From: Litchfieldella anticariensis FP35 = DSM 16096
GTDB lineage: Bacteria > Pseudomonadota > Gammaproteobacteria > Pseudomonadales > Halomonadaceae
Direction: 5' to 3'
NCBI RefSeq assembly: GCF_000409775.1
Contig: NZ_KE332391.1
Span: forward strand, 139,248 to 203,247
Length of the DNA: 64,000 nt
Below the pieces are notes generated by a model. The model searched no databases, had not been told where the DNA came from, and saw nothing but the letters and a program-made list of their open reading frames with translations. The translations under genes were made by a program, and so were the position numbers. This document shows, piece after piece, positions 1 through 64,000 of the stretch. Each line of letters opens with the position of its first letter. Position 1 is the first letter of the stretch.

Positions 1-413
1 GCCGAGACCGCGCCCCTGGAAACGAGTGCGCGGTAGCGCGCCTCGTCCTCCGCCGTCTGGCGCAAGCGCGCCCTGGCGGCGGCCACGGCCTCCTCATGGG
101 CGCGCATGGCGAGCCGCAGATCCGTGGAATCGATGCGCATGAGCGGCTGGCCGCGCTCGACGGTCTGCCCGGTATCGACCAGACGCTCCAGGATCTTGCC
201 GGGTACGCGGAAGCCGAGATCGCTTTGCACTCGCGCCGCAATAACGCCGGTGAATGAACGCTCCACCTGGGCGGAGGGCGCCACCGCCGCTACCCGCACC
301 AGGGGAGCGTTCGTCCGCGGATCGATTGAAGACGTGGCATCGCTGCACGCTGCCAAGGCAAGGGGCAACAGACCGATGACGGCAAGGAATGGGATATCAC
401 GGCGCTTGAGCAT
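1..413 (-). CDS. RND efflux periplasmic adaptor (membrane fusion protein), partial
   Basis: The gene reads leftwards from an ATG at 413 and runs off the window edge, so only about 137 N-terminal residues are seen. They hold a lipoprotein signal ending in a lipobox (LALAAC at about residues 18-23), then the MFP barrel-sandwich start with the motif GVIAARVQSDLGFRVPGKI and VDTGQTVERGQPLMRID, followed by an alanine- and arginine-rich coiled-coil arm. In this family the adaptor is anchored in the inner membrane by lipid and links the RND pump to an outer-membrane channel. The pump gene is presumably beyond the left edge. The divergent block to the right carries the TetR repressor and the outer-membrane factor. 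A 24-bp operator copy lies at 455-478, just upstream. The family call is secure; the drug or solvent substrate cannot be told. Confidence 0.9.
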   Translation of the reverse strand, partial: MLKRRDIPFLAVIGLLPLALAACSDATSSIDPRTNAPLVRVAAVAPSAQVERSFTGVIAARVQSDLGFRVPGKILERLVDTGQTVERGQPLMRIDSTDLRLAMRAHEEAVAAARARLRQTAEDEARYRALVSRGAVS

Positions 414-454
414 GGAGATCTCCGGGAAAACGGATATCTCACAGCTTATGACGA

Positions 455-478
455 GTGACCAAATTTGTAAATAGTCAC
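455..478. promoter_or_regulatory. TetR operator copy 1 (before the RND adaptor gene)
   Basis: This 24-bp site begins GTGAC and ends GTCAC, with an AT-rich centre containing AAATTTGTAAAT. It has the same length, the same end arms and a similar core as the site at 1145-1168. It lies 42 bp upstream of the adaptor start and 13 bp beyond the 3' end of the tetR gene. Seen: the arms and the matched spacing. Inferred: binding by the adjacent TetR protein. Confidence 0.7.
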
Positions 479-490
479 ATGTTAGGTTCG

Positions 491-1108
491 CTAGGGAGCG
501 AGGCTGCGCAGCACCAAGTTCGACAGCTGCACCGGCGCCTCCTCGGCGAGATCGAGGTTGTACTGGAGCAGGAGTGGATTCACGTAGGGTTGAATGACCA
601 GAAAGATCGCATTCACCGTCTCGTCCAGTGGCGTCTTGCGTTCGAACTCGCCGCTCTCGCGACCTTCGCGGATTACTTCCATCAGGATCTGTTCGATGCG
701 CTGCGCATAGGCCCGGGCAGACGGCCACCCCTCGCCGGCAGAGTGCGCGGCGATGTCGTACAACTTGCGATCATTGAAGAACAGGCTCACGCCAGTCGAT
801 ACCAAGCTTTTGAACATTCTGCGGAATTTTTCCGTTGCCGTGGGCGCGTTGGCCACGGCCTCTTCGACCGCCACGATGATGGCGCTCAAGGTCTTGGCGC
901 AGATGGCCTCGCCGATAGCCTGCTTGGAATCGAAGAATTTGTAGATGTAAGCCTTGGAAAAACCGATTGATTTGGCCAGATCGGAAACCGTGGTCTTCTC
1001 GTAGCCGTAGTGGCTGAAGTGCTCTTCGGCGGCCTCCACGATCTGCTCGCGAACATTGTGATCGGCGGGGCCGCGCGACTGCGGGGCGGAAGACGCGTTT
1101 TCACTCAT
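491..1108 (-). CDS. TetR/AcrR family repressor of the RND efflux system
   Basis: A 205-residue TetR-type protein. The N-terminal helix-turn-helix covers roughly residues 20-65 (ending SIGFSKAYIYKFFDSKQAIG), and the rest is the helical ligand-binding domain with a TetR_C-like ending. An ATG at 1108 is preferred over a start at 1141 because a GAGGTG ribosome site sits 8 bases before it and because the upstream start would place the coding region close to the operator. The gene lies between the adaptor and the outer-membrane-factor gene, with near-identical palindromes on both sides. It therefore probably represses both transcription units and itself, and is released by a pump substrate. The family is certain; the inducer is unknown. 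Confidence 0.9.
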   Translation of the reverse strand: MSENASSAPQSRGPADHNVREQIVEAAEEHFSHYGYEKTTVSDLAKSIGFSKAYIYKFFDSKQAIGEAICAKTLSAIIVAVEEAVANAPTATEKFRRMFKSLVSTGVSLFFNDRKLYDIAAHSAGEGWPSARAYAQRIEQILMEVIREGRESGEFERKTPLDETVNAIFLVIQPYVNPLLLQYNLDLAEEAPVQLSNLVLRSLAP

Positions 1109-1144
1109 GAGACACCACACCTCGATATTTTGGTTTGACAACTA

Positions 1145-1168
1145 GTGACTATATTGGATTATAGTCAC
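1145..1168. promoter_or_regulatory. TetR operator copy 2 (tetR / outer-membrane-factor intergenic)
   Basis: A perfect inverted repeat with 9-bp arms, GTGACTATA and TATAGTCAC, around the 6-bp spacer TTGGAT. It lies between the divergent starts of tetR (1108) and the outer-membrane factor (1198), placed to block both promoters. It shares length and end arms with the site at 455-478. Confidence 0.8.
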
Positions 1169-1197
1169 GCCAGCAATTCCACTCCTTGGAGACTCTC

Positions 1198-2634
1198 ATG
1201 CTCGCCCGCCCCCACTCTCTCGCCCTTCTGTTGAGTGTCAGCGTCCTGACGGGCTGCGCAGTCGGCCCGGACTACAGGCCACCCGAGACCGCCCTGTCGG
1301 CTCGCTTCCTCGGCCAGGAGGGCATCGAGCAGCGGGAAGTCCAGAGCAAGGCGGACCTCCAGGCCTGGTGGGCAGCTTTCGACGATCCCTTGCTGGCGCG
1401 CTTCGTCGTCCTCGCCCTCGAGCAGAATCTGGACATCGCGCAAGCGGCGGCACGTGTCGCCCAATCGCGCGCCTCATTGCGCCAGGCTGATGCCGCGCTG
1501 CTTCCATCGGCCAATGTGCGCGCTCACGGTGCGGAAGTATACCAGTCGCTCGAGACCCCGCTGGGGCAGGTGCTCAGTGCCACACCCGACTTCGATCGCA
1601 GTGGCAGCGCTTACGAGGCTAACCTCGAGGCGGGCTGGGAGATCGATATGTTCGGTGGCCTGCGGCGAGGGCGGGAAGCCGCACGCGCAGAGTACGCGGC
1701 ATCCGAAGCTAGCGCCGTCGCGACGCGGCTGGCCGTCGCCGCGCAAACGGCGGATGTGTACGTCACGATCCGTGGCTTGCAGGCGCGCATCGCGATCGCC
1801 AGGCAACAGGCCGAGACCCGTCGCCAACTGCTCGACACGATCAAGTTCCAGTACGAGAAGGGGATCGCTGCCGAGCTCCAGATGAACCAGGCCGAGGGTT
1901 CGCTCGCTCAGGTCGAGGCTCGGATTCCCGTCCTGGAGGCGGGCCTCGACTCAGCGATGAACGCGCTGGATGTGCTTCTCGGCATGCAGCCTGGGACCTA
2001 CCGCGCCGAATTGCGCCCAGCGGCGTCGATCCCGGTCGCGCCGGGTTTGTCCGAAACCGGCACCCCGGCCGAGATGATTCGGCGCCGACCGGATCTCATC
2101 GTGGCCGAGCGGCGCCTCGCCGCCGCTAACGCGCGCATCGGCGTGGCGATTTCGGAGTACTACCCCAAGTTCTCGCTCGGCGCACTGCTGGGCAGCGCCA
2201 CCACGATATCGAGCGGCAACCTCTTCTCCAGCGATGCCAGTCAAGCCCAGGGCGTCCTCGGGCTTCGCTGGCGCCTGTTCGACTTCGGCCGCGTCGAGGC
2301 GCAGATCGCCGCCGCCCGTGGCCAAGAGGCCGAAGCACTCGCGGCATACCGTCTGGCCGTGTTGCGGGCGACCGAGGAGGTAGAGAACGCCTTTTCCGCC
2401 CTCGTCAAACGCGAGGCCCAGGTCGGCATTTTGACGCAGGGTGAATCATCGCTCACCCGTGCCCGCGAGAACTCGCTTGCCGCCTACGAAGGCGGCGTCG
2501 TCAGCCTGATCGAGGTGCTCAATGCCGACAGTAACCTGCTGCAGGTGCGTGACGCGAAGGCACAGGCACAAACCGAAGCGGCGCGCGCCGCCATTGCCTC
2601 CTTCCGGGCCCTGGGGGGCGGATGGGCGGCGTAG
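1198..2634 (+). CDS. Outer-membrane efflux channel lipoprotein (NodT/OprM family)
   Basis: A 478-residue RND outer-membrane factor. It begins with a lipoprotein signal (SVLTGCAVGPDYRPP, Cys at about residue 21), followed by two OEP repeats of long helices and beta strands. Typical signatures are present: LEAGWEIDMFGGLRR in the first half and WRLFDFGRVEAQIAAA in the second. The ATG at 1198 follows a TTGGAGA ribosome site; an in-frame TTG at 1186 is less likely. The channel forms a trimer spanning the outer membrane and periplasm and would dock the adaptor encoded at 1-413. The split arrangement, with the channel divergent from the adaptor and tetR between, is tied together by the shared operator. 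No fault is visible in the reading frame. Confidence 0.94.
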   Translation: MLARPHSLALLLSVSVLTGCAVGPDYRPPETALSARFLGQEGIEQREVQSKADLQAWWAAFDDPLLARFVVLALEQNLDIAQAAARVAQSRASLRQADAALLPSANVRAHGAEVYQSLETPLGQVLSATPDFDRSGSAYEANLEAGWEIDMFGGLRRGREAARAEYAASEASAVATRLAVAAQTADVYVTIRGLQARIAIARQQAETRRQLLDTIKFQYEKGIAAELQMNQAEGSLAQVEARIPVLEAGLDSAMNALDVLLGMQPGTYRAELRPAASIPVAPGLSETGTPAEMIRRRPDLIVAERRLAAANARIGVAISEYYPKFSLGALLGSATTISSGNLFSSDASQAQGVLGLRWRLFDFGRVEAQIAAARGQEAEALAAYRLAVLRATEEVENAFSALVKREAQVGILTQGESSLTRARENSLAAYEGGVVSLIEVLNADSNLLQVRDAKAQAQTEAARAAIASFRALGGGWAA

Positions 2635-2639
2635 ATGTC

Positions 2640-2768
2640 ACCATCACCAACGAAGATCGGATCGGCATCCATGGCGTACACCTGCACCGGAACCCCCTTC
2701 GGCCAGGTCGACCCGAACTCCGAGACCGGTATGCAGGCATGGAAGAGAAGCGCAGGTGCGCCCAACAT
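2640..2768 (-). pseudogene. Remnant of a dienelactone-hydrolase-family gene
   Basis: Read leftwards, this stretch encodes GAPALLFHACIPVSEFG, then WPKGVPVQVYAMDADPIF and GDGDIYAA. This resembles the segment of DLH-family alpha/beta hydrolases in which a WP-x-GVPVQ strand leads to the catalytic Asp region. Neither the nucleophile region nor the C-terminal His region is present. The downstream part runs straight into the 3' end of the efflux channel gene. I read it as a fragment left by deletion. The assignment rests on remembered family motifs, and expression is not expected. Confidence 0.5.
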
Positions 2769-2893
2769 CAGGTTCTTGTGATGAGCCTATTCCTTATCGT
2801 GGTATTCAAAGAATTCAGGAGCTGCTAAACACCAACTACAACGCCACTCCCATCAGGACCTCGAACCGTAGAGTTCATCGCTAACCCCAACTC

Positions 2894-3181
2894 TCAGTTA
2901 AGGAGAAAGCTCAGTCGCTCATCTGCTTTTTTGGGTTCTATTTCGAGTATTTCCGTTGTGACGATATTCTTAGCTACAAACGGGTCTTCATTAACCCTAT
3001 TTTCAAGGGCTTCCAGCGATACGCCATGAGCAATGATGGAACCACCAAGACCGGGTTGAAGGCTGCCGACCATTAAAAAAACACCATCTTCAAAGCCACG
3101 TCTAATCCATTGATTGTGGCCTTCCATGAAAGCACTTGCCTGGTTCTTATTCTCTGAAAACCTCAAAAGCACGATGAACAT
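2894..3181 (-). CDS. YciI-like (YCII domain) small protein
   Basis: A 95-residue protein that starts MFIVLLRFSENKNQASAFMEGHNQWI and ends in a lysine- and glutamate-rich tail. The pattern of a first beta strand, the MEGH segment and VFLMVGSLQPGLGGSIIA is that of YCII-domain proteins, a ferredoxin-like fold with a His-Asp pair sometimes linked to hydrolase-type chemistry. Its ATG shares one base with the TGA of the upstream tetR gene (TGATG), so the two are translationally coupled. Visibly lower GC than the flanking DNA suggests that the pair arrived together. The enzymatic role is unknown. Confidence 0.75.
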   Translation of the reverse strand: MFIVLLRFSENKNQASAFMEGHNQWIRRGFEDGVFLMVGSLQPGLGGSIIAHGVSLEALENRVNEDPFVAKNIVTTEILEIEPKKADERLSFLLN

Positions 3182-3774
3182 CAAAGCACCTCCGACTGTG
3201 GATTATTCTTACTTGTGCAGGAGGTCAGCCACTCATTCATGCGGCCTACTTCGCTCCTGATAAATTTTTCGTCCTGGAACGCACTGGCAAGCGTTGCCAC
3301 CCCCTGACTGAATGCCAACAGGTGCATTGCTAGTGCATCAGCATCATCGTGACGGCCAAGTTGCTCAAATTGTCGCCGCAACCAGGTTCTGAATAACGTA
3401 AACAGCTCGTTTGCATCACCCTTGGCAGGGTGGTTCAGCTTGGCGAGTTCCGTACAAAGTGTACCTACCGGACAGCCATAGCGTTTAATTTTGGTCCGAT
3501 TCATCACCAGGATATTGATAAAGCTTCGGATGCGGTCATCCGGTGATTCTCCCTCCACCTCCCAGTTATCCAGCATTGAGTTAGTGCGGGCAATACGATG
3601 GTTGATGACGGCATCCAGAATGTCGTCTTTGGTCTTGAAGTGGTAATAAAAATTTCCACGGGAAATGCCTACAGATTCCGAGATTTTCGAGAAAGAGGTG
3701 TGTTCGAACCCCTGTTCATAGAATAGTTGATCCGCAGCATCGATTATGCGATCTCTTGTCAGCTTATTACCCAT
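3181..3774 (-). CDS. TetR family regulator, paired with a YciI-like protein
   Basis: A 197-residue regulator. The helix-turn-helix lies in the first 55 residues (RIIDAADQLFYEQGFEHTSF, then ISRGNFYYHFKTKDDIL), followed by a C-terminal domain with RYGCPVGTLCTELAKL, a feature of the QacR/AcrR-like group that often answers to electrophiles. The start at 3774 is preferred over 3807 because the longer form would begin next to the operator at 3808-3823. It is coupled to the yciI-like gene and probably autoregulated through the two repeats upstream. The region is lower in GC than its neighbours. The inducer is not known. Confidence 0.85.
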   Translation of the reverse strand: MGNKLTRDRIIDAADQLFYEQGFEHTSFSKISESVGISRGNFYYHFKTKDDILDAVINHRIARTNSMLDNWEVEGESPDDRIRSFINILVMNRTKIKRYGCPVGTLCTELAKLNHPAKGDANELFTLFRTWLRRQFEQLGRHDDADALAMHLLAFSQGVATLASAFQDEKFIRSEVGRMNEWLTSCTSKNNPQSEVL

Positions 3775-3807
3775 AGAAGCATTTCCCAATATCTTGCCAG
3801 ACCGCAT

Positions 3808-3823
3808 TAGGACAACCGTCCTA
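3808..3823. promoter_or_regulatory. Candidate operator for the tetR-yciI operon (proximal)
   Basis: A 16-bp palindrome, TAGGAC-AACC-GTCCTA, with 6-bp arms, directly upstream of the tetR gene. A related 16-mer starts 27 bp further out. Such spacing and symmetry fit a TetR dimer site. Confidence 0.6.
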
Positions 3824-3834
3824 TTCGCTGACTC

Positions 3835-3850
3835 TAGGACAAGCGACCTA
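3835..3850. promoter_or_regulatory. Candidate operator for the tetR-yciI operon (distal)
   Basis: TAGGACAAGCGACCTA matches the proximal site at 13 of 16 positions and keeps the TAGG and CCTA ends, but its inner arms are imperfect. It is probably a second, weaker binding site. Confidence 0.5.
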
Positions 3851-3914
3851 ATAGATCAAGTGCAGCGACAGAAGGCTAAGTCGAAGTGCCTTGGAGCCCT
3901 AACAATGATTAGGT

Positions 3915-3960
3915 GGCGCGCTTGCACAGTTGTTCGAGATTGAAGCGGCCATGCGATGTG
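3915..3960 (-). repeat. Duplicated 5' end of the DUF1835 gene (copy 1, remnant)
   Basis: This stretch matches 6406-6451 at about 41 of 46 bases in the same orientation. Read leftwards it gives DTSHGRFNLEQLCKRAT, nearly the N-terminal ATSHGRFNLEQQRKRAK of the DUF1835 protein at 5230-6477. The similarity stops within about 15 codons, so only the head of a second copy survives. Together with the full gene it brackets the hipBA locus. Confidence 0.75.
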
Positions 3961-4013
3961 TCAAACTGAGCAGGCAGCCCCCTGTGGCTTGGGAATCGGA
4001 TTGTCGATTGGAC

Positions 4014-4029
4014 CGACATTAAAATGTCG
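4014..4029. promoter_or_regulatory. HipB operator-like palindrome
   Basis: CGACATT-AA-AATGTCG is a perfect 16-bp inverted repeat just upstream of the hipB promoter. The word TGTCGAT recurs at about 4002, 4025 and 4055, so several half-sites lie over the promoter, as expected for an autorepressing HipB dimer. Confidence 0.6.
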
Positions 4030-4049
4030 ATAATGCCAATAACAGATAC

Positions 4050-4055
4050 TATACT
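4050..4055 (+). promoter_or_regulatory. Candidate -10 box of the hipB promoter
   Basis: TATACT lies seven bases before the ATG at 4063. If used, transcription would begin at or next to the start codon and the message would be leaderless. No ribosome site is visible before 4063. Confidence 0.4.
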
Positions 4056-4062
4056 GTCGATC

Positions 4063-4401
4063 ATGAAAACACGACACGTCACCCTAAGCCCCAGAACCTC
4101 CCTCTCGCTACGCCTGTTCGCTGGGTTGATTGAAGAGGGGCGCCTGCGCAAGGGGTGGACCCGAGATGAGCTCGCCGAGCGGGTTGGCGTTGGCGTGGTC
4201 ACGATCCGGCAAGTCGCCAAAGGCTCCCCTCGGGTTGCCATTGGTACCTACTTCGAAGCGGCGACCCTGGTTGGCGTATCGCTTTTCTCTGACGATCTCG
4301 ACACCTTGCGGCGCGAGCATGATACCCAGCGGGAACGGCTGACACTGCTGCCCAAGCGAGCCAGCCGCCAGCATGACGAGCCAATTGACGATGATTTCTA
4401 G
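4063..4401 (+). CDS. hipB: HipB-like antitoxin, XRE family DNA-binding protein
   Basis: A 112-residue protein with a Cro/C1-type helix-turn-helix in the middle (GWTRDELAERVGVGVVTIRQ) and an acidic, glutamine-rich C-terminal tail. It resembles HipB antitoxins, which bind and neutralise the HipA kinase and repress the operon. The start at 4063 (MKTRHVTLS) is favoured over an ATG at 4024 that lies inside the operator palindrome. The gene is intact and overlaps the start of the hipA remnant by 11 bases. Since the partner toxin is broken, this protein may now act only as an autorepressor. The family is well supported; present function is uncertain. Confidence 0.8.
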   Translation: MKTRHVTLSPRTSLSLRLFAGLIEEGRLRKGWTRDELAERVGVGVVTIRQVAKGSPRVAIGTYFEAATLVGVSLFSDDLDTLRREHDTQRERLTLLPKRASRQHDEPIDDDF

Positions 4402-5214
4402 CCAACAAGCCTATGTGTGGGTCTGGCTGCCCAGCCAGACGACCCCAGTCGTCGCGTCATCATCAATCGACTGACTGGCAGGAAAGGCGACTCCGCCGGT
4501 GGTGTCGATTTCAATGAGATGGTTTATCTGCTGGAATCCGGCTCGGACCGGATCGGGGCACTCGATTTCCAGCACTCCCCCACCGAGTACCAGCCTCGCG
4601 AACACCAGGATGCCACCTTGGCCGAACTTCAGGAAGCCTCGGAGTACGTTGACAGTGGCAAACCGCTACCGCCCGCACTGAATCAGGCCATTCAACACGG
4701 CAGCAGCATCGGCGGCGCCCGCCCCAAGGGCCTGGATGAAATGACCGCTCGCTATGCCAGTTACGAAGACCTGGGACATCGTATACGGGCGGAATTCGAC
4801 CAACCCGGGCAAACGCTACGCGAGCTGTTTGCCCGCATCGTTTTCAATGTGCTGTCAGGCAATACCGACGACCACGCGCGAAATCATGCCGCGTTTTGGG
4901 ATGGTAGGACCTATCGGCTGACGCCGGCCTATGACATTTGCCCACAAGCCAGAACTGGTGGTGAAGCCACCCAAGCCATGTTGCTGTATGGTCAGGAACG
5001 ACGTAGCCAACTCAGCCACTGCTTGACGGTAGCGGAACGGCTCGGCCTGAGCCGAGCTCAAGCCAGAGACATCATCGACCATCAACTCGCCACGATTCGG
5101 GAGCAATGGGAATCCGTGTGCGATGAAGCCGAATTAAGCCCGGTTGACCGTGATTTCTTATGGGGCCGGCAGTTTCTCAATCCATTCGCGCTGGAAGGGT
5201 ATGCCGCACCATGA
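4391..5214 (+). pseudogene. hipA: hipA toxin pseudogene with two internal deletions
   Basis: The ATG at 4391 opens a HipA-like start (QQAYVWVWLPSQTTPVV), which meets a TGA after about 28 codons. At about 4450 the match jumps to another frame at RRVIINRLTGRKGDSAGG, skipping roughly 60 residues of the usual N-terminal domain. That frame continues to SSIGGARPK and then joins directly to GLDEMTARYASYEDL, omitting about 85 residues that normally hold the ATP-binding and substrate-contact segment. The rest is well kept, including GNTDDHARNHAAFWDG (catalytic Asp region) and LTPAYDICPQ. HipA kinases are about 430 residues, and only about 265 are left in the long frame. I judge it catalytically dead. 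Confidence 0.85.
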
Positions 5215-5229
5215 TCTTCACCACACAGG

Positions 5230-6477
5230 CTACCTCCTTCCTATTGTCGCCGGCCGACTGGTTCGTCCAGGAGCCAAAACCCGAACCCCACCCACCCAGC
5301 GTTCACTGGATGCATGCTCTAACCAGTTACGGCTCCCTTCGAGGATAGCTCGGCCCAGATCAGTCAACGCAAGACGGCGATGAGGCCATTCCCGATGAAT
5401 ATCGCTGATAGCTAGCACCGCTTGCGGTGCCGTGACTAGTGGCTGGATCTGCCACCAGAACATCAGGTCGCCCAGATAGGGCAAGGGCTCGTACTCGCGC
5501 ATCAGGTACGAGAAGGTTTTGCCGACCGTGAGGGGGCCGTGATCGCGCACTATCTCGAGCGTGAGCTTTTCCGACAGGCCGAGGCCGGTGTCCGGTGCAG
5601 GCAGTTCCTGCAGGTGTCTCGAGAGCGCTCGCCCCATCATCGGTAGGGCTGGCGTGCCGGTGGCGATCAGCGCTTGCAACGGTTCGGGGCGATCTGCCGT
5701 GAGCGCCAGCCAGGCTTGAGTACCCAGTTCGAGCAGCGACGTTTCCACCGGCCGGCGCTGCCGCCAGAGCCAGGCCAGTAGGTCCGGGGCGAGCTGGCCG
5801 ATGCCAATGAAGCGCTCCACGCCGGGTATCGCTTCCACCACCACCAGCTCGATCTTCGCCTTGGGCAGGTTCGTGTGCAGGCGGTGCAGCAGGTAGGCAA
5901 GGATCAACTGGTCGTAGCTATCGTGCTCGAACCACAGCACCACCCGCTCGTATTGCTCCAGATCGTTCAGTGCCTCGTAGCTCTTACGCAGGCGCGCAAG
6001 CGAATCGCGCTCGGTCATGTCGAAGGCACTCGCCAGGAAGTGGGCACGCGTTCGCATCAATTCTGCGGGCGGTAAGTTCTGCACCGGACCGATGCAGAAA
6101 GGATCGGAGAATTCCAGGAAGTCTCCCTGAAAGCCAGCAGTGCGCAAGGTGTGCTCGATATCCGAACCGCAGCGAATATGCAGGGTGGTCATATCACGGT
6201 CACCGCGACCGCTGACCAAGCGCCGCGAAGCATCGAGCGATTCGATGTGCGCTTTGAGCCTGGGCCAACTAGGGAATCCACATTCGCGGGCAATCACGAA
6301 CTGGGCATCGGCGAGTCGCAGAGGTGTCTCGCGCGGCGGGATGTGGCGAAGGAGTCGTGCCAGGGCGTCAGGGTCGTCAGCCCGTGCTGCCTTGAGCAGT
6401 TCCTTGGCGCGCTTGCGCTGCTGTTCGAGATTGAAGCGGCCGTGTGATGTGGCGTCAGGCCGGGGTAGCGTCGTCAT
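5230..6477 (-). CDS. DUF1835 domain-containing protein
   Basis: A 415-residue cytoplasmic protein. The first ~80 residues (TSHGRFNLEQQRKRAKELLK, then FVIARECGFPSWPRLKAHIE) form a short helical repeat segment often found at the head of such proteins. From about residue 97 the DUF1835 domain follows (TLHIRCGSDIEHTLRTAGF, LEFSDPFCIGPV, ERVVLWFEHDSYDQL). A partner C-terminal region contains a winged-helix-like ending. The reaction is unknown. The start ATG at 6477 gives a full-length match. The head of this gene is duplicated at 3915-3960. It is convergent with the hipA remnant, which ends 15 bp away. Function cannot be inferred from the neighbours. Confidence 0.8.
   Translation of the reverse strand: MTTLPRPDATSHGRFNLEQQRKRAKELLKAARADDPDALARLLRHIPPRETPLRLADAQFVIARECGFPSWPRLKAHIESLDASRRLVSGRGDRDMTTLHIRCGSDIEHTLRTAGFQGDFLEFSDPFCIGPVQNLPPAELMRTRAHFLASAFDMTERDSLARLRKSYEALNDLEQYERVVLWFEHDSYDQLILAYLLHRLHTNLPKAKIELVVVEAIPGVERFIGIGQLAPDLLAWLWRQRRPVETSLLELGTQAWLALTADRPEPLQALIATGTPALPMMGRALSRHLQELPAPDTGLGLSEKLTLEIVRDHGPLTVGKTFSYLMREYEPLPYLGDLMFWWQIQPLVTAPQAVLAISDIHREWPHRRLALTDLGRAILEGSRNWLEHASSERWVGGVRVLAPGRTSRPATIGRR
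6406..6451 (-). repeat. Duplicated 5' end of the DUF1835 gene (copy 2, in the intact gene)
   Basis: The partner of the repeat at 3915-3960, in the same orientation and 2,491 bp away, within the first codons of the intact gene. The interval between the two copies holds hipB, the hipA remnant and most of the DUF1835 gene. Confidence 0.75.
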
Positions 6478-6726
6478 ACGATTCCCTCCATGCGCCTGTG
6501 TCCGCCAGCCAGGCTGGGAGTCGTATGGGGTAAACGATGTGAAGCAATGGGCGCAGCCCTTTCCGCGGACGGGGACGCCTATGCGGCGCTGTCCTTAGCC
6601 TCTCCCGAACGAAAGGAAGTGTCAATCGGGGGTTCGTTCATCCTTGACCGATCAAATTATCATGATTAATTTTTCAGAAGCGTCGGCCTTTCCCTTCGCC
6701 GGCGCACGGCGAACAAGGACAATGAC

Positions 6727-8115
6727 ATGCGTACGAACGATCAGGCGTTGTCACAGCGCAAGAAGTGGTACCAGACGGTCCCCGACCCCATGGTTCTCAT
6801 CTTCATGATCCTGCTGGCCACTTACGTCCTCACTTTCGTGGTACCCGCCGGTGAGTATGAGCGCGTCGAACAGGACGGGCGCACCCGTGTGGTGCCCGGT
6901 TCCTTCGAATACCTTTCCGACGTGGGTACTATCTCGCCATTCGATATCTTCGTGGCGGTACCGCGCGGCCTCAACGAGGCCTCGCTCTACCTGTTCATCG
7001 TGTTCATTGCCGGTGGTCTATTTCATATCCTCCAGCGCACCGGCGCGCTAGAGAACGCAATCGGCGTAGCGGTGAATCGGGTCGGCGTGGAACGTCGCAA
7101 CATCATCATCACCGCCGGCACCTTTATCTACGGTTTCTTCGGCGTGGCCGTGGGCTTCGAGAACAATATCGCCCTGGTCCCTATCGCGGTGCTGATCGCC
7201 AGTGCGATCGGCTGTTCCAGCCTGGTCGGCACCGCCATGGCCGTGGGCGGCATCGGGATCGGCTTCGCGCTCTCACCGATCAACCCCTACACCGTGGGCG
7301 TGGCCCAGGGTATCGCCGAATTGCCCACCTTTTCCGGTGCCTGGCTGCGCACCCTGTTAGTGGTCTCTTCCTTGGCCCTGCTCTCTTTCTACATCTGCAA
7401 GTGGGTGGTCAAGATGGACTTCGAGGAACCGGATGACACCAAGGTAATGAGCAAGTCCCTGGACGAGTATCGGCTCTCCAAGCGCAACAAGATGACCTTG
7501 GGTGTGTTCGTACTGGGCCTGGCGGCGATGCTGGTGGGTGTCTTCACCCAAGGCTGGTATATAAACGAGATTGCCGGCATGTTCCTGCTGATCGCCATCG
7601 TGATCGGCATCGTCAATAGACTCTCCGCCAACGAGATCGTCAGGCAGATGATGGAGGGGGCCTCCAAAGTCACGCCCGGCGCGCTGGTGATCGGCCTGGC
7701 CGCTTCCATCCAGGTAATCCTCAATCAAGCCCAGATCATCGATACCATCGTTTATTCGCTAAGTGGCCTTATCCAGGGCATCCCCGGCGCCATGTCGGCG
7801 ATCATGGCCAGCGTGGTGCAGGGGGCGATCAACCTCTTCGTGCCTTCCGGCTCCGGGCAGGCCCTGGTCACCATGCCGATTCTGATACCGGTGGCCGATC
7901 TAGTGGGTATGAGCCGGCAGCTCATGATCACGGCCTTCCAGGTGGGCGATGGCCTCACCAACCTGATCGTCCCCACCTCCGGTGGCACCCTGGCCATGCT
8001 GGCCTTGGGGCGGGTCTCCTACGTGAAGTGGCTCAAGGCGATCCTGCCCTTCATGGCGCTGGTGTATGTCCTGGCCTGGGTCGGCCTGGTGATCGGCCAT
8101 ATGGCCGGATACTGA
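6727..8115 (+). CDS. yfcC: YfcC/AbgT-like inner-membrane transporter
   Basis: A 462-residue integral membrane protein with about 11-12 hydrophobic segments. It starts with a short cytosolic tail and DPMVLIFMILLATYVLTFVV, then PAGEYERV, a hallmark of the YfcC / C4-dicarboxylate DcuC-like family. Other conserved stretches are AVGFENNIALVPIAV, GFALSPINPYTVGVAQ and NLFVPSGSGQALVTMPI. Members are thought to move basic amino acids or related carboxylates, but substrates are poorly established. An AAGGACA ribosome site precedes the ATG. The gene is followed 27 bp later by an M20 amidohydrolase, so the pair probably imports and cleaves one nitrogenous compound, an arrangement that recalls AbgT with AbgAB. 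Confidence 0.85.
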   Translation: MRTNDQALSQRKKWYQTVPDPMVLIFMILLATYVLTFVVPAGEYERVEQDGRTRVVPGSFEYLSDVGTISPFDIFVAVPRGLNEASLYLFIVFIAGGLFHILQRTGALENAIGVAVNRVGVERRNIIITAGTFIYGFFGVAVGFENNIALVPIAVLIASAIGCSSLVGTAMAVGGIGIGFALSPINPYTVGVAQGIAELPTFSGAWLRTLLVVSSLALLSFYICKWVVKMDFEEPDDTKVMSKSLDEYRLSKRNKMTLGVFVLGLAAMLVGVFTQGWYINEIAGMFLLIAIVIGIVNRLSANEIVRQMMEGASKVTPGALVIGLAASIQVILNQAQIIDTIVYSLSGLIQGIPGAMSAIMASVVQGAINLFVPSGSGQALVTMPILIPVADLVGMSRQLMITAFQVGDGLTNLIVPTSGGTLAMLALGRVSYVKWLKAILPFMALVYVLAWVGLVIGHMAGY

Positions 8116-8142
8116 TTCGTGTACTGATTTCCAGGAGAGACC

Positions 8143-9414
8143 ATGACCGAATCCACGACTCAGGCGGCCTTGGGTCGCCAACTGATGGCGAGACTAGACG
8201 AAGCGGCGCTTCACTCCCGCCCCGGCCCGGGCGTCACACGCCTGTTCTGCTCCGACGAGCATCGCGGAGTACTGGAGCTCATTGCCGATTGGATGCGCCA
8301 GGCCGGCCTGACGCCGGAACTCGACGCGTCAGGCAACCTGGTAGGACGAAATGCACGCGCCATGGCGGGCGAGAAGACACTGATCATGGGCTCCCACCAG
8401 GATACGGTGGTCGAAGGGGGCAAGTACGACGGCATGCTGGGCATTGCTCTGCCACTGCAAGCCTTGCAGGCCCTTGAGATAGATGGCACCGAGCTTCCCT
8501 ATGGTGTCGAGGTGGTGGCCTTCGGAGACGAGGAAGGCACCCGCTTCCAGTCGACCCTCATCGGCAGCCGTGCCTTGGCTGGCAGCTTCGATCGTGCCAG
8601 CCTCGATGCGTGTGATGCCGACGGTGTGACCCTTGGAGATGCGCTCGAGGCATTCGGCGGCAGTCCAGCGGATATTCCCCAACTGGCACGCAAGCCCGAG
8701 TCAGTGATCGGGTTCGTCGAGGTGCATATCGAACAAGGGCCGGTGCTGGAACAGCGCGACCAAGCCGTGGGCGTCGTCACCGCGCTGACCGGGATCGAAC
8801 GGCACCGCCTGAACGTGATCGGGAAAGCTGGACACGCCGGCACCACCCCTATGAAGGGCCGCCGCGACGCCCTGGTGGGCGCGGCCGAGATGGTGGTGGA
8901 AGCGGACAAGATATTGAACGCCACCGAGAACTTCGTTGGTGTCGTAGGAAAGCTGGAGGTACGCCCCAATGCCGTGAATGTCATTCCCGCAGAGGTGACC
9001 TTCACGCTCGAGCTTCGCTCGCCCAGCGCCGAGGTGCGGGAGAAGGGACGAAAGGAGATCCTGGAGACTTGTCAGCGACTTGCCCAGGCACGCGGGCTCG
9101 AGCTGCTGATCGAGCCCACCTACCAGGCCGAAGCGGTGGCATGCGCCGAATGGCTGATCGAGGCCCTGGAGAATGCCTGCCAGGCTTGTCATGAACCAGC
9201 CGAGCGCCTGTTCAGTGGCGCCGGTCACGACGGCCTGGCCATGAATGACCTGACCGATATCGGCATGCTTTTCGTACGCTGCAAGGACGGCCTGAGCCAT
9301 CACCCGAACGAGGCCATCAGTGTTGAAGATGCCGAGCGTGCCACCCGCGTGCTAATGCGTTTTCTCACCGACCTGCGTCAGCACCGCAAGCCCGCGGCAC
9401 GACTTGAAGCCTAG
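8143..9414 (+). CDS. M20 family Zn-dependent amidohydrolase (N-carbamoylase/allantoate type)
   Basis: A 423-residue enzyme of the hydantoinase/carbamoylase branch of M20. The metal ligands are recognisable: GSHQDTV (His), YDGMLG (bridging Asp), DEEGTRF (Glu), HIEQGPVLE (His) and LSHHPNE (His). The lid domain has HAGTTPMKGRRDAL. Relatives are allantoate amidohydrolase, ureidoglycolate hydrolase and N-carbamoyl-L-amino-acid hydrolase, which release ammonia and CO2 or an amino acid. The gene follows the YfcC transporter in an apparent operon and is convergent with the LysR-GntR chimera, its probable regulator. A ribosome site (CAGGAGAG) precedes the ATG. The exact substrate cannot be assigned. 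Confidence 0.88.
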   Translation: MTESTTQAALGRQLMARLDEAALHSRPGPGVTRLFCSDEHRGVLELIADWMRQAGLTPELDASGNLVGRNARAMAGEKTLIMGSHQDTVVEGGKYDGMLGIALPLQALQALEIDGTELPYGVEVVAFGDEEGTRFQSTLIGSRALAGSFDRASLDACDADGVTLGDALEAFGGSPADIPQLARKPESVIGFVEVHIEQGPVLEQRDQAVGVVTALTGIERHRLNVIGKAGHAGTTPMKGRRDALVGAAEMVVEADKILNATENFVGVVGKLEVRPNAVNVIPAEVTFTLELRSPSAEVREKGRKEILETCQRLAQARGLELLIEPTYQAEAVACAEWLIEALENACQACHEPAERLFSGAGHDGLAMNDLTDIGMLFVRCKDGLSHHPNEAISVEDAERATRVLMRFLTDLRQHRKPAARLEA

Positions 9415-9426
9415 AGAGGGCTAGCG

Positions 9427-10512
9427 TCAACCGTTCAGGAACCCACGCCGCATCTGGGCCTCGTTGTCGTTCATCACTGCCTGGGCCGACAGCATGTGCT
9501 CTCGCATCAACTTACGGGCCAAATCGGCATTGCCCTCCTCGATCGCATCCAGGATCTGGGCGTGAAACCGGCATCCGGTAGGGCCGATCTGGTGATCCCC
9601 TGGCTCATAGAGCCGCTGGTAGACAGTGAGGTCGGAGAGCACCTGTACGGTAAAGCGGATGATGAACGACAGCAGCGGATTACCCCCGACCAGCTTCGCC
9701 AGCATCTCGTGAAAGCGGAGCGAATCGATGTGCTGCTGACGCTCGACCTCCATATCGGGAGCCGGCGTGGCATAGCTGTGCAAGCTCTCGCGCAGGCGGC
9801 CAAGATCGTCAGCACTGACCTTGCCGGCCAAAGAAGCGGCCAACTCAGGTTCCAATGCCAAGCGGATCTGGTAGATGTCACGGATCGAAATGTCTTGGAA
9901 ATATAGGTAATGGCTGAGTAGCGAGGTCGCTTTTGCCTCGCTCATCCGGCAGACGAATACCCCTCCCCCTGGGCCGGGGCGCGTTTTCACCAACCCCTGC
10001 GCTTCCAATACCCGTGTGCTCTCGCGAATCGTGCCCTTGGATACGCCAAGGGTTTTCATCAGTTCGGCCTCGCCAGGCAGGCGATCGCCCGGCATCAGTT
10101 GGCGATCCACGATCCAGCCCTTGATGGTATCCGCGACGTGGTAAGGAAGACGACGCGATGCAGAACCCGCCATGTCGTCTTTCATGTCAGCACTGGTTGG
10201 CATCAGGTTGCTGGCGTTGATGCGCAGCAGGCCGCTGGGCTCGCCCCGGTCATTCGCGAGCGTATCGAGTGTGGAATCGAGTTCTCTCAAGGTCGGCGCG
10301 ATCCGCGCAAGCAGCTTGCTTCCTGAGTCGGTGAGGGAAACGCTGCGGGTCGTGCGGTTTAGCAGCCGAACACCGAGCTGCTCTTCCAGCTTTCTCATGC
10401 GATGGCTCAACGCTGAGCGCGATATGCCCAAGAGATCGGCAGCGCGTCTAAAGTTGCGCTCGGCGGCCACCGCTGCGAAGGCCTCTAGATCAGCTAGAGT
10501 CGGTCTCGTCAT
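9427..10512 (-). CDS. Chimeric regulator: LysR DNA-binding head fused to a complete GntR/FadR-family protein
   Basis: One open frame of 361 residues. Residues 1-~102 are a LysR head: HTH (LADLEAFAAVAAERNFRRAA, then GISRSALSHRMRKLEEQLG), LNRTTRSVSLTDSG and linker helix, ending SGLLRINASN exactly where a LysR effector domain would begin. From Met104 the sequence is a full GntR-FadR protein: winged helix (LPYHVADTIKGWIVDRQLMP, GDRLPGEAELMKTLGVSKGT) and an FCD domain with metal-site residues (D-x-x-RFHEML, FHAQILDAI, REHMLSA). An AAGGA site precedes the ATG at 10512. Internal ATGs at 10203, 10185 or 10173 could still yield the GntR part alone. It is convergent with the M20 gene and probably controls the yfcC operon. 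Two unlike DNA-binding domains in one chain is not a usual arrangement. Confidence 0.85.
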   Translation of the reverse strand: MTRPTLADLEAFAAVAAERNFRRAADLLGISRSALSHRMRKLEEQLGVRLLNRTTRSVSLTDSGSKLLARIAPTLRELDSTLDTLANDRGEPSGLLRINASNLMPTSADMKDDMAGSASRRLPYHVADTIKGWIVDRQLMPGDRLPGEAELMKTLGVSKGTIRESTRVLEAQGLVKTRPGPGGGVFVCRMSEAKATSLLSHYLYFQDISIRDIYQIRLALEPELAASLAGKVSADDLGRLRESLHSYATPAPDMEVERQQHIDSLRFHEMLAKLVGGNPLLSFIIRFTVQVLSDLTVYQRLYEPGDHQIGPTGCRFHAQILDAIEEGNADLARKLMREHMLSAQAVMNDNEAQMRRGFLNG

Positions 10513-10569
10513 TAGTGAATTCCTTGCACGAATTCATGCCATATTAGCGTAGCTCCCTTTTCCAATCGA

Positions 10570-10692
10570 GAGTCTCAAGACTTTGCCGCCGGTACGAACG
10601 CCGTGAAATTCGTGAGCGACGAGATCGCCCTGCTCAAGACGGAACGGGAGACTTGGCGTTCCCTTTCGGAATCGACGGACGGACAATTCTGA
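10570..10692 (+). pseudogene. 3' remnant, possibly of an SDR oxidoreductase
   Basis: A plus-strand frame ends at TGA 10690-10692 and encodes FAAGTNAVKFVSDEIALLKT, then ERETWRSLSESTDGQF. The ending with W-x-x-L-S-x-S-T-D resembles C-termini of some short-chain dehydrogenases often divergent from LysR genes. No start or Rossmann segment is present. It sits just behind the LysR-derived start of the chimera, so it may be the leftover target gene of that LysR. The assignment is by remembered pattern and is weak. The rest of the 10513-10850 gap shows no other gene. Confidence 0.35.
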
Positions 10693-10850
10693 AACAACGC
10701 ACAGCCTGTTGATAGCCCATGAAGCTCGACATAAGCAGTTGCGAGAGCTCTTGAATGACAGGCTAGACTAGCAACCAGTGACGCTAACTTACCGGTCCAA
10801 CCACGACTCAACAGCCAGGAAGCTGCCGATCTGGCTCAAGCGACACGACA

Positions 10851-11747
10851 TCATACCAGCCCCATATCCTGCCAACGACTCAACAGGTAATCCTTGAAGA
10901 TACGGGTTTTGGCCAGCGGCGACCTGCCTGGCGGCCAGAGGATGTGGACCGGAACCGGTGGCGGTTCGTACGAGGTGAGGATCACCTCTACCTTGCCTTC
11001 CTCGACAAGGTCACGAATTTGCCAGAGTGGAGAGAAACCAATGCCAAGTTCATGCGTCACGGCGGAATAGATCGCCGTCATCGTATCTGCTCTGAAGGGC
11101 CCTGATACCTGGACCGAACACCGCTTGCCCTCAACCTGAAACGTCCATGTCCCGGGGTTCCGGTCGACTGTTCGGAGAATGCAGGCATGATCTTTCAAGT
11201 CGGCAGGATGTTGCGGTCGACCATGGCGTGCGAAATACCCAGGTGCTCCAAAAGTCACGCGACGCAGCTCTCCCAGCCGCCTGGCTTTCAGGTCAGAGTC
11301 AGGCAAATGACCGATCCGCACTGCCAGGTCGAGTTCTTCCTCGGCGAAGTCGACGAATCGATCGGAAAGCTTGAGTTCGACATTGACCTGCGGATAACGC
11401 TTCATGAACTCGGCGACGATGGGCACCAGATAAACAGGTGCGAATAACACGGGAGCCCCGATGCGCAACAGACCCGACGGCTCAAGACGGCTGTCAACGG
11501 CCTCGAGCCTGGCTTCCTTGATCTCTTCGAGTGCCGGCTTGACGCGAAGATAGAAGGCAAGCCCAGCCTCGCTGGGCACCGATCGCCTGGTCGTGCGCTC
11601 CACCAATTCAACGCCTACGTTCTTCTCCAAACTGGCCAGGGAGCGACTCACCGATTGAACGCGACGGCCGAGCTGATGGGCCGCTGTTGTCAGCCCTCCC
11701 TGCTCCACCACCGCCACGAACGCCTCCAAGTCTTCCAAACGCTCCAC
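10851..11747 (-). CDS. LysR family transcriptional regulator
   Basis: A 298-residue complete LysR protein starting at a GTG preceded by AAGGA. The HTH is at residues 4-62 (LEDLEAFVAVVEQGGLTTAA, VQSVSRSLASLEKNVGVELV), then GLLRIGAPVLFAPVYLVPIV opens the effector domain with ELDLAVRIGHLPDSDL and HELGIGFSPLWQIRDLV. It is divergent from an NmrA-type gene 116 bp away and is its likely regulator. Its effector is unknown. It is a different LysR from the one captured in the chimera upstream, although the heads share the common family pattern. Confidence 0.92.
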   Translation of the reverse strand: MERLEDLEAFVAVVEQGGLTTAAHQLGRRVQSVSRSLASLEKNVGVELVERTTRRSVPSEAGLAFYLRVKPALEEIKEARLEAVDSRLEPSGLLRIGAPVLFAPVYLVPIVAEFMKRYPQVNVELKLSDRFVDFAEEELDLAVRIGHLPDSDLKARRLGELRRVTFGAPGYFARHGRPQHPADLKDHACILRTVDRNPGTWTFQVEGKRCSVQVSGPFRADTMTAIYSAVTHELGIGFSPLWQIRDLVEEGKVEVILTSYEPPPVPVHILWPPGRSPLAKTRIFKDYLLSRWQDMGLV

Positions 11748-11775
11748 CTTATTATCCTTCTTTTCGAGAAAGTAA

Positions 11776-11793
11776 TTCCCAATTCAGAGGGAT
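11776..11793. promoter_or_regulatory. LysR-box-like inverted repeat
   Basis: TTCCC and GGGAT face each other across 8 bp, within an imperfect TAAT...ATTA frame, in the intergenic space between the LysR gene (start 11747) and the NmrA-like gene (start 11863). Position and dyad fit a LysR binding site; the symmetry is short. Confidence 0.35.
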
Positions 11794-11862
11794 TATCACT
11801 AAAGAAGGGTAGACTATCATCGCCATTTCGCCCCCCTGATAGATGACTACGGGAGATCGACA

Positions 11863-12741
11863 ATGAGCAACTCGAATCCTACGGTTCTCGTTATAGGTGC
11901 GACCGGACGCTTCGCCGGCTTGGTTGTACCAGCATTGGCCGAGCGCGGTGCCCGAGTGAGAGCATTGATTCGCGACCCGGCCAAGGCAAACACCGTGCGT
12001 GAACGTGGCGCCAGCGAAATCGCGATCGGCGATCTGCGGGACAAACAAAGCCTGGCAAGTGCCATGCATGGTATCGATGGCGTCTTTCATATTGGGCCCG
12101 CTTTCGAACCCGACGAGGCGGAATTAGGAGTCACATTGGTGAACGTGGCGAAAGCAGCCGGCGTGCGCAAGTTCGTGTTCTCATCGGTGATCCAACCGAC
12201 GAACTCTCAGTTGCCGAATCATGTCAGCAAGATTCCAGTCGAATCGGCACTGTTCGCATCAGGCATGGAATACACGATTCTCCACCCTGCCAACTTTTTT
12301 CAGAACATCGAAGCTGCCTGGCGTTCCGTGATCACCAACGGCGTCTTTGCGGAGCCCTTCCCCACGACGGTAAGGATTGCCCGCGTCGATTATCGGGATG
12401 TCGCGGATGTGGCTGCCATTGCACTGGTCGAGGACCGTCTGACCTATGGCACGTTCGAATTGTGCTCTGCAGACAGGTTGAGTCGCGAGGAAATCGTCAC
12501 CCTCATGAGCGAGGCACTGGGTCGTCGCATCGAGGCTGCCGCGCCGAGTTTCGAGGCGTGGGCGGAAAATGCTCAGTTACCCTATGAGGGGGAACAATTA
12601 CGGCTGCTTGCCAACGTCCACTCTCATTACGCTGCTCACGGTCTTGGCGGCAACGATCTAACACTGCGTGCGATTCTGGGACACCCACCGCGCTCCCTGC
12701 GCATCTATATCGAAGAACTGGCGCTGCGATTCGTCGCCTGA
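11863..12741 (+). CDS. NmrA-like NAD(P)-binding protein (atypical SDR)
   Basis: A 292-residue Rossmann-fold protein. The N-terminal motif VLVIGATGRFAGLVVPAL is the glycine-rich NAD(P) loop, followed by RGARVRALIRDPAKA and the HIGPAF segment. In place of the Tyr-x-x-x-Lys of classical SDRs it has HVSKIPVESALFASGMEYTI, as in NmrA/HSCARG-like proteins, which act as redox sensors or quinone/NADPH oxidoreductases. The C-terminal half has LCSADRLSREEIVTLMSEAL. It is divergently paired with the LysR at 10851-11747. Whether it is an enzyme or a sensor cannot be told from the sequence. Confidence 0.85.
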   Translation: MSNSNPTVLVIGATGRFAGLVVPALAERGARVRALIRDPAKANTVRERGASEIAIGDLRDKQSLASAMHGIDGVFHIGPAFEPDEAELGVTLVNVAKAAGVRKFVFSSVIQPTNSQLPNHVSKIPVESALFASGMEYTILHPANFFQNIEAAWRSVITNGVFAEPFPTTVRIARVDYRDVADVAAIALVEDRLTYGTFELCSADRLSREEIVTLMSEALGRRIEAAAPSFEAWAENAQLPYEGEQLRLLANVHSHYAAHGLGGNDLTLRAILGHPPRSLRIYIEELALRFVA

Positions 12742-12837
12742 CGCTTTACATCGGATCAGGACCCTTTCTCACACTTCATTTCCCCAGTGATCGCTACCGC
12801 TAAGGATGTTGGGTTTTATTATTCAAGGATCGCCACC

Positions 12838-13119
12838 ATGCCAACCACTCAAGTCTCTCCATCCAAAACACGCAGAAAGCTTCCGGCACGCTATAACTCC
12901 ATCGTGATGCCCCTGGTGCTTTCCGTTCTCATGTCTTGCATTGTCTCGGGTATTTCGACCATGACCAGCATCGGCCTCTCCAGCCACTTCTTCGCGGAGT
13001 GGATGAATGCCTGGTTCATATCCTGGCTGGTAGCATTTCCCAGCCTGCTTCTCGTGCTTCCCCTCGTACGTCGCATTGTCTCGGCACTCGTCCAACAGCC
13101 TGGAGAGGGACGTCAATAG
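12838..13119 (+). CDS. DUF2798 small membrane protein
   Basis: A 93-residue protein with two transmembrane segments (roughly SIVMPLVLSVLMSCIVSGIS and WFISWLVAFPSLLLVLPLV), an arginine/lysine-rich N-terminal tail and the LPLVRRIV motif after helix two, which is typical of DUF2798. The start at 12838 follows an AAGGA ribosome site; the frame opens further upstream at 12787 but without a better site. It lies 96 bp after the NmrA-like gene and may belong to the same unit. The function of the family is unknown. Confidence 0.7.
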   Translation: MPTTQVSPSKTRRKLPARYNSIVMPLVLSVLMSCIVSGISTMTSIGLSSHFFAEWMNAWFISWLVAFPSLLLVLPLVRRIVSALVQQPGEGRQ

Positions 13120-13149
13120 CAGTGACAGCGACGTTCGCTCAGCCGTCGT

Positions 13150-13175
13150 GCCGATTGCTCCTGGAGCCAATCGGC
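13150..13175. terminator. Stem-loop between convergent genes
   Basis: GCCGATTGCTCC pairs with GGAGC-C-AATCGGC through a one-base bulge, with a very short loop. It lies between the DUF2798 gene and the convergent gene at 13193-13546. No T-run follows on either side, so it may be a transcript-end structure rather than a classical terminator. Confidence 0.45.
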
Positions 13176-13192
13176 GCGCCGGGAACGCCAAT

Positions 13193-13546
13193 TCACCCTC
13201 TCTGGGCCATGGCCTGGCGGAATTCGGCTAGATAGGCCTCAGCGTACTGTGCTGGATCCGACGGAAAACGCTCGAGCTCGACGGCAAGATCGAAGAAGCC
13301 CATGGCAGGCAGGCCCTCACCCTGGCGACTGACGACCAGCGCGGCGATGAAGGGTCGCCCCTGCTCAGCGTCTTCTCGCATTAGTTCTTCCAGCGTCAGG
13401 GCAACACGCTGGATGGTCCGCGGTGGCTCCAGCGCCAGCGCCTCAGCGAGCTGCTGGTAGGTCATAGGCAGCGCTGACTCAGGTACCGTCTCAAGGATCT
13501 GTCGGATCTGTACAGAAAGCTGGGTATTGCGATGACAAGCTGTCAT
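13193..13546 (-). CDS. Conserved hypothetical protein, small winged-helix-like
   Basis: A 117-residue soluble protein. Residues 8-60 (VQIRQILETVPESALPMTYQ, QLAEALALEPPRTIQRVALT) look like a helix-turn-helix, and then RPFIAALVVSRQGEGLPAMGF leads to a tail DPAQYAEAYLAEFRQAMAQ. The segment AALVVSR...GLPAMGFF recurs in short hypothetical proteins of halophiles and pseudomonads, as far as I can recall. No signal peptide or catalytic motif is seen. The gene stands alone between a convergent gene and the iclR gene on the same strand. No function can be stated. Confidence 0.65.
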   Translation of the reverse strand: MTACHRNTQLSVQIRQILETVPESALPMTYQQLAEALALEPPRTIQRVALTLEELMREDAEQGRPFIAALVVSRQGEGLPAMGFFDLAVELERFPSDPAQYAEAYLAEFRQAMAQRG

Positions 13547-13596
13547 AAGCGCTTTCTACTCCTTGATCGGTTCAGTTCACGAAACCAGGCTATCGA

Positions 13597-14367
13597 TCAC
13601 AACCTCGATAACTGCCGTGCAGTAGCGATCAACAACCCCGAAAGGTTCTGCTCCACTTCCTCGGGCATGCTCCGCAGCCGCGACATCGAGATGCTGACCG
13701 CTGCTTGGGGACGATTATGTCTATCCAATACCGGTGCCGCGATGGAGATATCGGACAGGAAATACTCTTCTACCGACAACGCATAACCCTGACGCTTGAA
13801 TTGGATCAGGCGCTCCCTGATAGCGGGCAGCTCATGCACGGTATTCGGTGTGTAAGCCTGCCGATCCGTTCTCTCCAGAGTCGCCATGGCTTCCCGCTCC
13901 TCCAGTTGCGACAGCATCGCCAGTCCCGGCGCCGTGCAGAATGCCGGTAATCGCGACCCGATGGTGATATCCGTATCCAGCATGTTGCGGCTCAGCAGAC
14001 GAGAAAGGTAAACCACATCCTCCCCATCCAGAATCGTCAGGCTTACCGAGCCTTCCGTTTCCTTGCTCAGGTTCAGCAGGTAGGGGCGAACCTTGTCGAC
14101 TAACGGGTGTGCATGAAGATAGTGCGCCGCAATATCCAACGTACGTACGCTGGGCTCGATCAGTTGGGTCTCTTCATTGCGCTGCAAGTAGCCTAATTGC
14201 ATCAAGGTATGCACGAAGCGTTGCGCCGCACTGCGGTCCATATCGCAACGTTCTGCCAACTGCTTGACGCTCATCGCTGGATGTTCGGCATCGAAGACCT
14301 CGAGGATTCGAAACGCCTTCACCACGCTCTTGACCAGCAAGCGATCCACTTTTTCCTTTTCGCTCAA
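13597..14367 (-). CDS. IclR family regulator of the CoA-ligase/TRAP operon
   Basis: A 256-residue IclR protein. The winged helix is at residues 10-75 (VKAFRILEVFDAEHPAMSVK, QLAERCDMDRSAAQRFVHTL), and the effector domain contains VSLTILDGEDVVYLSRLL and the closing RRLRSMPEEVEQNL-type segment typical of the family. The start is either TTG 14367 (GAGGGG site) or GTG 14349 (AAGGA site); both leave the HTH whole. It is divergent from the crotonase gene and two palindromes lie between. It probably controls the crotonase, ligase and TRAP genes in response to the acid or its CoA thioester. Confidence 0.9.
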   Translation of the reverse strand: MSEKEKVDRLLVKSVVKAFRILEVFDAEHPAMSVKQLAERCDMDRSAAQRFVHTLMQLGYLQRNEETQLIEPSVRTLDIAAHYLHAHPLVDKVRPYLLNLSKETEGSVSLTILDGEDVVYLSRLLSRNMLDTDITIGSRLPAFCTAPGLAMLSQLEEREAMATLERTDRQAYTPNTVHELPAIRERLIQFKRQGYALSVEEYFLSDISIAAPVLDRHNRPQAAVSISMSRLRSMPEEVEQNLSGLLIATARQLSRL

Positions 14368-14452
14368 TCTCTTACCCCTCCCTAGCTTGGTCTTCTCAAT
14401 AGGAAAGTCGCTTCTTGGGTCGATTTTGTGCTTTACACTGAGCGCAATTCAA

Positions 14453-14471
14453 CTACATTGATTAAATGTAG
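14453..14471. promoter_or_regulatory. IclR operator candidate A
   Basis: CTACATT-GATTA-AATGTAG, a perfect inverted repeat with 7-bp arms, lies in the iclR/crotonase intergenic region, 9 bp before a second palindrome. Confidence 0.55.
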
Positions 14472-14479
14472 ATCAACTA

Positions 14480-14496
14480 TGATTGCATTGCAATCA
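14480..14496. promoter_or_regulatory. IclR operator candidate B
   Basis: TGATTGCA-T-TGCAATCA, a perfect inverted repeat with 8-bp arms, 31 bp before the crotonase start at 14527. The sequence differs from candidate A, so the two may bind different proteins, or one IclR tetramer may span both. Confidence 0.55.
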
Positions 14497-14526
14497 ATCA
14501 TTCGTAAAAACAATCGAGAGGCAATC

Positions 14527-15288
14527 ATGTCGGAATACATCCTCACTAACAAGCAAGGCCGTGTAGGCGTCATCACTCTCAATCGCCCTGAAGTACTCAA
14601 TGCTTGGCACAGTGAGATGCGCCAGCAACTGATCGGCGCCCTCGAGGGGTTCTCCAGCGACGATTCTCTCGGTGCCATCGTACTGACTGGCGCAGGCGAA
14701 CGGGCCTTTAGCGCCGGCCAGGATCTCAATGAAACACGTGCCTTCGACGCTGAACGAGCCGAGCGTTGGGTCGGGGAATGGGAAGCGCTCTATGACAAGC
14801 TGCGCAGTAGTCCCAAGCCTATCATTGCCGCGCTCAACGGGGTGGCTGCCGGTTCGGCGTTCCAGGTGGCCCTGCTGTGTGATTTTCGAATCGCTCATGG
14901 CGACGTACGTATGGGGCAGCCGGAAATCAACTCGGGCATTGCCAGCACCACCGGCCCGTGGATCATGCGCGAACACCTGGGGCTCGCGCGCACCATCGAC
15001 CTGACCCTGAGCGGTCGCCTGATGACCGCCGACGAGTCCTATTCCCTGGGCCTGATCAATCGTCTGGTCGCTGCCGAGCAAGTCCTACCGGAGGCGCTGG
15101 CACTGGGCGAAGAGCTCGCCGCGAAGCCCCCGATTGCAATGCGCCTGGATCGCCAACGCTTCAAGGAAATCACCGAACCCGGCTTTCGTGACTGTCTGGA
15201 GGCGGGAATTCGCATCCAGGGTGAATCTTACGCATCGGGTGAACCGGCACGCATGATGGAAGCCTTCCTCCAGCGCCGTAGCGGCTGA
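14527..15288 (+). CDS. Enoyl-CoA hydratase/isomerase (crotonase) family protein
   Basis: A 253-residue crotonase. The fold signatures are in order: VGVITLNRPEVLNAWHSEM, GAGERAFSAGQDLNE (first oxyanion-hole segment), NGVAAGSAFQVALLCDFRIA (second oxyanion segment) and RMGQPEINSGIASTTG with a Glu where hydratases carry a catalytic acid. The ATG at 14527 follows GAGAGGC; an in-frame extension to 14428 crosses the palindromes and is rejected. It acts on a CoA thioester, hydrating or isomerising a double bond. Being next to a CaiC-like ligase, it may play a CaiD-like part, but caiA and caiB partners are absent here. Confidence 0.88.
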   Translation: MSEYILTNKQGRVGVITLNRPEVLNAWHSEMRQQLIGALEGFSSDDSLGAIVLTGAGERAFSAGQDLNETRAFDAERAERWVGEWEALYDKLRSSPKPIIAALNGVAAGSAFQVALLCDFRIAHGDVRMGQPEINSGIASTTGPWIMREHLGLARTIDLTLSGRLMTADESYSLGLINRLVAAEQVLPEALALGEELAAKPPIAMRLDRQRFKEITEPGFRDCLEAGIRIQGESYASGEPARMMEAFLQRRSG

Positions 15289-15351
15289 TGACAAAGACCT
15301 GACATCCGTCACTGGAGTGACACGTCTGAATCAAAGGACAATCGGATTGCC

Positions 15352-16884
15352 ATGATATTCAGCCTCAACGATCCCAGCTTCATTCTCGCCCTGCGCGATA
15401 TCGCCGCACGCGAGCCGGAGCGCTTGTTCGGAACCTTCGACCAACAGCCCTTGACGTTCGGCCAGCTCGACCGGCAGGCCGAGGCACTGGCGGCACATCT
15501 TCATCGGGAATTGGGCATTCGCCCAGGTGAGCGTGCCGCCGTCATGATGCATAACGGCCCCGAGGCCATTGCCATCCTGTTCGCCCTGGCCAAGGCCGGT
15601 ATCGTCTGGGTGCCAATCAATGCCCGTCAGCGCGGCAGCGGGCTGAAGTACATTCTCGAACATTGCGACCCTGCCGTACTGTTCACCGACGCTGACCTGT
15701 GGCAGGTCATCGTCGATAGTGGTGCAGCAGTCACGGGCAAGACACTGCTGTTGGGGGGTGAAGAAGACTCGATCTCTGGACTGCTGCAGAGTCGGGACAG
15801 ACTGGACGCTCCGGCTCCCGCCATGTCGGAGCTGTATGCCTTGATGTACACCTCCGGCACGACCGGTAAACCGAAGGGAGTTCGCGTCACGCACGCGATG
15901 ATGGCCTATGCCCTCAAGAGCGTCGAGCTGCTTTGTTCCATCAAGCCTGGCGACGTCTTCTTTCAGTGGGAGCCCTTCTATCACATCGGCGGCGCCCAGA
16001 TGCTACTGCTGCCGCTGTTTTTCGATGTGCAGCTCAGCCTGACCGAGCGCTTCAGTGCCAGTCGCTTCTGGGAGCAGGTCAATGCCAGCGGTGCGACTCA
16101 TATTCACTACCTGGGGGGAATACTCCAGATACTGCTGAAGCAGCCACCTGGCGAGCTGGAAACCACCCACAAAGTACGCATCGCATGGGGAGGAGGCTGC
16201 CCGAGCGACATCTGGTCGACATTGCAAGAGCGTTTCGGCTTCGAGATCCGCGAATGTTATGGCATGACGGAAGCCTCCAGCCTGACCACCTTCAATGCCG
16301 AAGGCAAGCCAGGGTCGGTCGGTCGTGCCGTTCCCTGGCTGGATATCGCCATTCACGATGAGCAGGGTCGCCCTGTGCCGACAGGAAAGCCCGGTCAGAT
16401 CGTGGTTCGTGAAACACAGCCTGGGGTGCTGTTCGATGGCTACTTCCGCAACGCCGATGCCACGCAGAAGACACTGTCGAGCGGCATGTTACACACCGGC
16501 GACCGCGGCTGGCTCGATTCGGACGGTTATCTCTATTTTCTTGGACGCATCACCGACAGCGTGCGCTGCCGGGGCGAGAACGTCTCGGCCTGGGAAGTGG
16601 AATCCGTTACCCACCAACATCCAGATGTCGAGGAATGCGCGATGATCGGTGTCGATGCCGAGATCGGTGAGCAAGACATCAAGCTCTTTGTGAAACCGAA
16701 AGCCGGTCGCGCCATTGAATTTCAGGAGCTTTTCTACTGGCTGAAGGAGCGCTTGGCTTCCTACCAGTGCCCACGCTATTTCGCCATCGTGGAAGAGTTC
16801 GAGAGGACCCCCAGTCATCGAATCGTCAAGCATCGCTTGCCTACCACTATCCAAGAGACCTGGGATAGTCAACGACACCAGTGA
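15352..16884 (+). CDS. Acyl-CoA ligase (AMP-forming, CaiC-like)
   Basis: A 510-residue adenylate-forming ligase that activates a carboxylic acid with ATP and CoA. Motifs seen in order: YTSGTTGKPKGVRVTH (P-loop, ~residue 165), YGMTEASSLTTF, HTGDRGWLDSDGYLYFLGR and RCRGENVSAWEVE (hinge). The overall pattern recalls crotonobetaine/carnitine-CoA ligases. One oddity: the C-terminal motif reads RTPSHRIVKHRL, so Arg stands where most ligases have the catalytic Lys of the GK-[IV] signature; a later Lys might serve, or this may be a family trait. It lies 63 bp after the crotonase gene and 88 bp before dctP. The substrate is presumably the acid brought in by the TRAP carrier. Confidence 0.88.
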   Translation: MIFSLNDPSFILALRDIAAREPERLFGTFDQQPLTFGQLDRQAEALAAHLHRELGIRPGERAAVMMHNGPEAIAILFALAKAGIVWVPINARQRGSGLKYILEHCDPAVLFTDADLWQVIVDSGAAVTGKTLLLGGEEDSISGLLQSRDRLDAPAPAMSELYALMYTSGTTGKPKGVRVTHAMMAYALKSVELLCSIKPGDVFFQWEPFYHIGGAQMLLLPLFFDVQLSLTERFSASRFWEQVNASGATHIHYLGGILQILLKQPPGELETTHKVRIAWGGGCPSDIWSTLQERFGFEIRECYGMTEASSLTTFNAEGKPGSVGRAVPWLDIAIHDEQGRPVPTGKPGQIVVRETQPGVLFDGYFRNADATQKTLSSGMLHTGDRGWLDSDGYLYFLGRITDSVRCRGENVSAWEVESVTHQHPDVEECAMIGVDAEIGEQDIKLFVKPKAGRAIEFQELFYWLKERLASYQCPRYFAIVEEFERTPSHRIVKHRLPTTIQETWDSQRHQ

Positions 16885-16972
16885 TCGCAAGCTGGAGGAA
16901 AAGATGGATAACAACCACAAGAGTAAAAACCAGCCGATATTCCCTACAACTAAAAGAGAGGAGACCAAGAGC

Positions 16973-17953
16973 ATGGTCAAAACATTGCTCAAGACAGCCG
17001 CCGTTACCACTCTCACCCTGGGACTGGGTAGTTTTGCCCATGCCGACGTTTGGGACCTGCCCTCTCCCCAGCCAGCGGATAATTACATTACCGAGAATGT
17101 GAGCTGGTTCGCCGACCAGGTGCGTGAAGCGACTGATGGCGAACTGGATATCCGTGTCCATCCAAGCGGCTCACTCTTCCCCGGTGATCAGATCAAGCGC
17201 GCCGTGCAGCGTGATCAAGCCCAGATCGGTGTTCACGTTCTCTCTGCTCACCAGAACGAGAACATTCTGTACGGCATCGATTCCGTACCTTTCCTGGCAG
17301 ACTCTTTTGAGGAGTCCAGGCAGTTATGGAAGGTCACCAAGCCAGCATTGGACGAGATAATGGCAGAGCAAAATCTGCAATTGCTCTACCACATTCCATG
17401 GCCACCGCAAGGTGTCTTCTTTGACCGCGCGATCACCACTGCCGAAGAGGCAGAAGGATTGAAGTTCCGGGCCTATAACACGGCTACGGCACGCTTTGCC
17501 GAACTGATGGGCATGACTCCTACCCTGATCGAGGAAGCCGAGCTTTCCCAGGCAGCCGCCACCGGCATGGTGCAATCATTGATTTCCTCTGGGGACCCTG
17601 TCTATAACCATCAGCTTTGGGATTATCTGCCCCACTTCTACGATGCCAAAGCCTGGCTGGTACTTAGTCATATTTTCGTGAACAAGGAACGCTGGGAAGC
17701 CCTTGATGAGGAAACGAAACAGAAGGTCCTGGCGATTGCCGACAAGGCCGAACAGCGTGGTGTGGAACAGGCCAAGGAGCTCACCGATACCCTCAAGAAT
17801 CGGTTGAGTGACAAAGGCGTTGCGATCAACCAACCCAATGCAGAATTGCAGGCGGAATTCGCTCGTATCGGTGACGAGATGCAGCAGGAGTGGCTCGAGA
17901 AAGCCGGCGAACAGGGACAGCGCCTGGTAGAAGAATACCGCGCATTGCAATGA
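16973..17953 (+). CDS. dctP: TRAP transporter solute-binding protein (DctP family)
   Basis: A 326-residue periplasmic receptor. It starts with a Sec signal peptide (MVKTLLKTAAVTTLTLGLGS, cleavage after HADA-like SFAHA), then YITENVSWFADQVREATDGE and LDIRVHPSGSLFPGDQIKRA. GLKFRAYNTATARFAEL carries the conserved Arg that holds the substrate carboxylate. An upstream in-frame ATG at 16904 also has a GGAGG site but would put a lysine-rich 23-residue tail before the signal peptide, so 16973 is chosen with some doubt. It is followed by a stem-loop and then dctQ and dctM, with which it forms a sodium-driven importer for an organic acid. Confidence 0.9.
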   Translation: MVKTLLKTAAVTTLTLGLGSFAHADVWDLPSPQPADNYITENVSWFADQVREATDGELDIRVHPSGSLFPGDQIKRAVQRDQAQIGVHVLSAHQNENILYGIDSVPFLADSFEESRQLWKVTKPALDEIMAEQNLQLLYHIPWPPQGVFFDRAITTAEEAEGLKFRAYNTATARFAELMGMTPTLIEEAELSQAAATGMVQSLISSGDPVYNHQLWDYLPHFYDAKAWLVLSHIFVNKERWEALDEETKQKVLAIADKAEQRGVEQAKELTDTLKNRLSDKGVAINQPNAELQAEFARIGDEMQQEWLEKAGEQGQRLVEEYRALQ

Positions 17954-17966
17954 CAATATGACTCAT

Positions 17967-17990
17967 GTCCCCATTCCACGGAATGGGGAC
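17967..17990. promoter_or_regulatory. Intercistronic stem-loop between dctP and dctQ
   Basis: GTCCCCATTCC pairs perfectly with GGAATGGGGAC around a 2-base centre, giving an 11-bp stem 13 bp after the dctP stop. No T-run follows. Such hairpins commonly stabilise or end part of the transcript so that more binding protein is made than membrane subunit. Confidence 0.65.
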
Positions 17991-18024
17991 TCCGCTTGGT
18001 TAGATGTGACCAGGGGTAGCTCCC

Positions 18025-18567
18025 ATGAATACCACTTCCCCCTCTCGAGCAGCCAGATGGCTGGAAAAGCTCTATCGAGCATTCGGGTATCTTGCCGCAC
18101 TTAGCATTTTCGTCATGCTGGTCGTGATCGTCATCCAGGTGGTACTGCGCTGGAGTGGCATGACTTTTCCCGGCGCTACCAACTATGCCGGTTACCTGAT
18201 GGGCACCAGCACCTTTCTTGCCTTGGCCTACACCTTTCATGAAGGCGGACATATTCGTGTCGGCCTTTTGGTGGAGCGACTCGGGCGTTTTCGTCCCATC
18301 GGCGAGCTATGGTGCTTGCTGGTTGCTAGTGCCATCGCTGGATTCATTACCTGGCATGCCTTCGATGCGGCTTATTGGTCGTACCAGTTTGGTGATGTCT
18401 CCTCAGGTCAGGATGCAATGCCTCTGTGGCTTCCCCAATCGCTTCTCGCGATTGGCTCCTCGGCCTTCACGCTTTCGATACTCGATCATTTCACTCGCAC
18501 TTTGGCCACCTTGATTCGTTCTGCAAAAGCCAATAACCATGGACCCCATCCCGTGAGGAGTCATTGA
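18025..18567 (+). CDS. dctQ: TRAP transporter small membrane subunit (DctQ family)
   Basis: A 180-residue protein with four hydrophobic segments, beginning near FGYLAALSIFVMLVVIVIQV. The DctQ signature is seen as VVLRWSGMTFPGATNYAGYL, then GTSTFLALAYTFHEGGHIRV. It forms a membrane complex with DctM and takes the ligand from DctP. Its TGA overlaps the ATG of dctM by one base (TGATG), which couples their translation. Confidence 0.9.
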   Translation: MNTTSPSRAARWLEKLYRAFGYLAALSIFVMLVVIVIQVVLRWSGMTFPGATNYAGYLMGTSTFLALAYTFHEGGHIRVGLLVERLGRFRPIGELWCLLVASAIAGFITWHAFDAAYWSYQFGDVSSGQDAMPLWLPQSLLAIGSSAFTLSILDHFTRTLATLIRSAKANNHGPHPVRSH

Positions 18568-19874
18568 TGGATTTCACCGAACTGGCCATTGCACTTCTGC
18601 TCGTACTGTTCTTGCTACTGGGCTCCGGTGTTTGGGTCGCGTTATCCCTGGTTGGTGTGGCCGTAGTGGGCATGGCATTTTTCACAGACCGCCCTATCGG
18701 GGCCTCGATGTACAGCACGATATGGACATCATCGACAAGTTGGACTCTCACTGCCCTTCCGCTGTTTATTTGGATGGGGGAAATTCTCTATCGCACACGA
18801 CTTTCCGAAAGCCTGTTCCGAGGTTTGAGCCCTTGGCTCAGTTGGTTGCCTGGGCGACTGATGCATACCAATGTCATCGGCTGTACCCTGTTCGCCGCAG
18901 TGTCAGGCTCTTCCGCTGCCACGTTGACCACTGTCGGCAAGATGTCCTTGCCTGAACTCAGCAAACGAGGTTATTCCGAGTTCATGAGCGTGGGAACCCT
19001 GGCCGGAGCCTCTACCCTTGGCCTGATGATTCCTCCGTCGCTGACCATGATCGTATATGGTGTCATCACCAATCAGTCCATTCCCAAGCTTTTTATCGCT
19101 GGCATCATCCCTGGCTTGATACTGGCAACGTTATTCATGGGATATGTCGTGGCCTGGGGAATCGTGAAAAAGCCTGAGATCACCAAAGAACCGGCTATGT
19201 CATTGAAACAGCGCCTGTATGAGTCTCGCTTACTGATTCCTGTCGCGCTGTTGATCATTACCGTGATCGGTTCGATGTATTCTGGTCTCGCCACGGCTAC
19301 CGAAGCCGCTGCCCTCGGCGTTGTCGGCGCTTTGCTGCTTGCCGCCGTTCAACGAAGCCTTACCTTTTCCTCGCTTGTGGAAAGCTTGTTGGGAACGGCA
19401 AAAACCTCATGCATGATCGCCTTGATCCTGGCGGGTGCCTCGTTCCTGACACTGGCGATGGGTTTTACCGGCCTGCCACGCGGCCTGGCCGAGTGGGTAG
19501 GGTCTTTGGAGCTCTCGCCCTTCATGCTCCTGGTGGCGTTGATGCTCGTGTACATCGTGCTGGGCTGCTTTCTTGATGGCATCTCGGCGGTAGTGCTGAC
19601 CATGGCAGTGGTCACTCCCATGCTCAACGACGCCGGCATCGATTTGCTCTGGTTCGGTATTTTCGTGCTGGTGATGGTGGAAATGGCCCAGATTACGCCT
19701 CCCGTAGGCTTCAACCTCTTTGTCATGAAAGGCCTGACTAACCATAGCCTTGGCTTCATCGCGAAAGCGGCCGCCCCCATGTTCTTGATCATGGCGCTTA
19801 TGGCGTTATTGCTGATCGCATTCCCCCTCTTGGCGACGTTCCTGCCCAGTTATATGAATGAGGCCACGATGTAA
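18567..19874 (+). CDS. dctM: TRAP transporter large membrane subunit (DctM family)
   Basis: A 435-residue transporter with about 12 hydrophobic segments. Typical DctM stretches are ALPLFIWMGEILYRT, GCTLFAAVSGSSAATLTTVG, GTLAGASTLGLMIPPSLTM and QITPPVGFNLFVMKG. The ATG at 18567 shares a base with the dctQ stop. DctM forms the Na+-coupled path. It is the last gene of the unit that begins with the crotonase; the following gene is convergent. Substrate class is likely a monocarboxylate destined for CoA ligation, by inference from the ligase. Confidence 0.93.
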   Translation: MDFTELAIALLLVLFLLLGSGVWVALSLVGVAVVGMAFFTDRPIGASMYSTIWTSSTSWTLTALPLFIWMGEILYRTRLSESLFRGLSPWLSWLPGRLMHTNVIGCTLFAAVSGSSAATLTTVGKMSLPELSKRGYSEFMSVGTLAGASTLGLMIPPSLTMIVYGVITNQSIPKLFIAGIIPGLILATLFMGYVVAWGIVKKPEITKEPAMSLKQRLYESRLLIPVALLIITVIGSMYSGLATATEAAALGVVGALLLAAVQRSLTFSSLVESLLGTAKTSCMIALILAGASFLTLAMGFTGLPRGLAEWVGSLELSPFMLLVALMLVYIVLGCFLDGISAVVLTMAVVTPMLNDAGIDLLWFGIFVLVMVEMAQITPPVGFNLFVMKGLTNHSLGFIAKAAAPMFLIMALMALLLIAFPLLATFLPSYMNEATM

Positions 19875-19927
19875 TCAACGAATACTGACGACAGATACGA
19901 CGTGCCACATCATTGGCGGACACTTGA

Positions 19928-20209
19928 TCACAAAAACTCTCGAGACACATCGAGTACCCGACCATCGACCGTCCGCTGTACCTTGTCTTCGATTTCGCTG
20001 CAAAGAGACTCGACCTTTTTCGGCGATGTTGCGACGACAACGAAGGTCCACTCGCTGGACTCCAGCTTGTCATGATCGGCACTTTCACAGACCGCGATCG
20101 CGGGGTGGCGTCCAAAACGCTCGTGCATACCGCGGATACGTTGACGCTTCTCTTTGAGCGAGCTGCATCCTGGTAGGGAGAACCTCAGTGTCAATATACC
20201 GATGTGCAT
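19928..20209 (-). CDS. DUF503 family protein
   Basis: A 93-residue protein beginning MHIGILTLRFSLPGCSSLKEKR, the hallmark of DUF503 (YlxP-like) proteins, with a ferredoxin-like alternation of strands and helices and ending RTVDGRVLDVSREFL. A GAGGA ribosome site precedes the ATG. YlxP-type genes often sit with ribosome maturation genes, but this one stands alone between dctM and a DUF1499 gene. Function is unknown. Confidence 0.8.
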   Translation of the reverse strand: MHIGILTLRFSLPGCSSLKEKRQRIRGMHERFGRHPAIAVCESADHDKLESSEWTFVVVATSPKKVESLCSEIEDKVQRTVDGRVLDVSREFL

Positions 20210-20308
20210 GAGCCGTCCTCTCTTCGCTGCCTTCCACTAACGTCCATGAGCTGAACCATACTGACACCAAGCATGGCCTATCTAGTGTAGAGACAGGGAG
20301 GTGGCAAC

Positions 20309-21064
20309 ATGAGTCTGGAACGTCGCGGCGGATGGCTGCCGATCACGATGGCAGTATTCGCCCTTGTACTGCTTGTGCTGGCTGCCCTGCTGATGGGCGG
20401 TGCGGGGCCGACCTATCGAATAGGATGGCTTGCGTTGGGCGAAGCCTTCGAGATGCTGCGCTATGGTGCCTACACTGCTGTCGCGGCTGGCGGCTTGGGA
20501 TTGATCGCCCTGATAACTGCAGTCTGGTACCACCGACGCACCATGCCAGTACAGATCAGCGCTCTGGTAATTGTCGGTACCATAGCGCTGATGGCCGTCC
20601 CGTTTCTTCACTGGCAACGCGCCCAAGAGGCACCACCGATCCACGATATCACTACCGATACCAACGACCCGCCAGCCTTCGAAGCGCTGGCCACAGCCAG
20701 GGAGGAAGCCCCCAATGCAGTGGACTACCCCGGACAAGCCACTGCTCGACAGCAGCGCGAGGCCTACCCGAATATCCAGCCGTTGGTGATTCAAGCACCA
20801 CTCACTACCGTCCTGTCTGCCGCCGAGGCGGTTGTGCAGGATCGTGGCTGGGAACAAGTAGCAGTGACTACCGACACCATCGAAGCCACCGCCACCACCA
20901 CTTGGTTCGGCTTCAAGGACGATGTGGTCATTCGCCTACGCGAGACAGGCGACGGCGTGCGAGTGGACATGCGCTCCGCCTCACGAATCGGCCGTGGCGA
21001 TATGGGTACCAACGCGGCACGGATACGAGATTATCTCGAGGCCCTGGAACAACGAATGGACTGA
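20309..21064 (+). CDS. DUF1499 domain-containing membrane protein
   Basis: A 251-residue protein. Three hydrophobic segments fill the first ~110 residues (ITMAVFALVLLVLAALLMG, YTAVAAGGLGLIALITAVW, ISALVIVGTIALMAVPFL). The DUF1499 domain follows, starting IHDITTDTNDPPAFEAL and containing GWEQVAVTTDTIEATATTTW, FGFKDDVVIRLRE and VDMRSASRIGRGDMGTNAAR, which is a strong match to the family's S-R-x-G-x-S/G-D-x-G-x-N motif. A GGAGG site precedes the ATG. The domain faces either periplasm or cytoplasm; its activity is unknown. Confidence 0.85.
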   Translation: MSLERRGGWLPITMAVFALVLLVLAALLMGGAGPTYRIGWLALGEAFEMLRYGAYTAVAAGGLGLIALITAVWYHRRTMPVQISALVIVGTIALMAVPFLHWQRAQEAPPIHDITTDTNDPPAFEALATAREEAPNAVDYPGQATARQQREAYPNIQPLVIQAPLTTVLSAAEAVVQDRGWEQVAVTTDTIEATATTTWFGFKDDVVIRLRETGDGVRVDMRSASRIGRGDMGTNAARIRDYLEALEQRMD

Positions 21065-21135
21065 GAACGACAAGGTTGGTCATAGCAATGTGGTAGCCTG
21101 TCGAGTAGCCATCGAGTCGTGATCGCGAGACAAGC

Positions 21136-21549
21136 ATGCTGACCATTTCCAACAAGGTAGAACTGGCTGACTGGGAAATCGATATCAGCCAGATCCGTGC
21201 CCAAGGGGCAGGCGGGCAGAACGTCAACAAGGTCTCCTCGGCGGTACATCTGCGTTTCGATATCCTCAACTCCAGCCTACCGCCCTTCTACAAGGAGCGC
21301 CTGATGCACTTGTCTGATCAGCGTATCAGCAAGGAGGGCATTATCGTCATCAAGGCGCAGAGCTTCCGCACATTGGAGCTGAACAAGGAAGACGCGTTAC
21401 AGCGGCTGAAAGAACTCATTCAGAGCGCCGTGAAGCAGCAGAAGGCTCGCAAACCCACCAAGCCCACCAAAGGCTCCCAACGGCGCCGGGTTGACAGCAA
21501 AACCCGCAAGGGCAAGACCAAGGCACTACGCGGCAAAGTCGAGATTTGA
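21136..21549 (+). CDS. arfB: Alternative ribosome-rescue factor ArfB (peptidyl-tRNA hydrolase)
   Basis: A 137-residue protein with the class-I release-factor motif GAGGQNVNKVSSAVHLRF at about residues 26-43, whose GGQ hydrolyses peptidyl-tRNA. The tail is rich in lysine and arginine (QKARKPTKPTKGSQRRR), which in ArfB enters the empty mRNA channel of stalled ribosomes. The length fits E. coli YaeJ (about 140). It stands between DUF1499 and a convergent AraC gene. Identification is firm. Confidence 0.95.
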   Translation: MLTISNKVELADWEIDISQIRAQGAGGQNVNKVSSAVHLRFDILNSSLPPFYKERLMHLSDQRISKEGIIVIKAQSFRTLELNKEDALQRLKELIQSAVKQQKARKPTKPTKGSQRRRVDSKTRKGKTKALRGKVEI

Positions 21550-21605
21550 GCCATACCCTCACCAGCCTGGCGCCAAATCAGCGGCGTCCTGCTGTGCGGT
21601 CTGAG

Positions 21606-22403
21606 CTAGGAAAGGCTGGCTTTTCGCACCTCGCTAGGCGGATGGCCCAGGCGTCGCCGATAGGCCCGCGAAAAGCTGGAGACATCGGCAAAGCCTAGAT
21701 CGAGGGCGATCTCACCCACCGAACGACGAGTGTGAGCCAGCCAATATTGGGCCCAGCGCAGTCGGCGATTCATGACATATTGTTGAGGCGTGACACCGAA
21801 TTGACGCTGGCAGAGCAGATGAAGTTGGCTCTGGCCGAGACACATGGCCTCCGCTAGCGCCTGGTTGTCAGGTGGCATGGCGAGGCGCTCGTCAATGAAG
21901 GCATCGAGGGCTGCAGCGGATAAACGGCTGCGCCTGAGCGTTTCCCTATCCCCCTGAGCGAGCAACTGGCTGAACTGGCTTACGAACAGCACCGCCAGTT
22001 GATGGTTGATCAGCGCGTGTTGTTCTGGCGAGCGAGCTGCCTTCAACTGCCCTGTGGCGAATTCCACCATGGGTATCAAGTTGGGCGGCAGTCTGAGAGC
22101 ACGAGGTTCGGCGAACAGTGACTCGCGAAGCTCCAGGGCACAACTTTGCTCCAAAGAAGTCAGGCAAGGATCGTCGTCGTCCAGGTCGATCACCAGCACC
22201 TCACTGTCGTCCCCTCGGCCAAGGTAAAGATGCGTTTCCCGACTGGGGAGGATCGCCGCCTGGCCCAATACCAGCCGTTCGCCACCACGACTGAACTCAT
22301 AGTCCATGGCACCGCGCCACCCCAGCATCAGTTGAGGATAGTCGTGGCAATGCTCGCCGGAGGTTCGGGCAATACGGTTACAGTGTGCTTGCGTCTGGGA
22401 CAT
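21606..22403 (-). CDS. AraC family transcriptional regulator
   Basis: A 265-residue regulator. The N-terminal cupin-like part has RTSGEHCHDYPQLMLGWRGA, and the two C-terminal HTHs span roughly residues 165-262 (NQALAEAMCLGQSQLHLLCQ, ALDLGFADVSSFSRAYRRRL). The ATG at 22403 follows GGGGGAAGC; an ATG at 22436 and a TTG at 22469 are possible longer starts. It is divergent from the ornithine-cyclodeaminase-family gene 125 bp away and probably activates that operon (22528-26332 and perhaps to 28147) in response to an amino acid. Confidence 0.9.
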   Translation of the reverse strand: MSQTQAHCNRIARTSGEHCHDYPQLMLGWRGAMDYEFSRGGERLVLGQAAILPSRETHLYLGRGDDSEVLVIDLDDDDPCLTSLEQSCALELRESLFAEPRALRLPPNLIPMVEFATGQLKAARSPEQHALINHQLAVLFVSQFSQLLAQGDRETLRRSRLSAAALDAFIDERLAMPPDNQALAEAMCLGQSQLHLLCQRQFGVTPQQYVMNRRLRWAQYWLAHTRRSVGEIALDLGFADVSSFSRAYRRRLGHPPSEVRKASLS

Positions 22404-22527
22404 GGAGCTTCCCCCCTGGGAACGGGGCGATTGCATAGCTTGAGACAACGTTTGCGGAGACAGGGTCAAGAGCCGACCTCATGCCCCACATAGACTGGTC
22501 GTGGGTACAACTATAAATGAGGTTGCC

Positions 22528-23484
22528 ATGTATCTCGACGCCGAACAAGTCACCACCAGTCTGCCTTGGGGCGCCTTGGTGGATGCGCTGGACGACATCT
22601 TCACTCGCACTGTGCACTCACCGGTGCGTCATCACCACCATATCAGCGTGCCGGGCGACCCGGACGCCACCCTACTGCTGATGCCGGCCTGGCTCGAGGG
22701 TCAGTACCTTGGGGTCAAGCAGGTCAACGTCTTTCCGGGTAACAGTGCCCGTGGCGAACCCGGCCTCAGCGGTCACTACCTGCTGAGCTGTGCTCGTACC
22801 GGCCGCCACCTGGCCCAGTTGGATGGCAACGAGCTCACGGCCCGTCGCACTGCCGCCGCCTCGGCCCTTGCTGCACGCTACCTGGCGCGAGAGGATGCCC
22901 GCGAGCTACTGATGGTGGGTGCCGGTCGAATGGGACGCCGACTGATCCCAGCCCATCAAGCCGTCCGCCCCATCGAGAAGGTACGAATCTGGGACATCCG
23001 CGAAGCCTCATCTCAAGCTCTGGCAGAGGAGCTCTGCGCCGAAGGCGTGGATGCCGAGGCAGTGCCCGCCAATGGTCTGGCCGACGCCGCCGGACAGGCT
23101 GACATCATCAGTTGCGCCACTCTCAGCCGTGATCCCCTTATTCAGGGAGAATGGCTGACGCCAGGGACTCACCTGGACCTGGTCGGCAGCTTCACGCCCT
23201 TCATGCGCGAGGCCGACGACACTGTCATGCGTCGCGGTGACATCTTCGTCGATACCCGCGAAGGGGCCCTGAGCGAAACCGGTGACCTGATCGACCCCAT
23301 TGCCAGCGGCGTCATCTCGGTGGACGGCATCCTGGCCGACTTCCCCGACCTCTGCGCGGGGCGCCACGCCGGTCGATCACAGCTCAAGGCTCCCGACGAG
23401 GCGATCACGGTCTTCAAATCGGTGGGCGCTTCCGTGGAAGATCTCGCCGCCGCCATCCTGGCCTACGAGCGCTGCCGAGACTGA
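22528..23484 (+). CDS. Ornithine cyclodeaminase / mu-crystallin family protein
   Basis: A 318-residue NAD(P)-dependent enzyme. Family signatures: LLLMPAWLEGQYLGVKQVNV (substrate side), DGNELTARRTAAASALAARY, and the dinucleotide loop LLMVGAGRMGRRLIPAH at about residues 127-143, followed by ADIISCATLSRDPLI. Members include ornithine cyclodeaminase, Delta1-pyrroline-2-carboxylate (or piperideine-2-carboxylate) reductase and L-alanine dehydrogenase of archaea. The ATG at 22528 has a GAGGT site. Its position before an NhaC-type carrier and a DadA-like oxidase suggests imine reduction or amino-acid interconversion, a cyclic imino acid being one possibility. Confidence 0.88.
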   Translation: MYLDAEQVTTSLPWGALVDALDDIFTRTVHSPVRHHHHISVPGDPDATLLLMPAWLEGQYLGVKQVNVFPGNSARGEPGLSGHYLLSCARTGRHLAQLDGNELTARRTAAASALAARYLAREDARELLMVGAGRMGRRLIPAHQAVRPIEKVRIWDIREASSQALAEELCAEGVDAEAVPANGLADAAGQADIISCATLSRDPLIQGEWLTPGTHLDLVGSFTPFMREADDTVMRRGDIFVDTREGALSETGDLIDPIASGVISVDGILADFPDLCAGRHAGRSQLKAPDEAITVFKSVGASVEDLAAAILAYERCRD

Positions 23485-23528
23485 GCCCACCCCACGCGTT
23501 CTGGACTCCTGCGATACAACGACAACGA

Positions 23529-23546
23529 GGGCGAGTTCGCTCGCCC
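23529..23546 (+). promoter_or_regulatory. Intercistronic hairpin with TTCG tetraloop
   Basis: GGGCGAG and CTCGCCC form a perfect 7-bp stem closed by TTCG, an unusually stable RNA hairpin, 16 bases before the nhaC start and between two genes of one unit. It is likely an mRNA stability or attenuation element; no T-run follows. Confidence 0.5.
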
Positions 23547-23561
23547 AGGAATGATACTCCG

Positions 23562-25028
23562 ATGAAAGAATACGCGACGCCTGCGATCCCCATGCCAGGC
23601 CTGCCCCTGGCCATGCTTCCCATCTTGCTGACCATCGCGCTACTGGCGGTGCAGATCTTCTATTACGACGACTTCACCCCACATATCCCGCTAGCCATAG
23701 GGTTCGGTATTACCGCTTTGGTCGGCTGGCTGCAGGGCTATCGCTGGAAGGACATCGAATCGGGCGCCTTCAGGGTTCTCCACGTGGCAATGCCCTCCAT
23801 TGCCACCCTGATCATCGTCGGCATGCTGGTGGGAACCTGGATTGCCAGCGGCACCGTGCCTATGCTCATCTACCTGGGGCTGGAATTGATCGATCCAAGC
23901 TGGTTCCTGGCGGCGGCCATGCTGATGTGTTCATTGGTCTCGCTGTCGATCGGATCCTCCTGGACCACCGTCGGCACCGTGGGGCTGGCGCTAATCGGGA
24001 TCGGCGATGCCTTCGGCGTGCCCATCTACTGGACCGCCGGCGCCGTGGTTTCCGGTTCCTTCTTTGGCGACAAGATCTCACCGCTTTCCGATACTACCAA
24101 CCTGTCACCGGCGGTGACCGAGACCAACATCTTCGACCACATCCGTTACATGCTTCCGACCACCATCCCGGCCATGCTGATCGCCCTGACGGTCTACTGG
24201 ATCGTTGGGGGTGCAGATGCTGGGGCGGCCCATTCCCTGGAACGCATCGAGATCATCAAGCAAGGGTTGGCCGACAGCTTCGAGATGGGCCCGTGGCAGC
24301 TTCTGCCATTGTTGGTGGTCATCGGCCTTGCCTTCTTCAAGGTGGCACCGATCCCGGCCCTGTTCACCGGGGTGATGCTGGGCGGTGGCGTGGCCATCCT
24401 GACCCAGGGAGCCACCTATCATGACGCCCTGACCTTCGCCCACAGTGGTTTTTCCATCGAGACCGGCACCGCAACACTGGACAGCCTGCTCAATCGCGGT
24501 GGGGTTACCTCCATGACCTGGGTCGTGACCCTGATGATGTTCGCTTTGGCCTTCGGTGGCGCCCTGGAGCGCACCCGCTGTCTGGAGTCCATCGTCACTG
24601 CCATCATGTCGCGGCTGAAAAGCTTTCGGGGTCTGCAGACCAGCGCCATCCTGACCTCTATCGCCACCAATGTGGTCTCAGGGGATGTCTACCTGTCCAT
24701 CGCCTTGCCCGGTCGGATGTACAAACCGGCCTATGACCGCATGGGCTACTCGCGGTTGAACCTGTCCCGTGCCATCGAAGAGGGCGGTACCCTGGTGTCT
24801 CCATTGGTGCCCTGGAACGCGGGCGGTGCCTTCGTGATCGGCGCCCTGGGCCTGGGCGTGACTGGCGGTGATTTCAGCTCCCTGCTCTATATCCCCCTCG
24901 CCTTTGCTTGTTGGCTGTCGCCATTGTTCGGCATCCTCTACGCTCAGATGGGCTGGTTCTCCAAGCGAGCCGAGCCTATCGAGGAGGAAAGCGACGAGGA
25001 AATGCGCATGGCGGAGGAACGGGGATGA
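23562..25028 (+). CDS. nhaC: NhaC family Na+/H+ antiporter-like transporter
   Basis: A 488-residue integral membrane protein with about 11-12 hydrophobic segments. NhaC features are GSSWTTVGTVGLALIGIG, SGSFFGDKISPLSDTTNLSP (the conserved ion-site segment), LAFGGALERTR and SIATNVVSGDVYLSIALPGR. In this family many members in amino-acid operons are thought to be substrate carriers (for example malate/lactate antiporters) instead of plain pH-regulating antiporters. It is followed by the FAD oxidase with a 4-base overlap (ATGA). In context I favour amino-acid or imino-acid transport. Confidence 0.88.
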   Translation: MKEYATPAIPMPGLPLAMLPILLTIALLAVQIFYYDDFTPHIPLAIGFGITALVGWLQGYRWKDIESGAFRVLHVAMPSIATLIIVGMLVGTWIASGTVPMLIYLGLELIDPSWFLAAAMLMCSLVSLSIGSSWTTVGTVGLALIGIGDAFGVPIYWTAGAVVSGSFFGDKISPLSDTTNLSPAVTETNIFDHIRYMLPTTIPAMLIALTVYWIVGGADAGAAHSLERIEIIKQGLADSFEMGPWQLLPLLVVIGLAFFKVAPIPALFTGVMLGGGVAILTQGATYHDALTFAHSGFSIETGTATLDSLLNRGGVTSMTWVVTLMMFALAFGGALERTRCLESIVTAIMSRLKSFRGLQTSAILTSIATNVVSGDVYLSIALPGRMYKPAYDRMGYSRLNLSRAIEEGGTLVSPLVPWNAGGAFVIGALGLGVTGGDFSSLLYIPLAFACWLSPLFGILYAQMGWFSKRAEPIEEESDEEMRMAEERG

Positions 25029-26332
25029 GCGAAGGCGCCTTGGGCTCCCGGATCGCGGTGGTCGGCGCTGGTGTGGTCGGCATGACCACCGCTCTGGCAC
25101 TCCAGCGTCGAGGCTACCAAGTCACCGTGCTTGATCCCCGTGCGCCTGGAGAGGGAGCCTCCTATGGCAATGCCGGCTTCCTGGCCACCGAGCTGATTGA
25201 TCCACTGTCAACTCCCGCCATGCTCCGGAAAGCCCCAGGGCTGTGGCTGGATCCGCATGGGGCTGTCGCCCTGCCGCTTCGCTACCTACCCCGACTGCTA
25301 CCTTGGCTAGCACGCTTCATTGCCGCCGCTCGTCCTTCCCAGGTAGCGAAGGGCCGCCAGGCACTGGCGGCCCTCAATGGCGCCTCGGTGGCAGCCTGGC
25401 AACGCTGCCTGGCCGATATCGATGCCGAGGAGGAATTGGTCGCCTCGGGGTACCTGAAGGTCTGGGAATCCTCCCGAGGTAGGGCAGCGGCCATGGCTGA
25501 GATGGAGCACCTGCGCCGCTGGGGTTACGAGGTGGAATGGCTCGAGGCGGCTGAGGTTCGTGCTCGAGAGCCCGGCCTGTCGGGAGCCATCAGCCATGGC
25601 CTCTTCTTCCCTGGCGCCCACCAGGTTCGCGACCCCTATGCCCTGGTCCGCCGCTTGGCCATGGCATTTCAGGCCCGAGGCGGAGAGTTTCGCCAAACGC
25701 GGGTCGAGCATCTCGTGCCTGCCGGTGACGGTGTGCAATTGAAGACGAATGCAGGAACCCTAACGGTAGCCCAGGCAGTCGTGGCTGCCGGCGCCTGGAG
25801 CCACCACCTGGCCGCAGGCCTCGGCCTCACGGTGCCGTTGGAGACAGAGCGCGGCTATCACCTCACCTTGCCTGACCGCGGAGAGGCGTTGCGACAGCCG
25901 GTCGGGTCAGCGGAGCGCCGCTGTGTCATGACCCCAATGACATGTGGCTTGCGTGTGGTAGGGTTCACTGAGCTTGGCGGGCTATCGATACCACCGGTGG
26001 CACGTCGCTATGATTCCCTGCGTCACCATACCGGTGCGTTGCTGCGAGATCCCGCTGGCCTCGATACCACCGCGACGGAGTGGATGGGCTTCCGTCCAAC
26101 CCTCCCGGACTCCCTTCCAGTCATCGACAGCCACCCGACCTATCCAGCGGTGCACTTTGCCTTCGGCCATCAGCACTTGGGACTCACCCAAGCGGCTATC
26201 ACAGCGGAGCTGATGACCGCGCGAATTCACGGTGAGTCTCCCGCCCTGGACCTCACCCCCTATCATGTGACGCGCTTCGGGCAGCAGGAGGCACCTGCCC
26301 CGGAAGCGGGAAGCGTCACGACACCGGAGTGA
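25025..26332 (+). CDS. FAD-dependent amino-acid oxidase/dehydrogenase (DadA-like)
   Basis: A 435-residue DAO-superfamily flavoprotein. The FAD loop is RIAVVGAGVVGMTTALALQR near the N-terminus, then GASYGNAGFL, a DadA trait. Further on are GLFFPGAHQVRDPYALVRRL and VVAAGAWSHHLAAGLGL, and the C-terminal EWMGFRPTLPDSLPVI with FGHQHLGLTQAA. DadA-like enzymes oxidise D-amino acids (D-Ala, D-Pro, D-hydroxyproline) to keto or imino acids, with electrons going to the respiratory chain. The ATG at 25025 overlaps the nhaC stop. With the OCD-family gene it could form an oxidation-reduction (D to L) pathway for an amino or imino acid, which is inference. Confidence 0.88.
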   Translation: MSEGALGSRIAVVGAGVVGMTTALALQRRGYQVTVLDPRAPGEGASYGNAGFLATELIDPLSTPAMLRKAPGLWLDPHGAVALPLRYLPRLLPWLARFIAAARPSQVAKGRQALAALNGASVAAWQRCLADIDAEEELVASGYLKVWESSRGRAAAMAEMEHLRRWGYEVEWLEAAEVRAREPGLSGAISHGLFFPGAHQVRDPYALVRRLAMAFQARGGEFRQTRVEHLVPAGDGVQLKTNAGTLTVAQAVVAAGAWSHHLAAGLGLTVPLETERGYHLTLPDRGEALRQPVGSAERRCVMTPMTCGLRVVGFTELGGLSIPPVARRYDSLRHHTGALLRDPAGLDTTATEWMGFRPTLPDSLPVIDSHPTYPAVHFAFGHQHLGLTQAAITAELMTARIHGESPALDLTPYHVTRFGQQEAPAPEAGSVTTPE

Positions 26333-26413
26333 TCTAGACAAGAACGTGAGCCTGACGCCCAACCCATAGGCTGAACCATACTGTCACCAGACATAGTCAA
26401 CTGGGACACGGAT

Positions 26414-28147
26414 ATGGGAAGGGATGCACGCAATAGCCGTTTCAGGCATCAGTACCTGAGTTACGAGGCGCTGACCCGGCAACTTCAGGAGTGGGCACAG
26501 GCCTATCCACATGTGGCCCATTTGCAGAGTATCGGCACCAGCCCGGAGGGGCGGGAGGTCTGGGTACTGACCATCGGCCCGGAACCAGATCGATGCCGTC
26601 CTGCCGTGTGGGTGGACGGCAACATGCATGGTACCGAGTTGGCCGGTTCCAGCGTCGCACTGGCGATAGCCGAAGCGGTGCTGGCCCTGCACACCGAGCC
26701 AACTGCCCTGCCCGACGACCTGCCCAAGCACCTTCGCCATTTCCTGCGCGAGGTGTTGTTCTACGTGTGCCCACGCATCTCGCCGGATGGCGCCGAGCAG
26801 GTACTCAGGCAAGCCGGTTTCGTGCGTTCTGCACCGCGGCGGAGTCCGGATGCTACCGACAAGCCTTATTGGCATGCTCAGGATCTGGATGGCGATGGCC
26901 GCTGCCGCTATCTGCGTATTGAAGATGTGACCGGTGAATTCGTCGCCTCTTCCAAGTATCCTGGCCTGATGCTGCCGCGTGAGGTCGACGACCCGCCACC
27001 CTATTGGCGGCTTTACCCCGAAGGGATCATCGAACACTGGGATGGCGAGACGATCCCCGAGCCTCAGTGGTTACAAGATACGCCGGACTTCAACCGCAAC
27101 TTTCCCTGGAGTTGGCAACCGGAACCCGAGCAGGCCGGTGCCGGCCACTACCCCGGCTCCGAACCCGAGACACGCGCCGTCATCGACTTCGCCGTTGCCC
27201 ACCCGAACCTCTATGCGTGGCTGAACCTGCACACCTTTGGAGGAGTGTTCATCCGCCCATTGATCGATGCTCCTGATAGCTGCATGGACCAGAGTGATCT
27301 GGCCATCTACCATCAACTGGCCACCTGGGGGCGGTCCTTTGCCGGTTACCCCACCGTCAGTGGCTTCGAGGAATTCACCTACCAGCCCGATACCCCCCTG
27401 CATGGCGACCTCACTGAATTCGCCTACCACCAACGGGGCTGTCTGGCGCAGGTGTGCGAATTATGGGATCTGTTCCACCGTATGGACCGTCCCCGCCCCA
27501 AGCGCTTCGTGGAGCACTACACCGCCTTCGAGCGTGAGGACATGGAATGGCTGGCACAGTGGGACGCCGAGCATAACCAGCAGCGTCTGTTCCATCCCTG
27601 GCGGGCCTTGCACCATCCACAACTGGGTGAGTTGGAAATCGGGGGACTGGAGCCAGTCATCGGCATCTGGAATCCGCCCCCCGAAGTCTTGCCGGAAATT
27701 TGCGATAGCCTCACCGCCTACTGGTTACGTGTCGCATCCTTGCTGCCCCGGCTAGCAATCGCGACCGTGCACTGCACACCGCTGGGCGACGGCTATCGAG
27801 AGTTACGGGTCACGGTGGAAAATCGCGGTTACTTGCCCAGCCATGGGCTCAATGCCGCCAAGGATCGGCCATGGAACATGGGCGTGGAGGTGCAAGCCAG
27901 TACCGTGGGTTGCCGACTGCAAGCCCCCGAGAAAGCTCGCCAGATGCTGGGCCACCTGGATGGCTGGGGACGAGGACTGGGTGATGCGTCACTGATGCCC
28001 TGGTTTCAGCGCTCACGCGGCAACGCACATCAAGCCAAGGTCTGCTGGATCATCGAGGGTGAAGGCGAGGTCACGCTGCGTATCGGCGGACCACGGCTAG
28101 GCTACGTGACGCGTACGATCTCGATACCGGGAGACACGGCCGGGTAG
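26414..28147 (+). CDS. M14 family zinc carboxypeptidase
   Basis: A 577-residue enzyme. Zinc-site motifs of M14 are seen: GNMHGTELAG (His and Glu, ~residue 72-75) and LNLHTFGG (third ligand His, ~residue 271). An acidic residue in QVCELWDLFHRM may be the catalytic Glu. No signal peptide is seen, so it is probably cytoplasmic and acts on imported peptides or peptide-like compounds. The C-terminal ~170 residues are an extra beta-rich region (ELRVTVENRGYLPSHGLN). It lies 82 bp after the oxidase and may be the last gene of that unit. The ribosome site before 26414 is weak. The substrate is unknown. Confidence 0.85.
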   Translation: MGRDARNSRFRHQYLSYEALTRQLQEWAQAYPHVAHLQSIGTSPEGREVWVLTIGPEPDRCRPAVWVDGNMHGTELAGSSVALAIAEAVLALHTEPTALPDDLPKHLRHFLREVLFYVCPRISPDGAEQVLRQAGFVRSAPRRSPDATDKPYWHAQDLDGDGRCRYLRIEDVTGEFVASSKYPGLMLPREVDDPPPYWRLYPEGIIEHWDGETIPEPQWLQDTPDFNRNFPWSWQPEPEQAGAGHYPGSEPETRAVIDFAVAHPNLYAWLNLHTFGGVFIRPLIDAPDSCMDQSDLAIYHQLATWGRSFAGYPTVSGFEEFTYQPDTPLHGDLTEFAYHQRGCLAQVCELWDLFHRMDRPRPKRFVEHYTAFEREDMEWLAQWDAEHNQQRLFHPWRALHHPQLGELEIGGLEPVIGIWNPPPEVLPEICDSLTAYWLRVASLLPRLAIATVHCTPLGDGYRELRVTVENRGYLPSHGLNAAKDRPWNMGVEVQASTVGCRLQAPEKARQMLGHLDGWGRGLGDASLMPWFQRSRGNAHQAKVCWIIEGEGEVTLRIGGPRLGYVTRTISIPGDTAG

Positions 28148-28178
28148 CGTAGTGACATAACCGATCGAGCCAGCCGGG

Positions 28179-29138
28179 TCACTCGTTCCGCAACGCCTCC
28201 TGACGTTCATATTCGCGTCGTTTCTGTTCGAGATAGCGTTGTTCATCCAGTTCGTGAAGTTGACGTGGGTAGCGCTCCGTTGCCGCAAACCAACGTCGCA
28301 GACGCTCGTCGAGTCGTTCAGCCTCAGGCACCGCCCGCGTATCGAGATGGACTGCCAGTGCCAGGTAGAAGCGCATGACATTGCGTTCGATCATGCCGCG
28401 CGTACCCCCCACATAGCGTGGTTCTCCATCTGCCCCGTACCCCTCGATAGTGAACCCTACGCGATCCCGACCGCCAAAGGCAAAATAGGCCGACATGGCG
28501 ACCCGCGCGGGCCATCCAAAGACGAGCGAGTAGCGCAGGTGCACCAGGCTCTCGTGTTCACTATACGGCATCGCCTGCAATTGCAGACGGAATGCACGTG
28601 TGCTGTAAGGGCCTTCGTCGCCCTCCACCACGATGGCGAGATACTGATCGTACATCGACACGACACGCAGATTCAGATCGAGACGTTCCGCCTCGCTGAG
28701 CGGCTGGTAATCCTGTCTGCCGACATGGATTTGCAAGCCGCTCACGTCGGAGTCCTTTCTCTCATCATGCAAACAGGCCTCGACATTGAGGTGCAGAAAC
28801 ATGATGTCGCACCACGCCGATGCAGAGCGTAGCTCCTGGGTTAGCGTTTCCAGAGAGTGAGGGATGCGGGCATAGACACTGCCGCTCACGGAGTAACGTC
28901 GTTCCTCGGAGGCCACCTGAAGGGGCTCATCGAAGGGTGAGCCAGCGATCTCCTCGAGCCACTGATCGCGGAGCGTCATGTCCTGGGCCACGACCACTGG
29001 CGGAAACAGACAAGCGAGCCATAAGCAGCACAAAATGCCTAGAGAGACAGCACAGCGGTCGCTCTTGATCGCTCCAACTTCGCGCCTGGAAGGCGCGGCG
29101 GCTCTATCTCGTCTATCGTGCAAGGTGCACCGGAACAC
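28179..29138 (-). CDS. Exported protein of unknown function (start uncertain)
   Basis: The frame codes for a secreted protein: a hydrophobic stretch SLGILCCLWLACLFPPVVVA is followed by QDMTLRDQWLEEI, a likely Sec cleavage, and then ~270 residues rich in charged residues with a Tyr/Arg-rich end (RQLHELDEQRYLEQKRREYE, coiled coil). No ATG lies close to the signal; GTG 29138 or TTG 29123 would add an arginine-rich n-region, and a TTG at 29033 would give a very short one. The GTG start overlaps the 3' end of the radical SAM gene by 26 bases. I recognise no family. Two Cys pairs (SAWCDIMFLHL, EACLHDE) suggest disulphides. Confidence 0.55.
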   Translation of the reverse strand: MFRCTLHDRRDRAAAPSRREVGAIKSDRCAVSLGILCCLWLACLFPPVVVAQDMTLRDQWLEEIAGSPFDEPLQVASEERRYSVSGSVYARIPHSLETLTQELRSASAWCDIMFLHLNVEACLHDERKDSDVSGLQIHVGRQDYQPLSEAERLDLNLRVVSMYDQYLAIVVEGDEGPYSTRAFRLQLQAMPYSEHESLVHLRYSLVFGWPARVAMSAYFAFGGRDRVGFTIEGYGADGEPRYVGGTRGMIERNVMRFYLALAVHLDTRAVPEAERLDERLRRWFAATERYPRQLHELDEQRYLEQKRREYERQEALRNE

Positions 29139-30201
29139 GACGGCGGCCCCAGTGTCCGGGCGGGCCGGAAAATACCCCTGCGCAGCGGGTGCCACAGAAC
29201 CGGCAATGGCCATCGTCGGTGAGATTCCATTTCGACAGCGCATGCCAGTCCCGCCCAATCAGCAGCTCCTGGCAGTGGTGGCAATAGGTGCTGCCACCGA
29301 CTGCATCGTGCACATTTCCCGTATAGGCGTAGCGGATGCCGTTGGACATGGCAATCTCACGCGCATGACTGAGCGTGGCGGCAGAGGTATGCGGCTTGTC
29401 GCGCATCTTCCAGTCCGGGTGAAAGGCGGTGAAATGTAGCGGCACGTCAGGGCCAAGCCGCTCCACTACCCAACGGCTCAGCGCCTCGATTTCCTGCGGC
29501 GAGTCATTCTCGTCCGGGATCAACAGCGTAGTGATCTCGAACCAGACATCGGTCTCATGACGCAGATACTCCAAGGTATCCAGTACCGGGGACAGGCTAC
29601 CGCCGCAGATCTTGCGGTAGAAGCCCTCGGTGAACGCCTTGAGGTCGACGTTGGCCGCGTCCATATGGGCAAAGAATTCCCGCCGTGGCGCGTCACAGAT
29701 GTAGCCAGCGGTAACGGCCACCGAACGCACACCACGCTCGCGGCAGGCGTCGGCCACGTCCATGGCGTATTCCATGAAGATCACCGGGTCGTTGTAGGTA
29801 TAGGCAACGCTATGGGCGCCTTGGGCCACGGCAGCTTCCGCCAGGGTCTCGGGGCTGGCGGCATCGGCTAGGGTGTCCATCTCCCGCGACTTACTCATGT
29901 CCCAGTTCTGGCAGAACTTGCAGGCAAGATTGCAGCCAGCGGTACCGAAGGAAAGTACCGAGGTGCCAGGGAGGAAGTGATTGAGCGGTTTTTTCTCGAT
30001 GGGGTCGATACAGAACCCGCTGGAGCGACCATAGGAAGTGAGCACCACCTGATCGCCCTGTCGGGCGCGGACGAAGCATAGTCCGCGTTGGCCCTCGCGC
30101 AGTTTGCAAGCACGCGGACAAACATCGCACTGGATACGCCCATCATCGAGCGCGTGCCAGTAATGCGTCGAGATCACCGAGCTGTCGAGTCCGATTGTCA
30201 T
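29113..30201 (-). CDS. amrS: AmmeMemoRadiSam-system radical SAM enzyme (AmrS-like)
   Basis: A 362-residue radical SAM protein. The iron-sulphur motif is CNLACKFCQNWD at about residues 90-101 (CxxxCxxC), preceded by CDVCPRACKLREGQRGLCFV and FCIDPIEKKPLNHFLPGTS, as in the AmrS / pyruvate-formate-lyase-activating-like family. A C-terminal Cys cluster (CHHCQELL, CRFCGTRCAG) is a likely second metal site. In other genomes it is found with AMMECR1 and MEMO-domain genes, but neither is present nearby. The reaction of the family is unproved. The gene reads towards the exported protein at 28179. Confidence 0.88.
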   Translation of the reverse strand: MTIGLDSSVISTHYWHALDDGRIQCDVCPRACKLREGQRGLCFVRARQGDQVVLTSYGRSSGFCIDPIEKKPLNHFLPGTSVLSFGTAGCNLACKFCQNWDMSKSREMDTLADAASPETLAEAAVAQGAHSVAYTYNDPVIFMEYAMDVADACRERGVRSVAVTAGYICDAPRREFFAHMDAANVDLKAFTEGFYRKICGGSLSPVLDTLEYLRHETDVWFEITTLLIPDENDSPQEIEALSRWVVERLGPDVPLHFTAFHPDWKMRDKPHTSAATLSHAREIAMSNGIRYAYTGNVHDAVGGSTYCHHCQELLIGRDWHALSKWNLTDDGHCRFCGTRCAGVFSGPPGHWGRRRVPVHLAR

Positions 30202-30276
30202 GGTGGTTGGCGGGCATCACCCACGTCGAAGCCGTTGGTCAAATTTCATTCTACCCAATCGAGACCACGGTGTGGC

Positions 30277-30743
30277 TCAAACCCCGAAGGGATAAGTCTC
30301 GTGAGCCTCTTCTTTGCGCCCGTAGTGGAAGGGGTCGCCCCGATGGTCGAGACAGGCGTACCCCCGGCGCGCCAATTCGGTCTGCTGGGGTCGACACGGG
30401 TCAGGTAGTCGATGACCGCCTCGTCGGAGCGATGCAGGCTGTAGAGATCCAAACCGTGAAAACCCACACTGTCGGCGTGCGCCCGCCCGGCGTTGTAATC
30501 ACGTAACCAGATGATGAATTCGCGAACCTCATGGTTGCGCCACATCCACTGGGGAAAACGCTGGAAATCGTCGAAGGCCCCGATCAGCGAGTCATCGCTT
30601 TCCCCTCGGACAAAGCGGTTGAGGCGCAGAGCATCGGGCCAGTCAGCCTCGACCAGCACCGCCTCGAAGCCTCGCTCCTCATGGCATACACGGGTATGGG
30701 GCGTGATCATGAGCCTAGCCTCCCAGACGTCATTGTCAGACAC
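30277..30743 (-). pseudogene. Erythromycin-esterase family pseudogene
   Basis: Residues EERGFEAVLVEADWPDALRL, then FPQWMWRNHEVREFIIWLRD and VGFHGLDLYSLHRS are clear erythromycin-esterase features (the EADWPD and GLDLYSLH segments). The head before these is replaced by unrelated residues. After YLTRVDPSRPN the match moves to another frame (RRGYACLDHRGDPFHYGR) and ends at a TGA, so only about a third of a usual ~440-residue protein is left. Frameshift and truncation make it non-functional. It lies between the radical SAM and MFS genes. Confidence 0.8.
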
Positions 30744-30752
30744 CCTAGAAGT

Positions 30753-32018
30753 CTAGTAGTCGGGTCGGCGTCGGGAAACGCTCGAGTCTCGTGGCCAGAG
30801 CAGCCAAATCAAGGCCAGCCCCTGCAGGCACACCACTAGCCCAAAGCAGACTTGGTATCCCGTAGCGAAATATCCCACCCCGGGTCCCGCGTCCCAGAAC
30901 CCGATGACGAGGCCGATGCCCCATTGCAGAGAGAAAGCCCCCAGGAAGACCATTAGGTTGAATGCCGTGATCACCCGGCCCAACAGGGCGACTTCAAACT
31001 GTGTAGAAATGACCGTATACAGCAACGTACCGGAAGTGCCGCATAGTCCGAACATCAACCACACAGGCAGTACATTGCCCGTTGGCTGCCAAGTCAGCAC
31101 CATGACCGACAGCAAGAAAAGCACCAGCCCGGCGCCTGCCACCTTTATTGGCTTGATACCGAGCCGTCCCAGTCTTTCTGCCAAAGTTCCCCAAGCGACA
31201 AAGCCAACGGTGGTCGCGAGTGCCAACAGCAGCAGATGCTGTGCGACGGCGTTACGGTCCAGCTCCGCGACATCACGCAGCCACGGTCCCGCCCAGAGTC
31301 CCTGGATCGCCATAGGCGCACCGGAAAACACCATGGCGGCAGGGGCAAAGCGCCAGAATACCGAGCTACGGAGAATGTGGAACAAGGCAGCGACCTGTCG
31401 TCTCAACGGTTCTGCCTTGGTCATGTTCGTTTTCTCCGGTACTACCCACCACAGTACGGCCGCTACAACAACACAGGCCATTGCCAGCCCAACGAACAGT
31501 ACTCGCCAAGTCGTCACTCCCAGTATGGCTTCGACAGGGGCTGTGGCACTCATCGCGCCAAGCCCACCACAAGCCAGCATGTACCCATTGACGAGGGGGA
31601 GTCGATGCGGCTCGAACCATTGCGAGAAGGTCTTGAAACTCGCCATCAAACAGGCAGAAACCCCCACACCGATCAAAGCCCGACCAACGCTCAGCGTCGC
31701 CAGCTCTTGACCCGCAGCGAAGGTGAGAGAGCCGGCTCCCGCGATCAACAGCAGAAGCGACTCCACACGACGCGGACCAAAACGGTCGAGGAGCACCCCC
31801 AGTGGCAACTGGAAACACGCGAAGGCAAGAAAGTAGAACCCCGTCAGCAAGCCAAGCTGATCGGCACTCATGCCAACATCCGTCTCCAACTCACTCGCGA
31901 TCACGGCGTTGACGTTACGAAACAGATAGGAGAGGAAATAGCCGGCAGCAAATGGCAGGAAAATCCGAGAAAATCGGTTCGTCACCGCGGCTGGGACTGC
32001 CTGGGCTTCATTTCGCAA
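30753..32018 (-). CDS. MFS transporter
   Basis: A 421-residue carrier with 12 predicted hydrophobic segments. The loop 2-3 motif is LPLGVLLDRFGPRRVES, and NMTKAEPLRRQ marks the central loop. The start is a TTG at 32018 with GAGGAG seven bases before it; no in-frame ATG lies nearby. The substrate is unknown. The gene is flanked by an esterase pseudogene and, 206 bp upstream, by the end of the TAXI gene on the same strand. The gap 32019-32224 holds no gene. Confidence 0.85.
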   Translation of the reverse strand: MRNEAQAVPAAVTNRFSRIFLPFAAGYFLSYLFRNVNAVIASELETDVGMSADQLGLLTGFYFLAFACFQLPLGVLLDRFGPRRVESLLLLIAGAGSLTFAAGQELATLSVGRALIGVGVSACLMASFKTFSQWFEPHRLPLVNGYMLACGGLGAMSATAPVEAILGVTTWRVLFVGLAMACVVVAAVLWWVVPEKTNMTKAEPLRRQVAALFHILRSSVFWRFAPAAMVFSGAPMAIQGLWAGPWLRDVAELDRNAVAQHLLLLALATTVGFVAWGTLAERLGRLGIKPIKVAGAGLVLFLLSVMVLTWQPTGNVLPVWLMFGLCGTSGTLLYTVISTQFEVALLGRVITAFNLMVFLGAFSLQWGIGLVIGFWDAGPGVGYFATGYQVCFGLVVCLQGLALIWLLWPRDSSVSRRRPDY

Positions 32019-32224
32019 CTGGGTCTCCTCTATCGAGTTGCCACGATAATGGGATCACATATTGGCAAGAGCGCCACGGTGCCGACCGACCGCTACTGCC
32101 ATTCCACCAGTTCATGACGCTACCTATCATAAACCGACGAGATCCTCCTCCCCGGGCAGAGTCCGTTTAGAGGTAGCGGCGACCGACCGTGCTTCGATCG
32201 CCGCTCGCTACGCACGTTGCTTTT

Positions 32225-33244
32225 TCACAAATAACCGAGCTCGCTACAGGCACGCTCGGCCCCCTCATGCAAAGGAAACCGACCCGTATCATGGCAGACC
32301 TCCTCAGGGTAGAATTCGCTCATTGACTTAAGCGCATTGCGCATATTGGAAGCATTCTCCAATACACTCTTTGTCAATTGATAGGCAAGCTCTTCATCCA
32401 TATCCTCATGCACAAACAGCACATGGTCTACCGATGCCGTGACGAACGGTTCTTCCAGGCTATCGTAGAACTCGGCCGGATGGTCGACCTTGATATATCC
32501 GCCGTAACTGTCGATCACCTTGTCAACAATATCTTCCTCTATCTTCAGCCAGACGAGGTCCCTGACCGAAGCGTCCATATCCAGCATGAAGGCTGCAGGC
32601 GCTCGGGTCATCACCATCGAGACATCGACGTGCCCATCGATCATCAGTGACGAATGCTCGGCCTGAGGATTATACGAAACACTCCCACCCCAATCGTTCA
32701 AGTCCTCGATGCTAACACCATACGCTTCCAGGAAACGTCGAGCGGTCAGTTCACCGGGATTGCCGCGCTGGAAAAAGGCCCACCGTAGTGAAGGCTTTTC
32801 ATCAAGCAGCTCACCAACGGTCGTTACCCCATCGGGCAATGCGCTACCACGGATCATGAAGGCAGAATGACTAAGGGCATTGAAGCGCACCAGGGCCCGC
32901 AGGTTTTTCAGGCCGTCGGGAGCCCGTTTACCGATATCTCCCGTGCCCTCCATGGCATCCGCCGTGGTGATGGTATCGGTGATACCTATTGCCTCGTTCG
33001 GCGCTCCCCTCGATATATGGAACGGATTGGTCGTGCCCCCTCCCGAAACCGCCGAGATGTTCAAGCCGTCTATTTTCGTTTCCCAATCCGATATCCATAC
33101 CGACATGACCTCCATGTAAAGGCCGCCGACAGAGCCGGCATAGGCTGTCATATCAATGTCCTGGGCCATTACCCGGTCGGAGCTTGCCATGCCGGCTGCG
33201 ACCATCAATCCCGCTGCTGCTGACGCGTATTTAATGTTTTTCAT
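32225..33244 (-). CDS. TAXI family TRAP solute-binding protein
   Basis: A 339-residue periplasmic receptor. A signal peptide (KYASAAAGLMVAAGMASS) is cleaved near VMAQ-DIDM. The TAXI features include YAGSVGGLYMEVMSVWISDW (a variant of the G-x-x-G-x-Y start), AVSGGGTTNPFHISRGAPNE (the anion-binding loop) and HVDVSMVMTRAPAAFMLD. The ATG at 33244 has a GGAG site. The fused permease at 33280 lies 35 bp upstream in the same unit, so together they form a complete importer. The ligand is unknown, and the neighbouring FAD oxidoreductase suggests a catabolic substrate. Confidence 0.88.
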   Translation of the reverse strand: MKNIKYASAAAGLMVAAGMASSDRVMAQDIDMTAYAGSVGGLYMEVMSVWISDWETKIDGLNISAVSGGGTTNPFHISRGAPNEAIGITDTITTADAMEGTGDIGKRAPDGLKNLRALVRFNALSHSAFMIRGSALPDGVTTVGELLDEKPSLRWAFFQRGNPGELTARRFLEAYGVSIEDLNDWGGSVSYNPQAEHSSLMIDGHVDVSMVMTRAPAAFMLDMDASVRDLVWLKIEEDIVDKVIDSYGGYIKVDHPAEFYDSLEEPFVTASVDHVLFVHEDMDEELAYQLTKSVLENASNMRNALKSMSEFYPEEVCHDTGRFPLHEGAERACSELGYL

Positions 33245-33279
33245 AACAACTCCAATTGATTTGTAATTGTTTAACAAAA

Positions 33280-35187
33280 TCAAGGTGAACCATTCACGGA
33301 CGAACCATGCACCTTTCTTGCATCATACCATTGCCAGGAAAGCACCAGCCCGACAGCGAGTGCTGCCAGCACATCCGTCCATGGCATTGGCATGACAATG
33401 GCCAACAGCGAGACACCCAGAAGTGCTCGCTGCACCATATTCAGACGATGAAGGAACCAATCGGACATCAACACCACGAGCCCAATGACTGCGACAGTCG
33501 TGCTGATGAAGACCTGGAGACCGAACCAGAATCCATGTTCTCCAAGATTCAGAAGCGTTGGATTATAAGCAATCACGATCGGAATCACATACGCGGGCAT
33601 ACCGAGGCGGAGACCACGCATACCGGCGCGCGTGAAGCTACAACCGGCGATCGACGCTGCCGCGAATGTCGCCACACAGACAGGGGGGGTAATGTTCGCG
33701 GTCAGGGCGAACAAGAAAATGATCATGTAGGCGACGAAGGGGTCAATACCGAATTCCATGAGTGCAGTCGCGCCGAACAATGATGCGATAAGAAATGCCC
33801 CGGTTACTGGCATACCGAAGCCAAGCACTATCGTCATGGCGCCGACGATCAAGAGTGCCGGAAACATGTAGCCACCGCTCAGATCTACAAGAAGCCCTGT
33901 TATCTGATAAGGAACGCCCGTCATCTCAAGGATCGCGATACCGATTCCAGCGCAGACCAATACGATACCGATCGAGACGATACGCTTCATTGTGGACACA
34001 GTCGCATCCACCAATTCCCGAATCCCCATTCTCGTTTCACGGCGTAGCCAGCTGATGGGGATGACAGAAAGCGTCGCTACCGTCGCGGCGAAGTATGGCG
34101 TATATCGCATGACAAGCAGAACGATCAGGATCACCAAAGGCAAGGCCAGGTGCCAGTAGCGCGACAGGACTTCACCAAGACTTATCTGTTCTCCTTCTGG
34201 CTCATACACGCCAATTCCCGCTTTATTCGATTCAATATGAACCGCGAAATACAGTGCAAAGACATAGAAGAAGGAAGGAACCAGCGCAGCCACGGCGACA
34301 TAGGCATAGCTGACACGGCTGAACTCGGCAACGATGAAGGCAGCGGCCCCCATCACAGGAGGAAGCAGCTGACCAAGCTGAGAGGCGCAAGCTTCTGTAG
34401 CCGCCGCGAACTCTCTACGATAACCGGCCCGCTTCATCAAGGGGATCGTGACCGCTCCTGTTGCATAGACATTGGCCGCCCCACTGCCAGTCAAGGCGCC
34501 GAAAATCACGCTGGCAATAACGGCCGCCTTGCCAGGCCCGCCCTTCCGGCCACGCGTCATGGACACGATGATTTGCGAAAGCAGGCGCTCTCCTCCGGCC
34601 GCCTGAAGAAAGGCGCCAAAGGCAATGAACATGAACACGATCGACAGCGACAGTGAAGCAAGCGATCCATAAACACCGGTCGATGTCAGGAAGATATGAT
34701 CAAGGAATTTCTCGGCGCCTGCCCCTTGATGTCGAAGCACGCCGGGCAAGTATGAGCCAAGGAGGGTAAAGGCACCGAATGCCACGATAATGATCGGAAG
34801 CACCAGGCCCACTATCCGCCTTGCCAGCTCGATAATAAGTCCAATGGTAACCACGCCCACAATCCAGTCGCCTGTGGTCAGCGGATCCAGATAGGCCAAG
34901 CGCAGGGTAATACGCTCATAATCATTTAGAATATAAACGGCTGAAACAAGCCCGAGGATCGCAAGAACCCAATCAAACCAGTGAGGTATATGAGGGGCTT
35001 CTTCTGCACCATCCTCCACAGTTTTAGGGGTCCGGAAAGGAAGAAGGAGAAACCCAAGAAAAATCAGCGCACTGACATGGATAGGCCGAACCATCATGGG
35101 CTCGGGAACGCCCGTAAGCGCTATGTAGAAGTGATAGATGGCAACGACCAGCATCACTGCGGTTACGCTTCGTACGCTAACCGACAT
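33280..35187 (-). CDS. TRAP transporter fused membrane subunit (TAXI type, 4TM-12TM)
   Basis: A 635-residue protein joining a DctQ-like part and a DctM-like part, as usual for TAXI systems. Conserved stretches are SVIFGALTGSGAANVYATGA, MKRAGYRREFAAATEACASQ, LGQLLPPVMGAAAFIVAE and LTANITPPVCVATFAAAS. The ATG at 35187 follows GGGGAGG. The tail is charged. It is expressed with the TAXI binding protein downstream. No small separate subunit gene is present, which fits the fused form. Confidence 0.92.
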   Translation of the reverse strand: MSVSVRSVTAVMLVVAIYHFYIALTGVPEPMMVRPIHVSALIFLGFLLLPFRTPKTVEDGAEEAPHIPHWFDWVLAILGLVSAVYILNDYERITLRLAYLDPLTTGDWIVGVVTIGLIIELARRIVGLVLPIIIVAFGAFTLLGSYLPGVLRHQGAGAEKFLDHIFLTSTGVYGSLASLSLSIVFMFIAFGAFLQAAGGERLLSQIIVSMTRGRKGGPGKAAVIASVIFGALTGSGAANVYATGAVTIPLMKRAGYRREFAAATEACASQLGQLLPPVMGAAAFIVAEFSRVSYAYVAVAALVPSFFYVFALYFAVHIESNKAGIGVYEPEGEQISLGEVLSRYWHLALPLVILIVLLVMRYTPYFAATVATLSVIPISWLRRETRMGIRELVDATVSTMKRIVSIGIVLVCAGIGIAILEMTGVPYQITGLLVDLSGGYMFPALLIVGAMTIVLGFGMPVTGAFLIASLFGATALMEFGIDPFVAYMIIFLFALTANITPPVCVATFAAASIAGCSFTRAGMRGLRLGMPAYVIPIVIAYNPTLLNLGEHGFWFGLQVFISTTVAVIGLVVLMSDWFLHRLNMVQRALLGVSLLAIVMPMPWTDVLAALAVGLVLSWQWYDARKVHGSSVNGSP

Positions 35188-35317
35188 CTTGTTAACCTCC
35201 CCTTGTTGTACTTGGCGAACGCTACAATTGCTGTGCACTCGCTGCGCTTCTATCAAACAACAGGTCTCTGCATGTCAACCTCTGTGTGGACGTAAAGCTG
35301 CTGCATCGGTGTATGGT

Positions 35318-35351
35318 TTTGTCGAGATAAGATGGCGACGACCTCGACAAA
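35318..35351. promoter_or_regulatory. Inverted repeat upstream of the TAXI operon
   Basis: TTTGTCGAG and CTCGACAAA are perfect 9-bp arms 16 bp apart, between the FAD-oxidoreductase stop and the TAXI permease start. It may be a stem-loop at the end of the oxidoreductase transcript or a binding site for the TAXI promoter; no T-run is seen. Confidence 0.45.
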
Positions 35352-35386
35352 CTTCCAGTGAGCAATGGGGCCGTCACCACACAAGT

Positions 35387-36772
35387 TTAAGAGATTTCCT
35401 CCGCCTTCAATGGCATGTCCATCTTGCGGAGTATCTCCTGCACTTTTGCCACGTCCACATCCCTGACGGTGGTCCCCGACGCGACCGCGACAGCGGCGGC
35501 TACGCCGGCGGCCTGACCAGTGGCCATGCACGCAGGCATGTTACGGGTACGGCCGTGGGCAACATGGTCGGCCGAGATGCAGCGACCTGCCACCAGCAGT
35601 TGACCCACGTCCAAGGGTACCAGGCAGCGGTAGGGGATCTCGTAGGCTCCGAGGCCCTGGAAGTCCACATCCGCCCCCTTGACGTCGTGCACGTCCATGG
35701 CGCAGTTATCAGCGGCAATGGTGTCCTCGAACGGTACGCAATCGATGACATCCTTGCCCGTCAGCATGTACTCCCCGCGTATGTGGCGGGTTTCACGCAC
35801 ACCGATCACTGGGGCAATCTGTCCGATGTGGGCATTCTCGAACCCGGGGATCTTCTCGACCAGGAACGCCGTATAGGCCTCTATCTGACGGTAGATCTCG
35901 AGCATTGCATCGCTCATCTCCAGTGGCGACAGCCCATCCACACCAAGCACTCGCGTGGCGTTCACATAGAGCACACCGTTGGCCGTCTTCAAGGTGATGT
36001 TGTCGCGCTGGAGCTTGATGTTCTTTTCTTTCTGGTAGGCTCTGATCAGATTATTGAACCCCGTCAGCCACAGGCCGTAATCCAGATCCTCATCGTTCTC
36101 GGGTATGGCTCGCGCAGGGACCTCGTCCGGGTTGGCCTTGGCCCATTCAGCCAAGCGTTTCACGTCCACGTTAGAGAGAGTGAAATACATGGAAACCGGC
36201 TGCACAGCATGCGCATCGCCATCGCCAAGCACGTAGGGTGCACCAGCAGCGGCCGCGACGTCGGCATCTGCTGAACAATCGACGACTACCTTGGCACTCA
36301 CATATTGACGGCCGCCCTTGCCCTCGATGATGACGCCGGCAACCTTGTTGTCCTCCATGACCGGCGCCGATACGACTGTCTCGAAGAGCACCCGCACCCC
36401 CGCTTCATGCAGCAGGCGCGTGAGCAGCATTTTCATGATTTCCGGATCGCAGGGCGATGCGATCTTGACGTCTTTCACCTTGGTGGTGGCGACATAGTCG
36501 GCACCCACGCCTCCGACCGAACGCGCGAGGTTCCAGAGCTCGAGGGGGATGCCGCCCGACAGGACTCCTGACGGTTTGGTGTTCAGGCCCAGCGTCATGT
36601 TGCCCCCGAGCGACCCGAAACGCTCGATCAGTACAACGCGCTGCCCTTGGCGCGCTGCTGCCAAAGCCGCCATCGGCCCCGTGGTGCCTCCACCAACGAC
36701 GATGATGTCGGCATCAAGCAAGCAAGGAATCTCACGAGCGGGTTCGGTGATGTTCGGCAAATTGTTCGACAT
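35387..36772 (-). CDS. FAD-dependent oxidoreductase (FAD_oxidored family)
   Basis: A 461-residue flavoprotein. The N-terminal loop DIIVVGGGTTGPMAALAAAR binds FAD, followed by IERFGSLGGNMTLG. The middle part has VVVDCSADADVAAAAGAPYV, and the end has LLVAGRCISADHVAHGRTRN and CMATGQAAGVAAAVAV, the classical C-terminal FAD contact of the PF12831-type family. Substrates in this group are mostly unknown. An AGGAG site precedes the ATG. It lies 200 bp upstream of the TAXI transporter on the same strand and is divergent from an IclR gene with a strong palindrome between. It is probably the first catabolic step for the transported compound. Confidence 0.88.
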   Translation of the reverse strand: MSNNLPNITEPAREIPCLLDADIIVVGGGTTGPMAALAAARQGQRVVLIERFGSLGGNMTLGLNTKPSGVLSGGIPLELWNLARSVGGVGADYVATTKVKDVKIASPCDPEIMKMLLTRLLHEAGVRVLFETVVSAPVMEDNKVAGVIIEGKGGRQYVSAKVVVDCSADADVAAAAGAPYVLGDGDAHAVQPVSMYFTLSNVDVKRLAEWAKANPDEVPARAIPENDEDLDYGLWLTGFNNLIRAYQKEKNIKLQRDNITLKTANGVLYVNATRVLGVDGLSPLEMSDAMLEIYRQIEAYTAFLVEKIPGFENAHIGQIAPVIGVRETRHIRGEYMLTGKDVIDCVPFEDTIAADNCAMDVHDVKGADVDFQGLGAYEIPYRCLVPLDVGQLLVAGRCISADHVAHGRTRNMPACMATGQAAGVAAAVAVASGTTVRDVDVAKVQEILRKMDMPLKAEEIS

Positions 36773-36861
36773 TTCTTAGCTCTCCTGTTTCTGAGCCGAG
36801 CGATATGGGTGCACCGCAGCAACCAGCTATGGCTCAACTATTGATTCATATACGTAACAAT

Positions 36862-36877
36862 GTTTCGTACACGAAAC
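36862..36877. promoter_or_regulatory. IclR operator candidate (FAD oxidoreductase / iclR intergenic)
   Basis: GTTTCG-TACA-CGAAAC is a perfect 16-bp inverted repeat, 90 bp before the oxidoreductase start and 122 bp before the iclR start. Its size and layout match sites used by IclR-type regulators. Confidence 0.6.
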
Positions 36878-36999
36878 TATGGTAGACTATTCTGGTGTTG
36901 TCAAATACACAGGCCCGATTTCCGAGCGATGCTTGCTTCAGGCGATGGGCTGCCCGATGCTTGCCCTTGGAGCCAGTCGGTGCTTGCGCCAGGAGCGGG

Positions 37000-37809
37000 A
37001 TGCAGATGGAGAGACCAGACGTGGATGACAAGACAGGTGGGATCAATCAGAACTACATCGTGCCGGGGCTTCGCCGTGGGCTTGCGGTACTGGGGCTATT
37101 TGGCCGATCACGGCCGACCATGCGTCTTGCCGAAATTGGCCGGGAGCTTGGTCTGCCGCGTGCGACCGCCTTTCGGCTGGTTTACACCCTTGAAACAGAA
37201 GGCTACCTGCTACGTGGCAAGGACTCGGTAACCTATAGCCTCGGCCCTCGAGTATTGACACTGGGTTTCGACTATCTGCACTCTCAGGAACTGATCGAAA
37301 TAGCAGGCCCTTTACTCGACGAACTGAGGGACAGGGTGGGAGCCAGCACTCATATGGGATTACTGGACGGATGCGATGTCCTTTACGTATATCGAGCCCC
37401 ATCCCATCAGCGCCTGTCGAGTAACCGCCGTGTGGGCTCGCGCCTGCCGGCCCATTTTTCTTCTCTCGGCAGAGCCTTGCTAATGGATTTATCGGATGAT
37501 GAACTCGCCGAACTATATGATGACAATTACAATTTCCATGCCTTGACAGAGCGTGGACCTGGCAACCTGGACGAATTGAAGCGTTGTCTCGAAGAAGAAC
37601 GGCAACAGGGATACATAGCAGGTTCATTCATTGGTGACGGCATCATTAGCATTGCAGCACCGGTGCGGGATGCATCCAAGCGCGCTGTTGCCGCTATCAA
37701 TGTCTCGGATTATGAATCACTTCCCTGCATGGAAGATCTTCACGGCACGCTGAAGGACAATGTGCTTAAAACCGCCGCCGATATCTCCCACCACCTAGGA
37801 TATATATAG
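37000..37809 (+). CDS. IclR family regulator of the TAXI/FAD-oxidoreductase locus
   Basis: A 269-residue IclR protein. The winged helix occupies about residues 20-80 (GLRRGLAVLGLFGRSRPTMR, LAEIGRELGLPRATAFRLVY). The effector domain has GASTHMGLLDGCDVLYVYRA, RVGSRLPAHFSSLGRALL and SIAAPVRDASKRAVAAINVS. The ATG at 37000 follows CAGGAGC; the frame opens back to 36895 without a better start. It is divergent from the FAD oxidoreductase and probably controls that gene, the TAXI genes and itself. The effector is unknown. Confidence 0.9.
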   Translation: MQMERPDVDDKTGGINQNYIVPGLRRGLAVLGLFGRSRPTMRLAEIGRELGLPRATAFRLVYTLETEGYLLRGKDSVTYSLGPRVLTLGFDYLHSQELIEIAGPLLDELRDRVGASTHMGLLDGCDVLYVYRAPSHQRLSSNRRVGSRLPAHFSSLGRALLMDLSDDELAELYDDNYNFHALTERGPGNLDELKRCLEEERQQGYIAGSFIGDGIISIAAPVRDASKRAVAAINVSDYESLPCMEDLHGTLKDNVLKTAADISHHLGYI

Positions 37810-37979
37810 CGGGCCACTTCACAAACCAACCCCTGCCGGGGCCAGGTAGATGATGACAAGTAGACGGGCAGGCGTGCAGGTTTGGACCTGCTTTTTGCTC
37901 GAATCGTCACTGTGATGACGATTGCCTAACCCGCGCATACTTCAGAACGAACCTATCCAATAAAAATGGAATCCCCTAT

Positions 37980-39131
37980 ATGCATTTGCTTGCACCAATA
38001 CAGCTTGGCAGTTTGTCATTACCAAATCGCATCATCATGGCTCCCCTGACCCGACAGCGAACTCGTCAGCCCGGCAATGTGCCCTATGGGTTGAATGCCA
38101 CCTATTATGCCCAACGCGCCAGTGCTGGCCTCATCATCACAGAGGGCGCACAGATCAATGCTCAGGGACAGGGATTTGCCTGGACCCCCGGGATTCACAG
38201 TAAAGCCCAGATCGATGGCTGGCGAAAGGTGACCGAGGCCGTACATGCCCGGGGCGGTCGCATCGTCCTGCAGCTATGGCACGTAGGACGGGTATCACAT
38301 CGACTACTGCAGCCCGACGCCGCCGCCCCTGTCGCACCCTCGGCGATCAGGGCCGAGGCGAAGGCATACGTGGAGTTTGCCAATGGCCACGCCGGATTCG
38401 CAGCGGCCGACCAGCCCCGCGCACTGGAACTCGACGATCTGCCACATTTGGTGGAAGATTTCGCCCAGGCTGCAGCAAACTGCATGCATGCAGGTTTTGA
38501 CGGTGTCGAGGTGCAAGCCGGCAACGGTTTTCTATTGGACCAGTTCCTCAGCTCCGGGACGAATCACCGCGATGACGCTTACGGCGGGAAAATTGCAAAC
38601 CGAGCCCGTCTTCCACTGGAAGTGCTGGATGCGGTCGTAGATGCCATAGGCGACCCTGGCCGCGTAGGCATTCATTTCTCGCCGTTGAATACCTACAACG
38701 ACATGCATGACGCCGATCCACACGAAACGTTTCCGTATATGATCGACAGGCTCAATGAACGTGATCTGGCCTATCTGCATCTCACGAACCCGAGGCAGAA
38801 CCACGAGGCAGAAGCCCTGTTGACTTCGCTACGCCATCGCTACCGGGGCCACGTCATCCGCGCTGGCGGCTATGACGCTGCCTTGGGCAACCAGGCCATC
38901 CGAACGGGGGCAACCGACGGGGTCGTCTTTGGCAAACCTTTTATCTCCAATCCAGATTTAGTCGAACGAATCCGTCACGGGGTGCCTTGGACTATGGCGG
39001 ATGAGGAGTCGTTCTATGGCGGTGGGGCGAAGGGGTACACCGACTACCCTAGGCTACAGCTAACAGATCGCTACGAGGAATTGCCAGACTCTGGTTCAGT
39101 TGCTGGCCTGGTCAAACAAGCCCCTCCATGA
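37980..39131 (+). CDS. Old Yellow Enzyme family NADH:flavin oxidoreductase (alkene reductase)
   Basis: A 383-residue FMN enzyme. OYE features: LGSLSLPNRIIMAPLTRQRT, a catalytic-type segment LIITEGAQINAQGQGFAWTP, VLQLWHVGRVSHRLLQP, DGVEVQAGNGFLLDQFLSSG with the substrate pair region, and FGKPFISNPDLVERIRHG. In most OYEs the GVEVHAANGYL segment carries a His; here it reads EVQAGNGFL, so a His is replaced by Gln. It reduces activated C=C bonds of unsaturated carbonyls or nitro-compounds using NAD(P)H. It follows the iclR gene by 170 bp and may be its own unit. Nothing else is seen in 37810-37979. Confidence 0.9.
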   Translation: MHLLAPIQLGSLSLPNRIIMAPLTRQRTRQPGNVPYGLNATYYAQRASAGLIITEGAQINAQGQGFAWTPGIHSKAQIDGWRKVTEAVHARGGRIVLQLWHVGRVSHRLLQPDAAAPVAPSAIRAEAKAYVEFANGHAGFAAADQPRALELDDLPHLVEDFAQAAANCMHAGFDGVEVQAGNGFLLDQFLSSGTNHRDDAYGGKIANRARLPLEVLDAVVDAIGDPGRVGIHFSPLNTYNDMHDADPHETFPYMIDRLNERDLAYLHLTNPRQNHEAEALLTSLRHRYRGHVIRAGGYDAALGNQAIRTGATDGVVFGKPFISNPDLVERIRHGVPWTMADEESFYGGGAKGYTDYPRLQLTDRYEELPDSGSVAGLVKQAPP

Positions 39132-39277
39132 GTCGTCGGTGAATGAGAGAACCCGGTTGGGTGCAATAAACGACGGACCCTCAGCAGCTTTCGCGTTGGC
39201 CGAGGATTCCTCCGGCAATCCGACAAGTAGCGCCAATGGATCATGGAACCAAACGTTCCGGAGCCGATCGTCGGTGC

Positions 39278-39723
39278 TCACCCATGCCTGTGCCGAAGCG
39301 CAGCATGAGCCGGCGGTGTCCCGCCAGGCTCACCCACACCCGGCCCCTTGGCACCGCGGTAGACGGGCGGGAGTTCAGTGCCCACGGCTCTGAGCGTGGA
39401 CACCAGATCCCGCGTCGTGCGATCGGTAACGTCCAGGGGGCATTACAGAACACAGTCGAGATACCGACGATTTCTATGTCAGATGCTTGCGCGAGTAGCG
39501 TCAGCGCAAAGCAATCGTCCGGATCCGTGATGCGGCGGTGGCCACAGGCAGCGTCTGTGTCGACCCACACCCTCTCGGGCATCTGGACAACGGGGCCATT
39601 CTCCACGATCGGCAAGGGAGGCGCCGACAGTTCGCCGGTTCGCCTGGTGGAAACGGGGATGGCAAAGCTCACCAGCAGCAGCACAGCGATCACCACGGCG
39701 ACACTGGCGACGACGAGTTTCAT
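39278..39723 (-). pseudogene. Nucleoside hydrolase pseudogene (frameshifted, truncated)
   Basis: From an ATG at 39723 the frame gives a signal/anchor helix (MKLVVASVAVVIAVLLLVSF) and then VWVDTDAACGHRRI, DPDDCFALTLLAQASDIEI and VGISTVFCNAP, the metal-binding start of inosine-uridine nucleoside hydrolases (DTDxACG, DDCFAL). At about 39433 the match moves to another frame (LDVTDRTTRDLVSTLRAVG, then VYRGAKGP) and meets a TGA at 39278. Only about half a normal protein is left. It is clearly decayed. The stretch 39132-39277 holds no gene. Confidence 0.75.
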
Positions 39724-39981
39724 GGTTCCTCGACACATGCCCCCTCCACCACCTGTACCTTGGTAAATGCCGTCCCTCGCCAAAGCTAGGGTCAGGCTCG
39801 CATAGCGGCAAGAAACGCCTCCCGTCAATACGAACGCTCAATAATCCTTGAATGTAACATAATGTGTACTAACGTTTCAGTAAGCCTGTCGTCGAAAGGC
39901 ACAGACCCGGTTGTAAGAAAGCCGCAGCGTCAGGGGGGTAAGCAATGTCCAGCACATGCACCCCAAATCGGAGGGCATCCC
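39724..39981. other. Intergenic stretch, AT-rich, no gene seen
   Basis: This region between the nucleoside-hydrolase remnant and the small gene at 39982 has a lower-GC centre (around 39840-39900) that could hold a promoter, but no clear -35/-10 pair or palindrome is found. Confidence 0.4.
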
Positions 39982-40197
39982 ATGAACACTCAACACATCA
40001 CTGAAATTGGCCGCTTCCACCTAGGTGTCGTCAGAGCCTCTTGGACAGGACGTACGATCATCACGGCACGACGCGAGCCCGACGAAGGCCCGATGAGTGT
40101 CGAACAAGCAGCCAACGCAAGGCGCGAGGCAGAGTATGTGGCCAGGCGCAACGGTATCAAGGAACCACTGTTACAGATCTGGAAAATCAGTTCGTAA
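39982..40197 (+). CDS. Small hypothetical protein (71 residues)
   Basis: A short frame starting MNTQHITEIGRFHLGVVRAS and ending EPLLQIWKISS. A GGAGG site lies 7 bases before the ATG, and a strong hairpin follows the stop, so it looks like a genuine small gene. The residue pattern is amphipathic, with no membrane segment. I recognise no family. Confidence 0.5.
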   Translation: MNTQHITEIGRFHLGVVRASWTGRTIITARREPDEGPMSVEQAANARREAEYVARRNGIKEPLLQIWKISS

Positions 40198-40223
40198 GCC
40201 TCAACCAGTAGCTGCATGAGTCA

Positions 40224-40248
40224 ATGGGCTTCGCTTTGCGAAGCCCAT
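40224..40248. terminator. Stem-loop after the 71-residue gene
   Basis: ATGGGCTTCGC and GCGAAGCCCAT form a perfect 11-bp stem with a TTT loop, followed by CCTGTCTT. It is well placed as an intrinsic terminator of the small gene, although the T-run is weak. Confidence 0.65.
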
Positions 40249-40337
40249 CCTGTCTTGGCGATACTCCCCTTGTCCCCAGAGTTCGCAGGCTGCCCCCATT
40301 GGAGCTAAAGTGGGAACTCAGTCAAAGGAAGGACAAG

Positions 40338-40718
40338 ATGAGAAATCTTTATCGGATCGTAAAAGCCGACACATGGAAAGAAGCCAAAGAAATCGGCCAT
40401 ATCCCACGCTGCGGAAACGACGAGAGACGAAACCGCATCCACTTGAATGTTCACGAAGCCGTGGAGTACGTAGCGGCGAAATACTACGTACCCGATGAGC
40501 AGCCATTGGCTATCGAATTCGACACAAGCAGTTTCTTGGAGAATATCGAGTGGTTGGAGCCGACTGATGAACTCCCCTGGAAGCAACCTCTAGTCGACAT
40601 CCCCAATCTACCGATCCATGCTGTGGTGGCAATACACCAACTCGACCCTGGGCTTGTCGATGGCAAGAACACCTATAAACTGCGGAAGGTGACTCAAGAT
40701 ACAGCCCGTCACTCCTAA
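40338..40718 (+). CDS. DUF952 domain-containing protein
   Basis: A 126-residue protein starting MRNLYRIVKADTWKEAKEIG, with RIHLNVHEAVEYVAAKYYVP and IEWLEPTDELPWKQPL, resembling the DUF952 layout (an I/V-start strand, W-x-x-A and an F/I-H-x-S-x-x-x-Q-like helix). The ATG has an AAGGAAGGA site. DUF952 proteins are thought to bind or act on nucleotide-like ligands, without proof. The DNA is visibly lower in GC than the average here. Confidence 0.6.
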   Translation: MRNLYRIVKADTWKEAKEIGHIPRCGNDERRNRIHLNVHEAVEYVAAKYYVPDEQPLAIEFDTSSFLENIEWLEPTDELPWKQPLVDIPNLPIHAVVAIHQLDPGLVDGKNTYKLRKVTQDTARHS

Positions 40719-40777
40719 GCAGTGTTTCTCACATGTTTAACGCTTCCAATTATGTATACGTTCAAAAGAGCAGGAAG

Positions 40778-41080
40778 ATGCTGGCTATCATTCTGGAATT
40801 CGACGTTATCCCAGGAAAAGAAGACGCGTTTCGTGAAGCCTGGAAAGAAACGACAAAGTATATCCACACGAATTTTGGCAGTTTAGGCTCACGCCTTCAT
40901 CGGGATGAAAACGGTAGATTCATCGCTTATGCTCAATGGCCAGATCATGAAACCTACAAGAAAGAGCATGACTGGTCAGAAGAAGGAATCAAGTGCCGAG
41001 AGCGGATGCGAGCGACACTGAAGTCTGAAAAAGTGACTGTACTGCATAAGCTTGACGTGGATATCGACTTGCTTGAATAA
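40778..41080 (+). CDS. Antibiotic biosynthesis monooxygenase (ABM) domain protein
   Basis: A 100-residue dimeric alpha-beta barrel type protein. It begins MLAIILEFDVIPGKEDAFRE and has TNFGSLGSRLHRDENGRFIA, YAQWPDHETYKKEHDW. This is the ABM (YgiN-like) pattern of small cofactor-free oxygenases or sensors. The start at 40778 is preferred because the leader from 40733 carries no fold element. It is followed after 114 bp by a convergent second ABM-type gene. The DNA is lower in GC than the surroundings. Its activity is unknown. Confidence 0.7.
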   Translation: MLAIILEFDVIPGKEDAFREAWKETTKYIHTNFGSLGSRLHRDENGRFIAYAQWPDHETYKKEHDWSEEGIKCRERMRATLKSEKVTVLHKLDVDIDLLE

Positions 41081-41194
41081 AAAGCTTCCCGCACTGATTC
41101 AGCGCAATATACTTGTCTCGGAGCCTCTCCCAAAGACCAGGTCGAGGCTTCATGATTCCTTGGAACTGCCAGTTAACTCGAAAGCATGGCAACG

Positions 41195-41542
41195 CTATCG
41201 CTCATGAGCCTCGCGGCTATCCATTGGCGCCTGCTCGCGGTCGTCGCGACCGTAGTCACGCACGACATGAGCGATCCTTAGTCGGTAGTTCTCGAATATC
41301 GAGGACCTGCCCGCCCGCTGCGCGGCCCGGTGTTGCTCCAGGCGTCGCCACTGCTCAATGGCGGTCTCATCGCGCCAGAACGAGAGTGACAGCAACTTGT
41401 CAGGGTCGTTAAGGCTCTGGAAACGTTCGATGGAGATGAAGCCTTCGATGTCATCCAGTAGCGGTTTCAGCTCGGCAGCGATATCGAAGTAACGCTGACG
41501 CTGGGTGGGTGTCGGCACGGCTTCGAATATGACGGCGATCAT
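41195..41542 (-). CDS. Antibiotic biosynthesis monooxygenase family protein
   Basis: A 115-residue ABM protein starting MIAVIFEAVPTPTQRQRYFD, with IEGFISIERFQSLNDPDKLL and LSFWRDETAIEQWRRLEQHR, then RIAHVVRDYGRD, all typical of the heme-degrading/ABM group. A GAGGAG site precedes the ATG. It is divergent from an ArsR regulator 117 bp away and is the likely target of that regulator. It probably modifies or senses an aromatic or quinone compound; the substrate is not known. Confidence 0.8.
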   Translation of the reverse strand: MIAVIFEAVPTPTQRQRYFDIAAELKPLLDDIEGFISIERFQSLNDPDKLLSLSFWRDETAIEQWRRLEQHRAAQRAGRSSIFENYRLRIAHVVRDYGRDDREQAPMDSREAHER

Positions 41543-41625
41543 GGTATCTCCTCTTCGTTATTGATGAGTGAACAACGGAATACGTCCATTCACCGGGCGG
41601 TTTGCCTGCTGACCACTATGTGACA

Positions 41626-41648
41626 TGGTGAATCGTCACGATTCGCCA
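41626..41648. promoter_or_regulatory. ArsR-type operator candidate
   Basis: TGGTGAATCG-TCA-CGATTCGCCA has 10-bp arms with one mismatch, between the divergent ABM and ArsR starts, ending 11 bp before the ArsR start. Length and symmetry suit a winged-helix dimer. Confidence 0.6.
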
Positions 41649-41659
41649 GGGATCGAAAT

Positions 41660-42355
41660 ATGCATGACACCGATCATGATGCCGCGGTTTCCCGGATCGC
41701 GGCCGCCATCGCTGAACCCGCCAGGACACGCATGCTATGTTGCCTGATGGACGGGCACGCGCGCACCAGCACCGAGCTGGCCATTGTCGCCGAGGTCAGC
41801 CCTTCCACAGCCAGCGCGCACCTTGCCCGGCTAAAGGAACAGCACCTGGTGAGTCTGCACGTGCAGGGCAGACACCGCTACTACCACCTGGCGAGCCAGA
41901 CAGTGGCGCGGGCACTCGAAGCGTTGATGGCGATTGCCCCGCCCGATGGTCCCCGATTCACGCCCACGACTCCCGACCGGCTGCAACTGGCCCGAACCTG
42001 CTACGACCATATGGCCGGCACCCTGGCCGTGCTGCTTCACGACCGCTTCATCGCGCTGGGCTGGTTGTGCTCTCCCGAGGTGGAAGGGGATTACCAGCTC
42101 ACGGAAACCGGTAACCGGGAATTGGCTGCGCTGGGGATCGATACCCAGGCGGCGGGCAAACGGCGGCGGCGCTTCGCCTACCCCTGCATGGACTGGAGCA
42201 TGCGGCGCCCCCACTTGGGGGGCGCCTTGGGGGCCGCGCTGTTGCAAGCCGCACAGCAACGAGAGTGGGTGCGCAAGGACCTGGATTGCCGCGCACTGAC
42301 AGTGACGGACACAGGACACAAGGAGATCCAGAAGCGGTTCGATGTCCACCTATAG
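41660..42355 (+). CDS. ArsR family transcriptional regulator
   Basis: A 231-residue winged-helix protein. The HTH lies at about residues 10-75 (IAEPARTRMLCCLMDGHART, STELAIVAEVSPSTASAHLA) with YYHLASQTVARALEAL after it. The extended C-terminal part (about 140 residues, with RRFAYPCMDWSMRRPHLGGA) is longer than in metal-sensing ArsR proteins and is seen in regulators paired with ABM-domain genes, as I recall. CCLMDGH and YPCMDWS each have Cys that might sense thiol-reactive compounds. It is divergent from the ABM gene and probably represses it. Confidence 0.85.
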   Translation: MHDTDHDAAVSRIAAAIAEPARTRMLCCLMDGHARTSTELAIVAEVSPSTASAHLARLKEQHLVSLHVQGRHRYYHLASQTVARALEALMAIAPPDGPRFTPTTPDRLQLARTCYDHMAGTLAVLLHDRFIALGWLCSPEVEGDYQLTETGNRELAALGIDTQAAGKRRRRFAYPCMDWSMRRPHLGGALGAALLQAAQQREWVRKDLDCRALTVTDTGHKEIQKRFDVHL

Positions 42356-42388
42356 CCATTGGCCAGGAAGAGCTCGCTGGAGTTGCGC

Positions 42389-42787
42389 TCATGGAAGCTC
42401 ATCGTAGTGAGCGAGCTGATCGGTGATATCGAACCAAGGCGCCTTCGATGCACAGAATATATGGACATTGGGGCGCTGGCTGGGCACGTCATCGAGTACA
42501 CCCAGCCGCACGATGTATTTCCCCCGTTTCAGCTTGTGGGAAAACAGGCTCGACCCACAGTCGCGGCAAAATCCCAGCTCCGTCTCCCCGGACTTTCGGT
42601 AATGAGACACGAACTCTTCTCCGGCCGTGATTGAAAAGTCTTTCTCATCGAAGAGACCACCAGCCGCGAATGCAGAGCCCGACCACTTGCGACATTCCGA
42701 GCAATGACAGTAGCCGATGAAATCGAATTCATCCGGCACTTGGATTTTGACTTTTCCACACAAACACGAACCCGTCAGGTTGTTCAT
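42389..42787 (-). CDS. GFA family (glutathione-dependent formaldehyde-activating enzyme-like) protein
   Basis: A 132-residue zinc protein. The Cys motifs of GFA are SCLCGKVKIQVP (CxC), YCHCSECRKWSG (CHC-x-x-C) and FCRDCGSSLF (CxxC). All the expected Cys are present. A GAGGT site precedes the ATG. Family members were named after Gfa, which speeds S-hydroxymethylglutathione formation, but for most the reaction is unproved. It lies 24 bp downstream of the VOC gene on the same strand and is likely co-transcribed with it. Confidence 0.85.
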   Translation of the reverse strand: MNNLTGSCLCGKVKIQVPDEFDFIGYCHCSECRKWSGSAFAAGGLFDEKDFSITAGEEFVSHYRKSGETELGFCRDCGSSLFSHKLKRGKYIVRLGVLDDVPSQRPNVHIFCASKAPWFDITDQLAHYDELP

Positions 42788-42811
42788 CTTGACCTCATAT
42801 CATGCGATGTT

Positions 42812-43216
42812 TCATTTCACTGGCCCACCAATGGACCAGATATGACCGAAGGGATCCTTGATCTGGCCATAGCGCATTCCCCAGAACTGATTGTCAAGCT
42901 CCATGACGACTTCCGCACCAGCATTGACTGCCCGCTCCCAGGCAGCATCGGCATCAGGTACGTCGAGATGGATGACGCAGCTCGCGCCACCAAGCCGAGT
43001 TGGTGCCTTGGCACTGCCGTAATCGCCGATCTCAGGAAATTCGTCATGTAGATAGATCGCTCCAGCACCGAGCTTTAGGTGGGCATGCATCAACCTCTTT
43101 CCGTCCTCAGCAAGATGTTTTCCTTCTAATGTGGCACCAAACGCTCGTTCATAAAATGCAATCGCCGCCTCACCATCATTGACGGCGAGGTGAGGAACCG
43201 GAGCTGGGTTCGTCAT
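42812..43216 (-). CDS. VOC family (glyoxalase/bleomycin-resistance) protein
   Basis: A 134-residue vicinal-oxygen-chelate protein of the PhnB-like type. It has VPHLAVNDGEAAIAFYERAF, GKHLAEDGKRLMHAHLKLGA and DPFGHIWSIGGPVK at the C-terminus. The ATG at 43216 follows GAGGA; an ORF reading back to 43327 is not needed. It lies ahead of the GFA gene. It may bind or detoxify a small reactive molecule; the exact role is unclear. Confidence 0.85.
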   Translation of the reverse strand: MTNPAPVPHLAVNDGEAAIAFYERAFGATLEGKHLAEDGKRLMHAHLKLGAGAIYLHDEFPEIGDYGSAKAPTRLGGASCVIHLDVPDADAAWERAVNAGAEVVMELDNQFWGMRYGQIKDPFGHIWSIGGPVK

Positions 43217-43499
43217 GGCTATATCCTCATGGGCATGTGATGATGATGGATATGGTAGAAATCCGGATCGACAATCAGAAATGCCGATATCCGACGTTGC
43301 TTCCAAGGATGCAAGCGTACTCGCCACCTCAAATTAGCTTGCGCCTCCCCGTTCTGCCACAAAGCCACCAATCAACTGAATTAAAAGGAAAATTTTTCAA
43401 GCGGAAGTCGAAACCGTGCATTCTGTCTCATTAGGGATGGAGTCCAGAAAACATGAGTGAGTTCGATGTGTATAAAACCAATAATGGAAGTTCGTTCTC
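43217..43499. other. Intergenic stretch between VOC and MFS genes
   Basis: 283 bp without a convincing gene, AT-rich near 43380-43440, presumably with the two divergent promoters. No clear operator palindrome is seen. Confidence 0.4.
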
Positions 43500-44933
43500 A
43501 TGAGGAGGCAGCACGGTACGGCGTCTCCCCCCATTCCCGTGCAGATCTGGAAGATCGCTGCCGTAAGTGGAACAGGCGCGTTCATGGCCATGCTCGACTC
43601 CACGGTGGCCAATCTTGCTCTCGAATCCGTTCGCGCCGACTTCGACTCCACACTCTCCCTCGTGCAATGGGTCGCTACCGGTTACCTCCTGGCCTTGGCG
43701 GTCTCTCTCCCCGCGACAGGCTGGCTCGGCAACCGATACGGATATGGTCGTGTCTGGGCATCGGCTCTGGCTGCCTTTGTCGTCGGATCCATCCTCTGCG
43801 CCCTGGCACCCGGGCCACTGACGCTTATCGGCGCCCGGTTCTTGCAGGGGCTTGCCGGCGGCTTGATGGTTCCGGCCGGGCAAGCCGTTCTCGGGTCGAC
43901 CGCCAACCCCAAACAACTTGGAAGGCTGATGGGCACGCTCGGTCTGGTCATTGCCCTGGGCCCCGCCATAGGGCCAGCGATGGGTGGCTTGTTGCTGGAG
44001 CTTGGCTCATGGCGCTGGCTGTTCTGGATCAATGTTCCTATCGGTATTGCCGCGCTCATCGCTTCTCGGGGCCTCGTGCCAGCAGGGTCGACGGATACCG
44101 AACGTCCCTTGGATCGTAAAGGGTTCGCCCTTCTCGCCATCGGACTTCCTCTGCTGCTCTATGGGGCAACGGAAATTGGAGCAGCAGGAGCGACCGCAGT
44201 CACGGTTCTCTCAGTAATCGCTGGAGCCGTACTGGCTGCCCTCTTCGTCCTCAATGCGCTGCATACAAGTACCCCCCTCATCGACTTACGGTTACTGAAA
44301 CGGAAAACCTTCGCCGCTGCGACCGCAACCGCCGGACTCACCGGCGCCAATATGTATGGTGGACTCCTGCTTCTGCCGTTATATCTTCAGCTTCCGCTGG
44401 GCCAGGACACGACGGAGACCGGGGTGATGCTCCTTGTCATGGGATTGGGCTCCGCATTGGCCCTTCCCGTCAGCGGCATGCTGACCGATCGCTTCAGTGC
44501 AGGCCCAGTCATCATGATGGGGGCGTCGTTGTTGGTCATCACCAGTATTCCCTTCCTATTGCCCACCGCACCTTCCGACGCACTACTTGGATTGATCCTT
44601 TTCTCCAGAGGCGTGGGGGTGGCTTTGGCGCAGATGCCCGCCATGGCCGCTGCTTATGCATCAGTCACCAGCAACGAGATGGGTGATGCTACGACCCTAG
44701 TCAACATCGTCCAGCGCATCGGAGGTGCCATTGGGGCAGTATGCATGGTCATCATGCTCACTCAAGACAGTAGCGACAATTTCAGTGCCTATACTTGGGC
44801 TTTCGCTACACTGGCCATCATCTCTTCTCTGCCACTGATATTGACCGTGTTCCTATGGCAGCGCCCACGACACTTTCACCGGTACGCCCCCGAATCGCGT
44901 GCCGATCGAGCCACCGATGACGAGACGTGGTGA
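43500..44933 (+). CDS. DHA2-type MFS multidrug transporter
   Basis: A 477-residue carrier with about 14 hydrophobic segments, as in the EmrB/QacA group. The DHA2 signatures are FMAMLDSTVANLALESV (motif D1), TGYLLALAVSLPATGWLGNR, GARFLQGLAGGLMVPAGQAV and LGLVIALGPAIGPAMGGLLL (motif C of exporters). It exports drugs or metabolites in exchange for protons. The ribosome site before 43500 is weak (GGAAG). No adaptor (EmrA) gene is next to it, so it may work alone. Confidence 0.88.
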   Translation: MRRQHGTASPPIPVQIWKIAAVSGTGAFMAMLDSTVANLALESVRADFDSTLSLVQWVATGYLLALAVSLPATGWLGNRYGYGRVWASALAAFVVGSILCALAPGPLTLIGARFLQGLAGGLMVPAGQAVLGSTANPKQLGRLMGTLGLVIALGPAIGPAMGGLLLELGSWRWLFWINVPIGIAALIASRGLVPAGSTDTERPLDRKGFALLAIGLPLLLYGATEIGAAGATAVTVLSVIAGAVLAALFVLNALHTSTPLIDLRLLKRKTFAAATATAGLTGANMYGGLLLLPLYLQLPLGQDTTETGVMLLVMGLGSALALPVSGMLTDRFSAGPVIMMGASLLVITSIPFLLPTAPSDALLGLILFSRGVGVALAQMPAMAAAYASVTSNEMGDATTLVNIVQRIGGAIGAVCMVIMLTQDSSDNFSAYTWAFATLAIISSLPLILTVFLWQRPRHFHRYAPESRADRATDDETW

Positions 44934-44955
44934 GTTTTGTCGGCGAGGTTAGCTG

Positions 44956-45312
44956 TCAATCGTCGAAGGAATGACGCACAAGAGGAGCATCGAATGCCAA
45001 GTGCTCGGCAATATCGGTCATGGCGTCGAATGGCTGTTCGTAACTCCAGGCGACATCGGTCAGCGTTTCGCCATCCAGCGATAGTGAGTAATAGCTGGCA
45101 TCGCCTTTGAATGGGCAGTGGGTGACCGTCGCTGACTGGACCAGGTGCTGCATGTCGACATCCTGCCGCGGTATGTACTGGCGAGGAGGATAGTCTTTCT
45201 CGCGCAACTCGATGGCATCTCGAGTATCGGCAAGCAATGTCTCACCGATCCAGACACGAACCCGCTGCGGATTGGGGTGTAGGCTGATGCGTCCAGTAGG
45301 GTCATGGATCAT
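44956..45312 (-). CDS. DUF427 domain-containing protein
   Basis: A 118-residue protein. DUF427 features are RVRVWIGETLLADTRDAIEL, YPPRQYIPRQDVDMQHL, THCPFKGDASYYSL and VAWSYEQPFDAMTDIAEHLA. The fold is a small beta-tent; the role is unknown. The gene lies between the MFS and O-methyltransferase genes and stands alone, reading towards the MFS gene. Confidence 0.85.
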   Translation of the reverse strand: MIHDPTGRISLHPNPQRVRVWIGETLLADTRDAIELREKDYPPRQYIPRQDVDMQHLVQSATVTHCPFKGDASYYSLSLDGETLTDVAWSYEQPFDAMTDIAEHLAFDAPLVRHSFDD

Positions 45313-45385
45313 GGTGTGAAGACCTCATCTTTACCCAGCAATGGTACGTCAGTCTTAACCGTAGCAGACCCGTGGCGATCAAGGT

Positions 45386-45964
45386 TCATTCCGCCTCTTT
45401 GTAGGCCACGAACTCTCCCTTGCCGACAGGCACCAGGCAGGTCGTGAATGCCTCCAGTTTTTCGACATAAGCCATGAAGTCGGCCAGTTCCGCCTGATGC
45501 GAGATGGCATTGTCACATATCAACACTCCACCAGGGTTCAGCACGGCCATCACATCATCGATGAAGTCCAGGTATTGCGAACGTTCAGCATCGAGGAAGA
45601 CCATATCGAAGCGCGTCTCTCGTGCCCGCAGATAGCCCGCCGCAGAGCCTTCGATCTGCCGGATCTTGTGGGCCAACCCAGCCCTGGCAAAATTATCGCG
45701 TGCCTCGCACACCTTGTCGGACGAGACTTCGACAGTGGTGACACGACCCGAGTCGTCGATAGAGGACGCCAGCCACAGCGTGGAGTAGCCATTCGAGGTA
45801 CCGATTTCCAGTACCTTGCTGGCCTTCATGGCTTTGAGCAGCACCGCCAGGAATTGGCCGGTATCACGGGTAATGTTGAGATATTTCCGGCTTCGCTCGG
45901 TGGTTTGGGCATCGTTCTCTTCGCCCTTCCGCTCCAACTCTGCCAGCAATTCATCGATTGACAT
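45386..45964 (-). CDS. SAM-dependent O-methyltransferase
   Basis: A 192-residue class-I methyltransferase of the catechol/caffeoyl-CoA type. Motif I is KVLEIGTSNGYSTLWLASSI at about residue 50, then VTTVEVSSDKVCEARDNFAR. The metal-binding Asp region is FDMVFLDAERSQYLDFIDDV and the second is GGVLICDNAISH. A GGAGG site precedes the ATG at 45964. It would methylate a catechol-like hydroxyl with divalent metal help. The substrate is unknown. Confidence 0.85.
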   Translation of the reverse strand: MSIDELLAELERKGEENDAQTTERSRKYLNITRDTGQFLAVLLKAMKASKVLEIGTSNGYSTLWLASSIDDSGRVTTVEVSSDKVCEARDNFARAGLAHKIRQIEGSAAGYLRARETRFDMVFLDAERSQYLDFIDDVMAVLNPGGVLICDNAISHQAELADFMAYVEKLEAFTTCLVPVGKGEFVAYKEAE

Positions 45965-46200
45965 AGGTCTCCCTCCCTCAATGACAACATCCTTTTAATG
46001 ACCGCGTCGGCCATGACGAGTAAAGGCATCGCCCATCATTTAGCCATATTCGGCTCATACAGCAAGCCGAATGTCGGGAGGATTCGGCTCAGCCTCTTTA
46101 TGAGGTAGTTGCAAACTCCAGCTTGCCCCCCTCCCCCTCAGTGCTAGCTTGAAAGTCAGCGATCACGGACAAGCCCAATAACAAACCTCGGTGGCTGACC
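45965..46200. other. Intergenic stretch, divergent promoters expected
   Basis: 236 bp between the methyltransferase and the S33 hydrolase, with no gene and no clear palindrome. Confidence 0.35.
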
Positions 46201-47790
46201 ATGAAACTCACTCCATATCCTCAGCACCACGTCTTCGTTGTTCCTCTTGCGCTTACAGTACTCCTGCTCGTTGCGGTCTTCTGGCCATCGCCCGCCCACG
46301 CCCAGACATCGGGCCAAGTTTCACGCCTTGAACCCTCGGAGTGCGCAACGCAGGCACTCAGCGAGCTACAAGCGCAGTGCTACACTTTTTATGGCCAGGA
46401 AAATTGGGATGAGCCGAACGGCACCATCATCGAGTTACCCGTGGCAGTGTTCGAGCCCGAAACGAAGGGTGCATCAGGGGAAGACAGCGCCGATGTGCCA
46501 GTCGTCTTCTTCCCCGGGGGCCCCGGCTATTCTTCATTAGGCAACCGCGAGTACCTGGAACAACTGCTCAAGGATGTCGGCAACCGCACGCTGATAACGA
46601 TGGATCATCGCGGTTTCATTCATGCCAGGCCGGCGTTGAAATGCCCCGACTATGCGTCGGTATCTCCCTATCACAACATCATCCACACGCCAGCCATTGC
46701 CTCTTCGCTGGACCCCATGGAACGCCTGGATAGCATCACCGGTATCGTGGCCAACTGCTATCGAAAGCTACAAGCAGAGGGGATTGAGGTTTCCCAATAC
46801 AATTCCTACTCAGTAAGTCGGGATGTCGATGAGATTCGGCGTTTACTCGATCACGACAAGATCGACGCCTACGGCTCGTCGACGGGTAGCGGTACGGTAC
46901 TCTCCTACATCCAGTATTACCCCGACAGCGTGCGCGCCGCGATACTCGGCTGGCCGTGGTTCATCAATTTGCGCAACCGCGCCCCTATGGATGAGTTGTA
47001 CACCGCCAAGCAGACCTTCACCGATACCCTGGCCTTGTGCGTAGCGCAGAGCGAGGACTGTCGAGACATGCTGCCCGCCTGGTTCCTGGCAATCGACAGG
47101 GCACGCCGGGCCCTCGATGCCAAACCCTTCGTCACCACCGTGCAGGAAATCGACGGCAGTGAGAAGAAGCTCTACTTCGACGGAGCGGCCTTTCTCGACA
47201 CCCTCTACCTGATGCTGGCCAGCGACTATGCCGTGCTGCCAAGCCTGATCTCCGACATCGAGCAAGGCCACTACTCACGCCTGAGGGATTTCTTCCTGAT
47301 CGACCAATATGACCCTGAGCCTACCGCCCCCAATTATGCGCTGGGTTACTTCCTGGCCCATGTCTGCAACGACATGGGCACCAATCGTCCTACGCCGGAG
47401 GATTCGATTGCCGCCGTCAAGCGTGAACCCGCTGTGTTGGGCTTCGAACCACCGTGGTTGTGCGCCTGGTGGGGCGGCGACGGAGATGTGCCAGAGGAAC
47501 ATAACGACCCACTGGTTTCGGATATTTCAGCACTGGCGATTCACGGTCAGATGGATCCGTGTTGCGGGACACGCTGGAGCGAACATGCGGCACGCACCAT
47601 GCCCAACCTTCAATTCGTGGAGTTTCAGGCCATGGGGCATAGCCCCGTCACGGAATGCCGCTCGATCATGATTCAGGATTTTCTCGATGATCCTCAAGCG
47701 ACAGTGGACGACAGTTGCAAGGACGAAGTGCCACTGGAACCCTGGGTATTAGAAAAAGCGGAGGGAAAATCAAGCCAAGAGTCAAATTAA
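46201..47790 (+). CDS. Exported alpha/beta hydrolase, S33 (tripeptidyl aminopeptidase-like)
   Basis: A 529-residue secreted hydrolase. The signal peptide ends near WPSPAHAQ-TSG. The oxyanion segment is VVFFPGGPGYSSLGNREYLE, the nucleophile elbow YGSSTGSGTVLSYIQYYPD (Ser in G-S-S-T-G), and the Asp and His are in AIHGQMDPCCGTRW and AMGHSPVTECRS. Four or more Cys (ECATQAL, QCYTFYG, NCYRK, CGTRW, ECRS) suggest disulphides. Such proteins cleave proline-type or other amino-terminal peptides in the periplasm or outside. It is followed by a secreted beta protein; they may or may not share a promoter. Confidence 0.85.
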   Translation: MKLTPYPQHHVFVVPLALTVLLLVAVFWPSPAHAQTSGQVSRLEPSECATQALSELQAQCYTFYGQENWDEPNGTIIELPVAVFEPETKGASGEDSADVPVVFFPGGPGYSSLGNREYLEQLLKDVGNRTLITMDHRGFIHARPALKCPDYASVSPYHNIIHTPAIASSLDPMERLDSITGIVANCYRKLQAEGIEVSQYNSYSVSRDVDEIRRLLDHDKIDAYGSSTGSGTVLSYIQYYPDSVRAAILGWPWFINLRNRAPMDELYTAKQTFTDTLALCVAQSEDCRDMLPAWFLAIDRARRALDAKPFVTTVQEIDGSEKKLYFDGAAFLDTLYLMLASDYAVLPSLISDIEQGHYSRLRDFFLIDQYDPEPTAPNYALGYFLAHVCNDMGTNRPTPEDSIAAVKREPAVLGFEPPWLCAWWGGDGDVPEEHNDPLVSDISALAIHGQMDPCCGTRWSEHAARTMPNLQFVEFQAMGHSPVTECRSIMIQDFLDDPQATVDDSCKDEVPLEPWVLEKAEGKSSQESN

Positions 47791-47881
47791 ATTATACTTA
47801 TGCTGACATGATTATTGGTTATAAGCATAATAATTGTCGTGTGCCAAGACACACGGACTTATATCGCAGGGAACCAAGATA

Positions 47882-48574
47882 ATGATGTCGACTCGCTACA
47901 AGGCCGCCCTTTCGGCCCTTCCATTGCTGTACTGTACTGCTGCTGCTCATGCCTTGGACTGGCAGGAAGCGCCGCGTTACAACACCATCAACCTGTCATC
48001 CGGTTTCCAACCGGATCCCCAACAGTTCGAAATCACCGCGGGTGGCAATACTCCCGCCTCCAAGGCAGGCTCCAACTGTACTGGCTATGTCCACGGTCTG
48101 GCCCCCGACATGGACTTCAATTTCGAAGCCGGCGAATACCAGCTCGTTGTCTATGTCGAGTCATCGGCCGATACCACCCTGGTGGTCAATGACGCCGATG
48201 GCAACTGGCACTGCAACGACGATTTCTCCTCATCCAGTGGTACCAATCCGGCTATCAAATGGGTCAATCCTCCATCGGGCAACTACAACGTCTGGGTCGG
48301 CACCCTTGCTGGTGGGCAGGCGGATGCCACGGTCAAGTTCTCCGAAATGGATCCCGAGTGGCACGGCAGCCCCGCTGCTGTCTCTAGCAGCTCCGGGATC
48401 CAGTGGGGCGACGACGGCAGTGAATGGAGTCACGATGGGGAGTGCGACGATCCACGCTTCGAGGGTCCCAGCGTGCATTCCATCAATATCGAGGAAGACC
48501 GCTACCACGATGCCAGCGATTGTCGTGCTCTTTATGAGCAGGGTCAGGTCTTTCTGAAACCTGAATACCGCTAA
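47882..48574 (+). CDS. Exported beta-rich protein with pre-peptidase-like domain
   Basis: A 230-residue secreted protein with a Sec signal (YKAALSALPLLYCTAAAHAL). The middle (GYVHGLAPDMDFNFEAGEYQ, VYVESSADTTLVVNDADGNW, YNVWVGTLAGGQADATVKF) resembles beta-jelly-roll pre-peptidase C-terminal type domains found in secreted proteases of halophiles. The last ~60 residues (GSEWSHDGECDDPRFEGPSV) are acidic, with a Cys pair. There is no protease catalytic site. It starts 91 bp after the S33 hydrolase. Function unknown. Confidence 0.7.
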   Translation: MMSTRYKAALSALPLLYCTAAAHALDWQEAPRYNTINLSSGFQPDPQQFEITAGGNTPASKAGSNCTGYVHGLAPDMDFNFEAGEYQLVVYVESSADTTLVVNDADGNWHCNDDFSSSSGTNPAIKWVNPPSGNYNVWVGTLAGGQADATVKFSEMDPEWHGSPAAVSSSSGIQWGDDGSEWSHDGECDDPRFEGPSVHSINIEEDRYHDASDCRALYEQGQVFLKPEYR

Positions 48575-48590
48575 TAAGTGACACTTCCTC

Positions 48591-48624
48591 TCGAGTCCAT
48601 CACGACATGAAGTGATGGACTCGA
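48591..48624. terminator. Bidirectional stem-loop between convergent genes
   Basis: TCGAGTCCATCAC and GTGATGGACTCGA form a perfect 13-bp stem with an 8-base loop, lying between the exported protein gene and the corA-like gene. No strong T-run follows on either side, so it is a likely but not classical terminator. Confidence 0.7.
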
Positions 48625-48642
48625 TCACGTTTGCTGATGCGG

Positions 48643-49611
48643 CTATATCCACCCCTTGCGACGAAATAGCCACACCAGCCCAATCCCTAACCCCAGCATG
48701 AACGTCACTACGACGAAATAAGCGTACTTGAAACCCAGCTCCGGCATGTACTCGAAGTTCATGCCATAGATGCCCACGATAAAGGTCAGCGGCACGAAAA
48801 TGGCAGTGATCACCGTCAGGATACGCATGGTGTTATTGAGCTGGTGCGTTGAGATCGATATGTAACCGTCGATTAGGTCACCGCAGATGTCATAGTACAT
48901 CTGGGTCAAGCTGTAGAGGCGTTCAAAACGCTCGAAGACGTCATTGATGGCATGCAGCGTTTCGGCGTTCTCACGCGACAGGTGGCGGTAGTCGTAGGCG
49001 ATCAACTCGCGCGTGATCCCTTGGTGATAATTGAAGATGCGGCGCATCTTCACCAACCGCGACCGATAACCGGTAATCCGCCTCATCAACTTGTCGGTGC
49101 CGGCTTGTTGCAGTTCGTCTTCCAGATCACTGAGTTGAGTCTCGAATTCCAGCAGACTATCCAGATAGAAACCTGCGGATGTATACATGATCTTCAAGGC
49201 GACATGTTCGGGGGAACGCCGCAATAGAGACTTTCCTTCATTTTCTAACAAGCGGTCGACGCTCATGGCCATGCCAGGATGCAGGCTGACCAAGTAGCGA
49301 TCGCTGACAAAAAAGGAGATCTGCTGCGGCTGGTAATTCAGCTCGGCATCGAAGGAAGAAATCCCACGGTAGATGATCAGGGTGTGGGATTCGAATTCCT
49401 CGATCTTGGGAGGGTGACGCTCGCGATGCGCATCGCTGATCGCCAGGGGATGACAGCCAAAATCCTCGAGCAAGGCTCGCTCTCTCGCTATCGGCTCGCC
49501 CTGCAGATCGATCCAGATATGGCTATCGGAATCCTCTTTCCAGCGTGCGATCAGCTCCTCACCACCGGTCTCTGATTGACCATCGGCGGTGACCAGTAGG
49601 GTGCGTATCAT
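48643..49611 (-). CDS. corA: CorA family Mg/Zn transporter
   Basis: A 322-residue CorA-like channel. The cytoplasmic part is rich in charged residues, and the C-terminus has two transmembrane helices with YGMNFEYMPELG after the first (the GMN motif) and a closing RRKGWI tail. A GGGAGA site precedes the ATG. In this branch (ZntB/CorA) the protein moves Mg2+ or Zn2+. The identification is firm, the ion less so. Confidence 0.9.
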   Translation of the reverse strand: MIRTLLVTADGQSETGGEELIARWKEDSDSHIWIDLQGEPIARERALLEDFGCHPLAISDAHRERHPPKIEEFESHTLIIYRGISSFDAELNYQPQQISFFVSDRYLVSLHPGMAMSVDRLLENEGKSLLRRSPEHVALKIMYTSAGFYLDSLLEFETQLSDLEDELQQAGTDKLMRRITGYRSRLVKMRRIFNYHQGITRELIAYDYRHLSRENAETLHAINDVFERFERLYSLTQMYYDICGDLIDGYISISTHQLNNTMRILTVITAIFVPLTFIVGIYGMNFEYMPELGFKYAYFVVVTFMLGLGIGLVWLFRRKGWI

Positions 49612-49661
49612 GATGTCTCCCGCATTCCATTAGCCCAAGGATACATGAGGCACGGAACACC

Positions 49662-50894
49662 TCAGTGGCGTTTGACCTTCCATATGCGCCAAGCCAGCGC
49701 GCCAATGATCAAGATGCCAAGCGGCCCCAGGATGGCAGCCGCGACATGCGGCTCGATCACCAAGCCAAGTGCCTCGAGTCCCTCGAGGGAAATCTTGAAG
49801 AGGCTTAGTATGTAGTAGCTGATGACGATGATCGACAGCCCCTCGACGGTCTTCTGGAGCTTCAGCTGGCTGCTGGTGCGCTCGTTGAGACTCTGCAGCA
49901 TTTCCGAGTTCTGCTCCTCGATCTCGACCTGAGCCCGTGTTCGCAACAAGCCATTCAACTGAGCAACACTCTTGGCCAAGCCGACTTGACGCTTGTTGAT
50001 CGCTGCACAGTAGCGAACGGTTGGTAGGAAACGCCGCATGATGAAGATGCCCAAGCGCTGGCAATCTTCCACGCGGGTCTCACGCAGTTCCTCGATACGA
50101 GCAAAAACGATCTTGGCATAGGCCTCAGTGGCGCTGAAGCGCTGCCGCGAACGGGCGCTACTGTGCTCCAGGTGCGCCGAAAGCACGGAAATGGCATCGA
50201 GCAGTGGCCGCGAAGTCTCGAGATGACTCTCGGCGTTGCGATCCGATAGTTCGCCGAGTTCGTTCTCATACTGCCGGAGTTCCGCACCAAGCTCCTTGGC
50301 TAACGGCAACGACAATGAAGCCATCATACGGTAGGTCTCGATTTCCAGCAGCCGACGCGTCATCCTGCCCAACCGATAGTCGTTGAGCTGATGGTTGACG
50401 ACCAGAATGCGATTGACGCCTTCCGAGGTGAGTCGAAAGTCGCTCCATACGATCGCGTCCCCACCGCCTACATGTGAGCCGGCCGGGTCCTTGAAACCAT
50501 AGGCCTTGGTGTCTCCGGCCCAGCTCGTTGCCGATTCGATCAGTATCAGGCTGGCATTGATCAACGCCTCGTGATGCTGTTCGACGATTTTCTCCAGCAT
50601 CACGGGAGGCTGCGGCCAGTATTCACCGCCTTCGACCTTGGGTGCCAGCATGGTAAGAGTGAAGAATTCCGTGTGACGCTCCCACTTCAAGGTCAGACCA
50701 TCTAGCTTGATGATCCCTTGGGCGGCATTCGTATCGAATGGGGCCTCGGCTGCCTCACAAAGACGGCGAATGATGGTGTCACAGACACCATCGGTATCGA
50801 GAAAAGCGAAATGGTGCAGATGCGCCGGTTCCTTGAAATAAATGGAGGGCCGGGCATGAAGCTCGTTGTGCAGAATTTCTCTCAGGGGATGCAT
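49662..50894 (-). CDS. DUF3422 domain-containing protein
   Basis: A 410-residue protein starting MHPLREILHNELHARPSIYF, the DUF3422 head (NELHARP...F). It goes on with KWERHTEFFTLTMLAPKVEG, SDFRLTSEGVNRILVV and ARSRQRFSATEAYAKIVFAR, and ends in two hydrophobic segments (ISLEGLEALGLVIEP region and ILGPLGILIIGALAW). It is probably an inner-membrane protein with a large cytoplasmic part. The start at 50894 fits the conserved head; a longer frame to 50993 is rejected. Function unknown. It lies 50 bp upstream of corA on the same strand. Confidence 0.8.
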   Translation of the reverse strand: MHPLREILHNELHARPSIYFKEPAHLHHFAFLDTDGVCDTIIRRLCEAAEAPFDTNAAQGIIKLDGLTLKWERHTEFFTLTMLAPKVEGGEYWPQPPVMLEKIVEQHHEALINASLILIESATSWAGDTKAYGFKDPAGSHVGGGDAIVWSDFRLTSEGVNRILVVNHQLNDYRLGRMTRRLLEIETYRMMASLSLPLAKELGAELRQYENELGELSDRNAESHLETSRPLLDAISVLSAHLEHSSARSRQRFSATEAYAKIVFARIEELRETRVEDCQRLGIFIMRRFLPTVRYCAAINKRQVGLAKSVAQLNGLLRTRAQVEIEEQNSEMLQSLNERTSSQLKLQKTVEGLSIIVISYYILSLFKISLEGLEALGLVIEPHVAAAILGPLGILIIGALAWRIWKVKRH

Positions 50895-50999
50895 GGCAGG
50901 GTCTATAAGAGGGTGAAGCTGTGAGCGTAACCTCTGGAATCGAGGCGTCAAGCCAACTTTCAGGCAGACCCGGAAGTCGGAGGTTTTCGCCACCCACCA

Positions 51000-51155
51000 T
51001 CACGGTTTGTCGATGCGCTTTATCTTATGCTTGAGTCTGAGCCTTTCTTTCCGATCGCGTTCACGCTTGCGCTGTCTGGCCGGTGCATCACCATTGGCCA
51101 GATGCGTCAGGAATTCGATTTCTTCGGTGAGCATTGGGTGCGGGTTGCGCGCCAT
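51000..51155 (-). CDS. Small basic protein (51 residues)
   Basis: A short frame starting MARNPHPMLTEEIEFLTHLA and ending in a run rich in Arg and Lys. A GGGAGG site lies 8 bases before the ATG at 51155, and a GTG at 51224 is an alternative. It could bind nucleic acid, but no family is recognised. It lies between DUF523 and DUF3422 genes on the same strand. Confidence 0.5.
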   Translation of the reverse strand: MARNPHPMLTEEIEFLTHLANGDAPARQRKRERDRKERLRLKHKIKRIDKP

Positions 51156-51238
51156 GGCACAGGCCTCCCAGCTAGCGTTGCCTACGACGCTAGCGGGGAA
51201 GTATTGCCGAGCGATGACAGCCACTAAGCCAGTATCAC

Positions 51239-51733
51239 CTAACTTTCAGCCTTGAGATGCTTGGCCAGCACGTCGACCTCTGTGTGGGCAAAAACCTCGA
51301 TGCCATGGCGACGCAATAACGCCGTAGTGACACCTTCACCGGGATGGCGGACTCCGCTGAAGCTGCCATCGTGGATTTCCCGGCTACCGCACGAGGGGCT
51401 ACCGTCGGTGAGCAGAGCGAAGCGACAACCATGTCGCTGAGCCAGTTGCAGCGCCAACCGGGCTCCGGTAACGAAGGAGGCGGTCACATCATCACCCTGA
51501 TCGTCGAGGATACGCACCTCGCTTTCCAGTACGTCTGCCCCGCTGGCTGCCTGTTCGATCTCAGCGGGTGGACGTGGTGTGGGCATACCACCAACGACTT
51601 CCGGACAGATCGGCACCAAGCGGCCTTCCCGCTGCCACTGGGCAAGCAGCGGGTGGTCGATCTCCTTGCTCGACCCGTTGTAGCGCACCGGATTGCCGAG
51701 CAGGCAAGCGCTGATCAATATCTTGGTCGTCAT
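51239..51733 (-). CDS. DUF523 family protein (YbbK-like)
   Basis: A 164-residue protein starting MTTKILISACLLGNPVRYNG, the DUF523 signature, with LVPICPEVVGGMPTPRPPAE and LLTDGSPSCGSREIHDG. Three Cys (ISACLLG, PICPE, PSCGS) may be metal- or redox-active. Function unknown. It is followed on the same strand by a small basic protein and preceded by an aldo/keto reductase. Confidence 0.88.
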   Translation of the reverse strand: MTTKILISACLLGNPVRYNGSSKEIDHPLLAQWQREGRLVPICPEVVGGMPTPRPPAEIEQAASGADVLESEVRILDDQGDDVTASFVTGARLALQLAQRHGCRFALLTDGSPSCGSREIHDGSFSGVRHPGEGVTTALLRRHGIEVFAHTEVDVLAKHLKAES

Positions 51734-51754
51734 CTCGGTTATATCAGTGTCAAT

Positions 51755-52570
51755 TCATTCATCCCACTGTGGTGCCCATTCGGGATCGGCGATGCGCTCG
51801 CCGGCATCCAGTCCGTCAATCCTGGAGATCTCGTCGTCACTGAGTTCCAGTTCCAAGGCTGCCAGGTTGGCATGCTGGTGTTCCGGCTTGGTGGACGAGG
51901 GAATCACCACGATATCGCGTGAGGCAACCCACGCAAGGGCTATCTGCGCCGGTGTCGCGCCATGGGCATCGGCAATTTCCTGCAGCAGAGGATCCTTCAT
52001 CACCTTTCCTACCGCCAGCGGCATATAGCCAGTAACCTGCAACCCCTTCTCCTCACAGTGCGAGACTACCCTGCGGTTGGCAAGATAGGGATGCACCTCG
52101 ATCTGATTGGTGACGATATGCTCGCCACCCGACACACTCAATGCCGCATCGATATGGGCGATGGTGAAGTTGGAAACACCAATGTGTCGGGTCAGGCCCT
52201 TCTCACGAGCATGATTGAGCGCTCCAATGGTTTCGGCCATAGGCACTTCATCGTCAGGTGACGGCCAGTGGATCAACGCCAGGTCGAGCTTGTCCGTGCC
52301 AAGTCGATCGAGGCTCTCCTCCAGGCTCCTGATCAGGTCGTCGCCCTCAAGGCGATCGTACCAAACCTTGGTGGTAAGAAATATCTCGTCTCGTGGAATG
52401 CCGCTTTGGCGAATGGCCTTGCCCACCTCGGCCTCGTTCTCATACGCCTGGGCAGTGTCGACATGCCGGTAGCCCAGATCCAGCGCGGAACTCACGGAAT
52501 CGATAACCTCCTGTCCCTTGAGACGGAAGGTGCCCAGACCAATACGCGGAATGAGATTCGCTTGTGCCAT
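51755..52570 (-). CDS. dkgB: Aldo/keto reductase (2,5-diketo-D-gluconate reductase B type)
   Basis: A 271-residue AKR. The catalytic tetrad is seen: Asp and Tyr in YRHVDTAQAYENEAEVGKAI, Lys in EIFLTTKVWYDRL and His in LDLALIHWPSPDD. NADPH-binding residues lie in VIPSSTKPEHQHANLAALE. The ATG at 52570 follows AAGGAGC. It reduces aldehydes or 2,5-diketo sugars. The gene is divergent from the SnoaL-like/ECF operon, 149 bp away. DkgB is the best match by pattern, but close paralogues exist. Confidence 0.82.
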   Translation of the reverse strand: MAQANLIPRIGLGTFRLKGQEVIDSVSSALDLGYRHVDTAQAYENEAEVGKAIRQSGIPRDEIFLTTKVWYDRLEGDDLIRSLEESLDRLGTDKLDLALIHWPSPDDEVPMAETIGALNHAREKGLTRHIGVSNFTIAHIDAALSVSGGEHIVTNQIEVHPYLANRRVVSHCEEKGLQVTGYMPLAVGKVMKDPLLQEIADAHGATPAQIALAWVASRDIVVIPSSTKPEHQHANLAALELELSDDEISRIDGLDAGERIADPEWAPQWDE

Positions 52571-52627
52571 CCTATTGCTCCTTGAAATCAAAGTGGGTCA
52601 TCCGGTGGATACGAATTTTTCCAGCAT

Positions 52628-52654
52628 TGTCGATTTCAGTGCACGGCGAACGAC
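52628..52654 (+). promoter_or_regulatory. Candidate ECF42-type promoter
   Basis: TGTCGA at 52628-52633 is followed after 17 bp by CGAC at 52651-52654, 65 bp before the SnoaL-like start. The published ECF42 consensus, as I remember it, is TGTCGA in the -35 and CG[AT]C in the -10 with about 16-17 bp between. The operon therefore looks autoregulated by its own sigma factor. Confidence 0.55.
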
Positions 52655-52719
52655 TACCATGCACATATCCCCTTTCGTCAAACCAATCTGGGGACGAATC
52701 CCCGACGGAGGAAACCGCC

Positions 52720-53166
52720 ATGAGCACCGCAGCCACCCCCCTATCCGCAGAAGCGGCCATTCTCGAGTCGCTCGAATCCTGGCAAGCCGCCGTGCGCGAC
52801 AAGGACATCGATGCCATCTCCGCTCATTATGCGCCGGGTATCGTCGCCTTCGACGCCATCACCGCGTTACAGTTCAAGGGAATCGAGGCCTATCGCCAGC
52901 ATTGGGAGACCTGTATGGCCATGTGCCAGGGTCCAATGACCTTCGAACTACATGAGGTGGCGATTACCGCGGAAGAGCATGTTGCCTTCATCCATGCCCT
53001 GGTCAATTGTGGGGGTACCAACGACAAGGGTGAACACGAGTCCGGCTGGACGCGCATGACCGCTGGCTATCGCCGCATTGATGGCCGCTGGCTGGTGGTG
53101 CACGAGCACTTCTCGGCCCCCTTTGATATGTCCAGCGGCAAGGCCATGTTCAATCTCGAACCGTAA
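52720..53166 (+). CDS. SnoaL-like / DUF4440 (SgcJ-EcaC family) protein
   Basis: A 148-residue NTF2-fold protein. It has AILESLESWQAAVRDKDIDA, SAHYAPGIVAFDAI, SGWTRMTAGYRRIDGRWLVV and HEHFSAPFDMSSGKAMF, a pattern common in SnoaL-like proteins with a W-x-x-x-H-x-H end. A GGAGG site precedes the ATG. It starts the unit with the DGPF protein and the ECF sigma factor. SnoaL-like domains occur in ECF41 and other ECF systems as a sensor or regulator domain; here it is a separate gene. Substrate unknown. Confidence 0.82.
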   Translation: MSTAATPLSAEAAILESLESWQAAVRDKDIDAISAHYAPGIVAFDAITALQFKGIEAYRQHWETCMAMCQGPMTFELHEVAITAEEHVAFIHALVNCGGTNDKGEHESGWTRMTAGYRRIDGRWLVVHEHFSAPFDMSSGKAMFNLEP

Positions 53167-53181
53167 CAAGGAGAGTCGGTC

Positions 53182-53562
53182 ATGAAATACCTCTGCCTCG
53201 TCTACAGTGATGAAAGCACCTTGCATACCCTGCCCGATAGTCCCGAGGACAGTGAATGCTTGGCCTATGCCGAAAAGGTTCAGGCCAGCGGCCGCATGAT
53301 AGCGGCTGAAGCGCTTCAGAGTGTGCACACCGCCACCACGGTACGGGTACGCAATGGCGAGACCTCGATCACCGATGGTCCTTTCGCTGAAACCAAGGAA
53401 CAGTTGGCGGGCTTCTATCTGGTCGATGCCGAAGACCTGAACGAAGCCCTGCGGATCGCCGAAGGAATCCCGGCAGCCCGTGTGGGTAGTGTCGAGGTTC
53501 GACCAGTACGCGAACTGCAGGTCGAATCGCCTTCGGTACAGGCACAGGAGAGCCATGCATGA
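53182..53562 (+). CDS. DGPF-type YCII-related protein
   Basis: A 126-residue protein of the YCII/DGPF type. MKYLCLVYSDESTLHTLPDS is the start and ITDGPFAETKEQLAGFYLVD carries the DGPF motif. An AAGGAGAG site precedes the ATG. DGPF genes are widely next to ECF42 sigma factors and are their usual targets or partners in actinobacteria and proteobacteria. The stop lies 16 bases before the sigma-factor start. Confidence 0.88.
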   Translation: MKYLCLVYSDESTLHTLPDSPEDSECLAYAEKVQASGRMIAAEALQSVHTATTVRVRNGETSITDGPFAETKEQLAGFYLVDAEDLNEALRIAEGIPAARVGSVEVRPVRELQVESPSVQAQESHA

Positions 53563-53578
53563 ATGTCGATGGCCACCC

Positions 53579-54832
53579 ATGAATGAGATGAACAGCCTGG
53601 AGCTTCACGCGCGAGTGGATGCCATCTACCGCAATGAATCGCGACGTGTTCTCGCTACCTTGATCCGTCTGCTGGGCGACTTCGAACTTGCCGAGGAAGC
53701 CCTGCACGATGCCTTCGCCGCGGCCGTGACCCAGTGGCCGCGGGAAGGGATACCCGATAACCCACGTGCCTGGTTGGTCTCTGCCGGACGCTTCAAGGCG
53801 ATCGATAGCCTGCGCCGCCAAACCCGTTTCGATGCATCCGTCACCGAGCTCGCCCGCCAGTTGGAGATCGAATCCACCACGGTATCGGACTGGGACGAGG
53901 AGAGCGTGGCTGACGACCACTTGCGCCTGATCTTCACCTGCTGCCATCCGGCACTCCCCCCGGACGCCCAGGTGGCACTGACCCTGCGTGAGGTCTGTGG
54001 CTTGACCACCGAGGAGATCGCACGCGCCTTCCTGACCCGGGCTTCCACCCTGGCGCAACGCATCGTGCGCGCCAAAGCCAAGATCCGCGACGCCCGCATC
54101 CCCTATCAGTTGCCCTCAACGGAGGAATTGCCGGAGAGATTGGACGCCGTACTGCGTGTGATCTATCTGGTTTTCAACGAAGGGTATTCGGCCTCCTTCG
54201 GGGATAGCGTCACACGCGCTGATCTGTCGAGCGAGTCGATCCGGCTGGGTCGCTTGATGAACGAACTGCTGCCGGAACCTGAAGCCATCGGTCTGCTGGC
54301 CCTGATGCTACTTCACGAATCACGACGCACGGCACGCACCACCCCGGAAGGCGACATCATCCTGCTCGACGAGCAAGATCGCACACAGTGGCGCCAGGAA
54401 CTGATCGAAGAAGGATCGTCCTTGGTGGAGAGAGCTCTGCGCTCGCGCCGTTTCGGCCCTTATACCTTGCAGGCAGCGATTGCGGCGGTGCATGCCGAGG
54501 CCCCCAGTGCCGAAGCAACCGACTGGGAACAGATCGTCGGTCTCTACGACGTCCTGCTACGGGTGGAACCTTCGCCTGTGATTGCCCTGAACCGTGCCGT
54601 GGCGATAGCGATGCGCGACGGTCCCCAAGCGGGGCTAGAGCTGATCGAGGCCATTCTCTCAAGAGGTGAACTGCGCGATTATCATCCGACACATGCGGCG
54701 CGGGGCGAGTTATACCGCCGACTCGGTCGCTTTGCCGAGGCAAGCGATGCCTTCCAACAAGCGCTTGAATTGGTACAACAAGGCCCCGAACGGCGCTTCA
54801 TCGAGCAACGGCTGGCCAAGTTATGCTTATAG
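53579..54832 (+). CDS. ECF42-type RNA polymerase sigma factor with TPR-like C-terminal domain
   Basis: A 417-residue sigma factor. Region 2 is RVLATLIRLLGDFELAEEAL, with HDAFAAAVTQWPREGIPDNP and RAWLVSAGRFKAIDSLRRQ. Region 4 is LRLIFTCCHPALPPDAQVAL, TLREVCGLTTEEIARAFLTR. The C-terminal ~200 residues (DUF6596-like) end in RGELYRRLGRFAEASDAFQQ, a TPR-like repeat. This long C-terminal part and the DGPF neighbour are typical of ECF42, for which no anti-sigma factor is known. ATG 53579 is chosen because the upstream frame overlaps the DGPF gene. The promoter at 52628-52654 may be its target. The stimulus is unknown. Confidence 0.88.
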   Translation: MNEMNSLELHARVDAIYRNESRRVLATLIRLLGDFELAEEALHDAFAAAVTQWPREGIPDNPRAWLVSAGRFKAIDSLRRQTRFDASVTELARQLEIESTTVSDWDEESVADDHLRLIFTCCHPALPPDAQVALTLREVCGLTTEEIARAFLTRASTLAQRIVRAKAKIRDARIPYQLPSTEELPERLDAVLRVIYLVFNEGYSASFGDSVTRADLSSESIRLGRLMNELLPEPEAIGLLALMLLHESRRTARTTPEGDIILLDEQDRTQWRQELIEEGSSLVERALRSRRFGPYTLQAAIAAVHAEAPSAEATDWEQIVGLYDVLLRVEPSPVIALNRAVAIAMRDGPQAGLELIEAILSRGELRDYHPTHAARGELYRRLGRFAEASDAFQQALELVQQGPERRFIEQRLAKLCL

Positions 54833-54854
54833 CCGTCAATGCTGGCTCTTTCCG

Positions 54855-55739
54855 CTATTTATCATGGTCGGGTTCGAGTGCGCGGGGGCCTTGCGCATAC
54901 TGAAAGAGGAACTCCAGCACTGAAGGCAGACTGGCACGCCATACACGCCAGGAATGCCCTCCGCGTAGCACTTCTAGAGAGACCTGGCCAGGCTGGTGCT
55001 GTTCCAGAATCCGATAAAGAAAATCAGCATATTCAGCAGCATCATGGACATCTCGGCTACCGGCACTGAGATAAAGCGGCACGACCCGTTCCTGCGCCTT
55101 GTAGCTATCCAAGTGGGCGGTATAGTTGACGCGCTGCCAAAGCTCGGTATCAAAGCGACCTTCAGGAGCCTGGAACGCCGGATGACGCCATGCCGAAGAG
55201 CTCCTGGGTGGCAATGGAGCATAGGCGGCAGGACTAAGGGCTGCAGCGGCAACGAAAAGGTCGGGACGCTCCAATATAAAGTTGATCGCACCGAAGCCAC
55301 CGGCCGATAGTCCGCCAATGGTCCGCCACTCTCGTTCTGGTACCACGTGCCAATTGTTCTCGATATGAGGTATCAAGTCCTCGAAGAAAGCCGTGCGGGC
55401 TTGTTCGTTATGACCATCCACCCACCAGCTCCGGCTGCGGGGCATGACGATGACGGCAGGCGGGATACGCCCCTTGCCAATCAACCGATCGGCGATCTGC
55501 TTGAGCCTCCCGCGCTTGACCCAGTCTCGGTCGCTGCCGAAGGAACCATGCAACAGGTACACCACGGGATAGCTTTGATTCGAGACCGCGTAGCCATCCG
55601 GCAAATAGAGTGTGTAAGGGTAGTCCCTACCCAAGGTCTCGGAATGAAAGGAGTGGTGTGAAACTTGTCCGGCCGTGGCCGTACCAGCCCCCAATAGCGT
55701 GAACATTAGCATGGCGACGAAAGGTTGCCGCACACGCAT
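54855..55739 (-). CDS. Exported esterase (feruloyl-esterase/EstA-like alpha/beta hydrolase)
   Basis: A 294-residue secreted esterase of the putative-esterase (PF00756) family. A signal peptide (FVAMLMFTLLGAGTATAG) precedes LYLPDGYAVSNQSYPVVYLL, HGSFGSDRDWVKRGRL, the nucleophile IGGLSAGGFGAINF, the Asp region SAGSRDVHDAAEYA and the His in GGHSWRVWRASL. A GGAGGT site precedes the ATG. It probably hydrolyses acyl esters in the periplasm or outside. It is divergent from an acyltransferase-3 gene 127 bp away, so the pair may act on the same acylated polymer, by inference. Confidence 0.85.
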   Translation of the reverse strand: MRVRQPFVAMLMFTLLGAGTATAGQVSHHSFHSETLGRDYPYTLYLPDGYAVSNQSYPVVYLLHGSFGSDRDWVKRGRLKQIADRLIGKGRIPPAVIVMPRSRSWWVDGHNEQARTAFFEDLIPHIENNWHVVPEREWRTIGGLSAGGFGAINFILERPDLFVAAAALSPAAYAPLPPRSSSAWRHPAFQAPEGRFDTELWQRVNYTAHLDSYKAQERVVPLYLSAGSRDVHDAAEYADFLYRILEQHQPGQVSLEVLRGGHSWRVWRASLPSVLEFLFQYAQGPRALEPDHDK

Positions 55740-55866
55740 ACGTGATTACCTCCATGAAAAACAAAATGAAAAATTTGTTCACGGAAATTCTTTCGCAAGG
55801 CAGGAGTCTGACAGTCACTTGGCGGCGCCGTTCAGTGCCTGTACATGGATAACGTGCAACGGATCA

Positions 55867-56880
55867 ATGGCGAGAATCGAGGAAATCTACTGGTTGCGGT
55901 CCTACGGCTGTATTGCCGTTTTCTGCTTTCACCTACTGGATCGGCTCAATCAGCATTTCGATAATGTGTATCTCGACCTGGCACGCATTCCTACCGTGCT
56001 GGGCACCCCGACGTTCGTCTTTATCTCGATTTTCCTGTTCTCGACTCGTTATGCTGGTGCCATTCCCGAAGGGTTCCTGGCCAACCGCATCAAGTACGTC
56101 ATGGCTCCCTACGTCGTCTATGGCTTGATCTATTCGACGACCAAGTACGTGAACGTCAAGACTAGCGGTGGCAACATCGATTTTATCTCCAACCTGGTCG
56201 AATACCTCCTATACGCTGGCTGGCATGGTTATTTCCTGATCATCGCCATGCAATTCTATGTTTTCTACTGGGCCTACACGCGTTATCGCCTGGAGCGTTT
56301 CCTTCCCCCTGGCCCTTGGCTGGTACTCGGCAGTTTGATCGGTATGCTCTATTGGGGACTGACTCGACTGTTCGAGTTCGAGCCACCAGGTTACCTGCTG
56401 TGGGTCGCCCCATGGGGCTGGCTTTACCTATTCTTCCTGGCATTGTTGATGGCTCGGTATTATCCGAACCCACCGCAGATCACGTTGCTACGAAAACTTT
56501 CCCATCCAGGCTGGCTTGCCGCCTGCCTCGGGCTTATCGTACTGCTTAGCCTCCCGGGCTGGCTGGAATACTCATCAAAGGAAACCTGGGTTGTCCCGCT
56601 ATTCCTTCTCTCCATCCTGGTGTGCATGCGTTACCTGCATGACCGTCCTGCCCCACCACTGGTGAAGAAGATCAACGAATATTCGTTCGGGATTTATCTG
56701 GCTCATCCTCTTTTCTTTGCCATGGTCGACTTCAGTGACCAATGGATGCACTTGCCTCCGGTGCCCTATGCCCTACTGATGATTGTGGCCGGTCTGGGCG
56801 GACCGATCACATTGAGTATCGCAGTGAATCAATATCAGTGGAGTGGAGTACTTTTCGGCAAACAACTGGCGATCCGGTAG
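55867..56880 (+). CDS. Acyltransferase 3 family membrane protein
   Basis: A 337-residue protein with about 9-10 hydrophobic segments. It starts MARIEEIYWLRSYGCIAVFC, with FHLLDRLNQHF; the pattern W-L-R-x-x-G-x-I-A-V-x-C/F-H is the head of acyltransferase-3 enzymes, with the His in FHLLDR. It ends with INEYSFGIYLAHPLFFAMVD, a typical end. These enzymes add acetyl or other acyl groups to sugars, peptidoglycan or exopolysaccharide. The start at 55867 gives the family head; a frame back to 55675 overlaps the divergent esterase and is rejected. Confidence 0.82.
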   Translation: MARIEEIYWLRSYGCIAVFCFHLLDRLNQHFDNVYLDLARIPTVLGTPTFVFISIFLFSTRYAGAIPEGFLANRIKYVMAPYVVYGLIYSTTKYVNVKTSGGNIDFISNLVEYLLYAGWHGYFLIIAMQFYVFYWAYTRYRLERFLPPGPWLVLGSLIGMLYWGLTRLFEFEPPGYLLWVAPWGWLYLFFLALLMARYYPNPPQITLLRKLSHPGWLAACLGLIVLLSLPGWLEYSSKETWVVPLFLLSILVCMRYLHDRPAPPLVKKINEYSFGIYLAHPLFFAMVDFSDQWMHLPPVPYALLMIVAGLGGPITLSIAVNQYQWSGVLFGKQLAIR

Positions 56881-56928
56881 TGGGAACCAGACCGCTGCTC
56901 AGGGTGACAATGTCCCAGCCTTGGCGTT

Positions 56929-58647
56929 TTAGGTCAGGCCGACGACATGCCCTTTCTCATCCAGTCCCATGCGCATGGCCGCAGGCTGTCGTGGCAATCC
57001 CGGCATGGTCATGATGTCGCCGCAGACAGCCACCACGAAACCAGCCCCGGCCGAGAGTCGTGCTTCACGCACGTCCAAGCGGTGTCCATCGGGAGCTCCC
57101 CGCACATTGGGGTCACAGGAAAAGCTGTACTGGGTCTTGGCAATGCAAACCGGCAGGTCGCCGTAGCCCATATCCTCGAAGGCCTGGAGCTGGCGGGCGG
57201 CAGCTGGATGCAGAGCGATATCGGCAGCACCATAGAACTCGGTCGCCACCGTGCGGATCTTGTCAGCCAATGGCAGCATATCGGGGTACAAACATCTGAT
57301 ATGAGGTGCTGGAGTGGTATTCAGTTGCTCGTTCAATGCCTCTGCCAACGCCATGGCTCCTGCTCCGCCGCGAGCCCAATGCGATGTCTCCACCGCCTGG
57401 ACGCCAAGGCCGGCGCACAGCGATGCCACCAGATCAATCTCTTCCCGTGAGTCAGAGGCGAAGGAGTTGATGGCCACGATCGGCGATAGGCCAAAGTGCT
57501 GCAGGTTGCTCACATGGCGGCGTAAGTTGTCGAACCCCAGTCGTACGGCTTCAGGGTCCGGTATATCCCAAGTCGTCTTGTCGGCACCGCCATGAAAACG
57601 TAAGGCACGCAGAGTACAGACCAGCACCGCCGCATCGGGAGATAGCCCAGATTGCCGACACTTGATATCGATGAACTTCTCTGCGCCTAGATCCGCACCG
57701 AAGCCGGCTTCGGTGACGACGATATCGTTCAGCGCCAATGCGGCCTGTGTCGCCATCACTGAACTGCAGCCATGGGCAATATTGCCGAATGGGCCGCCAT
57801 GGATGAAGGCCAGATTATGTTCCAGGCTCTGTACCAGGTTGGGTTGCAGCGCATCCTTGAGCAGTACGGCCATGGCACCGGCAGCTTCCAGATCGTTGGC
57901 AGTGACTGGTGTCCCGTCACGACGATAGGCGATGATGATCCGCCCCAAGCGGCTTTCCAGATCCTCCAAGTCCCGAGCCAGACACAGGATCGCCATGATC
58001 TCCGACGCCACGGTAATGTCGAAGCCATCTTCGCGCGGCACACCATGAGCCGCACCGCCAAGCCCAATGGTGATATGGCGCAGTGCGCGATCATTGATAT
58101 CTATCGCTCGCTTCCAGACGATCTGATGCGGATCGATATCCAGCGCGTTGCTCCAGTGCAGGTGGTTGTCGACCAGAGCGGCGAGCAGATTGTGTGCCGC
58201 GGTAATCGCATGGAAGTCACCATTGAAATGCAGGTTGATGTCTTCCATGGGTACCACTTGAGCCCGGCCACCACCAGCCGCACCTCCCTTCATGCCGAAA
58301 CATGGCCCCAGAGAGGGCTCCCGAAGGCATGTAGCCGTCTGCAGTCCCAGACGATTGAAGGCATCCCCCAATCCCACGCTGGTGGTGGTCTTACCTTCAC
58401 CGGCCGGGGTGGGGCTGATGGCCGTGACCAGTATCAACTTGCCCTTGGGGCGCTCAGCCAGAGATGCCAGATAATCGAGTGACAGCTTGGCCTTGTAATG
58501 ACCGTAAGGGATCAGGGCGTGTGCAGGAACACCAAGGCGTTCCTCGGCCAATGACAAGATCGGCCGCATCGGTGTGGCCCGTGCGATCTCGATATCCGGA
58601 GTGCCGGGTGCCAAGGCCTCGACCAGCGGTGTGAGAGAGGTATTCAT
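56929..58647 (-). CDS. fhs: Formate--tetrahydrofolate ligase
   Basis: A 572-residue enzyme that makes 10-formyl-THF from formate, THF and ATP. The ATP loop is [20 protein letters not shown], and [20 protein letters not shown] and [20 protein letters not shown] are the family signatures. The rest ([29 protein letters not shown]-like [16 protein letters not shown]) is complete. The usual length is about 555-560. It stands as a single gene. It feeds one-carbon units to purine and serine metabolism and can also clear formate. No glycine-cleavage or folD neighbour is seen. Confidence 0.96.
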
Positions 58648-58800
58648 GGTCCACCATCCACGGCGCTGCGGTGTGTCGGAATCGGCGCATTACATAGAAG
58701 ATGATGTCAGCATGCGTCTCTCCCACACTGCCGGCATATTCTTGGGCGACACTGGACATTCCAAAACCGGCATTCGGCCAATGGTTTAGGCCTCTTTCCT

Positions 58801-59514
58801 TCATACCGTTGCTTCAAAGGCCGCCTTTAGACGATAGAACTCCTCGACGATAGCCTCCATGGCGACAGCGTCATAGTCTCGCAAGCCGCTCACCACCAGT
58901 TTCTTGGAGCCACTGCCGATGATCTCTCCCCGGGAGGTCAGACGAAACTCGAGGAGCGCATCACCACGCTTGCCGGTCACCGTCAAGGAAGAGCTTGCCA
59001 GCTCGAGACCGGGATCTGGAGCATCCAGCCGGTCCAGGGCGAACCCCATGCTATCGTAGATCACCAACGGCCGTTGAGGATTGAACATGACGCCCTGCTG
59101 TTCCATCAGCGGTTTCAAATAATGAGGGAAATTCTTGCCTGAAAACGCGACATAGCGGCGAGTAAAGGCTTCCACCACTGCCATGTCATGGGTGAGCTCA
59201 CCGTCACGTTCAACCTCGAGATAGACCTTCCCCGCCGTATCCACTACCTGGACACCACCGCCGGCCCGCTCACGAAAGTCGAGAGGTACATCGGCCCCCA
59301 CCATGCTCAGAAAGCGAAAGCTCATACGCTGCGACAGCCCGAAACGAGCTAGCACCAAGGCAAACAACAAATCACCAGGCACGCAAAAGCGACGCGCATC
59401 CGGGTTGTGGATCGGGTTGTAGTCACCGGCAATCCGTTTGGCAAAGCGGCTGGCCTGCTCTGCGGAGATTCGAACCCGCCCTTCGATGAGCGAGTGAAAT
59501 TCATCAAGAAACAT
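58801..59514 (-). CDS. DUF3581 family protein
   Basis: A 237-residue soluble protein. The head MFLDEFHSLIEGRVRISAEQ, then FAKRIAGDYNPIHNPDARRF, resembles hot-dog-fold proteins (the DYNPIH segment is like that of MaoC dehydratases) and matches DUF3581 as I recall it. The later part has YVAFSGKNFPHYLKPLMEQQ and VIYDSMGFALDRLDAPD. No catalytic role is known. The ribosome site is weak. Confidence 0.78.
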   Translation of the reverse strand: MFLDEFHSLIEGRVRISAEQASRFAKRIAGDYNPIHNPDARRFCVPGDLLFALVLARFGLSQRMSFRFLSMVGADVPLDFRERAGGGVQVVDTAGKVYLEVERDGELTHDMAVVEAFTRRYVAFSGKNFPHYLKPLMEQQGVMFNPQRPLVIYDSMGFALDRLDAPDPGLELASSSLTVTGKRGDALLEFRLTSRGEIIGSGSKKLVVSGLRDYDAVAMEAIVEEFYRLKAAFEATV

Positions 59515-59778
59515 GCGTTATCTGCCTGCGCATTGAGTAAGGACTATCGTTGATGTTTTTTGCCTTGCCATATTTCAAAGCGTAGATGATGCCACAAGAA
59601 GCCCAATAACCAAGGGCGAAAGGTCGGGCACCATCTACGACGTTTGCACTAGTCGAGTATACCCAAATGCCGATATTGCACTGAAACGCCTCATGTTATC
59701 ATCTCGTGCTTAATTATTACCCCGGCGACATCGAATAGACGCAACCTCGAATCGACGCAACATCGGACAAACACCACC
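59515..59778. other. Intergenic stretch before nhaD
   Basis: 264 bp without a gene; the AT-rich end near 59690-59730 probably contains the nhaD promoter. No palindrome is evident. Confidence 0.35.
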
Positions 59779-61236
59779 ATGGCTCAACGGATCGCTTGCT
59801 GGCTCTCCCTCCTTACCTTGCTCTCCTTCGCACTCCTCCTCAGTCCAGGAGCCCACGCAGTAACCGGTGAACTCGACATGACCGGCTCCACGGTCGGAAT
59901 GTTCGCTCTTGCCATCTTCGCGTTCGCTTACCTGCTGGTGATGGGCGAGGAAAAATTGCATATGCGCAAGTCCAAGCCAGTGCTGGTGGCCGCCGGTATC
60001 ATCTGGGCGCTGATAGGTTGGGTCTATGTCAACGCCGGAATGCCTGACGACGCCGAACATGCCTTTCGCGAAACCTTGCTGGAATTTACCGAGTTGATGC
60101 TATTCCTGCTGGTAGCGATGACGTATATCAATGCCATGGACGAGCGGCGGGTCTTCGATGCATTGCGTGCCTGGATGCTCGAGCGTGGCTTCAGCTATCG
60201 CAGTCTGTTCTGGATCACCGGTTCCCTGGCCTTCGTCATTTCCCCAGTGGCCGACAACCTGACCACGGCACTGTTGATGTGTGCGGTGGTCACCAAGGTG
60301 GCCGAAGGCGATCACCGCTTCATCAACCTGAGTTGCGTAAATATCGTCGTTGCTGCCAATGCTGGCGGCGCTTTCAGCCCCTTCGGCGACATTACCACCC
60401 TGATGGTATGGCAGGCCGGGCTGATCGAGTTCTATGAGTTCTTCGAGCTGTTCGTGCCTTCACTGGTCAATTTCCTGGTGCCGGCCGTCGCGATGAGCCT
60501 GTTCGTCAAGAAACACAAACCCCAGGCACATCATGAGCATGTGGAACTCAAGCGCGGCGCCCGACGCATCATCGTTCTGTTCTTGCTCACCGTAGCCAGT
60601 GCCGTTGCCTGCCACACCCTGCTGCATCTACCACCGGTCCTGGGCATGATGACCGGCCTGGGCTACCTGCAATTCTTCGGCTACTATCTGCGCCGCACCC
60701 TGGCCCGCTCCCTTGCACGCAAACGCGATATCGCGGTACGTCGTGGCGACCAGAAGGCGTTGGAGCGGCTAGGCAGCGTGGTTCCCTTCGATATCTTCAA
60801 CCGTATCGCCCGTGCCGAGTGGGACACACTACTGTTCTTCTATGGTGTGGTGATGTGTGTCGGAGGGCTGGGTTTCATGGGCTATCTGGCAATGCTCTCG
60901 GAGGTGCTTTATACCCAGTGGGACGCCACCAGCGCCAATGTGATCCTGGGTCTGATGTCGGCGGTAATCGACAATATCCCGGTGATGTTCGCTGTGTTGA
61001 CCATGCAACCCGAGATGTCACATGGCCACTGGCTGCTGATTACCCTGACGGCCGGCGTCGGCGGCAGTTTGTTGTCGATTGGCTCCGCGGCAGGCGTCGC
61101 AGTGATGGGGCAGGCGCGCGGCTCCTATACCTTCATGGGTCACCTCAAGTGGGCACCAATGATTCTGCTGGGCTATGTCGCCAGCATTCTGGTCCATCTG
61201 TGGTTGAATGCCGGAAGCTTCGCCGTCTACAACTGA
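59779..61236 (+). CDS. nhaD: NhaD family Na+/H+ antiporter
   Basis: A 485-residue antiporter with a cleavable-looking leader (LSLLTLLSFALLLSPGAHA) and about 12 hydrophobic segments. NhaD traits are KLHMRKSKPVLVAAGIIWAL, SLAFVISPVADNLTTALLMC (the ion-transport region), ANAGGAFSPFGDITTLMVWQ and SAVIDNIPVMFAVLTM. NhaD exchanges Na+ or Li+ for protons at alkaline pH and is well known in halophilic and marine gammaproteobacteria. Its last 219 bases also encode the tail of the convergent DUF3541 frame. The identification is firm. Confidence 0.93.
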   Translation: MAQRIACWLSLLTLLSFALLLSPGAHAVTGELDMTGSTVGMFALAIFAFAYLLVMGEEKLHMRKSKPVLVAAGIIWALIGWVYVNAGMPDDAEHAFRETLLEFTELMLFLLVAMTYINAMDERRVFDALRAWMLERGFSYRSLFWITGSLAFVISPVADNLTTALLMCAVVTKVAEGDHRFINLSCVNIVVAANAGGAFSPFGDITTLMVWQAGLIEFYEFFELFVPSLVNFLVPAVAMSLFVKKHKPQAHHEHVELKRGARRIIVLFLLTVASAVACHTLLHLPPVLGMMTGLGYLQFFGYYLRRTLARSLARKRDIAVRRGDQKALERLGSVVPFDIFNRIARAEWDTLLFFYGVVMCVGGLGFMGYLAMLSEVLYTQWDATSANVILGLMSAVIDNIPVMFAVLTMQPEMSHGHWLLITLTAGVGGSLLSIGSAAGVAVMGQARGSYTFMGHLKWAPMILLGYVASILVHLWLNAGSFAVYN

Positions 61237-62361
61237 GAACGGAACCCCGTGGCTAGCCCTATACGCTTTTTCCGATGGGTTGGCCACCATGTCGAGTACC
61301 GACAGATCTGGTCCAGAGTGCAAATGCTCGGGCCAGTTCAGCAGCATGATAGCCAGCACGTTGCGATGCTCCCCCTTGACGAGATCGGTGCTTCCGTTGG
61401 GTGAAGGAATCATCCGGCTTGCCGGATCATAGGCACGCACAAGAGAAGCCTCGATCCTTGCAATGGCAGGATGATCACGTTTTCCGGCCAATAGGAAACT
61501 GATCCCGACCTCGGTATAGATGTCCTCGGTGGTGTCATTGAGAATGCGCGTCAGGCCATTCTCGAATCCTTTCAGGATCCAGGCAAATTCCTGCGCATTC
61601 ACGGGGTGTTGATAATAACGGCTGGCGGCGATCACGAAGTGGGTCATGCCATAGATCTTGTTACGATACTCCTCGTCGGACAGCATGCCATCACGCTCGT
61701 GAGGATATTGGGCACGAAAGGCCGCGTTGACCTCGTCGCGCAAGTCTTCGATACCCAATTGATGCAGGAAATGAACGATATTCGCCACCTGAGCGGCATA
61801 GATTGCCATGACGCCAGGGTCGGTCAGGAAAGTGGCAAAATCCACCGTTTCCAGATAGTCCAGAGCGTGCTCATGAGCCGTCATGCCTGGAGTGTCCAGC
61901 AACCGGTAGTACTCAAGTTGAGTCAGGCGAAACAACAGGTTGCGGGCGAAGGTAATCTCTCCCCACTTCGCGAGCATCCGCTTGCGTGCGCGTTGCTTGG
62001 CGGTACGCGTGGGATAGGCAGCCACCATTTCCCGACTACGCGACGTTGCATATCCCGGCTGCGCCAAGCCTTCGATATCATCATGCAAGCCAAGGATCAG
62101 GTGACGTGCATAGTTTTGATTAAGCGTCAGATACTTGGTATCACCAGTGATACGATAGAGCCGCTGGGCATAGTGACGCTGTTTGGACAGAGGGAGGGAA
62201 AATAGCTCGGCCTCGTAACGTGCCTGGATATCGTCCGCGATATCCAGCGGGGACGCCGGCGACGTTGTCGTTGTACAAGCATTCAACCAAAGGGAAACGC
62301 CAAGCAAGATGATGGTCCATACCGCTCGCCGGCACATCGAATCGCGGTGTTGTCCTGGCAT
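61018..62361 (-). CDS. DUF3541 lipoprotein with C-terminal run into nhaD
   Basis: A 447-residue protein. An AAGGAGG ribosome site precedes the ATG at 62361. The lipoprotein signal is WTIILLGVSLWLNAC (lipobox LNAC), and then the helix-rich body contains QRLYRITGDTKYLTLNQNYA, AQVANIVHFLHQLGIED and FLLAGKRDHPAIARIEASLV, as in DUF3541. Up to LSVLDMVANPSEKAYRASHG the protein looks normal. After VPFS, at 61236, the frame continues for about 72 codons on the strand opposite nhaD, with a Cys/His/Gln-rich composition typical of an antisense shadow. The natural stop appears lost or moved. The body function is unknown; an extracytoplasmic enzyme-like alpha barrel is possible. Confidence 0.75.
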   Translation of the reverse strand: MPGQHRDSMCRRAVWTIILLGVSLWLNACTTTTSPASPLDIADDIQARYEAELFSLPLSKQRHYAQRLYRITGDTKYLTLNQNYARHLILGLHDDIEGLAQPGYATSRSREMVAAYPTRTAKQRARKRMLAKWGEITFARNLLFRLTQLEYYRLLDTPGMTAHEHALDYLETVDFATFLTDPGVMAIYAAQVANIVHFLHQLGIEDLRDEVNAAFRAQYPHERDGMLSDEEYRNKIYGMTHFVIAASRYYQHPVNAQEFAWILKGFENGLTRILNDTTEDIYTEVGISFLLAGKRDHPAIARIEASLVRAYDPASRMIPSPNGSTDLVKGEHRNVLAIMLLNWPEHLHSGPDLSVLDMVANPSEKAYRASHGVPFSVVDGEASGIQPQMDQNAGDIAQQNHWCPLEVTHEGIGAARLPHHCDACRGANRQQTAADAGRQGNQQPVAM

Positions 62362-62813
62362 CAGCGCCTCCTTGCGGCAAGGCCATATCGTGGCAGAGGA
62401 ATACCTGGCTCTGTATCAGCCAGTCAACCGTCAGCCAAACTCGCCACTCACCCAAGCAACGATTCAACGCTGCCCTACTGAAGAGTGCCAAAGCCCGATA
62501 TGCCAAAAAAGAAAAAAACACATTAAACTTAGCTAGTTACCATCTTGCCTACTAACAATGCCCACTCTGCTGAGGAATGCGATAAGCTGAGGCATGTCAT
62601 CCCAACGAATGATGAGGTCGGATGCGTAGACTCTAGCAGGTTGCAGCCCTTGAGTAATATGCGATGGTTAATACATTCGGCTCAAAAAAATTCAAGCGAT
62701 CCAGCATTAATGGGGACTAGCCGACACAATGACATGTCATAGCAGAAAGTGTGGTTGCTACGCAGGCACGCGCCCTCGCCAGATGACGTTACCTTGCCTG
62801 GAAGAGGACCAGC
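62362..62813. other. Intergenic stretch, no gene seen
   Basis: 452 bp between the DUF3541 lipoprotein and the PstS-like gene. It holds AT-rich patches, a possible promoter (TTGAGT, 16 bp, TACATT near 62650) and the 12-bp palindrome ATGACATGTCAT at 62729-62740. No convincing gene or RNA is found. Confidence 0.4.
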
Positions 62814-63263
62814 GTGATAGCTAGAAGCCATCTTCGGACATCCTTCACCATACTGGTCACGGTATGGCTGATCACGCTGTCTCGGCTCACCATTGCCAGC
62901 GAAACGGACATCGTTTTGGTGGTCCACCCCAGTGTCCAGACGCAATCGGTCACACGGGACACCGCCAGAGCGATCTTCGCCATGCGCCAGCGAACCTGGC
63001 CCAACGGCCAGGCCATCCATGTCGTGGTGTTACCCAACCGACACCCTATACACGAGCGATTTACCAAGGAGGTGCTGGGCGTCTATCCCCACCAACTCCA
63101 ACTTTCCTGGGACCGTCTGGTGTTCTCCGGTACCGGCCAGGCTCCTGACCAAGTATCGACACCCAGTGACATGTTGGAACATATCGCGACGACACCCGGT
63201 GCGGTTGGATACATTGAACGAGGTTATCTAGATGAGCGTGTCCAAGTCCTGCCCGTGGAATAG
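62814..63263 (+). CDS. PstS-like periplasmic substrate-binding protein
   Basis: A 149-residue exported protein. A GTG start with an AGAGGA site is followed by a signal peptide (FTILVTVWLITLSRLTIAS). The mature part has DIVLVVHPSVQTQSVTRDTA, RAIFAMRQRTWPNGQAIHVV and PSDMLEHIATTPGAVGYIER, the pattern of short phosphate-ABC-type binding proteins (domain I only; about 150 residues instead of ~320). Such proteins are seen with outer-membrane porins and sensor kinases. Its last 32 bases overlap the start of the porin gene. The ligand is unknown; phosphate is one guess. Confidence 0.8.
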   Translation: MIARSHLRTSFTILVTVWLITLSRLTIASETDIVLVVHPSVQTQSVTRDTARAIFAMRQRTWPNGQAIHVVVLPNRHPIHERFTKEVLGVYPHQLQLSWDRLVFSGTGQAPDQVSTPSDMLEHIATTPGAVGYIERGYLDERVQVLPVE

Positions 63264-64000
63264 GGCCAGCACGAGCCTGCTACCGTTGCTGTTGATGGTC
63301 GGCCTGCTTCGTCCCGCCAGTGCGAACGAGGTGATGGATACGCTGCAGGTTCATGGATTTCTCAGCCAAGCCCTGGTCATCACCGACGAGAACAACTTCT
63401 TCGGCCCCAGCAGCGAAGATGGCGGCAGTCTGCAATTCACCGAGATAGGGGCCAATGCCTCCCTTCGCCCTCATGAGGATATATTGCTTGCGGCTCAAGT
63501 GATCAGTCGGCGTGCCGGTGGTGACAGAGACGACATGGAGCCCAAGTTGGACCACGGCGTGATCGACTACCAAGCGTTTTCGGATTCGACAACGCGTTTC
63601 GGTACCCAAATCGGCCGATTCAAGAACCCTTTCGGCTTCTATAACCAGACCCGCGACATTGCCTTTACCCGGCCCAGCATCCTGCTTCCCCAGTCGATCT
63701 ATTTCGATCGCACTCGCTCGTTGGGGTTGGCTGCCGATGGCGTGGCCATTTATGGCGAGAAACGCCTCCCGATAGGAACCTTTCGTGCACAAGTCGGTGC
63801 CGGAAAACCTCAAGTCGGTGATGATGTTGCAAGGACGCTTTCCCTGGATACCCAACCGGGAACGCTGGACGGCGATATGTCTTATATTGGCCAACTGCTC
63901 TATGAACACAGCGATGGGCAATTTATTGCCGCCCTGAGTGCAGCACAGGTCAATGCCACATTCGAATCTTCCGATCCACTATGGAATGGAGGCCAGATGC
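63232..64000 (+). CDS. Outer-membrane porin-like protein, partial (cut by window edge)
   Basis: An ATG at 63232 (GAGGT site upstream) overlaps the preceding gene and opens a frame that runs to the edge. It starts with a signal peptide (NRASTSLLPLLLMVGLLRPA, cleavage after SANE-like site) and a beta-barrel repertoire (LQVHGFLSQALVITDENNFF, GSLQFTEIGANASLRP, FGTQIGRFKNPFGFYNQTRD). This is similar to porins in PstS-like/sensor operons. The C-terminal barrel end is not visible. Translational coupling with the PstS-like protein suggests that the two work on the same solute or signal. Confidence 0.75.
   Translation, partial: MSVSKSCPWNRASTSLLPLLLMVGLLRPASANEVMDTLQVHGFLSQALVITDENNFFGPSSEDGGSLQFTEIGANASLRPHEDILLAAQVISRRAGGDRDDMEPKLDHGVIDYQAFSDSTTRFGTQIGRFKNPFGFYNQTRDIAFTRPSILLPQSIYFDRTRSLGLAADGVAIYGEKRLPIGTFRAQVGAGKPQVGDDVARTLSLDTQPGTLDGDMSYIGQLLYEHSDGQFIAALSAAQVNATFESSDPLWNGGQM

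Follow-up and report, generated by a model that had tools for sequence, protein, structure and literature searches.

ECF42 is a widespread group of sigma factors, and an operon of Litchfieldella anticariensis that appears to encode one of them raises the question of how far such a regulator reaches. Does it act on its own operon alone or also on genes elsewhere, and what is the role of the small proteins encoded beside it? The operon lies in a 64,000-nucleotide stretch of DNA, referred to here as the window. Comparison with the rest of the genome and with related genomes points to an ECF42 sigma operon that feeds back positively on itself and governs a few units elsewhere in the genome, a reading to which we assign a probability of about 0.8. 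The locus contains the following features:

52628..52654, + strand: ECF42-type promoter, TGTCGA-17-CGAC, 65 bp 5' of the SnoaL gene
52720..53166, + strand: SnoaL_3-like gene, 148 aa (Pfam SnoaL_3, E 6.7e-21)
53182..53562, + strand: YCII/DGPF gene, 126 aa (Pfam YCII, E 9.3e-25)
53555..54832, + strand: ECF42-type sigma gene, up to 425 aa, with regions 2 and 4, DUF6596 and a TPR-like tail

The three Pfam-assigned genes follow one another on the + strand as one unit, as the original prediction of a SnoaL-DGPF-sigma module had proposed. Its assignment of the sigma factor to ECF42, based on a long TPR-like tail and an adjoining DGPF gene, is likewise supported. The sigma domains found by Pfam are Sigma70_r2 and Sigma70_r4_2/r4 only, that is, regions 2 and 4 with no region 3. 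They are followed by a C-terminal extension of about 200 aa that contains DUF6596 (residues 195-294, E 2.3e-37) and TPR_2 (residues 380-406 of 425 aa), and the YCII/DGPF gene lies directly upstream of the sigma gene. Among the 25 listed of 44 NCBIfam models, the general sigma70-ECF superfamily model alone exceeds its cut-off. Membership of ECF41 was rejected because the 148 aa SnoaL protein is encoded by an ORF of its own and the sigma factor ends in a DUF6596/TPR tail, with no fusion of the two. Candidate starts of the sigma gene are 53555, 53579 and 53588; the first has AGGAG at 53546-53550 and gives the overlap ATGCATGA with the DGPF stop at 53560-53562, and the sigma proteins of relatives align from about 53579. 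A genome search returned no second gene of this type (next matches E 5e-5 and 1e-4). The product of the sigma gene is the single genomic match to the DUF6596 profile, and it is 69, 70 and 71% identical by alignment to three Pseudomonas sigma factors. In five relatives (G032, G059, G093, G172 and G248) the sigma gene carries internal stop codons, and that of G055 (L054/L056) matches in two pieces, which suggests that decay of the sigma gene is in progress in these genomes.

Pfam identifies the three flanking genes examined as an aldo/keto reductase, a putative esterase and a 2-thiouracil desulfurase. Inspection of the ORFs of 48000-59000 by eye likewise revealed no anti-sigma gene, in agreement with the earlier remark that none lies nearby. 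The aldo/keto reductase gene (51755-52570, - strand) is divergent from the operon. It adjoins the module in G001 (L192) as well, and in Aidingimonas lacisalsi (L057; Halomonadaceae), the nearest named relative by tree, it is part of the flanking sequence.

Target promoters of ECF42 factors have a TGTCGA-type -35 and a CGAC-type -10 element in the published consensus. Before the operon, TGTCGA at 52628-52633 is separated by 17 bp from CGAC at 52651-52654, reading CGACTA to 52656, and transcription is expected to start near 52661-52663. A search of 52450-55000 yielded no sigma-70-type promoter and one terminator-like site, which is on the opposite strand. Taken alone, the short motif is weakly significant: with a spacer of exactly 17 bp it occurs three times in the window versus 0.25 times expected from shuffles, and three sites were reached in 1 of 100 shuffles. 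The other two window sites (31510-31536, and 45441-45467 on the - strand) were taken as chance since they lie inside ORFs, which we labeled MFS transporter-like and O-methyltransferase-like, respectively, from a reading of their sequences. The promoter is convincing because of its position and conservation and not because of the motif by itself. We took the best 80 of 580 confirmed sigma protein matches as named relatives, 79 of which had a testable upstream region. TGTCGA-17-CGWC precedes the first gene in 35 of these 79 regions; the opposite strand has it in 2, and base shuffling produced it in 0.09% of copies. The order SnoaL-DGPF-sigma, scored with gaps up to 700 bp, occurs in 26 units among the same best 80 of 580 relatives (25 in Pseudomonas and one in Stutzerimonas), and 25 of the 26 have TGTCGA-17-CGWC 5' of SnoaL. 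The predicted ECF42-like promoter before the first gene is thus present and conserved, and with the same promoter in nearly all such units the operon is a standard form of a known ECF42 module, not a new one.

The original prediction had also suggested scanning the genome for the motif. In its loose form, TGTCGA-N15-18-CGAC, the motif occurs 178 times in the genome (5.07 Mb) versus 70 times for the reversed pattern, and we rejected it as a genome-wide predictor on these counts. Two of the listed sites had further bases in common with the operon promoter. The extended motif TGTCGATTT-N10-CGAACGAC has three exact copies, one copy with one mismatch and three with two mismatches, and its reversed control has none at up to two mismatches. 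The exact and one-mismatch copies lie 5' of four units, one of which is the SnoaL-DGPF-sigma operon. A tight form, TGTCGA-N15-RACGAC, has eight genomic sites (reversed control, 0). Five of these are 5' of module-type genes or an efflux pump, marking four further units besides the operon:

second DGPF gene, then FMN reductase gene: extended motif 5', Pfam-assigned
DUF899 gene, then glyoxalase-like gene: extended motif 5', Pfam-assigned
MFP-RND-OMF efflux operon with a divergent LysR-type gene: extended motif 5', Pfam-assigned
second DUF899 gene: TGTCGA-N15-RACGAC 5'

The remaining three tight sites are inside ORFs. C15:170757, which is the MFS-like site of the window, and C19:94039, in a TRAP transporter-like ORF, were taken as chance. 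The third, C1:1029892 (L246 519-1527), falls within a methyltransferase-like ORF, has a YCII-like ORF about 500 bp away and is ambiguous. A GST gene at the two-mismatch site C1:267012 was left out, being 23% identical to the motif-bearing GST of relatives. Besides its own operon, the ECF42 sigma factor probably has a small dispersed regulon.

A simpler account would limit the sigma factor to its own operon and ascribe the other motif copies to chance or to a different sigma factor. The abundance of the short motif in the genome would favor this account, but the extended motif has exact copies where its reversed control has none, and most of the downstream genes are of the same families as the operon partners or as the genes that usually adjoin ECF42 factors. 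The distribution of the motif bears on the same point. We sampled 250 genomes of the host family, that of L. anticariensis included, 97 of which carry the sigma gene. The extended motif, at up to one mismatch, has 44 sites in 35 of the 250 genomes (reversed control, 6 sites), and its presence tracks the sigma gene: 30 of the 97 sigma-bearing genomes have the motif versus 5 of the 153 without sigma (Fisher 1.0e-9, or 2.3e-9 excluding the L. anticariensis genome itself), p-values that overstate independence because the genomes are related. DUF6596 is absent from all five motif-bearing genomes that lack the sigma gene.

We read 29 of the 40 sites outside L. anticariensis, 24 in sigma-bearing and five in sigma-less genomes. 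All 24 of the former precede module- or target-type genes: SnoaL (4), MFP (5), DUF899 (6, one partial), GST (2), DGPF or DGPF-glyoxalase (5), DUF1428-like (1) and tandem glyoxalase-like (1). One of the five sites in sigma-less genomes precedes a GST gene and four precede nothing recognizable. Eight representative target proteins were checked with Pfam, namely seven from the family (DUF899 twice, GST, YCII-glyoxalase twice, SnoaL and MFP) and a glyoxalase-like protein from a Pseudomonas site; the other labels rest on sequence reading. Three sigma-less genomes retain a full or near-full motif before target genes, which fits the simpler account: G108 (GST, L156), and G019 and G111 (pump; L256 and L257). 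No DUF6596 protein was found in these three; either they lost sigma recently or a different sigma factor uses the motif there. Taking both sides together, we regard control of the sigma operon alone as quite unlikely and retain the dispersed regulon.

The original prediction had suggested that SnoaL may be an extra sensor. Close SnoaL homologues (at least 53% identity) occur in 14 of the 250 genomes, all 14 of them sigma-bearing (hypergeometric 9.5e-7, a value that ignores relatedness). In 12 of the 14 none of the other module genes lies within 1.5 kb of it, and SnoaL occurs together with DGPF and sigma, among those 14, only in the two genomes of the host genus. A relaxed motif lies within 250 bp 5' of SnoaL in 11 of 14, as TGTCGA-17-CGAC in five and with GGTCGA or AGTCGA in six. 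The remaining three upstream regions, inspected by eye, have TGTCGA-17-CGAT or CGAG in two cases and nothing clear in the third. The motif is absent from all three weak SnoaL homologues, two of which are in sigma-less genomes. Because SnoaL stands alone, usually under the relaxed motif, in 12 of 14 genomes, comparison across the family makes it more likely an output than a sensor, and the sensor proposal is not supported; we predict that SnoaL is the first output gene of the operon. SnoaL, with or without DGPF, might nevertheless be a sensor or partner that gates sigma via the TPR tail. SnoaL is in the sigma operon here and in 25 of 33 Pseudomonas loci among the best 80 of 580 relatives, and the review PMC8999054 describes SnoaL domains fused to ECF41 sigma factors as regulating them and YCII proteins as proposed regulatory partners of ECF42. 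A required partner should rarely be missing, however, and a close SnoaL homologue is found in just 14 of the 97 sigma-bearing family genomes, so that we consider gating by SnoaL improbable. DGPF is far more constant than SnoaL, with a DGPF-type match in 74 of the 80 named sigma loci (best 80 of 580), and this constancy is compatible with DGPF as a sigma partner, which it may be.

Whether the sigma factor would activate its own gene depends on where the promoter lies relative to that gene. We compared 117 sigma loci, the 80 named ones (best 80 of 580 matches) and 37 of the host family, in gene-order classes in which short flanks and genes outside the query set may misplace some loci. The motif TGTCGR-17-CGDY precedes sigma in none of the 57 loci that lack a recognized module gene before sigma. 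When a module gene follows sigma (43 loci), the motif is between sigma and that gene in 36, and when a module gene comes first (60 loci), the motif precedes it in 47. Opposite-strand controls gave 1/57, 1/43 and 3/60, respectively, and shuffled copies 0.2-0.4%. The sigma-motif-target form was found in loci labeled Cyanobacteria, Planctomycetes, Chloroflexi, Armatimonadetes and Proteobacteria. A FastTree tree of 104 labeled rows requires nine changes of gene order, at least three of them forced by well supported branches. Since the promoter goes with the targets, sigma would take part in the feedback loop only where its gene follows theirs, which is the case in SnoaL-DGPF-sigma. Gene order may therefore set self-activation in ECF42 systems, and the pattern would predict which of them self-activate. 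For the present operon a self-activating layout is supported, as the original prediction proposed, and from this layout we infer the activation itself.

The less expected of the predicted targets is the MFP-RND-OMF pump. MFP orthologues (at least 66% identity) were found in at least 39 of the 250 genomes by a search that scored at most seven candidates per genome, and 36 of the 39 are sigma-bearing (hypergeometric 4e-14, again ignoring relatedness); nine distant homologues (46-49%) were set aside. The pump upstream regions examined numbered 30 (27 from sigma-bearing and three from sigma-less genomes), the other nine orthologues all being in sigma-bearing genomes. The motif is present in 23 of the 27 (six as CGAT), two further regions are one base short, and it is absent before the orthologue in sigma-bearing G083 and G207. 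Among the three sigma-less genomes it is kept in G019 and G111 and absent in G110. In the 23 sigma-bearing genomes 107-281 bp separate the motif from the matched MFP start downstream of it, and the intervening stretch varies.

The motif separates the pump from a divergent LysR-type gene, and it could be a LysR-type operator, or some other element, and not a sigma promoter; the phenotype of a P. putida knockout, described below, is also not indicative of pump activation by ECF42. Yet the pump site has both promoter elements at 17 bp spacing in 23 sigma-bearing genomes, and identical elements precede the SnoaL-DGPF-sigma operon, whose divergent neighbor is an aldo/keto reductase gene. On balance an operator function appears unlikely to us. 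We lean slightly towards the full proposal, in which the ECF42 factor would directly switch on the MFP-RND-OMF operon and the DGPF, SnoaL, DUF899 and glyoxalase-like outputs in the host family, and in which the promoter would stay with the targets across bacteria, gene order setting self-activation. The module itself is of a known kind and the ECF42 promoter before an RND pump is a new lead; we met no report of such a promoter in the openly licensed literature. Conservation of an ECF42 promoter ahead of a tripartite pump would link the group directly to efflux.

In the mechanism that we propose, RNA polymerase with the ECF42 sigma factor would recognize TGTCGA-N15-RACGAC promoters. Active sigma would yield more sigma together with SnoaL and DGPF, as two small output proteins, and the further promoters would drive the second DGPF/FMN reductase unit, the two DUF899 units and the MFP-RND-OMF efflux operon. 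By analogy, sigma would most likely be gated by its own DUF6596/TPR tail, possibly via a protein partner, and not via a membrane anti-sigma factor. The reviews PMC8999054 and PMC9023288 describe the ECF42 tail as essential for activity and as possibly binding a protein, with YCII suggested. Judged by its gene content, the predicted regulon would deal with small reactive or hydrophobic compounds, which may be modified or reduced inside the cell and then pumped out. Such a compact, sequence-defined regulon, conserved over the family, would give a direct handle on the ECF42 inducing signal.

To the known ECF42 systems our analysis adds a defined set of predicted targets, the demotion of SnoaL to a likely output, a conserved pump motif and a gene-order pattern for feedback. 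RpoE10 of Sinorhizobium meliloti, also an ECF42 factor, resembles the present one in its TPR tail and YCII neighbor, in having no anti-sigma gene and in controlling a small regulon that includes glyoxylase-like genes (PMC6180224). The promoters responsive to it, with TGTCGG and CGTC in that source, are similar but not identical to TGTCGA/CGAC. The same paper reports that RpoE10 raised two operons with glyoxylase-like genes, one adjacent to the RpoE10 gene and the other, judging from its locus tag, at a distance. Overexpression did not raise its own operon, a result that counts against self-activation. The Streptomyces venezuelae ECF42 factors Sven_0747, Sven_4377 and Sven_7131 likewise have a C-terminal TPR extension, essential for activity there according to the review PMC8999054. 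In ECF41 factors (SigJ type) a SnoaL domain is also involved, but as that review describes it is fused to the sigma factor, whereas here it is a separate gene.

ECF-10 (PP4553) of P. putida KT2440 and other Pseudomonas ECF42 factors allow a comparison at the level of the whole operon. P. putida 17522 (L128) has the same gene order and promoter and a sigma factor 71% identical to that of the operon by alignment, which we infer to be the ECF-10 orthologue. Among the best 80 of 580 relatives, the promoter accompanies 24 of the 25 Pseudomonas loci with this order. TGTCGATY-N11-CNRACGAC has 35 sites in 25 of the 36 genomes that stand behind named loci (31 Pseudomonas and five others; reversed control, 0). 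Of the ten loci read, four correspond to the promoters of the sigma operons themselves and six are remote, comprising two DUF899, two glyoxalase-like and two unrecognized sites (one in Stutzerimonas). No RND pump was seen at the six remote sites read, and there are at least four further remote sites besides. According to PMC4613276, knockout of ECF-10 in P. putida increased biofilm and raised antibiotic resistance 2-4 fold, and a table row in PMC9322497 links the reference for this knockout to TtgABC. Whether the conserved pump motif of the host family relates to this phenotype is a useful question, as the phenotype runs in the opposite direction. Resistance rises without sigma, which opposes simple activation of a pump by ECF42 in P. 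putida.
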